This document shows positions 1 to 30,129 of a stretch of 30,129 bases of DNA, in pieces. Position numbers and translations under genes: made by a program. The notes below the pieces were generated by a model, which was given only the letters and a program-made list of their open reading frames with translations, had not been told where the DNA came from and searched no databases. Numbering within the stretch: position 1 is the stretch's first letter; every line of letters starts with the position of its first letter. Source of the stretch: a virus; IMG/VR virus record IMGVR_UViG_3300037488_001003, positions 1-30,129 of that record; one strand, written 5' to 3'.

Positions 1-128
1 AGGTGCTACAGGCGCAGGTGCTACAGGCGCAGGTGCTACAGGCGCAGGTGCTACAGGCGCAGGTGCTACAGGCGCAGGTGCTACAGGCGCAGGTGCTACA
101 GGCGCAGGTGCTACAGGCGCAGGTGCTG
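1..128. repeat. 15-bp tandem repeat array (aggtgctacaggcgc), 8 full copies plus a partial one
   Basis: Eight exact head-to-tail copies fill bases 1-120 and a ninth begins at 121 before diverging. The unit length is a multiple of three, and on the minus strand it adds APVAP to the large protein. The array touches the window edge, so the true copy number is unknown. Exact identity between copies suggests recent slippage expansion or ongoing length variation, and such arrays often end contigs. Confidence 0.97.
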
Positions 129-2229
129 TACGCTTCGTAGCGGCCCGAGCGGCGGCGGTAACACCGCGATTCGGACCCCACATTTCCACCGTGTTTACAT
201 CTTTTTCGGCGGCGGGCGCTTGTTCTTCTTGCACGCTTTCATAGATATTCTCCTTGAATTTCGGGGGTACGCCATCCTTGGTGAAAATATGTCCTTGGCG
301 CGTAGGCATCTGTGTTACGGGTGCGTTCGGTAACTCAAGTACCGGCGCGGGAGTTGGTGCAGGTTCAACGACTGCGGGCGGGGGAGTCTGCGCTCTAAAT
401 AGCGCTTCCTGCATAGCCGTAGCTAAAGCACGCTGGCGATACGCTTCACCTTTTTGAAAATCGTTAAAATCACGTTCTTCAGGTGTAAGCTGGTCCGCAG
501 CGAAGGTCGGCGTACCATCGTCGCGGAACAGTGCTGTTTGTCCCGGAAGGGTTGGCGGGCGCTTCGATGCAGCAAGCTCAGCCTCGCGCGCTTCCAAATT
601 CGCAAGGAAACCCTCGGGATTAGCTCCGTGACGTAGCCGGAGTTCTTCCCGCAAAATCTGCGCCTTAATACCCGGCAGTTCCAGTGCAGCAACGTAGTCA
701 TCAATACGCTGCTGAATCATCGGGTCACGATAGCGCTGCAAAAACTCCGAAGGGCTGCGATACGCTTCTTGGAGAAGCTCTGCTTTTTTCTGCTCCGCAG
801 CAGCTTTTGTAAGCCCAACATTGTGGAAATTGCGCCTACGCGCGCCAAGTGGTGCTATGCGCGTACCTGACTCATTTGAAATAAGCTGCGTATCACCTGC
901 ATTATTGATATTCCAATCAATAATTGCTTCAATTTCTTTTTGCTGCGCCGGCAGGCCAAATATATCTCGTTGGGCTGGGTCTGACAACATGCCTTCAAAC
1001 TGCGCGCGTACAAGCGGGTCACGGATATTGACGTTCTCAACACCCGTGCTATCAGGCATCGCCGTAACGGGCGGGGCTGCGCCGATACTCGCCAGTATCG
1101 CGTCAATCGCACGCTGGTCTTTGCCGAAGGTTTTCGACATCGGCAACTGCGGAGCAATACCTTCAGTAGTCCCCGGCTCAGCCATCATCCCGTAAGTGGC
1201 ATCTTTTGTATTTATGCCGATACGCTCAAGAATGTTGTTGATCGCGTTGTCACCCTTGCCGCGCGCAATTTCTCGGGCTTTTGCCGCTTCGGCTTCAAGT
1301 GCTGCTTTTGCCGCCGCTGCATTCTGCTCTTCGGTTTTGATACGCGCGGCTTCGCGTGCTGCGTCATTGGCCGCTTTCGGGTCTCTGGGAATGCCCTGTG
1401 CGGTCATTACAGCGCCACCGAATAAGCCGCCACCAATATAGCCGCCAGCAGCGCTGTATGCGTAGTCTTTCAACGCATCTTTATCCGCCATCGGTGCGCC
1501 ACCAAAAGCGCGTTCCGTCGCCGACTGCACAACTTCAGTACCGCCCTCAACAATGCCTGTACGGTTAAGGTCTTTAAGCACATATTTAAGCGCGCTTTCG
1601 CCTTCTTTACGTGGTGCGCGCTTAAACGCCTGCGTTATTAAACCGTCAAGTGTTTCTTTCGGAAGCTTCTTAGCCGCCGCAGTAAGCATGGAGCCAATGA
1701 TGCGCCGTTCTGCGCCAAACGCAGCTTCTGCCCCTGATGCCAGCAGCGAGCCAACAAGTTTTGCATCCGGGTTTGTGTAACCCTGCGCTTTTTGGTAGTC
1801 ACTGATATTTTGGTATGAAACAGGCTGGTACGCAGCAGCGCCACCTGCCAAACCGCCGAGTACGCCGCCGATGGGGCCCCCTGCAAGCGTGCCAAGCGCA
1901 GCACCACCCAGCGCACCGGACACCGTAGGCACCATTCCGCCAACGAGTTCTTTAAGCCCTGTAGTGCTGAAAAGCTCCCCGCTTAGCGGGTTTTCGTCCT
2001 GTACCTCTTTACCCCACTGCTGCAATCCCCCGGATATCTCACCTTTACCAAAGTAATCTTCCAGCCCTGTGCCAAGTCCCCGCGCCCAGCTACCCCCATA
2101 ATTCTGGATAGCATCAACGAAACCGCCTACCTCCTTCGGTTCTGGGGGGAGTGGTTTCGGACCTCCGTAGAAATCCGCAAGTTCATCTTCGCTAAGAAGC
2201 TCTTTAAGCGTGTATTTACGCTGTGCCAT
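1..2229 (-). CDS. Large ejection-type virion protein, partial (3' end outside window)
   Basis: An open frame reads from the ATG at 2229 to the window edge without a stop (at least 743 codons). The start overlaps the upstream stop as TAATG. Seen: a charged N-terminus, a Gly/Ala-rich hydrophobic stretch at about residues 97-135 that resembles glycine-zipper membrane segments, long Ala/Glu/Lys-rich helical regions, and a Pro/Ala linker ending in APVAP repeats coded by 15-bp tandem repeats. Position after the tail nozzle and two other large proteins is where podoviruses keep internal core or DNA-ejection proteins. Inference: a protein that leaves the virion during DNA delivery. Any enzymatic domain beyond the repeats cannot be seen. 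A giant polyvalent enzyme is an alternative. Confidence 0.75.
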   Translation of the reverse strand, partial: MAQRKYTLKELLSEDELADFYGGPKPLPPEPKEVGGFVDAIQNYGGSWARGLGTGLEDYFGKGEISGGLQQWGKEVQDENPLSGELFSTTGLKELVGGMVPTVSGALGGAALGTLAGGPIGGVLGGLAGGAAAYQPVSYQNISDYQKAQGYTNPDAKLVGSLLASGAEAAFGAERRIIGSMLTAAAKKLPKETLDGLITQAFKRAPRKEGESALKYVLKDLNRTGIVEGGTEVVQSATERAFGGAPMADKDALKDYAYSAAGGYIGGGLFGGAVMTAQGIPRDPKAANDAAREAARIKTEEQNAAAAKAALEAEAAKAREIARGKGDNAINNILERIGINTKDATYGMMAEPGTTEGIAPQLPMSKTFGKDQRAIDAILASIGAAPPVTAMPDSTGVENVNIRDPLVRAQFEGMLSDPAQRDIFGLPAQQKEIEAIIDWNINNAGDTQLISNESGTRIAPLGARRRNFHNVGLTKAAAEQKKAELLQEAYRSPSEFLQRYRDPMIQQRIDDYVAALELPGIKAQILREELRLRHGANPEGFLANLEAREAELAASKRPPTLPGQTALFRDDGTPTFAADQLTPEERDFNDFQKGEAYRQRALATAMQEALFRAQTPPPAVVEPAPTPAPVLELPNAPVTQMPTRQGHIFTKDGVPPKFKENIYESVQEEQAPAAEKDVNTVEMWGPNRGVTAAARAATKRTAPAPVAPAPVAPAPVAPAPVAPAPVAPAPVAPAPVAPAPVAP

Positions 2230-3749
2230 TACATGCCCCCGGTTGCCCGCTTGCTAGCTTTCCAGTACGCCGCGCTGTCGTCTTTTGCTTTTTGTATCTC
2301 TTGCATGTGCGCGTTATAGTTGGGGTCATCCTTTGACGGAACCTGTGTCATCAGATACTCCGCGCGTCGTTTGGCAGTTTCCGAAAGACGCGCATACCCT
2401 TCAGCGGTTAAACCGTCATCTGGTACACTACTTCCCGTACTCGCCCGCATTGACGCCGCCGCGCGAACAGCATTGTTATCTTCCCTATTGCGCGCTGTAT
2501 CCATTGCTTCTTTGAAAGCGGTATTAAGCACACCCATGCGTGCCTGTGCGCCCGGTATCCCGCTCGTAACAACAGCGCCTTGCGCAGCAGCGATTTTCTC
2601 AGCCTGTGCCAGACTTGTAGCCGCACGCTCGCGAAGGGCGGCTTTGTCTTTATTCGACAAGTCGAGTTCAGTATTCAGCCGCGACATCGCATCGCGATAA
2701 ACTTCCATCGCGTCGTTGTGGCGGCGTTCCTGCGCGCGGTCGCCGAAATTGATTGCTTCAGTACCCGCCGTACCGAAAGCTTCGCCGAAACTGGAGCGAT
2801 TATTTTTGAGCATGTTGAGGCCAAACCGCATCAGCATACTGTTCTTGTCTTCATCGCTGAGTGTGCTGTCTTTACGATCAGGGCGCTTCAAGTTCTCCAT
2901 CGCTTTTCGGTAAAAGTCGAGTTGCGATTCTTCCTTACCGACTGTCTTGTTGTACTCGTCCTGACTGCGCTGCATCGCTTCAAGCTGCATCTGTGCGGCC
3001 ATGCGTGTAGGCTCGTCAATAGACTTCAGCATTTCAGCCATAGTTTTCAGGTAATTCGCATCCATAACCGGCGACACATTTCCGCCGCCCATGCGCATTG
3101 ACGCTGAAGCCGATGCACTACCGGACTGCGGAGGCGGGGGCAATTTCGGCGGTTGCGCGCCAATTACCGGGAGTTCCGTTGTCGGTGGTTGTCTCGGGTC
3201 TTGTGGTATTGGGGTGCTTTGGAAGCGATTCTGTAGCCATCCGGGCGTTCCGCCTGCGCGTACCATGTCTTCGAGAGACCGGGGCGGTTCTGCGATCTGT
3301 GGAGCGGGCGCTGCGGCAGCAGGAAACGCGGCTGACGCTCCTTGGGTGGCAAACATCGGCGGTTTCTGCACGGGAGCAGTCGGCTGCGCCCCACTGGCTT
3401 TGAATACGTCGAGTGCTGTCTGTGGCTTGGCACGCGCCGGTTCAGGATATGCAGATGCAGGCGCGCGTGACGCAGCGGCCTCAAACGGGTTGATTCCCGG
3501 CCCAAGTACAGGCTTAGGCGGCTGCGACACCGGGGGCATCAAAGAACCCTTGCTGAGTAAATCCTTCAGCGTAGGGTTCTTGCGCATCTGTTTCCGCGCT
3601 TCTTCAGTAATGAAAATCTCTTTTGCGATTTCATATTTAAGCGCTTCATCGGGCTTACTCGGCGGCTTCTTGCCCTGCTTCTTCATGTAAGCATCGAAGT
3701 CCCTGCCCAGTCGCGCTTTATCAGAAGCAGAAATAGGTACTGTATCCAT
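2229..3749 (-). CDS. Pro/Ala-rich coiled-coil virion protein, probable internal or ejection protein
   Basis: 506 residues from the ATG at 3749, which gives an N-terminus of MDTVPISASDK. The longer open frame upstream overlaps the neighbouring gene and was not used. Seen: a basic N-terminal helix region (about residues 10-65), a long Pro/Ala-rich disordered middle (about 70-230), then a highly charged, helical Ala/Glu/Arg-rich C-terminal half that looks like coiled coil. Stop and next start overlap as TAATG, so it is translationally coupled to the large protein downstream. Not recognised as a named family. Its place between two large proteins after the nozzle gene suggests an internal virion protein. 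Confidence 0.8.
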   Translation of the reverse strand: MDTVPISASDKARLGRDFDAYMKKQGKKPPSKPDEALKYEIAKEIFITEEARKQMRKNPTLKDLLSKGSLMPPVSQPPKPVLGPGINPFEAAASRAPASAYPEPARAKPQTALDVFKASGAQPTAPVQKPPMFATQGASAAFPAAAAPAPQIAEPPRSLEDMVRAGGTPGWLQNRFQSTPIPQDPRQPPTTELPVIGAQPPKLPPPPQSGSASASASMRMGGGNVSPVMDANYLKTMAEMLKSIDEPTRMAAQMQLEAMQRSQDEYNKTVGKEESQLDFYRKAMENLKRPDRKDSTLSDEDKNSMLMRFGLNMLKNNRSSFGEAFGTAGTEAINFGDRAQERRHNDAMEVYRDAMSRLNTELDLSNKDKAALRERAATSLAQAEKIAAAQGAVVTSGIPGAQARMGVLNTAFKEAMDTARNREDNNAVRAAASMRASTGSSVPDDGLTAEGYARLSETAKRRAEYLMTQVPSKDDPNYNAHMQEIQKAKDDSAAYWKASKRATGGM

Positions 3750-3759
3750 GATTATGTCC

Positions 3760-6700
3760 TTACGGTGTAACGGGTGCGGTAGTCGGTTTCGTACCGTTAT
3801 TGAACAACATGTTGTACAGCGATACTCCGGTCGTGCCAGCACCGAGCAGGTTAGACCACATATTCGGCGCAGCACCTGTTGATACTGTATTTGCCGTGTT
3901 TGCATAAACTTTCGGGGCAACATTACTCAAACCATTTGAATATGCCCCAACAGCATCGAGCGGATATTTAAGCTGGTTCAGATAATCTGTGTACTGCTTG
4001 TTGTACAAATTATCCTTAATTCCACGTTCTGCTGCACCTGTACTCATAAGTTGATTCACATCACCAGACAGCATGCGCTGATAATCGCCTGCCATAGAAC
4101 TGAGCGAGTTTGCCGTTCCAAGTAGCTGCGCACGATCTTTCAGCGAGGTATCCGTTGCGTAATTGAATGCATCGCTGAATCCCTTGTTCGTCGCTTCACC
4201 TAGCGCCCGTGCACGGTTTTCATCGTTCAGGCCCATCATCAGCGAATTACGTGAACCGCCGAATGCGCCACGCGAAGCTGCCGCAGCATTGAGACTATTT
4301 TTCTGTGCGTCGAAGTTTTGGTTCAGTGTGCGCAGCGTCGGGTCAAGCACATTCTGAACGTATGGGTTCATATATGCGCTCAAGTCAGTCTCAGGCACTG
4401 ACAATGCCGTGCGCGTTGCGGTATTGACCGCATTCGCAAATTGCGGAGCCCACGCACCCGTAGCTTGATCAGCCATACCCACGCCGGACTGCTCATTTTC
4501 AGATATACCGGCAGCAAGCGGCTGCGTGTACTGCGGAGCAGTAAGTGGCATAGTCGTGAGTTTACCCGCCATTTCCTGCTGCGCTTTGCTGTACCAGTCA
4601 GGAATCGTAGGCGTATTGGTTACGCTCGTTGCCGTTGTAGTCGGCTTGTTATCGCTCAATACACCAGCGACAGCAGTTCCGCCAATGAGCCACGGTGCAA
4701 GGTCTTTCAGGGTTGAACTATTTGCCACACCACTCAGGGCGTTGGCAATACCTGAAAGAAAACTCGGATTAGTGTTTGCGCTTCCAACAGTGTTTGTACC
4801 ATTAAGAAACTGGCTTAGCGTGTTGTCATTGAACTCAGCATCAGCGCCTGTACCGTTACCGAAAATCCAGTCGCTACCATAGTTATTATATGGGTCCGCG
4901 CCGTTTGTGCCATTGAAAAAGTCCAGTGCCTGCTGCCACTCGGAATCGCCCAGCCCTACACCGTCGCCTAAACCGACGTTAAAACCACCAGTGCTGTATG
5001 GGTCTGAGCCATTTGTCATATCAAAAATATCTGCAAGTTGCTGCCACTCGAAATCGGCCATGTTCGTAGCTCCTTCATTTTGGGGAGTATAGGGCAATTC
5101 TGTAGAATTGTTTGGGGGAATTGTCGTTGGGTTCCCGAAAGATGCGCTGTTAATATCCGCAGCAACAGCATCACTCATGGTGTTTTCAGCACCGGACACC
5201 GGGAGCGTAGAAACAGCAGTATCGCCAAAATCAGGCGCGTAGTCTCCGGTTACAGTCGGCGTCGGCGGCGTTCCAGCATCATTTTCAAATATCCCCTTGG
5301 CGGCATTCCACACCTGCCCCAAGGTATTGCGCGTAACTCCGTTGATGGCCCCGCCCAGCATCGAATTGCTGATGTTGACATCGTTGCCAACAAGGGTGTT
5401 GGTCAGCGCATTGGTCAATCCCCCCGCTGCGCCCTGCACCGCTGAATTGCCCAGCGTGTTACCCGTTCCACCGGGGAGCAGGTTGTTCAGCGTCGAGTTG
5501 ACACCCGTACCCACCACGGGGGCTACCGAGCCCAGTAACGCGCCTTGCAGGGGGTCGCCGTACCCGAGGCCTGTTATCGCGCCACCGAGCCCGCCGTTGA
5601 CCACGCTGTTCGCCAGATAGTCCGCGCCGGCTGAAGTCATCCCGGCACCGTCGAGAATTCCCGACAAGCCGCCCGCAGCATCCCCGACCACCGAGCCATA
5701 CGCGCCAAGAGCGTCATTGAACAAGCCCGCGCCGCTCGCGTTCGAGTATCCGAGGATGTCCGATATCTGCGCGCTGGAAAGCCCTTGCTGCCCAAGCTGC
5801 GTTGCGTCCCCAATCTGCCCGCCGACTGAGTTACCTGTGAAGCCCGTATAGGCACCATAAGCGCCGGCAATCGTGCCGAGAAGATCATCATGGCTTGCGG
5901 CCTGCATGCCATTGATCGCGGCCATGTAGGGTGCTGTAGGCGGGAACATCGACAACAATCCGTTTATCAGTTTGTTGTTGAGAATCTTGTCCTCAAACCA
6001 GCCGCCGAATAATCCGTTCGTGTCAAGTTGTTCGGGGCTTTTATCCCACACTGCACCTGCGAGCGGGCTACCAAGATCACCCATTTTCATATCGGGGTTT
6101 GTGGAAGCCAAACCTGCTTGCAGAGTACCAAGTGCGTTTGGCGACTGCCCCCACGTCAAGTCTTCATAAGCGGCTTGATTAACGCCGGTCATGTCGTACT
6201 TATCTTGCAGCGTATTTCCTACAGCGCCATACAAAACACCGTCGCCGCCGTTACCTTCCCAGCGGCCATATTTGCCCAATTTCGGGTCATAGGTATTTGT
6301 CTGCGTGTCTCCCATATAAATCTGCGGTTTATCCGAAGTAACGCCTTTCATCGGGTCCAGCATAAGCGTATCTGCTCTGCGGCCTTTCATGTAGTCCGCA
6401 AGCGTTTCATCTTTGCTCAGCATATCCTCTGCGCCAAGCAGGAAACCCCTGTTGGCGTTATCCAACCCTGACCAGTCGCTCAGTGTGCTGAGATTGTTCA
6501 TGCCCGACGAAACGCTGAACTTGTTGTCCGCGTAATCACCTGCATTAACCGCGAGGTAGTTCGTATCCGGGGTAAAAGTGCTCAAACCTGTTGTTTTGTT
6601 ATTCGCACCACTTGTGACGTATTCATAGGGTAAATACGTGAATGCATCGCCATCGTATGATTTTACATCAAAGAACGGATTGCTTTTGCCCGTACCTGCG

Positions 6701-7206
6701 TCGATGTTCTGAAACGACTTGACCATTTCCAGCGTCTTGTCATCGGGATTCACCAGAAGTCGGGAAGCGAGGTCCGTACCATTTTTAAGGTGTAGCTGAT
6801 TATCCTTTATCGCGCCGCCAAATACGTCCGACAAAAGCTGCGCGTCAAGATTCTGCCAAGACGGGTTTGTAAGATCATATTGACCCCAATCGCTGCCGGC
6901 GTTCGCCAATACGCTTTGTGTCGCGTTGGCATAGTTTGTCGCGTAGGGATCGTACCCGCTGAACGTATCGCGCTGCCCAACAAGATCGTAGAGCGACGTT
7001 TTAAGCGTCGGGTCCGCTACATTGTTAATATACGACAAAAGTTCGTTGGAATCCGCGCCATAGCGGCCCCACATCGCTTTAGCGTCATTGTCCGTGAAAT
7101 CACCGACTGAGTACGGGTCCGCGCTGTAGAGCTTCTGGTAAGTGCCTAAATCACCAGTTGGCGTGTAGCCCTGTGCCAACTGGTTAAGATATTCATAGAA
7201 GTCCAT
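3760..7206 (-). CDS. Large virion protein (1148 aa), probable internal/DNA-ejection protein
   Basis: 1148 residues, preceded by the Shine-Dalgarno-like GGAGAG. Seen: a Tyr/Asn/Asp-rich N-terminal third, a very Gly/Ala/Leu-rich hydrophobic region at about residues 430-640, two internal repeats near 716 and 752 (EWQQ..D.F..TNG.DPY), and an Ala/Asn/Gln-rich helical C-terminal domain containing AYMNPYVQNVLDPTL and AFGGSRNSL. The MNPY...AFGGSR combination is one I associate with podovirus internal or tail-core proteins. The glycine-rich segment could insert in membranes. It lies after the nozzle gene and before two more large proteins; together they would make an ejection apparatus. Exact role is inference. 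Confidence 0.8.
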   Translation of the reverse strand: MDFYEYLNQLAQGYTPTGDLGTYQKLYSADPYSVGDFTDNDAKAMWGRYGADSNELLSYINNVADPTLKTSLYDLVGQRDTFSGYDPYATNYANATQSVLANAGSDWGQYDLTNPSWQNLDAQLLSDVFGGAIKDNQLHLKNGTDLASRLLVNPDDKTLEMVKSFQNIDAGTGKSNPFFDVKSYDGDAFTYLPYEYVTSGANNKTTGLSTFTPDTNYLAVNAGDYADNKFSVSSGMNNLSTLSDWSGLDNANRGFLLGAEDMLSKDETLADYMKGRRADTLMLDPMKGVTSDKPQIYMGDTQTNTYDPKLGKYGRWEGNGGDGVLYGAVGNTLQDKYDMTGVNQAAYEDLTWGQSPNALGTLQAGLASTNPDMKMGDLGSPLAGAVWDKSPEQLDTNGLFGGWFEDKILNNKLINGLLSMFPPTAPYMAAINGMQAASHDDLLGTIAGAYGAYTGFTGNSVGGQIGDATQLGQQGLSSAQISDILGYSNASGAGLFNDALGAYGSVVGDAAGGLSGILDGAGMTSAGADYLANSVVNGGLGGAITGLGYGDPLQGALLGSVAPVVGTGVNSTLNNLLPGGTGNTLGNSAVQGAAGGLTNALTNTLVGNDVNISNSMLGGAINGVTRNTLGQVWNAAKGIFENDAGTPPTPTVTGDYAPDFGDTAVSTLPVSGAENTMSDAVAADINSASFGNPTTIPPNNSTELPYTPQNEGATNMADFEWQQLADIFDMTNGSDPYSTGGFNVGLGDGVGLGDSEWQQALDFFNGTNGADPYNNYGSDWIFGNGTGADAEFNDNTLSQFLNGTNTVGSANTNPSFLSGIANALSGVANSSTLKDLAPWLIGGTAVAGVLSDNKPTTTATSVTNTPTIPDWYSKAQQEMAGKLTTMPLTAPQYTQPLAAGISENEQSGVGMADQATGAWAPQFANAVNTATRTALSVPETDLSAYMNPYVQNVLDPTLRTLNQNFDAQKNSLNAAAASRGAFGGSRNSLMMGLNDENRARALGEATNKGFSDAFNYATDTSLKDRAQLLGTANSLSSMAGDYQRMLSGDVNQLMSTGAAERGIKDNLYNKQYTDYLNQLKYPLDAVGAYSNGLSNVAPKVYANTANTVSTGAAPNMWSNLLGAGTTGVSLYNMLFNNGTKPTTAPVTP

Positions 7207-7221
7207 GTTTTACTCTCCGCA

Positions 7222-7638
7222 TCATATTAAATGCGAGCTAATAACACACCAGCCGCCAAGTATAGCGCGCAGCGTTACAGCGCTGTTAATCGCTGTAAGT
7301 GCCATTGACGCGCCACCGTCAACAGTATCCGCGCCGCTGGGTGTAAGCGTTATTGTGTTTGCAGCAACTGTCTTTTTGATATTAACCGTATGCCGTGCGC
7401 CAATAAGATCATCCGTGCTTTCGGGTAGGGTTATTACGATACTACCGCTGGCAGTATCAACGAGCAGCAATGAATCATCGCGGCCTAAAGTGTGCGCACC
7501 CGCTACTTCAGTAATCGGCTTGGTGTTATCGTAGTAAACGTATTGGAATGCTTGCTCAAGCACGCGGATAAGTGCGCGCATGATAGTGCCGTCATACCTA
7601 TCGGTGAATCGCGGGAGGCGTACTGCTATTTTCTGCAT
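7222..7638 (-). CDS. Small tail/fibre-associated protein with beta-rich fibre motif
   Basis: 138 residues. The N-terminal 40 or so residues are helical (RLPRFTDRYDGTIMRALIRV). The rest has alternating hydrophobic and Thr/Ser strands (DSLLLVDTASGSIVITLPES, NTITLTPSGADTVDGG) of a kind frequently seen in phage fibre and tail proteins, where short beta units stack into trimers. Its start shares a base with the stop of the nozzle gene. Probably a virion component attached to the nozzle or distal tail; the exact role is not recognised. Confidence 0.75.
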   Translation of the reverse strand: MQKIAVRLPRFTDRYDGTIMRALIRVLEQAFQYVYYDNTKPITEVAGAHTLGRDDSLLLVDTASGSIVITLPESTDDLIGARHTVNIKKTVAANTITLTPSGADTVDGGASMALTAINSAVTLRAILGGWCVISSHLI

Positions 7639-9416
7639 TATCTTTTTCCGTCAGGATTAACGTCGATGCGCACTAAGCCTAAACGCCAGTCGCTATTTAT
7701 TGAATTACTGTCAACTTGAAAAGATACTTGCCTGCACCGAATACTTGGGTTGACATATTCTGTACTGCTATCAACAACAAACGGACCACTTTCGAGGACT
7801 TCCACCGCTTGTGGGTATTTCTTACCAGAAAAAGAAATATTGATGCTTCCTGATATACGCAGCATGTCTGCGATAAATTTGCCTATACGCATAAGCTGTT
7901 CGCCGCCTGCGTCGATTTCGATATCTCCACTGTGCAGATAAGAGTGCATCGCATTAGTATCGGCGTTAATACCAATTTCATGGTCGTATAAGTAACCATC
8001 AGTACCGCACCCATAGACGCGAATACTGTTTTGGGTAGCCCCGGCATACGCAGTGCGGTCAAAAGACCCGAAATACCATGATGAATCAGTGGTATTGTAG
8101 ATTACATACCGATTTATTTCCTGCGAATCATTGGAGGCGTATAGCCACAATATTTCGCTGTAGTCGGTAATAACAGCGCACTGCACAGACCGAAGAACAT
8201 CGCGATTAATGTTCTTAAACACGTAGTCATATACTGCGCAGGGAAGTTCAACAATCGTACCGTCATAGCGATAAAATCCGCCTGCGGCCATCCAGTACGC
8301 AACACCGTTGAATATATTTACTGCACGCGCGCCAGCAATACCACCGTTCAAGCCTATCGGCTGGAAACCGTAAACATCCGGCATACCGACGAACTGCATA
8401 GCGTACATAGCTGTATTCGTAAATACAAGCGCTTCCGTGCGTGTAGCCACTGCTACAAGAATTTCTGTGCCGAGTTCTAAACGCTTATTACCTGCGGTAT
8501 TAGCGAGTGTCGGCGTCCAGTCCGTATAGTCTTCCTGAGAGCACCATCGAATAAGTTGTGGGTCGTGCGCAGCGTCTTCATACGAGCCTAAAGAAAGTAT
8601 CTGCCGCTCTTCCTGCGATACAAAAACACCTAAATTAACACTTGGAGCCTGCGAAATAAGAACCGCGCGAGTTGTTACACCCGCCGAAGAATCCCATACG
8701 TACATTGGACGCCCATAGGGGCTTGCTATCAGGTCTTCGCCCCATATCCCGAAGCTCCATATACGCGCGCGTAGCCGCGATTCAGAATCGACTCGCGGAG
8801 TCCCCCATGTTGAACCACCCCAAAGCAGCGCACCCCAGCCTAATCCTGCTACATCGTATTCCGCGCCAATTGGGATTTCGTAGCGGTAATCTACACTTCC
8901 CCCGCCTGTAGTTGTCGAAGTTGCGGCTACTGTGTGCGTTATAGTGTATGTATCGACATCAATAACTGAAGTTACCTCATATTCGCCGGATATTGTTATC
9001 CCACCGACCGCATCCCCGGTATCAAAATGAACAAAATCACCGGCATTTACTACATGCGCTGTATCTGTAACTGTAACTATTAATGACCCATCAGTAGTTG
9101 CATAGGGGTCGGTCAGCGTCCCAGAGGCTCGAATAGGCGTAATGTCATATATCTCACCGCCGCTAAAAACGTACAGCTTTTTATTTGTCCCAATAGCTAT
9201 CAAGAATTCTTGGCGCGTAGTTGCCCAATCAATAACGCTACGTGCTTTACCTAAAAAGCGTGTTTGCGATGCTTTTAACCACCCGCCTATTTTTTGAGGG
9301 TGCCCATTAAAAAACCGCACATGGTCGCAGTCTTTCCAGTACAGCAGTTTCCCTACACCGCGATCAGTGTCTTCAGTAAAGATGCCTACTTTGTAGGGGA
9401 TATCTGTCAGGGACAT
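7638..9416 (-). CDS. Tail nozzle / phage stabilisation-type protein
   Basis: 592 residues. Seen: N-terminal CDHVRFFNGHPQKIGGW, repeated WG/FG-rich blades (GLGWGALLWGGSTWG), and evenly spaced segments of the type V.I.NG.AYW......YRYDG and EILWLYAS....INRYVIYNTTDSSWYFG. This aromatic-rich, beta-propeller-like pattern is typical of P22 gp10 / T7 gp12-class nozzle proteins, which close the short tail and contact fibres. An inserted Thr-rich segment near residues 105-170 looks like an Ig-like extra domain. It follows the fibre genes and precedes the large ejection-type proteins, the usual podovirus order. Family assignment is by overall pattern. Confidence 0.8.
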   Translation of the reverse strand: MSLTDIPYKVGIFTEDTDRGVGKLLYWKDCDHVRFFNGHPQKIGGWLKASQTRFLGKARSVIDWATTRQEFLIAIGTNKKLYVFSGGEIYDITPIRASGTLTDPYATTDGSLIVTVTDTAHVVNAGDFVHFDTGDAVGGITISGEYEVTSVIDVDTYTITHTVAATSTTTGGGSVDYRYEIPIGAEYDVAGLGWGALLWGGSTWGTPRVDSESRLRARIWSFGIWGEDLIASPYGRPMYVWDSSAGVTTRAVLISQAPSVNLGVFVSQEERQILSLGSYEDAAHDPQLIRWCSQEDYTDWTPTLANTAGNKRLELGTEILVAVATRTEALVFTNTAMYAMQFVGMPDVYGFQPIGLNGGIAGARAVNIFNGVAYWMAAGGFYRYDGTIVELPCAVYDYVFKNINRDVLRSVQCAVITDYSEILWLYASNDSQEINRYVIYNTTDSSWYFGSFDRTAYAGATQNSIRVYGCGTDGYLYDHEIGINADTNAMHSYLHSGDIEIDAGGEQLMRIGKFIADMLRISGSINISFSGKKYPQAVEVLESGPFVVDSSTEYVNPSIRCRQVSFQVDSNSINSDWRLGLVRIDVNPDGKR

Positions 9417-9435
9417 CTATATACCTTTTTAATAG

Positions 9436-10005
9436 CTAATATTCTGGTCTATAAGGCGTTGTATCGTGAACTCTTGTTGAAAACCCTGTCGTAGATATTG
9501 TTGCTATTACCTTCAGGATTCTATGGGGGACAACACCGTGTTCTTTAAGCCGCTCTTGGAACCATTGATCTGCGTAAACAGGATGAATTAGATCATAGTC
9601 CCCGTAAAGAGCAAAAAGCTCTTGCGCATACACAAAGGACTGCTGATAAATACCCATAAGTAGAGCGCCTGCCGCTGTGCGCGTAATAAACTCCATGCAT
9701 TTACGGTCGCCTAAGTCCATAGCCTCGATAGCACCCGCTTCGAGAGTGTCATCTGCACCAATAAAATATAAGTATCTGCCGCTAGCTGCTTTAATACCCT
9801 CATTTTGCGCAGAGTATATTGTCGTTTCTTTTTGAATTACTTTTAAGTCATATTTTGACGCTATATCAATAGTCGCGTCTTGGGAAAAGCTATCGACAAT
9901 TATTACCTCATAACTTTTCTGCGTTACTTGCGCGTATATACTATCCAGCAGGGTGGAAAGCGTTGCTGATGCGTTCTTTGTGGGTATTACAATAGATAAG
10001 TCCAT
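9436..10005 (-). CDS. Family 2 glycosyltransferase (GT-A fold), short form
   Basis: 189 residues. The N-terminus MDLSIVIPTKNASATLSTLL is the nucleotide-sugar-binding start of GT2 enzymes. D38 (VIIVDSFSQDAT) and the acidic cluster GADD at residues 83-86 correspond to the UDP-sugar and metal-binding (DXD-like) residues, and AQNEGIKAASGRYLYFIGADD is the usual core. The C-terminal acceptor part is short, so it is near a minimal catalytic domain. It would transfer a sugar from a nucleotide donor to an acceptor; the acceptor cannot be read. It sits in the tail block between the fibre genes and the nozzle gene, suggesting modification of a virion protein or of host surface glycan. Membrane segments are absent. 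Confidence 0.85.
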   Translation of the reverse strand: MDLSIVIPTKNASATLSTLLDSIYAQVTQKSYEVIIVDSFSQDATIDIASKYDLKVIQKETTIYSAQNEGIKAASGRYLYFIGADDTLEAGAIEAMDLGDRKCMEFITRTAAGALLMGIYQQSFVYAQELFALYGDYDLIHPVYADQWFQERLKEHGVVPHRILKVIATISTTGFSTRVHDTTPYRPEY

Positions 10006-10010
10006 GTGTA

Positions 10011-10246
10011 TTAACCCCGCACAATATTAATTGAATCTATAGTTATAGTACCGACTCGTTCGCCGGGCATATACGCTTCTAGGTACATGATATTGCCAGA
10101 GCAGAAACGCGGGTCAGCGTAAGTGGCGCGTCTTGAACCGTCCGGTCAAACACAAACCCGGTCATCAGGTCAGATGCTTCAAAGACCTCGCATTGGTCAT
10201 CGCCGATGTATGACGGGTCGATGTAGCAGGGAGCATAGTAGGCCAT
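10011..10246 (-). pseudogene. Frame-disrupted small tail gene
   Basis: From the ATG at 10246 (TGATG overlap with a preceding mini-ORF) a frame reads MAYYAPCYIDPSYIGDDQCE... for 55 codons and stops at 10079. A second frame, open after about 10150 and without its own good start, ends naturally at 10011 with SGNIMYLEAYMPGERVG and then TITIDSINIVRG. The first frame looks protein-like through LTLTRVSA and the second continues in the same beta-rich style, so one gene of about 78 codons with a single indel near 10095-10140 explains both best. A true lesion, a sequencing error or programmed slippage cannot be told apart here. Neighbours on both sides are tail genes. Confidence 0.5.
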
Positions 10247-10296
10247 CAGCAGACTACCTCAGCAAAAGGCGCAGTTGGCGGGGTGAAGTTGATCAT
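10246..10296 (-). CDS. Very short ORF (16 aa) linking two tail genes
   Basis: The ATG at 10296 overlaps the stop of the upstream fibre-type gene as TGATG, and its own stop overlaps the next ATG as TGATG. It reads MINFTPPTAPFAEVVC, which looks like a natural phage-protein N-terminus. It may be a coupling peptide, or the true N-terminal part of the disrupted gene downstream, separated by another frameshift. Confidence 0.35.
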   Translation of the reverse strand: MINFTPPTAPFAEVVC

Positions 10297-10757
10297 CAGA
10301 AAAATACTCCGGGATTCCAGAGGGTAAATGGTTGCGGTGAAGCACCTGAAACAGCAGTGATACGAGTTAACGTCCCGTTTAATGTGCTAGCGAACACCAG
10401 TGCATACGCAATATCTCCTTCTACCAACATAGGGGTATGTAACGTATTTAATCCAGACGTAACCGTAAATGTAGAATCCGCTAAATCATTAGCATCGCTA
10501 TCCCTAACTACAACCTGCACTTGGGTGCCGCTGCCGATATTATCAACGGCAATAGAAACTACAACTTCAGTTGCAACTAACCCGATATTCCAATCGTTAA
10601 TAGGGTCTGCCCTTACAGTAGAACCGACTAGTGGGACATCAACAATGGCGTCGGCTGTGGGCCAATCAAACTCAATTGTTTCATGGTAAACCTGATGGTA
10701 AACCTGCCATATGGGAGTGGCTGTTGCGAGAAGCGGGTTGTATCGTAAATTAGCCAT
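10296..10757 (-). CDS. Small beta-rich fibre/tail protein
   Basis: 153 residues from the ATG at 10757, four bases after the stop of the preceding fibre gene; the longer frame upstream was rejected because it overlaps that gene. Seen: an N-terminal MANLRYNPLLATATP, a WPTADAIVDVPLVGSTVRADP segment, then Thr/Val/Asp-rich strands ending in FTLWNPGVFF. No catalytic motif. Composition suggests a trimeric fibre module or fibre-tip attachment. Its stop forms TGATG with the next ATG. The specific family is not recognised. Confidence 0.75.
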   Translation of the reverse strand: MANLRYNPLLATATPIWQVYHQVYHETIEFDWPTADAIVDVPLVGSTVRADPINDWNIGLVATEVVVSIAVDNIGSGTQVQVVVRDSDANDLADSTFTVTSGLNTLHTPMLVEGDIAYALVFASTLNGTLTRITAVSGASPQPFTLWNPGVFF

Positions 10758-10761
10758 TTTG

Positions 10762-12036
10762 TTATGCTTTATTAACCAAAGAACAGGTCGCACTAGTTCC
10801 GACCGGATCAACGATGTAACTCATCACTGCTGTCCCCCCAAGGGTTGTGGTCATTGTCGGTGTAACGCCGACACCAAATCCCCAGAATGCGTCGAAAGCC
10901 AGGGACATGGCCGTGGTGGCATCTTGCATGAAATGAATCACGCCACTCTGCCCGGCCACTGCATTCGTCGGCGCGGCAAGCGTCGTGTTCTCGGTCAGTG
11001 TGTGGTTGAAGTTATTGCTGTCATCCAGATCAATAGCAATGCTTGCGGCCGTGCTTGTCAGCGCCACATACGCGCCACGCTGCGCGCCGGTCCACGTATT
11101 TGCGGCACTTGTGCATGCTAAATCGCTGCAAATATCTGGTATTTCAAACGGACCCACTAAATCCCACTCATTAGCAGCTACCTGTATTAAGCGCGCGGAA
11201 TCGTGGTTTCCATCGAGCAACAACCCTACACGATTATTTATTGTTACGCCCGAACCGGCAACAAACGTGATTGTTCCCGTCCCCACACGGCGTATATTCA
11301 GCACCGTTCCTACAGGAAAAGCAACGCTCGCATTAGGCGGTACGGTTAAAGCAATCGCAGCAGCGTTATTAAACCGGCAATATTTGTTGTACGCATCTGA
11401 TAAAACAAAAGTGTACGCAGTTGTTAGCTGCGTATTAATTCCTACTGAAGCCCCTAAATAGTCTTGGTTCTCTGTAGCGGCGGCTACAACACCGGAGGCT
11501 GCTTTAAGTATGCCAGTAACACTCGCGCGGCTAATGATTTTACCCGTTGTACTCGAAAATAGCGCAAGTTCGCCATCGACAGACGTAGCAGTATTCGTAG
11601 AGCAATCACCGGCAACGCCCGTATCAGTAAACGCAGAATATACTTCGGTACCATCACAGACAATAATCTTGCGTTTACCTTGTGTAACAACTTCGCCAGT
11701 ACCAGCGACTTTTATGGTTACTGTAAACGCACCGCTAGTAGCGTTCCATACATGGTATATCTTAGATACAGCGGGGATAACTATTGTTGCGTTACTTATA
11801 AGCGTTCCAGTAATTTTTAGGATAGCAAACCGTGCTTCATCATCAGAATCGCCATAAACAGCGCTTCCGTTTGCGGTAGTAAGTGTAGTTGTACCGCCCG
11901 TAGTGGCTATTTCTACAATACCCGCAATAGCATCTTCGAGAAGCATCAAATTTACGTTCGTTACAGCGCCCCACGTATTTGCATTACTTCCCGTAGTTTG
12001 GCGTTCAAGGCGCAGAATGTCAGTTGGTGTTGCCAT
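10762..12036 (-). CDS. Tail fibre / receptor-binding protein candidate
   Basis: 424 residues rich in Thr, Ala, Gly and Val. The N-terminal ILRLERQTTGSNANTWGAV with a short helix (LMLLEDAIAG) resembles the virion-attachment end of phage fibres; the rest is repeated short beta strands with two similar segments (GSAVYGDSDDEARFAILKI region and FVLSDAYNKYCRFNNAAAI region). The C-terminal part (about residues 300-424) differs in base composition, being richer in GC than the middle, a pattern often seen where host-range domains are swapped. It starts one base after the connector gene. Likely recognises the host surface; the receptor cannot be deduced. Confidence 0.75.
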   Translation of the reverse strand: MATPTDILRLERQTTGSNANTWGAVTNVNLMLLEDAIAGIVEIATTGGTTTLTTANGSAVYGDSDDEARFAILKITGTLISNATIVIPAVSKIYHVWNATSGAFTVTIKVAGTGEVVTQGKRKIIVCDGTEVYSAFTDTGVAGDCSTNTATSVDGELALFSSTTGKIISRASVTGILKAASGVVAAATENQDYLGASVGINTQLTTAYTFVLSDAYNKYCRFNNAAAIALTVPPNASVAFPVGTVLNIRRVGTGTITFVAGSGVTINNRVGLLLDGNHDSARLIQVAANEWDLVGPFEIPDICSDLACTSAANTWTGAQRGAYVALTSTAASIAIDLDDSNNFNHTLTENTTLAAPTNAVAGQSGVIHFMQDATTAMSLAFDAFWGFGVGVTPTMTTTLGGTAVMSYIVDPVGTSATCSLVNKA

Positions 12037-12037
12037 A

Positions 12038-12694
12038 TCAGTGTTCCTCTTTCACTTTATTCGGTACTGCCGTAACGGGCATGTAGTGCTGCCTACGAAG
12101 CATATAAAACTCATTTTTGGCAGCATTCAGCCGGTCGGTATATTCCTGCGCCCAAACGATAAGTTGCTCTTTCTGCTGCAAAAATTCAGCGGCGGCAACC
12201 AAAGCAGCGAAGCGCAAAACATCGCCTACGTTCGTTCCGAGCCATGTCGATCTGTTTGTATTTGAAAGTCCTTGTGGGCGAATCATGCAGCGAGCGCTGT
12301 ACACAAACGCGCTATCCGGCGTGCCGGCGATGTACCACTGTGTAGTGCTGTATTCAGCAAAATATTTCGGAGAACTCGTTGTTTCTGTTTCATCGGGCCA
12401 GTAATCGCGCGCGTAGCTATAATCACGATTTACCAGCGGTAGCCGCTGTCCTGACGCTGCTGTATAAAAAATATCGCGCGTTACCAAACACCCTGTAGGC
12501 TTCGTTGTAAGCGGCGTAGCTGATGCAAGTGTACCGGCAACAATCTGATCAAAAATAGTTAAATCAAGATCGCGCAAAACGCGAATCTCTGCTGCGGGAA
12601 TTATCTCAAGCGGAATTGCATCCGCAAATTCTTCGCTTCGATCAGCAGTATCGTTTATCAACGCCGCAGTGAGCGAGCCATAAGTATGAATCAT
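12038..12694 (-). CDS. Head-tail adaptor / tail tubular-type protein
   Basis: 218 residues. Seen: N-terminal TYGSLTAALINDTADRSEEF, EIIPAAEIRVLRDLDLTIF, a central beta-rich part (YFAEYSTTQWYIAGTPDSAFVY) and C-terminal helices with QEYTDRLNAAKNEFYMLRRQ. This mix of a short helical start, a beta region reading a chemical environment and a terminal helix is typical of podovirus adaptor/tubular proteins that extend the portal. Start and upstream stop overlap as TAATG. It probably forms a ring under the portal with the product of the gene at 12954-13625. Confidence 0.7.
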   Translation of the reverse strand: MIHTYGSLTAALINDTADRSEEFADAIPLEIIPAAEIRVLRDLDLTIFDQIVAGTLASATPLTTKPTGCLVTRDIFYTAASGQRLPLVNRDYSYARDYWPDETETTSSPKYFAEYSTTQWYIAGTPDSAFVYSARCMIRPQGLSNTNRSTWLGTNVGDVLRFAALVAAAEFLQQKEQLIVWAQEYTDRLNAAKNEFYMLRRQHYMPVTAVPNKVKEEH

Positions 12695-12954
12695 TATGTT
12701 TCCCCACCGAAGTAATTCGAGAACCCTAACGAACTCGCCAATGTTGCCGGAACATCATTGTCTGCACCCGAATCTACCTGAGGGTGCCTTAGTGAAATGT
12801 TTTCTTTAATGCGCGGCTCTTTCGGTTCAGGTTCGTCATAGCATTTTTGGCATACCCATAGCCCACGATGATATCCGTCGCGCATCAGCGACGAATAGGG
12901 TACTTTGAATCCGCACCTTGCGCATATTGCTTTAGCGAAACGCCCGGTAGCCAT
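12694..12954 (-). CDS. Small zinc-ribbon protein in connector operon
   Basis: 86 residues with two CxxC pairs at C11/C14 (CARCG) and C35/C38 (CQKC) separated by 20 residues, the spacing of a zinc ribbon, and an acidic Pro-rich tail with KEPRIKENISLRHPQ. Similar small zinc-ribbon proteins are found among podovirus head-tail genes. Both ends are coupled by TAATG overlaps to connector genes, so it is made in step with them. Structural stabiliser or assembly factor; the role is not known. Confidence 0.8.
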   Translation of the reverse strand: MATGRFAKAICARCGFKVPYSSLMRDGYHRGLWVCQKCYDEPEPKEPRIKENISLRHPQVDSGADNDVPATLASSLGFSNYFGGET

Positions 12955-13625
12955 TAGCGCCTCCGGTATTCAGTAATTTCAAATTCAGTATCGACATACT
13001 CGCGATCAGAGCTTTTTGCGTCCGCGAATCTTTTTTCCGCTTTTGCGAGCAGCCCCATTTCACGCTCAGGTGCGTACTTTTCTGCAAGTTTGGCCGCAAG
13101 TGCTGCAACAATTGCTTCCTGCCAAATTGAGGGTATTCCGAGTGTATTCGCCGCTGCGCCGGGGCTCTGAATTTGGCGCATGTAGTTGTACACAATCGAG
13201 TATCCTGCTACTGCCTGTACCGGATACATGTAGAGCATTTTCGTTAATACGCGTTCGAGATAATACTGCGAAGGCTCCCCGGCAAGCGTCTTGTTCGGGA
13301 GGTGCAGATATTCCTCGCGGCCAATGGGGCGCAGGGGCGTATCAACGCCATCAGAATCGCGTAGAACAGCGTCCAGCACGGCAATGGTGCCGGTGGGTAC
13401 GGCGTAGCTCGCGACAGCCGCCGTTAGCACCTGAGTCTGCTGGGCAACCGCCCAGTTATGGACCCCATCCGCAGCCCACTGTGTAAAAACGTAGCTGAGC
13501 GACCGGCGCGCGGAAACTGCATGCTTGAAAATCAGCGAAGAGGGGTCAACACCGCACCGCTCAAACGCTTCATCGCAAACTTCTGCAATTTCCGGGTCAA
13601 ATAGATAACTACCGCTTGTAGTCAT
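12954..13625 (-). CDS. Head-tail connector / adaptor protein (gp4-like by position)
   Basis: 223 residues, mainly helical at both ends. Seen: FDPEIAEVCDEAFERCGVD at the start, SYVFTQWAADGVHNWAV, a beta-rich middle with YLHLPNKTLAGEPSQYYLE and YMYPVQ, and a C-terminal helix EREMGLLAKAEKRFADAKSSDREY. This is the general make-up of ring-forming adaptors that bind the portal in short-tailed phages. The start uses the sequence GGGGTACGC before ATG, lying directly behind a terminator T-tract. The same spacer and ribosome-binding sequence occurs before the C-intein ORF. Confidence 0.75.
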   Translation of the reverse strand: MTTSGSYLFDPEIAEVCDEAFERCGVDPSSLIFKHAVSARRSLSYVFTQWAADGVHNWAVAQQTQVLTAAVASYAVPTGTIAVLDAVLRDSDGVDTPLRPIGREEYLHLPNKTLAGEPSQYYLERVLTKMLYMYPVQAVAGYSIVYNYMRQIQSPGAAANTLGIPSIWQEAIVAALAAKLAEKYAPEREMGLLAKAEKRFADAKSSDREYVDTEFEITEYRRR

Positions 13626-13631
13626 GCGTAC

Positions 13632-13664
13632 CCCTAAAAACTTTAGGGGGCCGAAACCCCCTAA
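13632..13664 (-). terminator. Rho-independent terminator after the capsid block
   Basis: Read on the minus strand, TTAGGGGG pairs with CCCCCTAA around a six-base TTTCGG loop, followed within two bases by TTTTT. It lies directly after the stop of the surface-protein gene at 13668 and just before the next start, separating capsid transcripts from connector and tail transcripts. Confidence 0.85.
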
Positions 13665-13667
13665 CGG

Positions 13668-14441
13668 TTAGCGCTCAGCAACAATGCGGAAGTAATCAAT
13701 GAGTACAACATTACCACCAGCACCGTTTCCGTTGATGTGGCCGATGAACGGCGCAAGTGCCGTAGCCAGCGGGATAGTCGATGCAGCACTGCCCCATGTA
13801 AGCGCGCGATCACCATCAACGAAACCGTGCAGATTCACACCGTCGAAGTAGATCGCCAGTGTGTGCCAAGTGCTCGTAAGCATGCCCTTGACTGTCTGCA
13901 CTTGGAAAGACGTTCCGCTATTCGATGCGTCAACGAGCATCTTCGGATTGGAATCACCGTCGCCGAGACCGAACGTAACCAAGTCCGTCGCTACGGTAGT
14001 CCAGACATCTTCGGGGTTCGTGACAGCAGTAAGCGCCGACAAGCCGAACTGAATCGCGTTGTCCGTAACATCATCGGTGTACATGCGACACTCGATGAAC
14101 ATCTTTTTACCGCTGATAAGCTGGAATGACTTGGTGCCATAAATGGCCGCGCCTTCGGATGCCGTAGCGTCGGCAAACGTCAGTACGCCATTCGCGCCAA
14201 CAGTAGCCGTTGTGTTTACAGCTACGGTAGAGCCGGAGTCAATAATCGCGCCCTGCCACCCCCACGGGGTATTGGCTACGGGGCCATTGGTAATTGCCGT
14301 TGCAACAACGAATTGGTGAAAATCGTCATGCAAAACATCAAATTCTGCACACGGGACCATGCCCATGCCATTACGATACGAATAGCCTTCTTGCGAAGAG
14401 CGATTGCTGTGTACGATTGGGCCGCGAGTTCCTGAAGACAT
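13668..14441 (-). CDS. Putative beta-sandwich (lectin-like) head surface protein
   Basis: 257 residues with a good Shine-Dalgarno (AAGGAG). After a short N-terminal arm it shows the pattern of a concanavalin/LamG-like sandwich: AAIYGTKSFQLISGKKMFIE, CRMYTDDVTDNAIQFGL, WHTLAIYFDGVNLHGFVDGD and VVLIDYFRIVAER at the end. The WHTLAIYFDG...GFVDG section is characteristic of such folds, which bind glycans or decorate capsids. It directly follows the major capsid gene and is closed by a terminator, so it is probably a head decoration or adhesion protein made in capsid-like amounts. Ligand unknown. Confidence 0.7.
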   Translation of the reverse strand: MSSGTRGPIVHSNRSSQEGYSYRNGMGMVPCAEFDVLHDDFHQFVVATAITNGPVANTPWGWQGAIIDSGSTVAVNTTATVGANGVLTFADATASEGAAIYGTKSFQLISGKKMFIECRMYTDDVTDNAIQFGLSALTAVTNPEDVWTTVATDLVTFGLGDGDSNPKMLVDASNSGTSFQVQTVKGMLTSTWHTLAIYFDGVNLHGFVDGDRALTWGSAASTIPLATALAPFIGHINGNGAGGNVVLIDYFRIVAER

Positions 14442-14465
14442 ATTTAACTCCTTCTAAGTTAATGA

Positions 14466-14490
14466 TGCACGGCTACATTGTAGCCGTGCA
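14466..14490 (-). other. Strong intercistronic hairpin after the capsid gene
   Basis: An 11-bp perfect stem (TGCACGGCTAC / GTAGCCGTGCA) with a three-base loop lies between the capsid stop and the next start. No T-tract follows, so it is more likely a 3'-end protector or RNA processing/stability element than a terminator. It could set the capsid to surface-protein ratio. Confidence 0.75.
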
Positions 14491-14508
14491 GTTTGCTGCA
14501 ATGAACGC

Positions 14509-15414
14509 TTACGCGCCCGGAGTACCGAACACACCGCGCCAGTCACTGATACCGAAAACATAACGCTCGCGAATCTTGTAGCGCATATTGCCGGAATCGA
14601 AGTCACCTTCCATACCGTTCTTCAGCTTGGTACGCTCGATGTACTTCAGGCCATCGGGGCAGTCGGTAATCAGGAACCATGCGTCCGGGTCGGTCAGGTA
14701 GATGTTGCTGCTGAACGAAGGAATCGAACCCATCGTCTTGATGGCGTTGAGGTCGTTGTCGCTGGTGCCTTGGCGCAGTTCAGAGCGGAGAACGCGCTGC
14801 ATCACAAATTGCAGTTCGTTCGGGCCAAGAGCGCGTTTCACCTTCAGCATCGCCGGAATGCCGCGATCATCCGTGGTGTCACCAATCTGCACCAGCAAGT
14901 CCTCGACAGCCGTTTCCGAGAAGTCCGCAGCGGCGGACAGCAGGTTGCTGCCGGTACCGCCGTTGACCAGCGGATGCGATGCGCTGAAGATGAACTGACC
15001 GTCACCGCCCGTGAGCGTTGCAAAACCGCTGTTCAGCAAAGCAACACCCTTGACGTTCTTGGTGTATTGAGCGGAGCGAGCGAGCGACTTCGCGATCTTT
15101 TCACCGATGCGGCCATAGAGGTTATCCTCAATGGCTTCTTCGGTAACGGCGGCGGCAATGGCGATGGTCTCGAACATGTAGCGAGCGACATAGCTTTCCT
15201 GCATTTCGTCGTAGGCAACACCCGCACCTTCAGCCTTGACAGGTGCAGCGCCCGTGCCGGTCATCAGCACGTCTTCGACGTAAGCGCGGGAGCTTTCGCT
15301 CGACTGCTCGTAGATGTCGCGCCAGAGTTCCGGGTAGCGACCATATTCCAGACCAAAGACGGCATTCATGCCCTCGGTAAGCTGCTTTTTGATACTTGAA
15401 CGAGATAAAGGCAT
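14509..15414 (-). CDS. Major capsid protein (Mu gpT-like, HK97 fold expected)
   Basis: 301 residues with a strong AAGGAG ribosome-binding site. Seen: N-terminal helix MPLSRSSIKKQLTEGMNAVFG, then YVARYMFETIAIAAAVTEEAIEDNLYGRIGEKIAKSLARSAQYTKNV, a typical long spine-helix region, QFIFSASHPLVNGGTG, a loop LLVQIGDTTDDRGIPAM, and the terminal YKIRERYVFGISDWRGVFG. The SASHPL and F-G-DWRG elements are frequent in Mu-type major head subunits. It follows the decoration gene and is near the scaffold gene. It forms the icosahedral shell. No maturation protease is visible in the window, so scaffold removal without cleavage is possible. Confidence 0.88.
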   Translation of the reverse strand: MPLSRSSIKKQLTEGMNAVFGLEYGRYPELWRDIYEQSSESSRAYVEDVLMTGTGAAPVKAEGAGVAYDEMQESYVARYMFETIAIAAAVTEEAIEDNLYGRIGEKIAKSLARSAQYTKNVKGVALLNSGFATLTGGDGQFIFSASHPLVNGGTGSNLLSAAADFSETAVEDLLVQIGDTTDDRGIPAMLKVKRALGPNELQFVMQRVLRSELRQGTSDNDLNAIKTMGSIPSFSSNIYLTDPDAWFLITDCPDGLKYIERTKLKNGMEGDFDSGNMRYKIRERYVFGISDWRGVFGTPGA

Positions 15415-15423
15415 GGTAGCTCC

Positions 15424-15966
15424 TTAGCGCATCAGCGGGACGTTGTTGATAACTTCGACGCGAGCATTCGCACCAAAAGCGTTGTTCGGCGTGTCGATCA
15501 GGCCAAGCACCATGAACTGCCCGGTGCCGGTGTCGCCCAAGTCGATTTCCATGCCGGAAATGCCAGTTACGGTAGAACCCGCTTGGTCAGTGCCGATGTC
15601 ATACGCGACACCGACATTGGCGATGGTAGCCGTATCCTCGCACTGGACGCTGTAGCTGATGCCGGGGTCCGTATAGACTTCGGCAATGGCGTTGGCGGAG
15701 CCCAGCGTAACTTGGCCTGCGGGCCACTGCGGGCTGAAGACTTGGTTGCCGGCGGAGTCGATGTAATGCACGCCTTTGAAGACGCCGAGAATCGCGGCGC
15801 TGTTTTCGGCAGCGATATTCACAAGGCCACTTGCGAGAATCACGGCATCGCCCTTCTTGATGGACGTGTTGTACGCAGAGGCAATTTCGTATTGATCAGC
15901 ACGAATAGTGCCGCCGCCGACATGGCGGTAGGGTACGAACCCATTGGGGGTATCAGCATTAGCCAT
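15424..15966 (-). CDS. Capsid decoration / cement-type protein
   Basis: 180 residues, Ala/Gly/Val-rich and almost all beta. Seen: NGFVPYRHVGGGTIRADQYEIASAY, a SIKKGDAVILASG segment (a turn common in head-stabilising beta-tulip proteins), and IAAENSAAILGVFKGV. The gene is the first after the strong promoter at 16121-16149 and lies directly upstream of the major capsid gene, so it is made in large amounts. Likely binds the outer shell at many positions. Ribosome-binding site GGAGCTACT. Confidence 0.78.
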   Translation of the reverse strand: MANADTPNGFVPYRHVGGGTIRADQYEIASAYNTSIKKGDAVILASGLVNIAAENSAAILGVFKGVHYIDSAGNQVFSPQWPAGQVTLGSANAIAEVYTDPGISYSVQCEDTATIANVGVAYDIGTDQAGSTVTGISGMEIDLGDTGTGQFMVLGLIDTPNNAFGANARVEVINNVPLMR

Positions 15967-16080
15967 AGCTAGTAGCTCCTAAAAGATTGACAGAAATCGT
16001 CATGCCAACTTCTATCGCGCGGAACTGTATGGCATGGAACAAGCAGGGGAACTCGTTCGCGCGGTTGCCGTGAGGCCACC

Positions 16081-16102
16081 GACCGGGGGTGTTTTCCCGG
16101 TC
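16081..16102 (-). other. Hairpin in the capsid-operon leader
   Basis: GACCGGG pairs with CCCGGTC over an 8-base loop in the 5' untranslated leader made from the promoter at 16121-16149. There is no T-tract after it on either strand, so it is not a standard terminator. A long leader of about 150 nt with such a stem may stabilise the capsid messenger. Confidence 0.5.
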
Positions 16103-16120
16103 GTGCTGTTACTGACGCTA

Positions 16121-16149
16121 GGTATAAACCTCAAAAATCGAATTGTCAA
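16121..16149 (-). promoter_or_regulatory. Consensus sigma70 promoter for decoration and capsid genes
   Basis: On the minus strand a perfect -35 (TTGACA) and TATACC as -10 are separated by 17 bases. It lies just past the end of the gene at 16155-16703 and points to the decoration and capsid genes. This gives the shell genes extra transcription by host RNA polymerase independent of the upstream operon. Confidence 0.8.
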
Positions 16150-16154
16150 CAAAT

Positions 16155-16703
16155 TTATTCATCGTCTGCTACTCGCGTGCGGCGAACAAGTTTGCTTTGG
16201 CTCGTCCGACGTTGGGTAATCGGCATTGCAGACATGGATTCTTTCTGAAGTTCGCTCTCGATAGCCTGCTCGATACCTGCGGTTTTGTTCGCGTAATACT
16301 GCCGGCGCTTGTCCACCAGCACTTGTGGCATTTCGCACAAAACACTGCCTTCGATGCCGATGCAGCCGGCCCAAGCCCCGTGTGAAATCGTCGGCAACGG
16401 AAAGTCAGCAGGCAGCGTGTTTGCGGGGCGCGGCTTCCAGCCTTCACGAAACTTCCGCATCGCATTGTTGGGGTCATCAACACCCAGCACGGCAACCCGT
16501 ATCCAGCGTTGCGCAAAGCCGGGGCGCGCGGGCGGTGCCGCCAAAGATGTGCCGCGCACCCACGGGCGATCTTTCAACGTGGCTAGATCGGTATTGTCCC
16601 ATGTATCCTGCGCATGCAGTTTATGCACCGGCTGGCGCATCCGTGCCGCTTTCAGACTCGGAGTGTCAGATACATCAACATCTGCTTCTTGGACTTCAGA
16701 CAT
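16155..16703 (-). CDS. Unknown protein between scaffold and capsid genes
   Basis: 182 residues with a clear GGAGC ribosome-binding site. Seen: an acidic N-terminus, KLHAQDTWDN, a central Pro/Gly/Trp-rich part (WIRVAVLGVDDPNNAMRKFREGW, FPLPTISHGAWAGCIGIEG) and a basic Arg/Ser/Lys tail. A helix near MPQVLVDKRRQYYANK resembles oligomerisation helices. No membrane segment and no known catalytic motif. Position between scaffold and shell genes suggests a minor head or assembly protein. I do not recognise the family. Confidence 0.7.
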   Translation of the reverse strand: MSEVQEADVDVSDTPSLKAARMRQPVHKLHAQDTWDNTDLATLKDRPWVRGTSLAAPPARPGFAQRWIRVAVLGVDDPNNAMRKFREGWKPRPANTLPADFPLPTISHGAWAGCIGIEGSVLCEMPQVLVDKRRQYYANKTAGIEQAIESELQKESMSAMPITQRRTSQSKLVRRTRVADDE

Positions 16704-16712
16704 GGTTGCTCC

Positions 16713-17741
16713 TTAAGCGTGGTTACTGTTCATGCGCTGTTTTGCAAACGCAAGAACGTGTTGTTTGTTTTCGGGATTGAGTCCGAAGTTCTTCATCGTG
16801 GCGATATCTGCACGAGTAAGCGTGATGCTTTTACGCGAAGAATTGCCGGTTGATACGGTGCGCGAAGAAGATACGCCAGACACCGGAGAAGTCGTTTTCT
16901 TGACTACTTTTTTCGGCGGGAACGCTTTGCGCAGTTCTTTATCAACTTCACGATAGTATTCCGGGTTGTTTTGATTCAGGCCGCGCGTGCGCAGCTTTTC
17001 ATCAATCACGCTCAGATATTCGCGATGCGGCGCGTACTTCGGTTCCTGAATCCATTTGTTGCGTGCTACCCATGCGACAGCAAGCGCTGGGGGCTGAGCC
17101 TGCGGTTGTGCTGCCGGTGCAGTAGTGCGCTGCTGTTCGCGCGCGGCTTTCTGCGCCGTAAAGCTCGACGTAATTTCTGCGAGTTGCCGGCGATTGAAGC
17201 GAAGCTCTTCAATAGCGCTCTGAAGCTGAATTTCCGCAGCAGTGTTACCCTGCTCTTTAGCTGCCTGAAGTTCCGCAGTTTTTTGCTCCGCAGCGGACTG
17301 CATCGAAGTATCAAGCAGCTTGTAATACTGCTCTTGCAACGAATCATGCTGCTGCTGCAAATTGCTGTAGCTGGCCGAGCCTTTATTCAGCGCATCAGCA
17401 TATTGCTGCGCCCGCTGCTGCACAGTCACCAAGTCAGTTTGCACAGACTTGCGCAGCGCAATTTCACGTTTGATGCGCTTTTTAACGCTGGCCGAGTAAC
17501 TCTTCTCTTCCTCGGGTGTAAATTCCGCTTCTTCAGCAAAATCCGAGTCATCCGTTACAGGTACGCCCAAATCGTCGTCATCGGTTTCTTCGGCGGTTTC
17601 TTCGGCGGTTTCTTCAGCCGGTTCAGAATCGTCTTCTGCTGGTGGCGGTGTTGCAGGGTCTTCAAAATCAATGTCGTCATCAACACTGTCAAAAACAATA
17701 TCGAAGTCGTCAACTACTTCTTCATTTCCTACTGCGGGCAT
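16713..17741 (-). CDS. Scaffolding protein
   Basis: 342 residues with a strong AGGAGG site. Seen: a very acidic N-terminal third (DDFDIVFDSVDDDIDFEDP and three copies of an EETA-type repeat), a long Gln/Ala/Glu coiled coil (about residues 85-205), a Pro/Ala linker, and a basic C-terminal helical part ending in RADIATMKNFGLNPENKQHV. Acidic, coiled-coil proteins with a basic C-terminal helix upstream of the capsid gene are typical scaffolds; the C-terminus normally binds the shell. It guides procapsid assembly and would leave before or during DNA packaging. Confidence 0.8.
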   Translation of the reverse strand: MPAVGNEEVVDDFDIVFDSVDDDIDFEDPATPPPAEDDSEPAEETAEETAEETDDDDLGVPVTDDSDFAEEAEFTPEEEKSYSASVKKRIKREIALRKSVQTDLVTVQQRAQQYADALNKGSASYSNLQQQHDSLQEQYYKLLDTSMQSAAEQKTAELQAAKEQGNTAAEIQLQSAIEELRFNRRQLAEITSSFTAQKAAREQQRTTAPAAQPQAQPPALAVAWVARNKWIQEPKYAPHREYLSVIDEKLRTRGLNQNNPEYYREVDKELRKAFPPKKVVKKTTSPVSGVSSSRTVSTGNSSRKSITLTRADIATMKNFGLNPENKQHVLAFAKQRMNSNHA

Positions 17742-17749
17742 GTGTCCTC

Positions 17750-18166
17750 CTAGATACTGATTTTCAGATCATCCGGCGAAGCTACTTTAGCCAGAATCTC
17801 GTCATCGTTGATAATAATGAGGCGAACGCCCCGGTAGGTCAAAACTTGGCCGGAATAGCGCCCATAAATGACATACTCGCCAAGTTTCGGTTTGTGTTCT
17901 TCATCTGCAATACGCTTGTCGGTGTATGCAAGTGAGCCGACACTGACCACTTTGCCGATGTAGTTCAGATGCCGCTGTACGTCCTGTGTCGATTCTGCCA
18001 GTACGATGCCCCCTTTGGATACTTTGCGCGGGCGCACGGGCATAACCAGAATACGCCATGTCAGCGGGCGCGGCAGTCCGGGACCGTAAAAATCATCAGG
18101 CAGGGCATTTTCTTCATCCCAGCCCATGTCGTTGTCATCAGTGTAATTCGCGCTGTAATCAGTCAT
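17750..18166 (-). CDS. GroES-like co-chaperonin
   Basis: 138 residues. After an acidic 30-residue extension comes the GroES fold: PLTWRILVMPVRPRK, the mobile loop with the chaperonin-binding GGIVLAEST (residues 52-60), YIGKVVSVGSLAYTD, LGEYVIYGRYSGQVLTYRG and VRLIIINDDEILAKV. No GroEL is seen, so it would cap the host chaperonin, as T4 gp31 does, to fold the major capsid protein. It lies directly before the scaffold gene and overlaps the preceding gene by 8 bases. The extension and the long loop between residues 80 and 95 differ from bacterial GroES. Confidence 0.87.
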   Translation of the reverse strand: MTDYSANYTDDNDMGWDEENALPDDFYGPGLPRPLTWRILVMPVRPRKVSKGGIVLAESTQDVQRHLNYIGKVVSVGSLAYTDKRIADEEHKPKLGEYVIYGRYSGQVLTYRGVRLIIINDDEILAKVASPDDLKISI

Positions 18167-18377
18167 CGCCCAATTCTCCTTGTGCTTTCAGAGCGATATC
18201 CCGCTGCGCATGGATAACCGCCCGTGCTTCGTGAATACCTTGAATTCGCCCCAAGGCATATTTGTATTCGTCATACGCTGAAATCCGCCCATGAAGGATT
18301 TTTTCTTCAAAAGCAGATGCCTCTTTAAGAAGCAGGTCATCAATATAGTGCGTATAACGCACAATATCTACATGCAT
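18159..18377 (-). CDS. Small helical protein of unknown function
   Basis: 72 residues, ribosome-binding site GGAGATAC. Almost entirely amphipathic helix (IDDLLLKEASAFEEKILHG, YKYALGRIQGIHEARAVIHA), no cysteines and no membrane part. It overlaps the GroES-like gene by 8 bases and so is probably coupled to it. Comparable small helical proteins precede portal or head genes in several podoviruses. No function can be assigned. Confidence 0.7.
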   Translation of the reverse strand: MHVDIVRYTHYIDDLLLKEASAFEEKILHGRISAYDEYKYALGRIQGIHEARAVIHAQRDIALKAQGELGDD

Positions 18378-18462
18378 TGTGTATCTCCGGCAAAGATTAA
18401 AAAAGCGCTTTTTAGTATTCTTGTACAGCGCGGCTAAGTAACTTCAGATTAAGCTTAGCACA

Positions 18463-18750
18463 CTATTCTGCTTTCTGTCTCTCCCTGACCATTTTCACCA
18501 GATCGTGAAAACGGGACTGAAGCTCATAATACTTTCCGCTGACGAATATCAATAATACCCCGGCTTCCTGAAGTGTCCCCGTTTCCACCTTGACCGGGAT
18601 GTCTAATGCCGGTGCGAGGTTCGCTTCGGGGATGGGCGGCTTCGGGTCTGGTAGCGTTTGACAGGGCGTCGTTGAGCAACCCGATACCGCTATCAGACAA
18701 GCGACACTTAGCGCAATCCACTGGTACATGCTGCTCAAGCTCCTTTTCAC
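18463..18750 (-). CDS. Outer-membrane spanin subunit (Rz1-like lipoprotein)
   Basis: 95 residues from a GTG at 18750, whose Lys-Arg start gives a normal signal-peptide n-region; an ATG at 18729 with AAGGAG upstream is the other possible start. Seen: hydrophobic segment then lipobox AVSGC (C25 with the longer start), followed by a Pro-rich stretch PDPKPPIPEAN and a C-terminal coil. It begins inside the inner-membrane spanin gene in another frame and runs past its end, the classic overlapping Rz/Rz1 architecture. The lipoprotein joins the inner spanin across the periplasm and fuses the membranes at lysis. Confidence 0.87.
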   Translation of the reverse strand: MKRSLSSMYQWIALSVACLIAVSGCSTTPCQTLPDPKPPIPEANLAPALDIPVKVETGTLQEAGVLLIFVSGKYYELQSRFHDLVKMVRERQKAE

Positions 18751-19009
18751 GGTCTCGGTAAATGATGCGTATTTTCTCGCGTGTAGTCTCGCCAGCGGCA
18801 GCTACCTTGGCGTCCTGCAAAGCTGTCTTACGCGCCTCCGCCTTTGCCAGTTCGACAGCTTTCGCAAGAGCCAAAGCGTGCCTTCCCTCGCAGCGAGCGA
18901 CAGCCCGAGAATCAATAGCCATACCAGCCCCGCCAAGAGCAGCGGCGATAGCACAAGCAGCGATAAAGCCGGCCCAAGCTTTTCCTGATATGCCCGCGAG
19001 GAAACCCAT
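18524..19009 (-). CDS. Inner-membrane spanin subunit (Rz-like)
   Basis: 161 residues from the ATG at 19009, two bases after the holin-like stop. Seen: an N-terminal membrane helix (AWAGFIAACAIAAALGGAGM), a long charged periplasmic coiled coil (EARKTALQDAKVAAAGETTREKIRIIY), then a Cys pair (CAKC) and the segment CRLSDSGIGLLNDAL, which resembles the C-terminal end of Rz proteins. The last 40 residues are Gly/Pro/Arg-rich and coincide with the region encoding the Rz1 Pro-rich part in another frame. Confidence 0.83.
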   Translation of the reverse strand: MGFLAGISGKAWAGFIAACAIAAALGGAGMAIDSRAVARCEGRHALALAKAVELAKAEARKTALQDAKVAAAGETTREKIRIIYRDREKELEQHVPVDCAKCRLSDSGIGLLNDALSNATRPEAAHPRSEPRTGIRHPGQGGNGDTSGSRGIIDIRQRKVL

Positions 19010-19010
19010 G

Positions 19011-19232
19011 TCACCGGCCTTTACTCTCAAGTGACTCGGTTGTCTTTGCCCGGAGTGCCACGATAAGCACACCGAACAGCATCATTATGCTGCCAATAGC
19101 GTCCGGCCCCACCCACTTCGTGATCAGTTCGTTCTGTGTTTGTAGGTAGCCGAGAACAGCCAGTATCGTGCCGGTGTTCGCGGTCCACGACTTCATCAAG
19201 CCCCGGAGAATGCGCTTTGTTCGCAGGTTCAT
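19011..19232 (-). CDS. Holin-like small membrane protein
   Basis: 73 residues from the ATG at 19232, which overlaps the endolysin stop as ATGA. Two hydrophobic segments (about residues 19-31 and 45-61, GSIMMLFGVLIVALRAK) are separated by a short loop with GPDAIGS; the N-terminus is basic and the C-terminus charged. Size, topology and position between endolysin and spanins fit a class II-type holin that opens the inner membrane at the end of infection. The first hydrophobic segment is weak, so topology is uncertain. Confidence 0.72.
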   Translation of the reverse strand: MNLRTKRILRGLMKSWTANTGTILAVLGYLQTQNELITKWVGPDAIGSIMMLFGVLIVALRAKTTESLESKGR

Positions 19233-19585
19233 TTCTCCCACCTCGCTGTTCTCAACCGCACGTCAATGTGCGTTCTGTTGTGGTACTTCCCGATTCCGTA
19301 GCGCCCTGGGTAACTGCTGACTAGGTACGCGTGTACAACGTGCGCTGGCACCCCATCGACCACGACGTCTGCTGCTTTACCTGTCAAGTGCTCAGAGTCC
19401 GGGCTTCCGCCCTCGCGCTTGTTGTGCTCCCGGCAACGACAACCTGAGTTTATTTTCACCGGGCCATCGAACTTGTCGTGCAAGTCCTCAAGCACTGACA
19501 GCAGTTCGGCGTCAACGGTATCGAACCCGCATCCGCACTTACATGCGAACTCACGCCGGCTGAAATTCCTAGACAGGTCGCCCAT
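19229..19585 (-). CDS. Endolysin, peptidase M15A family
   Basis: 118 residues from the ATG at 19585 (GGAG upstream). Longer frames start inside the preceding gene. Seen: FSRREFACKCGCG, the substrate-pocket SGCRCREHN, the zinc motif SEHLTGKAAD with H66 and D73, and the second zinc ligand H106 in THIDV. These are the residues of M15A zinc DD-peptidases, which cut peptide cross-bridges in peptidoglycan. No signal peptide is present, so release depends on the holin-like product next to it. It overlaps the previous small gene by 17 bases. Confidence 0.92.
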   Translation of the reverse strand: MGDLSRNFSRREFACKCGCGFDTVDAELLSVLEDLHDKFDGPVKINSGCRCREHNKREGGSPDSEHLTGKAADVVVDGVPAHVVHAYLVSSYPGRYGIGKYHNRTHIDVRLRTARWEK

Positions 19586-19754
19586 CGTCGTCACTCCAAT
19601 CGTACTTGAACATCGGGCAGTTGTGTGCTGCCGGGAACCCGCCACGCATGCTGTCACAGGAGGCCATGCGGTGTTCCTTAACAACGTGCGCGCACATACC
19701 GCACTGATCTTTCACGTCATATATTGGCACCCAACCTTGAGTATCAACAGTCAT
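19569..19754 (-). CDS. Small Cys-rich protein, probable zinc binding
   Basis: 61 residues; the ATG at 19754 overlaps the upstream stop as TGATG. Four cysteines (C18, C21, C33, C46) plus two histidines resemble a small zinc site (CGMC ... C ... HNC). No membrane part. It sits between a coiled-coil membrane protein and the endolysin. No function is recognised; it may be a regulator or moron-type small protein. Confidence 0.65.
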   Translation of the reverse strand: MTVDTQGWVPIYDVKDQCGMCAHVVKEHRMASCDSMRGGFPAAHNCPMFKYDWSDDDGRPV

Positions 19755-19978
19755 CACTGTTGCCCCAAAGTATGCTGTACATGGTGTGTTTCAACTACGC
19801 CTTCAAGATGGGAAACACGCCTTTCAAGATCAGTAAGTCCCCCACGCAGGTCTTTTTCGATGCTCGCTAGTGATACCTTAACCTCACTGATTTCGTCCTT
19901 GATGCCATTGAGGATGTACAACCCCATGACACCGAGGAGCGATATTAGGTATGGGAGAAGCTCTTGAGCGTGTTCCAT
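19754..19978 (-). CDS. Small membrane-anchored coiled-coil protein
   Basis: 74 residues. One N-terminal membrane helix (LLPYLISLLGVMGLYILNG) followed by a charged coiled coil (IKDEISEVKVSLASIEKDL, LTDLERRVSHLEGVVE). Length and layout resemble hemolysin XhlA-like or accessory lysis proteins of phages. It is two bases downstream of the previous gene and directly before the lysis genes, so it may be a holin or holin partner. No direct evidence beyond topology. Confidence 0.7.
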   Translation of the reverse strand: MEHAQELLPYLISLLGVMGLYILNGIKDEISEVKVSLASIEKDLRGGLTDLERRVSHLEGVVETHHVQHTLGQQ

Positions 19979-19980
19979 AA

Positions 19981-20352
19981 TTAGCTAAGAATCTCGAGCT
20001 TGCGGGCAGTTGTAATTTTGCCCTTGGTAATAAGGTAATCCAGCCCAGCGATAACATCGGCGCTAGCTAGATCAATACCATCGCGAGTGGTAGATACCTT
20101 TAATAGTAGCAGCTGAATAAAGGAATCGCCGGTACCGGAGTAGGCTAGGGTAGAAATACCCAGCAGTTCGGCAGAAGTAAAGCGATCGCGGAATTCGGCG
20201 GCGGAGATAATAATGCTTGAGGGCGCGGGTGCAGGTGTAATTGCTGCGCGCTCGGCTGGCGTTTCCGCCCCTTCCCACTTTCCGTCAGTGCGCAATCTCC
20301 ACGCGAGGGCTTTAGTCGCATTTCGTTCTGCAATTGAATTAGCAATTTTCAT
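19981..20352 (-). CDS. Conserved-looking phage protein of unknown function
   Basis: 123 residues from the ATG at 20352 (TGATG overlap with the upstream stop). The N-terminal third (MKIANSIAERNATKALAWRL) is basic; the remainder contains FRDRFTSAELLGISTLAYSG, LLLLKVSTTRDGIDLASADV and IAGLDYLITKGKITTARK. The second half recalls short phage proteins found beside fibre genes, but I cannot name it. Probably soluble and helical. Confidence 0.65.
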   Translation of the reverse strand: MKIANSIAERNATKALAWRLRTDGKWEGAETPAERAAITPAPAPSSIIISAAEFRDRFTSAELLGISTLAYSGTGDSFIQLLLLKVSTTRDGIDLASADVIAGLDYLITKGKITTARKLEILS

Positions 20353-20918
20353 CACGCGCCCCTTATCAATTCAACGCTTAAATATTTAAGCGTTATTGTT
20401 TCAGCCCCTGTCGTCATTTGCGACGTAACGGATAGATAAAGTGGGTTTAAAATATCTGATATCATTACGTCCGCCACATCCGCTGCGGATGTACCAAATG
20501 GGATAGCCTGCTCCGGAAAAATTCTCCGCAAACTTGTAGACGTAACAGGTATAAATTCCCGGTAATTAAAGAATATGCGCGACGTAGTTGCCGGCTGTGC
20601 CACGGTCGATACTACCGTATCCGCTACTGTGCCAGCTAATCCTAGCCGTAAGCGTGCCGTACAGGAATCTACAGTTGAGGATTTGGAAATGCGCAACTTA
20701 ACCCGCAAAATATCACCCAGTTGCAATGTGCCAGCGGGTATTAAATATTGATCGAGTAGTTGCTCAGCGGTATTCGCAACTGACGTTATGTCGGTGGAGT
20801 TTTGGTACATCATAATCGGCACCCCAAGTGCAATTCCCCCCGCACTCAGCCCCACAACATTCCCGGAACCGTCATAAACTGCCCGCACCGGGGTGCCAAA
20901 CATCGTATTCGTAGCCAT
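20352..20918 (-). CDS. Putative beta-rich virion protein
   Basis: 188 residues from the ATG at 20918, chosen because it forms TGATG with the upstream stop. Seen: MATNTMFGTPVRAVYDGSGN, LDQYLIPAGTLQLGDILRVK, strands with CTARLRLGLAGTVADTVVST, and LTVSSQ-like ends leading to TITLKYLSVELIRGA. The pattern GTLQLGDILRV..RI.KSST.....RLRLG is that of beta-sandwich fibre or head-fibre domains in phages. It lies between portal and lysis genes. Possibly a head fibre or whisker. Confidence 0.68.
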   Translation of the reverse strand: MATNTMFGTPVRAVYDGSGNVVGLSAGGIALGVPIMMYQNSTDITSVANTAEQLLDQYLIPAGTLQLGDILRVKLRISKSSTVDSCTARLRLGLAGTVADTVVSTVAQPATTSRIFFNYREFIPVTSTSLRRIFPEQAIPFGTSAADVADVMISDILNPLYLSVTSQMTTGAETITLKYLSVELIRGA

Positions 20919-21199
20919 CAGCATATCCCCCAAGTCCCGCCGGCAGTACCCGAAGGCGTAATGCGCACGTTAGTAATGCCGCCGTCAATATGTACTTCCG
21001 TGTACGCTGCTGCACCATCGAGCGCAGTAAGCGTGTTGTAGTTTGCCCCATTATCGACACTGTATGCAACAGCCCAAGTACCGCCTGCGGGCCTCACCCA
21101 TAGTGTTCCCGGACACGGAGCCCCGCGAGTGTTGAATTCCTGCGCTGTAGCAACCGGATTTACTTTACACACCAGCGCTGTACTCATTGTATTACTCAT
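20918..21199 (-). CDS. Small beta-rich protein next to the portal gene
   Basis: 93 residues from ATG 21199 with AAGGAG six bases upstream. Ends with a Gly/Thr-rich segment (ITNVRITPSGTAGGTWGIC). Alternating strands (TLWVRPAGGTWAVAYSVDNG, YTEVHIDGGITNVRI) suggest a small beta-sandwich as in head-decoration modules. It overlaps the portal end by 8 bases and the next start by one base. Not recognised as a specific family. Confidence 0.65.
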   Translation of the reverse strand: MSNTMSTALVCKVNPVATAQEFNTRGAPCPGTLWVRPAGGTWAVAYSVDNGANYNTLTALDGAAAYTEVHIDGGITNVRITPSGTAGGTWGIC

Positions 21200-23786
21200 C
21201 TGAAGCTCCTTTTCTTGAAGATTTTTCCTGTGCTGCCTGCTGCGCCTGTGCGTCTTTTACTGCAAGTTCAGTGCGGAACTCACTAAGCATTTCCTTAATG
21301 GAGTCCTGAATACCTTTCTGCTGTAATGCCATTTCCTGACGAAGTTCGGCGACAGCCCGGTCTTTGTCAAATTGCAGTTTTTCACGATTAAGCGCGTTAT
21401 CGGCGATAAACTTATTCTGGTCAAGCTGATTTTTCTGCGCAGCTATGCCCTGCTTAACGCCAAGCTCCTGCTGCTTCATCTGTGCTTTCTGCGCGGCAAG
21501 CTGCGTTTGTGTCTGCGCGTTCAGCGCGGCTACTTCGAGCGACTTGTCAGGCTGCTCTGGCGCTTGACCCTGCTGCCCCCCGCCTTGCCCCTGCGTGGCC
21601 TGCTGCTGGGCCATTGCCTGCGCCTGCTGGGCGAGTATCTGCTGCATAACCTGCGCCGCCTGAACAGCGATCATCGCCTCAAGCTGGGGCGGAATACTCT
21701 GCGATGCGGGCTCGTTCTTCTCAGCGCCCCAATTTATCGGCGGCAGCGGAACCTGCATTTTCTGCTGCATCGTGACGTACATGTCCATCGCGATATGCTC
21801 AGCAATGTGCGCCTGAATTATTGGAATCATCTGTGGCATGACCATCTGAGCCTGAATAGCGCCCATGTGTACAGCAATATGCGCTTTATGGTTCTGGTCA
21901 AGATACGCGCGTATGGGCCTGCCAAGTGCAACAAGGCTTACCTCGCTAACCGGGTCCGCGCGCACTGCTTCCTGCGGTTTCGGGAACACCTTCTCAAGCT
22001 GGGGCGCGCGCATCGCTTTAAGCAGCGCCATTGCCGCCTCGCGCCTGTCTGCGATGTCAGGCATCTGAGTCGCAAGCTGAAACACCGCCTGCGCAAGTGC
22101 GATTCGCTGCGCATTTGATGTGATGTTCGGGTCAGAGACTGGCGCGATATCGACGCGGCCATCAAAGTCTTCTTTGAGTATCTCTTTCTCAACGCCGTTT
22201 ACATCGTAGGGGTATGACGATTCGTTGAGTTCTTCACCGCACAAGTCTGACAAATTCAGCAATTCGTCGCCGACAGCCTTATGCAACCGCTTATGTATGC
22301 CACTGAAGACTTTACTGCCCTGTTCCTGCAAGGCTACCGTTGTACCCACCGGGCCCGTTGTCGCCGCATCGCCTACCATGACTTCAGTAGTTGACGCGAA
22401 TCTGCGGCCTAGCTCTTGTAGCGCGCCAAGGAGGTTGAACAGCGTACTCGATGGTTCACGAAAATTCGGCGTGTAGAAGCTCTTCGCCAGTTCTTCCGCT
22501 GTAGAGTCAATCTCTTTATATACGCCCGGAGTGAGCTCGACATTTGAACCTGTTTTCGCATCCTTAGTGCGAAACCCGCCCTGAACGGCTGCAAACGCAC
22601 CCGCATCAAGGAGTATTTGAATAATTTTTGTAGCTGTCTCACCCAGCCCTCCGATTGTATGAAATAGCCCAAATCCATAGAACCCGAATCCGGGCAGGAA
22701 TTTCTTGTGTGTGAACCATACGCGCTTTTGGCGATATGTATCTTCTTCGCGCCAGTTGCGGCGAATCGCGAATACTTTTTTCGTAGCCCGGTCAATTGTT
22801 ATGATGTATGGGGCTTCTTCATCATCCTCGACGCCTTCGATGCGGTACTGAACGTGCACCTCAAACACGTCGCGCTTAACCTGTGCGCTGTTATCGTCGG
22901 TCGTTACCTCAATACCGTCAATCTCAGCGATTTTATCCTTTATCTCGCTTGTTTCAGTCGTATCTTCATCTTCATTCAGGTCACAGTCTCGGTATATTTT
23001 CGAGTCCTGGAGCCTCTTGATTTCACAAACGGGCTTGTGTAAAAGGTGAGTATAGCGGCCACACGTAGCAAGGCTCGTTTCACCGTAATTAACAATGAAG
23101 TCATCGAAGCGCACCCAGCGCGACACCACCTGCCCAGTGCTGTCGTCCTTATATTGTTTGTCGAACTCGCTGCCGGTGAATGGTAGCACAAAGAGTTTCT
23201 GTTCGCACTCGTCGTAGTAAGCGCGATCTTTGTACACCAGCAGATAGTTAAGATAGTCCTGAACACGGTCGGCTTGCGCGAGAAGCTCCGGCGTGGAAGC
23301 GCCAAGAATGCGTGTTTTTACAGGTCCATCAGGCGGAAAAAGTTCTGCCATAGCGCGCGCTTGAAACTGCGTAGCAGCCTCAATAAGCAGCGGATGATTG
23401 ACGCTGCCGAACACTTTTGACTTATGCGCGCCCGCGTCAAAATTGATGCCTAGCGCAGTAAGCCCCTCAACGAATTTCTGGTAGTGTGGCTCGCGCGTAA
23501 CATAGTCATCTTCAACGGCACTGGCGATATCTCTCCCCAGCGCGGACAAAACATCTTCAGGTAGCGTTAATGCCAAATTTGCACTAAAAGCGTCTTTTTC
23601 TTCTTTTTCTTCGCCGAGTTCCTCAACGACAATAAGCGAACCATCTGGTGCGAACGATATCGTGTCCGCATCAAAAGGGTCTCCGGGTAGCTCGACATCA
23701 AGCATTACATCCATACTGCCGGGTGTCTCGATACCCAACTCGCTTGGCGTGGCAGTAATACTTGGTATATTAGCGTATGGTTGCAT
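21192..23786 (-). CDS. Portal protein
   Basis: 864 residues. Seen: an acidic N-terminal 90 residues, ATQFQARAMAELFPPDGPVK at about 138-157, central portal segments (RYTHLLHKPVCEIKRLQD; FGLFHTIGGLGETATKIIQ at 372-390), LQEQGSKVFSGIHKRLHKAV near 487-506, and a very Gln/Ala-rich C-terminal coiled coil from about 690 on that looks like the barrel helix of P22-class portals. Length is normal for large podovirus portals. It forms the 12-fold ring where DNA enters and the tail attaches. It starts 13 bases after the large-terminase stop and overlaps the next gene by 8 bases. Confidence 0.88.
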   Translation of the reverse strand: MQPYANIPSITATPSELGIETPGSMDVMLDVELPGDPFDADTISFAPDGSLIVVEELGEEKEEKDAFSANLALTLPEDVLSALGRDIASAVEDDYVTREPHYQKFVEGLTALGINFDAGAHKSKVFGSVNHPLLIEAATQFQARAMAELFPPDGPVKTRILGASTPELLAQADRVQDYLNYLLVYKDRAYYDECEQKLFVLPFTGSEFDKQYKDDSTGQVVSRWVRFDDFIVNYGETSLATCGRYTHLLHKPVCEIKRLQDSKIYRDCDLNEDEDTTETSEIKDKIAEIDGIEVTTDDNSAQVKRDVFEVHVQYRIEGVEDDEEAPYIITIDRATKKVFAIRRNWREEDTYRQKRVWFTHKKFLPGFGFYGFGLFHTIGGLGETATKIIQILLDAGAFAAVQGGFRTKDAKTGSNVELTPGVYKEIDSTAEELAKSFYTPNFREPSSTLFNLLGALQELGRRFASTTEVMVGDAATTGPVGTTVALQEQGSKVFSGIHKRLHKAVGDELLNLSDLCGEELNESSYPYDVNGVEKEILKEDFDGRVDIAPVSDPNITSNAQRIALAQAVFQLATQMPDIADRREAAMALLKAMRAPQLEKVFPKPQEAVRADPVSEVSLVALGRPIRAYLDQNHKAHIAVHMGAIQAQMVMPQMIPIIQAHIAEHIAMDMYVTMQQKMQVPLPPINWGAEKNEPASQSIPPQLEAMIAVQAAQVMQQILAQQAQAMAQQQATQGQGGGQQGQAPEQPDKSLEVAALNAQTQTQLAAQKAQMKQQELGVKQGIAAQKNQLDQNKFIADNALNREKLQFDKDRAVAELRQEMALQQKGIQDSIKEMLSEFRTELAVKDAQAQQAAQEKSSRKGASDE

Positions 23787-23799
23787 CTATCTAAGTACC

Positions 23800-25050
23800 T
23801 CAGTCATCTGTGCCCGTTTTGAACTGCCGTTGGTATCGCCCTTGGGCTTCCCCGTCAAAATCTTCTTCATTATCGTCTTCTTCGGACAACTGTAAATAGA
23901 ATTTTCGCCGAAAATATAACCACGCTTGGCCGCAACTGTCAACACAATCATCGTGGGGGCCATTTGGAAACGCAGCACATTCGTCAATTATTTCCTGAGC
24001 CCAGTTCCGGGGCATATAGTAAACGAGCCCCTTCTCAAGCATCAGCGAGGCTACGTGCGCCTTTGTAAGCTTTGAGCCTTTCTCACTTATCGGGAGTATG
24101 GGCAACCGCGCGCGCTTAAGTTCCTGTATCAGCGAATGGCCGCTGGCTCGCTTCTCGATCAGTATTTTGTCGGGCTCGTAGTCCCGGTAAGACTGTACTG
24201 CATTCTCGCGCAGGTCTGGAAACGCAATGCGCTTGCGCAGCCGCTCCAAGAGTATGCAGGCAAACTTGTTGTCCTCCGGGCGTAGAAAGATGCCCCATGT
24301 CGTCCGCACGGTGTAGTCGTTTTTCTCAGCTTCCTCAAAAGCCGTGTCATAGCTCTGGAACTTGTAGTCACACTCCGGGGGAAACTCATTGTTCCATTTA
24401 CGCCAGTTCGCAGCGGGCATAATACCGCCGCCTTCTTCCGTGGGCTCCTGCATATACAGGGCGCTCCACACCTTCTTGGTCATGTTGTGCTTGGTACGCA
24501 GTAGCTCTTTCTTTGACCATCTGCGTGGGGAGAACGAATCTCCCTCTTTGTATGTCATCGGGTATGGGTGTTTACCTGTGTTGAGAAACTTCTCGTATTT
24601 TGGGTCTCTCGCTATTTTATTAAGCTTCTCTGCAACTTCAGCATTGATAAGCGCGGGAACCTTGATTACTTTCCATACATCCGCGCCAGTATCTACACTG
24701 TCCTCGGCAAGCTGTGACTCAAGCAAGCGCCCGGCCAAGTCCGCCACGTTCCACCGCGTCATCACCAACACGATCTTGTTACGCTCAGGCTGTCTCCGAG
24801 TGTAGAAACCTGCTGAGTACCAGTCTGCTACGCGGTCCATCACCAACCGACTGTACATATCCTGCTCAGATATTGGGTCGTCGATTAGTCCGCAGTTATG
24901 TGTTAAGTAGTCTTCGGCATAAAGGGTATGGTCTGGGGTTACTGAGAAGTTATAAAAAAGTTCTTCTGTTTCAGAAATGTCGATACTATAAATATCCTCA
25001 TACCCAAGGAAATTTCGTGTAAAAAACGCTTTTAGTCTTTGTAGGACCAT
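23800..25050 (-). CDS. terL: C-intein plus C-terminal part of large terminase subunit (TerL)
   Basis: 416 residues from the ATG at 25050; a GTG 15 bases earlier is possible. GGGGTACGC before this ATG is the same start context as the connector gene at 13625. Residues 1-52 are a C-intein: FYNFSVTPDHTLYAEDY, then LTHN followed by C53, the expected Asn/Cys splice junction. The C-extein begins CGLIDDPISEQ, in which LIDD is the Walker B strand. Further motifs: VMTRWNVADL (coupling motif), SYDTAFEEA, ILIEKRASG and PHDDCVDS, the three acidic elements of the RNase H-like packaging nuclease. It therefore carries Walker B and the nuclease but not Walker A, and needs joining to the N-terminal piece. Confidence 0.88.
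   Translation of the reverse strand: MVLQRLKAFFTRNFLGYEDIYSIDISETEELFYNFSVTPDHTLYAEDYLTHNCGLIDDPISEQDMYSRLVMDRVADWYSAGFYTRRQPERNKIVLVMTRWNVADLAGRLLESQLAEDSVDTGADVWKVIKVPALINAEVAEKLNKIARDPKYEKFLNTGKHPYPMTYKEGDSFSPRRWSKKELLRTKHNMTKKVWSALYMQEPTEEGGGIMPAANWRKWNNEFPPECDYKFQSYDTAFEEAEKNDYTVRTTWGIFLRPEDNKFACILLERLRKRIAFPDLRENAVQSYRDYEPDKILIEKRASGHSLIQELKRARLPILPISEKGSKLTKAHVASLMLEKGLVYYMPRNWAQEIIDECAAFPNGPHDDCVDSCGQAWLYFRRKFYLQLSEEDDNEEDFDGEAQGRYQRQFKTGTDD
24895..25050 (-). other. C-intein half (IntC, about 52 residues)
   Basis: Coding segment for the splicing C-half. It contains block F (IYSIDISETEELFYNFSV, with DHTLYAEDY) and block G (THN then Cys). The last Asn codon is 24897-24895 and the first extein Cys codon 24894-24892. 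It opens with an amphipathic, basic stretch (LQRLKAFFTRNF) and continues as an acidic segment that could pair with the basic tail of the N-half. Confidence 0.85.
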
Positions 25051-25853
25051 GCGTACCCCCCGCACGTTTTATTTGTACCAGAAAGGCATTTCATAAGCGC
25101 GGGGTAGTTCAACCCCGTTTGTTGGCATGCAGTTGTGGCATTCGCGTATTCAGCTATTTTTCTACCCTCGAATAGCTGAATAACTTCACAATTACGCTTT
25201 GCAGTTGGTGTTTCAAAAGCAGCTTCAACCGCCCAGCCGCGCCGAAAACGACTATTCACAACTCCCCTATCTAGGCCAAGCACTGAGCACCAATTAGCAA
25301 AAGTTCGCTGCTCCCCCCTGTACAGTATGAATACGTTCGCGCTAGTATTGTTCGCTTGCTCTACCTGAGTAGCCCAGCGGCAGTTTTCTTTACAGTACCC
25401 TTTATTATTGTCAACTCTATCAAGCGAATGCATATCTGTTGGGGGCTCCCCCATATCCTCAATGAAGTTGTAAAAATCATTCCACCGCTCGCAGCAGGTA
25501 ATACCCCGTTCGGCGTAGTGCGCTGCTGTAGGCCCGTGGCCGTTACCCATAGCGCCGCTGCGGTAGCGCATGTTTTTCCATATCTGGTAAACGCGCGTTT
25601 GTGTTTTATTGTGTCGGGCTACCCATGAAGTTGTTTCGGGGCAGAAGTTTGCTTTTCGGCTATTTCTACGCAGCATGTGGTCGTCGCTTGGGCGTGGGCC
25701 TACATCTTCTAAAAACGCCTCAAATACATGCCAGCGCTCACATACAGTAATGCCCTGCAAGTAGTCTTTAGCGCTCGCGTTGTAGCAGCGGTTCATCATC
25801 GCATCCCAAGTTTTCTTTTCAGGCGCTTCACTAGCGAATCTGCGCGTAGCCAT
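25032..25853 (-). CDS. HNH-family modular homing endonuclease inside the split terminase
   Basis: 273 residues in a frame different from both intein ORFs. Residues about 90-170 carry the family core: GITCCERWNDFYNFIEDMG, LDRVDNNKGYCKENCRWAT and EQANN. Residues about 15-85 are a diverged copy (GITVCERWHVFEAFLEDVG) whose LDRVDN block is replaced by MLRRNSRKAN, so it is probably inactive. Then a helix-turn-helix-like module (FANWCSVLGLDRGVVNSRF...GWAVEAAFETP) and a NUMOD1-like module (IAEYANATTACQQTGLNYPAL...GGYAWSYKD). It would cut intein-less terminase genes so that repair copies the element. It overlaps the N-piece by 58 bases and the C-piece by 19. No strong ribosome-binding site is visible; an in-frame TAG lies 6 bases upstream of its start. 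Confidence 0.87.
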   Translation of the reverse strand: MATRRFASEAPEKKTWDAMMNRCYNASAKDYLQGITVCERWHVFEAFLEDVGPRPSDDHMLRRNSRKANFCPETTSWVARHNKTQTRVYQIWKNMRYRSGAMGNGHGPTAAHYAERGITCCERWNDFYNFIEDMGEPPTDMHSLDRVDNNKGYCKENCRWATQVEQANNTSANVFILYRGEQRTFANWCSVLGLDRGVVNSRFRRGWAVEAAFETPTAKRNCEVIQLFEGRKIAEYANATTACQQTGLNYPALMKCLSGTNKTCGGYAWSYKD

Positions 25854-26677
25854 AGTTTTCTACATACGGTAAGTGTCGATAGGCGCATCCCGACCTTCAA
25901 ATCAGAGGCTTTAACCCACGCCCCAGCTACCCAAAACGGGTGTTCAGATGAAGTGCATAGACGCCCATTCACTTTATATGCTCGCGGATGATTTGTCAAG
26001 AAAACAAAATCAACCTTTTGCCAGCCGCTAGAAGATAAAACCGTGTCCCCCCAGCGAATATCCTGCACGGCGCGTGGGCCATCAGGGGTATAAACGCGAG
26101 TTCCGTCTAAGAAACAATTAAAGCCCTTACCGGCAATACCCGCTCCCACACCTGCGGCGTTGTACACCCCCCCTTTGGACGTTGCCCACTGCCCTGCTGC
26201 TTTCGAGTCTTTCGCAATCTGCGTTTCTGGGAATATCTCTTGGTACGCATCTGTCATTATTAGATTGCGTATCTGCCGACCGAACTTTTCTACCAGTGTG
26301 CCCGCGTAAGATGTATGCAGCACTTGGTCAGTCGGATACAACCCTTCCCACCATGATGGAAGTAACTTGCTTGACAACTCCGATTTACCCGCCCGTGGAG
26401 GTAAAAACAGCATTAAGCGGTCAGTTTCACCAAAGGCCAAGTCATCGAACGCTTCGGCGATTAAGATATGTATTTCTTCGATAACAAACCAAGGCGCTAC
26501 GTGCGCAGTGTAATGTAGAAAGTCGCGTGATTTCGCACGCATATTCTTTCTACGCATATATTCATGCAGAATAGCGTCATCAACTGCATCCTGAGAAAGC
26601 AGTTCTGTATAAATTGCGTCTTCGGTGGCTTCGTGTGTTAGCTGGGGGCTACGAAGTTGGGTGCTAGGACCGCTCAA
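25796..26677 (-). CDS. terL: N-terminal part of large terminase subunit (TerL) plus N-intein
   Basis: 293 residues. The start is a TTG at 26677: the codon before it is TAA, the next Met is residue 41, and GGAGGG lies at good distance. Residues 1-187 are the N-extein with the Walker A motif LPPRAGKSE (K98) and the adenine-side segment WEGLYPTDQVLHTSYAG; it ends GVGAGIAGKGFN. Residue C188 starts the intein (CFLDGTRVYTPDG, block A; SSEHPFWVAGAWVKASDLKVG, block B). The ORF ends 106 residues into the intein with a very basic tail (VKRLKRKLGMR). Alone it has ATP-binding but no Walker B or nuclease, so it should be non-functional until trans-splicing. Confidence 0.88.
   Translation of the reverse strand: MSGPSTQLRSPQLTHEATEDAIYTELLSQDAVDDAILHEYMRRKNMRAKSRDFLHYTAHVAPWFVIEEIHILIAEAFDDLAFGETDRLMLFLPPRAGKSELSSKLLPSWWEGLYPTDQVLHTSYAGTLVEKFGRQIRNLIMTDAYQEIFPETQIAKDSKAAGQWATSKGGVYNAAGVGAGIAGKGFNCFLDGTRVYTPDGPRAVQDIRWGDTVLSSSGWQKVDFVFLTNHPRAYKVNGRLCTSSEHPFWVAGAWVKASDLKVGMRLSTLTVCRKLWLRADSLVKRLKRKLGMR
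25799..26116 (-). other. N-intein half (IntN, 106 residues)
   Basis: Begins at the Cys codon 26116-26114, directly after the Asn of GKGFN. Block A with the nucleophile Cys, a GDTVLSSSGWQKV strand, and block B with a Ser in place of the usual Thr of TxxH (S243, H246). Length 106 matches naturally split N-inteins. The last 23 residues hold many Lys/Arg and one acidic residue. Confidence 0.85.
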
Positions 26678-27170
26678 TTACTTCGCCCTCCAAAGTGCTA
26701 CGCAGCACCTCGCCGCTCGTAGCCACACCTTTCTTCGACACAATCTGCATAACCCGTAGCTCCAATTCGCCATCATCCATCTTTTGAAGCATTCGCGACA
26801 TGGCATCACGGGTAATCTTCTCGCTGCCGCCTGCCGGACCCTGCGCCGGCTCCAGTTCACCCATCTTGGCTATCCACTTGATCAGATCAGCGCGTACCGG
26901 CGCGGGCGTTTTGGTGTCCTGAACCAATCCATAGGCCACACCGAGGAGGTCTTCGGCCTGCATACGGGCTTTGGCGCGGAAGGAGAGGCCATTCTCACGG
27001 ATATGCTTCTGGAACTCTGCGACGGTGCGTGAAAACAGGGGATGCGCGGACCACTGCGCGAACACGGCTGGATCGATAGCATACCGGGTGAGGATGTCTT
27101 CAAGGCTGTCGATACCAAGGGCTACGTCGAAGCATAGGCGGGTGTCCCAAGGGACCAGATCGCTGCTCAT
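26664..27170 (-). CDS. Small terminase subunit (TerS) candidate
   Basis: 168 residues, ATGA overlap with the ribbon-helix-helix gene and 14-base overlap with the TTG start of the large terminase. Seen: a short helix-turn-helix-like start (SLEDILTRYAIDPAVFAQWSAHP), a long central helix (FQKHIRENGLSFRAKARMQAEDLLGVAYGLV), and a helical KWIAKMGELEPA region followed by a charged tail. This is the usual arrangement of a small terminase that recognises DNA through its N-terminus and forms a ring with the middle helices. The assignment rests on position plus domain pattern. Confidence 0.75.
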   Translation of the reverse strand: MSSDLVPWDTRLCFDVALGIDSLEDILTRYAIDPAVFAQWSAHPLFSRTVAEFQKHIRENGLSFRAKARMQAEDLLGVAYGLVQDTKTPAPVRADLIKWIAKMGELEPAQGPAGGSEKITRDAMSRMLQKMDDGELELRVMQIVSKKGVATSGEVLRSTLEGEVIERS

Positions 27171-27397
27171 TTTGTACCCGGAGTGCTACAGATGCGCGTC
27201 AACTGCTCGGCCAGCGGGGGGACAAAGTTGTTTGCTGCTGCACGACCACTGGAGGCGGCATTCTCGGCGCTATTCAGGATGATGCGGAGGGCGAGGGACC
27301 GGGAGTAGCCGTTCTTCGCGGCAAAACGGTCGAGAAAGGCGAGGTTGCGCGCCTGAAGTGTGACGCTTATCCGCTCGATATCTTCGGGTGAGGCCAT
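27167..27397 (-). CDS. Ribbon-helix-helix (CopG/Arc-like) DNA-binding protein
   Basis: 76 residues with AAGGAG upstream of the ATG. Residues about 8-45 (RISVTLQARNLAFLDRFAAK, SRSLALRIILN) match a beta-strand plus two-helix RHH fold, whose paired strands insert into the DNA major groove. It is first in the packaging operon and faces the regulatory hub, so it may bind there and control its own and the late genes. Two TAATAC sequences exactly 10 bases apart lie 18-33 bases upstream of its start and could be its operator. Confidence 0.75.
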   Translation of the reverse strand: MASPEDIERISVTLQARNLAFLDRFAAKNGYSRSLALRIILNSAENAASSGRAAANNFVPPLAEQLTRICSTPGTK

Positions 27398-27414
27398 AGG
27401 GGCTCCTTAACTGT

Positions 27415-27430
27415 TAATACAGCGTAATAC
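27415..27430 (-). promoter_or_regulatory. Possible RHH operator: two TAATAC boxes 10 bp apart
   Basis: Identical hexamers at 27415-27420 and 27425-27430, one helical turn apart, just upstream of the ribbon-helix-helix gene. RHH proteins often bind such phased short repeats. Short length means chance is possible. Confidence 0.3.
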
Positions 27431-27474
27431 TACGTTTTGAAAAAAGCAAGCCCCCTGCGCCCGCGATATAATAA

Positions 27475-27645
27475 GCGGTACAAACGTATAAAAGTATATC
27501 TGCCGCACTGTTGAGTGCTACATATATAACTGCCGCACTTTAAGCGTATAAAAATATTAAGCGGCACAACCGCCGCACTGTTGGGCGTTTAAGTGTATTA
27601 AAAGATACACCCCTTGAACCGCTGCACTTTAAGCGTATAAAAGTA
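27475..27645. repeat. Helically phased repeat array in the divergent regulatory hub
   Basis: Two interleaved repeat families. CGTATAAAA or TGTATTAAAA occurs with its first base at 27485, 27545, 27594 and 27634 (steps 60, 49, 40). GCCGCACT or GCTGCACT occurs at 27502, 27532, 27572 and 27621 (steps 30, 40, 49). All steps are near whole helical turns, so bound proteins would sit on one face. Two units share GCACTTTAAGCGTATAAAA exactly. The array lies between minus-strand late genes and plus-strand small genes. Candidates: operators, a phage origin, or phage-specific promoters. Confidence 0.75.
27614..27641 (+). promoter_or_regulatory. Sigma70-like promoter within the repeat array
   Basis: TTGAAC and TATAAA are separated by 16 bases on the plus strand; the -10 is the last repeat of the array. 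It would transcribe through the G-rich tract toward the first small plus-strand gene. Only this copy of the repeat has a good -35. Confidence 0.45.
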
Positions 27646-27733
27646 GTATTTAGTAATACTTGTAATTTCCGAATTTTTGTGCGATTTTGAGATTGCACTA
27701 ATATAGAGAAGGGGCGGCACATGCGTTTGCCCT

Positions 27734-27774
27734 CCCCCGGTGGGGGTAGGGGGGTGGGGGTAGGGGGGTGGGGG
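27734..27774 (+). other. G-rich tract with five G-runs (quadruplex-prone)
   Basis: On the plus strand, runs of 5, 6, 5, 6 and 5 G occur at 27742-46, 49-54, 56-60, 63-68 and 70-74 with loops of 1-2 bases, among the strongest four-strand-forming patterns possible. CCCCC at 27734-27738 can pair with the first G-run to give a competing hairpin. It ends 22 bases before the -35 of the promoter at 27797. Confidence 0.85.
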
Positions 27775-27796
27775 TTAAATATAGTTACTTAGATAC

Positions 27797-27824
27797 TTGA
27801 CAAACAAAATTACTAGCGTACAAT
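27797..27824 (+). promoter_or_regulatory. Sigma70 promoter P1 for the small plus-strand genes
   Basis: TTGACA, 16-base spacer, TACAAT. Identical boxes and spacer length recur at 28563-28590, and both are followed by GGGAACCATC. Host RNA polymerase should use it early in infection. Confidence 0.85.
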
Positions 27825-27910
27825 GGGAACCATCGTAGTTCAGCAGAGAACAACGATGCGGCGCTGGCCCGCGCATAATGTAAAGCCCGCACGTTATAGG
27901 AGTATATGAC
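27825..27910 (+). promoter_or_regulatory. Structured leader L1 (paralogous with L2)
   Basis: 86 bases from the -10 box to ATG. Bases 27831-27858 form a 28-nt hairpin: CATCGT/ACGATG, an A-A mismatch, GTT/AAC and an 8-base loop. Then comes CGGCGCTGGCCCGC, shared with L2, a possible weak stem ATAATG/CGTTAT at 27875-27896, and the ribosome-binding site TAGGAG at 27897-27902. Confidence 0.65.
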
Positions 27911-28129
27911 ATGCCGTTGAACACTGCGCAGATGATTGTTGCTTGTGTGTCGTACAAGATCAAGGCTGAACTTAGCCGCGAGATAGCACCCGCATTAAGG
28001 CATGATGTGTGGGGGTTGATAGATGAAATGGCTATGCGCATGAAGCGTTGCGGGCGCTGGAATACCGCGCGGTATATGCAGAAACGCGGATTCCCAATCG
28101 AACTCGCTCTTGCAGCGATCTACTACTAA
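27911..28129 (+). CDS. Small protein of unknown function (72 aa), plus-strand cassette
   Basis: Starts at the first ATG after promoter P1, with TAGGAG 8 bases upstream. Helical, with a basic middle (MAMRMKRCGRWNTARYMQKRG) and hydrophobic ends. No cofactor motif. It is followed by a GC-rich hairpin and the next gene. Likely an early, host-directed small protein; I do not recognise a family. Confidence 0.72.
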   Translation: MPLNTAQMIVACVSYKIKAELSREIAPALRHDVWGLIDEMAMRMKRCGRWNTARYMQKRGFPIELALAAIYY

Positions 28130-28135
28130 CTAACA

Positions 28136-28151
28136 GCCCCCTACGGGGGGC
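28136..28151 (+). other. GC-rich hairpin between two small genes
   Basis: GCCCCC and GGGGGC pair around a TAC loop, directly before the ribosome-binding site of the next gene. No T-tract follows. It may protect the upstream message or modulate translation of the downstream gene. Confidence 0.65.
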
Positions 28152-28164
28152 GAAAGGAACTGAA

Positions 28165-28380
28165 ATGAAAGCAGGAATGATGCGCGTTTTCAAGGAACTG
28201 GCTAGTCAGCTTACACTTGAGCAACAATGTGCAGCGTCAGCGGATGCAGTCGAGTATTACCGAGAATGCCGCTGTGATGGAATGAATCATGCTGAAGCAC
28301 AGGAAGCATCAGAGAAGCACCACATGCACGCAGTTCGTGCGATGGTGAATGACAAGGTGCTTACAAGCATCGGTCTCTAA
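28165..28380 (+). CDS. Small helical protein of unknown function (71 aa)
   Basis: ATG at 28165 with AAAGGAAC upstream; earlier frames overlap the previous gene. Acidic and helical (MRVFKELASQLTLEQQCAA; YYRECRCDGMNHAEAQEASE) with a CRC pair and several His. Ends immediately before a strong terminator, so it is the last gene of the P1 transcript. No family recognised. Confidence 0.72.
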   Translation: MKAGMMRVFKELASQLTLEQQCAASADAVEYYRECRCDGMNHAEAQEASEKHHMHAVRAMVNDKVLTSIGL

Positions 28381-28382
28381 CT

Positions 28383-28410
28383 AAAAGCCCCGCCTAGGCG
28401 GGGCTTTTTT
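28383..28410 (+). terminator. Rho-independent terminator of the P1 transcript
   Basis: AAGCCCCGCC and GGCGGGGCTT pair around TA, followed by a T-run (TTTTTT at 28405-28410). A run of A on the other side would let it act in both directions. Confidence 0.92.
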
Positions 28411-28427
28411 ACGTCTGTACAACAGCA

Positions 28428-28469
28428 CACGCGCGCACATGATAGTTCTAATTGCTGGGGCGGAATACG
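28428..28469 (+). repeat. 42-bp direct repeat, copy A
   Basis: Matches 29362-29403 at 37 of 42 bases. Begins CACGCGC, includes ACATGATAGTTC and ends GGGCGGAATACG. It follows a terminator, as does copy B. Purpose unknown. Confidence 0.8.
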
Positions 28470-28562
28470 CGCAGTGTGCTATGCGCGCGGATAATGTACG
28501 CATAATGCGATTATATACCATAAGTGGGCGGCATACACAGTGGTTTTTTGTGTAAAAGAGTA

Positions 28563-28590
28563 TTGACAAAGTATTAAATAGGTTTACAAT
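28563..28590 (+). promoter_or_regulatory. Sigma70 promoter P2
   Basis: TTGACA, 16-base spacer of different sequence, TACAAT, then GGGAACCATC as in P1. Conserved boxes with a divergent spacer show selection for promoter function. It drives the gene at 28675. Confidence 0.88.
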
Positions 28591-28674
28591 GGGAACCATC
28601 TTGATTCGATAGCGAAGCAAGACGCGGCGCTGACCCGCACATATCGTGAAGTCCGCATATTTAGGAGCTATATC
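28591..28674 (+). promoter_or_regulatory. Structured leader L2 (paralogous with L1)
   Basis: 84 bases. Bases 28597-28624 form a 28-nt hairpin: TCTTG/CAAGA, an A-G mismatch, TTCG/CGAA and a 4-base loop. Sequence differs from L1, but length, mismatch position and pairing are kept. CGGCGCTGACCCGC follows, then TAGGAG at 28662-28667, 7 bases before ATG. Confidence 0.65.
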
Positions 28675-29064
28675 ATGTCTGCAAAAAACCTGTTTGTTGT
28701 TTCTCTGACCATTGACGCCTCTACTGAGGATTCCTTTGGCATGAAGATTGTTAAGGTCGAAGGTATGCCAGCTAATCTGGAATTCCCCAAGAAATCGCAG
28801 ATGTCGCAGTATTCCACGATCAACATCAAGAGCAAGAAGGCGGAAGCCGCGCCGAAGGCGACTACAAAGAAAGCCGCGCCAGTCGCTGCGCCTGTTACTG
28901 TTCAGAACGAAGGCACTGTTCAGGCACTGCTGCAACAGCCGGACCTGCTGGCGGCATTGCAGGCGATGTTGGCTGGGCAAGGCGGTGCGGCAGTTTCTCG
29001 GCAGTCTCTTCCACCAGTTGCTGCGCCTAGTCTGAACGCGGCTCGCAGTCGGAAAGCCAAGTAA
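28675..29064 (+). CDS. Small plus-strand protein with Lys/Ala/Pro linker (129 aa)
   Basis: N-terminal domain (about residues 1-50) with FVVSLTIDASTEDSFGMKIV, then a Lys/Ala/Pro-rich flexible linker (about 52-75), then a hydrophobic helix VQALLQQPDLLAALQAMLAG and a basic end. Soluble and probably DNA- or protein-binding; no family recognised. Driven by P2 with its own structured leader and followed by a terminator, so it is probably needed at high level early. Confidence 0.78.
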   Translation: MSAKNLFVVSLTIDASTEDSFGMKIVKVEGMPANLEFPKKSQMSQYSTINIKSKKAEAAPKATTKKAAPVAAPVTVQNEGTVQALLQQPDLLAALQAMLAGQGGAAVSRQSLPPVAAPSLNAARSRKAK

Positions 29065-29071
29065 CAAAGAC

Positions 29072-29096
29072 TCCCGCCCTACGGGGCGGGTTTTCT
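29072..29096 (+). terminator. Rho-independent terminator after the 129-aa gene
   Basis: CCCGCCC and GGGCGGG pair around TACG, followed by TTTTCT. The short T-run may allow partial read-through to the small gene at 29117. Confidence 0.85.
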
Positions 29097-29116
29097 AAAT
29101 CACTGGAGATACTGAG

Positions 29117-29284
29117 ATGCCCACTACTGAAAAATATATTTGCGAAGCGTGCGATATTGAAACACGAGAAGTTAAAAAATATCGGTTTTTTATGTACAGT
29201 GAGCGGTTTCCGCTTTATATGTTCGCAGTCGGTGGATTCTCAGTTGTTTTTGGAGTGTCATGCGTCTATATGAAAGCCAAATAA
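29117..29284 (+). CDS. Small CxxC protein with C-terminal membrane helix (55 aa)
   Basis: ATG at 29117 with GGAG nearby. MPTTEKYICEACDIETREV holds a CxxC pair, a basic stretch follows (KKYRFF), and the C-terminal half (LYMFAVGGFSVVFGVSCVYM) is a membrane helix. A perfect terminator follows, supporting a real gene. Likely a tail-anchored inner-membrane protein with a metal or redox site; role unknown. Confidence 0.65.
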   Translation: MPTTEKYICEACDIETREVKKYRFFMYSERFPLYMFAVGGFSVVFGVSCVYMKAK

Positions 29285-29300
29285 CAAAAGAAAAACTTCA

Positions 29301-29323
29301 AGCCGCCTTCGGGCGGCTTTTTT
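29301..29323 (+). terminator. Rho-independent terminator after the CxxC gene
   Basis: AGCCGCC and GGCGGCT pair around a TTCG loop with TTTTT after it. TTCG is an extra-stable loop. Classic terminator. Confidence 0.93.
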
Positions 29324-29361
29324 GCGTCTGCGCGTTCTGGAAGTTATTAAAAAACTCCCGG

Positions 29362-29403
29362 CACGCGCATACATGATAGTTCCAAATGCTTGGGCGGAAT
29401 ACG
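29362..29403 (+). repeat. 42-bp direct repeat, copy B
   Basis: Copy of 28428-28469 with 5 changes. Like copy A it lies about 20-40 bases past a terminator. Confidence 0.8.
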
Positions 29404-29688
29404 TGTTGCAACGGTGTCGCGTAACATTAAGCGCATGATTTTAGGTGGTGGAATACGCATTAACATATAAACGCAGCGCTAAAAAGTGTGGCAGAGCCGG
29501 GCTGCTAAAAAATCAAATCCGTTCGGTTGCACTAAATAAAACAATTTAACGCGCGCTAAATTTATTGCCTAAAAGTTAATCAAAGACCCTAGGCGGAGTA
29601 GGGGTATTACGATTTATTAACTAATACCAACGAGTTTTTTAAAAACAGATTTAAAAAATGCCCTGCGACTGTGTAACCATAATTAACA

Positions 29689-29705
29689 GTGTGACCCAAA
29701 ACATT
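29689..29705 (+). repeat. Short direct copy of the inverted-repeat arm
   Basis: GTGTGACCCAAAACATT matches the first 17 bases of the arm at 29848 with one change. Confidence 0.7.
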
Positions 29706-29847
29706 TTTATTTTTGTGCAGGCCCTAACCATGCGCCTAAGTAGTGCAACACAAACGTGATATGAAAAAACAGGGCTTTTACGAAAAAACAAATCTAGCGA
29801 AAGCTGAGTTGCCGCGCGTATAGCGCTATCTTCAAATTTTATGCAGT

Positions 29848-29877
29848 GTGTGACTCAAAACATTGGAGCGATTACAT
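29848..29877 (+). repeat. 30-bp inverted-repeat arm (left)
   Basis: Pairs with 30013-30042 at 26 of 30 bases and shares the perfect 13-mer GGAGCGATTACAT. The gap between the arms is 135 bases of AT-rich DNA. Confidence 0.85.
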
Positions 29878-29904
29878 GTATTTTTCCAGCCCATCAACCA
29901 TCCT

Positions 29905-30129
29905 TCAAGAAAAACAAAAACTTTTTTCTAAGTATGTATATATGTATAGAAGATATAAATATCCGAATATAGATTTATATATTTTTTCTTGACTTTTACC
30001 ACGCCAGTTTCTATGTAATCGCTCCAGCGTTTTGAGTTGCACTGTTGACTTTTCTTCGAGACCGTGGTATGTTGGCAGCAGCGCGGCTAGGCCATGATTC
30101 GTTTTTTCGTAAAATGGCAGAAAAGCCAC
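29905..30129 (-). CDS. Possible partial ORF entering from the right edge
   Basis: Open on the minus strand from the window edge to 29905. The first half (FLPFYEKTNHGLAALLPTYH, STVQLKTLERLHRNWRGKS) looks protein-like; the last 25 residues are Tyr/Leu/Ile-rich in very AT-rich DNA and look less so. The true start is outside the window. It could be the end of a real minus-strand gene or a decayed one. No family recognised. Confidence 0.35.
   Translation of the reverse strand: MAFLPFYEKTNHGLAALLPTYHGLEEKSTVQLKTLERLHRNWRGKSQEKIYKSIFGYLYLLYIYTYLEKSFCFS
30013..30042 (-). repeat. 30-bp inverted-repeat arm (right)
   Basis: Reverse complement of 29848-29877 with 4 differences. On the minus strand it encodes VQLKTLERLH in the partial ORF, whereas the left arm in the same frame contains a stop. 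Confidence 0.85.

What the first reader, a model, noticed from the sequence alone, without database searches (positions are those of the whole stretch)
23800..26677. Large terminase gene fractured by a split intein with an HNH homing endonuclease between the halves
Three overlapping ORFs lie in three frames: TerL N-part plus IntN (Walker A; Cys after GKGFN), a complete HNH endonuclease, and IntC plus TerL C-part (THN then Cys; Walker B and nuclease). The extein halves add up to 551 residues, normal for TerL. This is the 'fractured gene' arrangement known from metagenomic split inteins, here in an essential phage motor gene and with an HNH-type enzyme rather than the Vsr-like one I associate with that layout. 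Packaging would depend on trans-splicing. Whether this TerL case is already described cannot be settled here.
Basis: partly seen in the sequence, partly recalled or inferred. Interest (0 to 1): 0.92.

Follow-up and report, generated by a model that had tools for sequence, protein, structure and literature searches.

The report
Phage packaging gene split by intein
In this phage the gene for the DNA-packaging motor is cut in two by a selfish element: the two protein pieces carry halves of a split intein that should weld them back together, and a DNA-cutting enzyme gene that probably spreads the element sits between them; this layout is known from other phages, but here it has a different cutting enzyme and a different insertion point.

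Summary
Three overlapping minus-strand ORFs in three frames encode TerL-N+IntN (26677-25796), an HNH endonuclease (25853-25032) and IntC+TerL-C (25050 or 25065-23800). A close relative, L002, has an uninterrupted 529-aa TerL whose ...GKGFN^LGLIDDP... is the exact empty site; only the +1 residue differs (Leu there, Cys here). IntN is supported by profiles (Pfam Hint; solved gp41-1 intein, E about 4e-6; leave-one-out HMM 1e-8). IntC rests mainly on position and end motif (TIGR01443, below cut-off). In the HNH stretch the IntN frame has 11 stops and the IntC frame 29, no fewer than chance gives, so no continuous intein frame is being kept. Best reading: a fractured gene (Dassa type), TerL rebuilt by protein trans-splicing, with a homing nuclease in the middle. 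Splicing and homing are inferred. Split TerL inteins (AceL, GOS), Walker-B TerL inteins and fractured genes with Vsr-like or GIY-YIG nucleases are already known. New is the combination: canonical split, Walker-B site, genuine NUMOD-type HNH. Relatives show a series: cis inteins at the same TerL site carry HNH genes hidden in another frame (Clown) or on the other strand (BUCT618), possible intermediates towards fracture.

The parts
26117..26677 (-). TerL N-extein (187 aa, Walker A PPRAGKS), TTG start with SD GGAGG
25799..26116 (-). IntN, 106 aa (about 84 aa Hint core from Cys1, then 22 aa strongly basic tail that runs into the HNH start); stop 25796-25798
25796..25853 (-). overlap of the IntN end with the HNH start (58 nt, two frames)
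25032..25853 (-). HNH endonuclease, 273 aa: degenerate first copy (about 14-88), complete HNH copy (about 89-175), I-HmuI NUMOD-like C-terminal domain (234-268)
25032..25050 (-). overlap of the HNH end with the ATG start of IntC (19 nt; 34 nt if the GTG at 25065 is used); possible translational coupling
24895..25050 (-). IntC, 52 aa (57 from the GTG), ends ...DHTLYAEDYLTHN
23800..24894 (-). TerL C-extein (364 aa), Cys+1 then GLIDDP (Walker B), RNase H-like nuclease
26664..27170 (-). upstream ORF, TerS-like by position and by similarity to the TerS-position gene in L002
21192..23786 (-). downstream portal protein gene (phrog_1216)

Best explanation
This is a fractured gene. A class 1 (Cys1, penultimate His, Asn, Cys+1) canonically split intein sits at the Walker B motif of a phage large terminase, and a free-standing HNH homing endonuclease gene lies between the two halves. 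The two polypeptides (TerL-N-IntN and IntC-TerL-C) would associate through IntN and IntC and trans-splice to give a TerL of about 551 residues. The nuclease would cut intein-less terL alleles such as that of L002 at GKGFN^LGLIDDP, and repair from the donor would copy the whole cassette. The layout and the empty site are shown by sequence. Association, splicing, cutting and homing are inferred.
For: Empty-site relative L002, clean to the codon: AAT|TGC versus AAT|CTG. IntN: PDB gp41-1 E 4e-6, Pfam PT-HINT 4e-7 and Hint_2 9e-7, leave-one-out HMM 1.2e-8 as best of 555 window frames. IntC: the two best NCBIfam models are both intein models, TIGR01443 over positions 2-24 of 24 but below cut-off; HN^C lies exactly at the extein boundary. 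IntN net charge +11 and IntC -6, as would suit association. All invariant residues of the HNH alignment are kept, in the second copy or the domain after it; it carries a NUMOD-like DNA-binding domain. The intein-frame stops are unconstrained: 11 seen versus 11.9 expected, 29 versus 20.3. Cis inteins occupy the same site in Gordonia phage Clown and E. coli phage BUCT618. The same three-gene layout occurs in cultured Pseudomonas phages MIJ3 and Paride, in polB.
Against: IntC alone is not significant by profile (TIGR01443 12.7 bits, cut-off 15.6; leave-one-out C HMM no hit). Single metagenome-derived viral record; no second copy of this fractured terL found. The HNH start has no clear Shine-Dalgarno site. 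No splicing data. The HNH first copy is degenerate, and a structure search gave no significant match (best was PacI HNH, E 0.26).
Confidence: 0.85

Rival explanations
1. Assembly or sequencing error: really one continuous cis intein with an in-frame HNH domain, broken by two false indels.
For: Both frame changes fall in short overlaps (58 and 19-34 nt) and a G6 run lies at the second. No reads were available.
Against: Two independent indels are needed, each in a short overlap. The G6 run codes the conserved GGY of the HNH C-terminal GGYAWSYKD-stop, so a changed run would spoil a conserved end. An ATG with a G-rich upstream stretch begins IntC. The IntN and IntC frames hold 11 and 29 stops across the HNH stretch. 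The same layout exists in cultured phages.
Confidence: 0.08
2. Decaying element: the intein was split by mutation and no longer splices; the record is a dead or dying lineage.
For: IntC is divergent and low in GC (35% versus about 50%); the first HNH copy is degenerate.
Against: All catalytic splice residues are kept; both exteins are intact with mostly synonymous differences from L002; the HNH keeps all invariant residues. TerL is essential for tailed phages, so loss of splicing would be lethal.
Confidence: 0.05
3. Two-piece terminase that works without splicing, the halves assembling non-covalently with the intein halves as docking domains; or an RNA intron.
For: A free-standing nuclease insertion that leaves two working peptides is known for a phage ribonucleotide reductase (cited in PMC10448857).
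Against: Intein catalytic residues and Cys+1 are present where the intein-less relative has Leu. Rfam finds no group I or II intron in 22500-28000.
Confidence: 0.02

Closest known systems
Fractured genes (Dassa et al. 2009, NAR gkp095; paper not held, known from citations and memory)
   Same: Conserved enzyme gene split by a split intein with a free-standing endonuclease gene between the halves.
AceL-TerL and GOS-TerL split inteins (PMC11766414)
   Same: Naturally split class 1 inteins in phage-type TerL.
   Different: Those are atypically split (IntN 25 and 37 aa, IntC 104 and 115); here 106/52, split at the usual endonuclease position. Insertion sites were not compared.
AceL NrdHF split class 3 intein (PMC7891396)
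   Same: Fractured-gene layout in a likely phage contig; sizes 98/48.
   Different: GIY-YIG nuclease, class 3 mechanism, different host gene.
MIJ3/Paride PolB split intein (PMC6892783; LR588166, OR805295)
   Same: Three-gene layout, overlapping or abutting ORFs, cultured phages; published as HNH.
   Different: Different host gene; its nuclease shows a Vsr-type pattern, not HNH, and is unrelated to this one.
Mycobacteriophage TerL1-e and other TerL inteins (PMC5050341); Clown and BUCT618 TerL
   Same: Inteins at Walker B of TerL.
   Different: Those are cis inteins.
Hidden HNH in a phage methylase insertion, ShiLan domain (PMC11855218)
   Same: HNH gene overlapping its host gene in another frame.
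   Different: No intein there, and the host gene stays unbroken.

Membership tests
Fractured gene (Dassa type) | conserved enzyme gene in two ORFs whose products join to one enzyme | tested here: met
   Profiles continue across the gap; unbroken relative L002
Fractured gene (Dassa type) | each half carries an intein half at the break | tested here: met
   IntN significant; IntC by position and motif only, profile below cut-off
Fractured gene (Dassa type) | free-standing endonuclease gene between the halves | tested here: met
   HNH ORF with own start and conserved end
Vsr-like (EDxHD) homing endonuclease family of the original fractured genes | Vsr-like nuclease fold | tested here: not met
   phrog_3377 HNH E 5e-60, no Vsr-like match. 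The nuclease is not of that family; the layout is shared, and fractured genes with another nuclease (GIY-YIG) are published (PMC7891396)
Class 1 split intein | Cys or Ser 1, block B His, penultimate His, terminal Asn, Cys, Ser or Thr +1 | tested here: met
   C1, SSEH, HN, C+1 read from sequence
Class 1 split intein | the halves splice in trans | not testable with these tools
   needs co-expression
HNH homing endonuclease | HNH motif with DNA-binding (NUMOD-type) domain | tested here: met
   structure search inconclusive
HNH homing endonuclease | cuts the intein-less allele | not testable with these tools
   a candidate target exists in L002
Phage large terminase (TerL) | Walker A, Walker B and RNase H-like nuclease | tested here: met

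The most novel reading that the evidence does not exclude
Fractured genes and split inteins arise when a free-standing HNH gene enters the linker of an intein. At first the HNH gene sits hidden in another frame or on the other strand while the intein frame stays open; then the intein frame breaks and splicing goes on in trans. The TerL Walker-B site would show the stages side by side: cis intein with an HNH in another frame (Clown), cis intein with an antisense HNH (BUCT618), and fully fractured (this window). In two helicase inteins with the same HNH family in another frame (L069, L065) the intein frame has 0 stops where about 12 are expected (P < 0.0002), so the hidden state is a maintained one.
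Probability: 0.35. Interest if true: 0.7.

Novelty: new variant of a known kind. Interest (0 to 1): 0.5.

Why it matters
It adds a canonically split class 1 intein in a new position of an essential phage motor, a candidate trans-splicing tool with a natural empty-site partner for homing tests. The nested-nuclease series found around it offers a concrete, testable route from cis intein to split intein, a question that fractured genes have left open.

Tried and rejected
Scans for a second copy of the fractured terL: P0003 in viral contigs gave only L002; IntN alone gave none; nucleotide search of phages gave none; TerL alignments A1 and A2 in viral contigs and A2 in genomes gave many TerL relatives. 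Of 208 TerL loci with both parts (window included) 6 have a large insert: the window, Clown and BUCT618 at Walker B; L224, L235, L293 at another site (VM^C...HN^TRW); none but the window is fractured. The sample is by similarity rank, not random. 80 loci with relatives of the HNH: none has it between split intein halves; two have it in another frame inside helicase inteins. Group I/II intron: no Rfam match. Structure of the HNH: core well predicted, first copy poorly, no significant PDB match. The synonymous-shuffle test is uninformative for BUCT618 (antisense register) and weak for L235 and L293. Metagenome collection not available.

Full report
Observation. The window is a 30,129-base virus record. 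On the minus strand, between a TerS-position gene and a portal gene, lie three overlapping ORFs in three frames: 26677-25796, 25853-25032 and 25065/25050-23800. The first holds TerL up to GKGFN, then Cys and an intein N-half; the third begins with an intein C-half ending THN, then Cys-GLIDDP and the rest of TerL. PHROG terminase models run on from one piece to the other, and the second piece carries the RNase H-like nuclease.

Empty site. The closest relative, L002, has one 529-aa TerL with the same neighbours. The protein is unbroken at GKGFN-LGLIDDP, and the DNA at the junction is AAT|TGC in the window against AAT|CTG in L002. So the insert is clean and the only extein change at the seam is Leu to Cys, the +1 nucleophile. 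Exteins are about 70% identical at protein level; of 210 codons with one difference, 172 are synonymous, so both genes are under purifying selection.

Intein. IntN is well supported: Pfam Hint families, the solved gp41-1 intein, and an HMM built from other inteins without the window, which picks this frame out of 555 at 1.2e-8. That HMM includes known intein sequences written from memory. IntC is weaker: the intein C-terminal model TIGR01443 matches over its length but under its cut-off, and my leave-one-out C model finds nothing. Its identification rests on the HN-Cys motif at the exact extein boundary and on the partner. The split (about 84-106 / 52 aa) is at the usual endonuclease position, unlike AceL-TerL and GOS-TerL (PMC11766414). 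Net charges are +11 (IntN) and -6 (IntC).

Nuclease. The middle ORF belongs to a widespread phage HNH family (phrog_3377, E 5e-60) with an I-HmuI NUMOD-like end. It has a degenerate first copy of the core (36% identical to the second); all residues invariant among 42 relatives are kept. AlphaFold gives a confident core, but there is no significant PDB match.

Is it truly fractured? Shuffling synonymous codons of the nuclease shows how many stops the intein frames would hold by chance. The window has 11 (11.9 expected) in the IntN frame and 29 (20.3 expected) in the IntC frame: nothing keeps those frames open. By contrast, cis inteins L069 and L065, with the same HNH family in another frame, have 0 stops where about 12 are expected. 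The HNH ends with a conserved GGYAWSYK and its own stop, overlapping an ATG for IntC; this argues against a frameshift error at the G6 run. Reads could not be seen, and an indel in the first overlap alone cannot be excluded from sequence.

Precedents. Dassa et al. 2009 defined fractured genes (not held). AceL NrdHF has the layout with GIY-YIG (PMC7891396). Cultured jumbo phages MIJ3 and Paride have it in polB; the MIJ3 paper calls the nuclease HNH (PMC6892783), but its sequence shows a Vsr-type pattern (my reading of the motif, not a profile match). TerL inteins at Walker A and B are common in mycobacteriophages (PMC5050341). So kind and host gene are known; the combination with a genuine HNH at Walker B in split form was not found in what I could read.

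Surroundings. At the same Walker-B site Gordonia phage Clown has a cis intein whose DNA also encodes an HNH protein in another frame (L004 2400-3527), and E. coli phage BUCT618 has a cis intein with a NUMOD4-HNH gene on the opposite strand (L007 3598-4269). At a second TerL site L224, L235 and L293 carry endonuclease VII-type genes out of frame. In Clown and L224 the open intein frame is mildly unlikely by chance (P about 0.02 and 0.01); in L235 and L293 it is not. Hidden out-of-frame HNH genes in phage insertions were described in 2025 outside inteins (PMC11855218). This suggests a path from hidden nested nuclease to fractured gene, which is an inference.

Verdict. Real, well explained, a new variant of a known kind. 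Trans-splicing and homing remain to be shown.

Noticed in passing
L004 2400-3527 (Gordonia phage Clown TerL); L007 3598-4269 minus (E. coli phage BUCT618 TerL): Cis inteins at the same TerL Walker-B site contain an HNH gene in another frame (Clown) or on the opposite strand (BUCT618, NUMOD4 plus HNH_3).
   Followed up: partly
L069 3773-4426 and L065 1849-2493: SNF2-like helicase inteins whose frame stays open through an out-of-frame HNH gene of the same family as the window's: 0 stops, about 12 expected, P < 0.0002.
   Followed up: partly
L224 2005-2343, L235 4211-4765, L293 2861-3445: TerL cis inteins at VM^C...HN^TRW with endonuclease VII-type genes in another frame.
   Followed up: partly
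L248 730-2001 plus, 1642-2388 minus, 2326-2715 plus: Another fractured gene: Mu F-like head protein with IntN, an antisense DUF559 nuclease overlapping it, and IntC with the rest.
   Followed up: partly
L250 3847-5529 (phage MIJ3 ORF 154): Nuclease published as HNH looks Vsr-like by sequence (E...ELDIYVPSKNLAIEYNGLYWHS); the annotation may be wrong.
   Followed up: partly
L118 3369-5966 and L276 1827-4532: TerL genes with apparent cis inteins at or near Walker A.
   Followed up: no
window 25032-25853: The HNH protein is a tandem duplication; its first copy has lost the HNH asparagine (ENCRW to ETTSW).
   Followed up: partly
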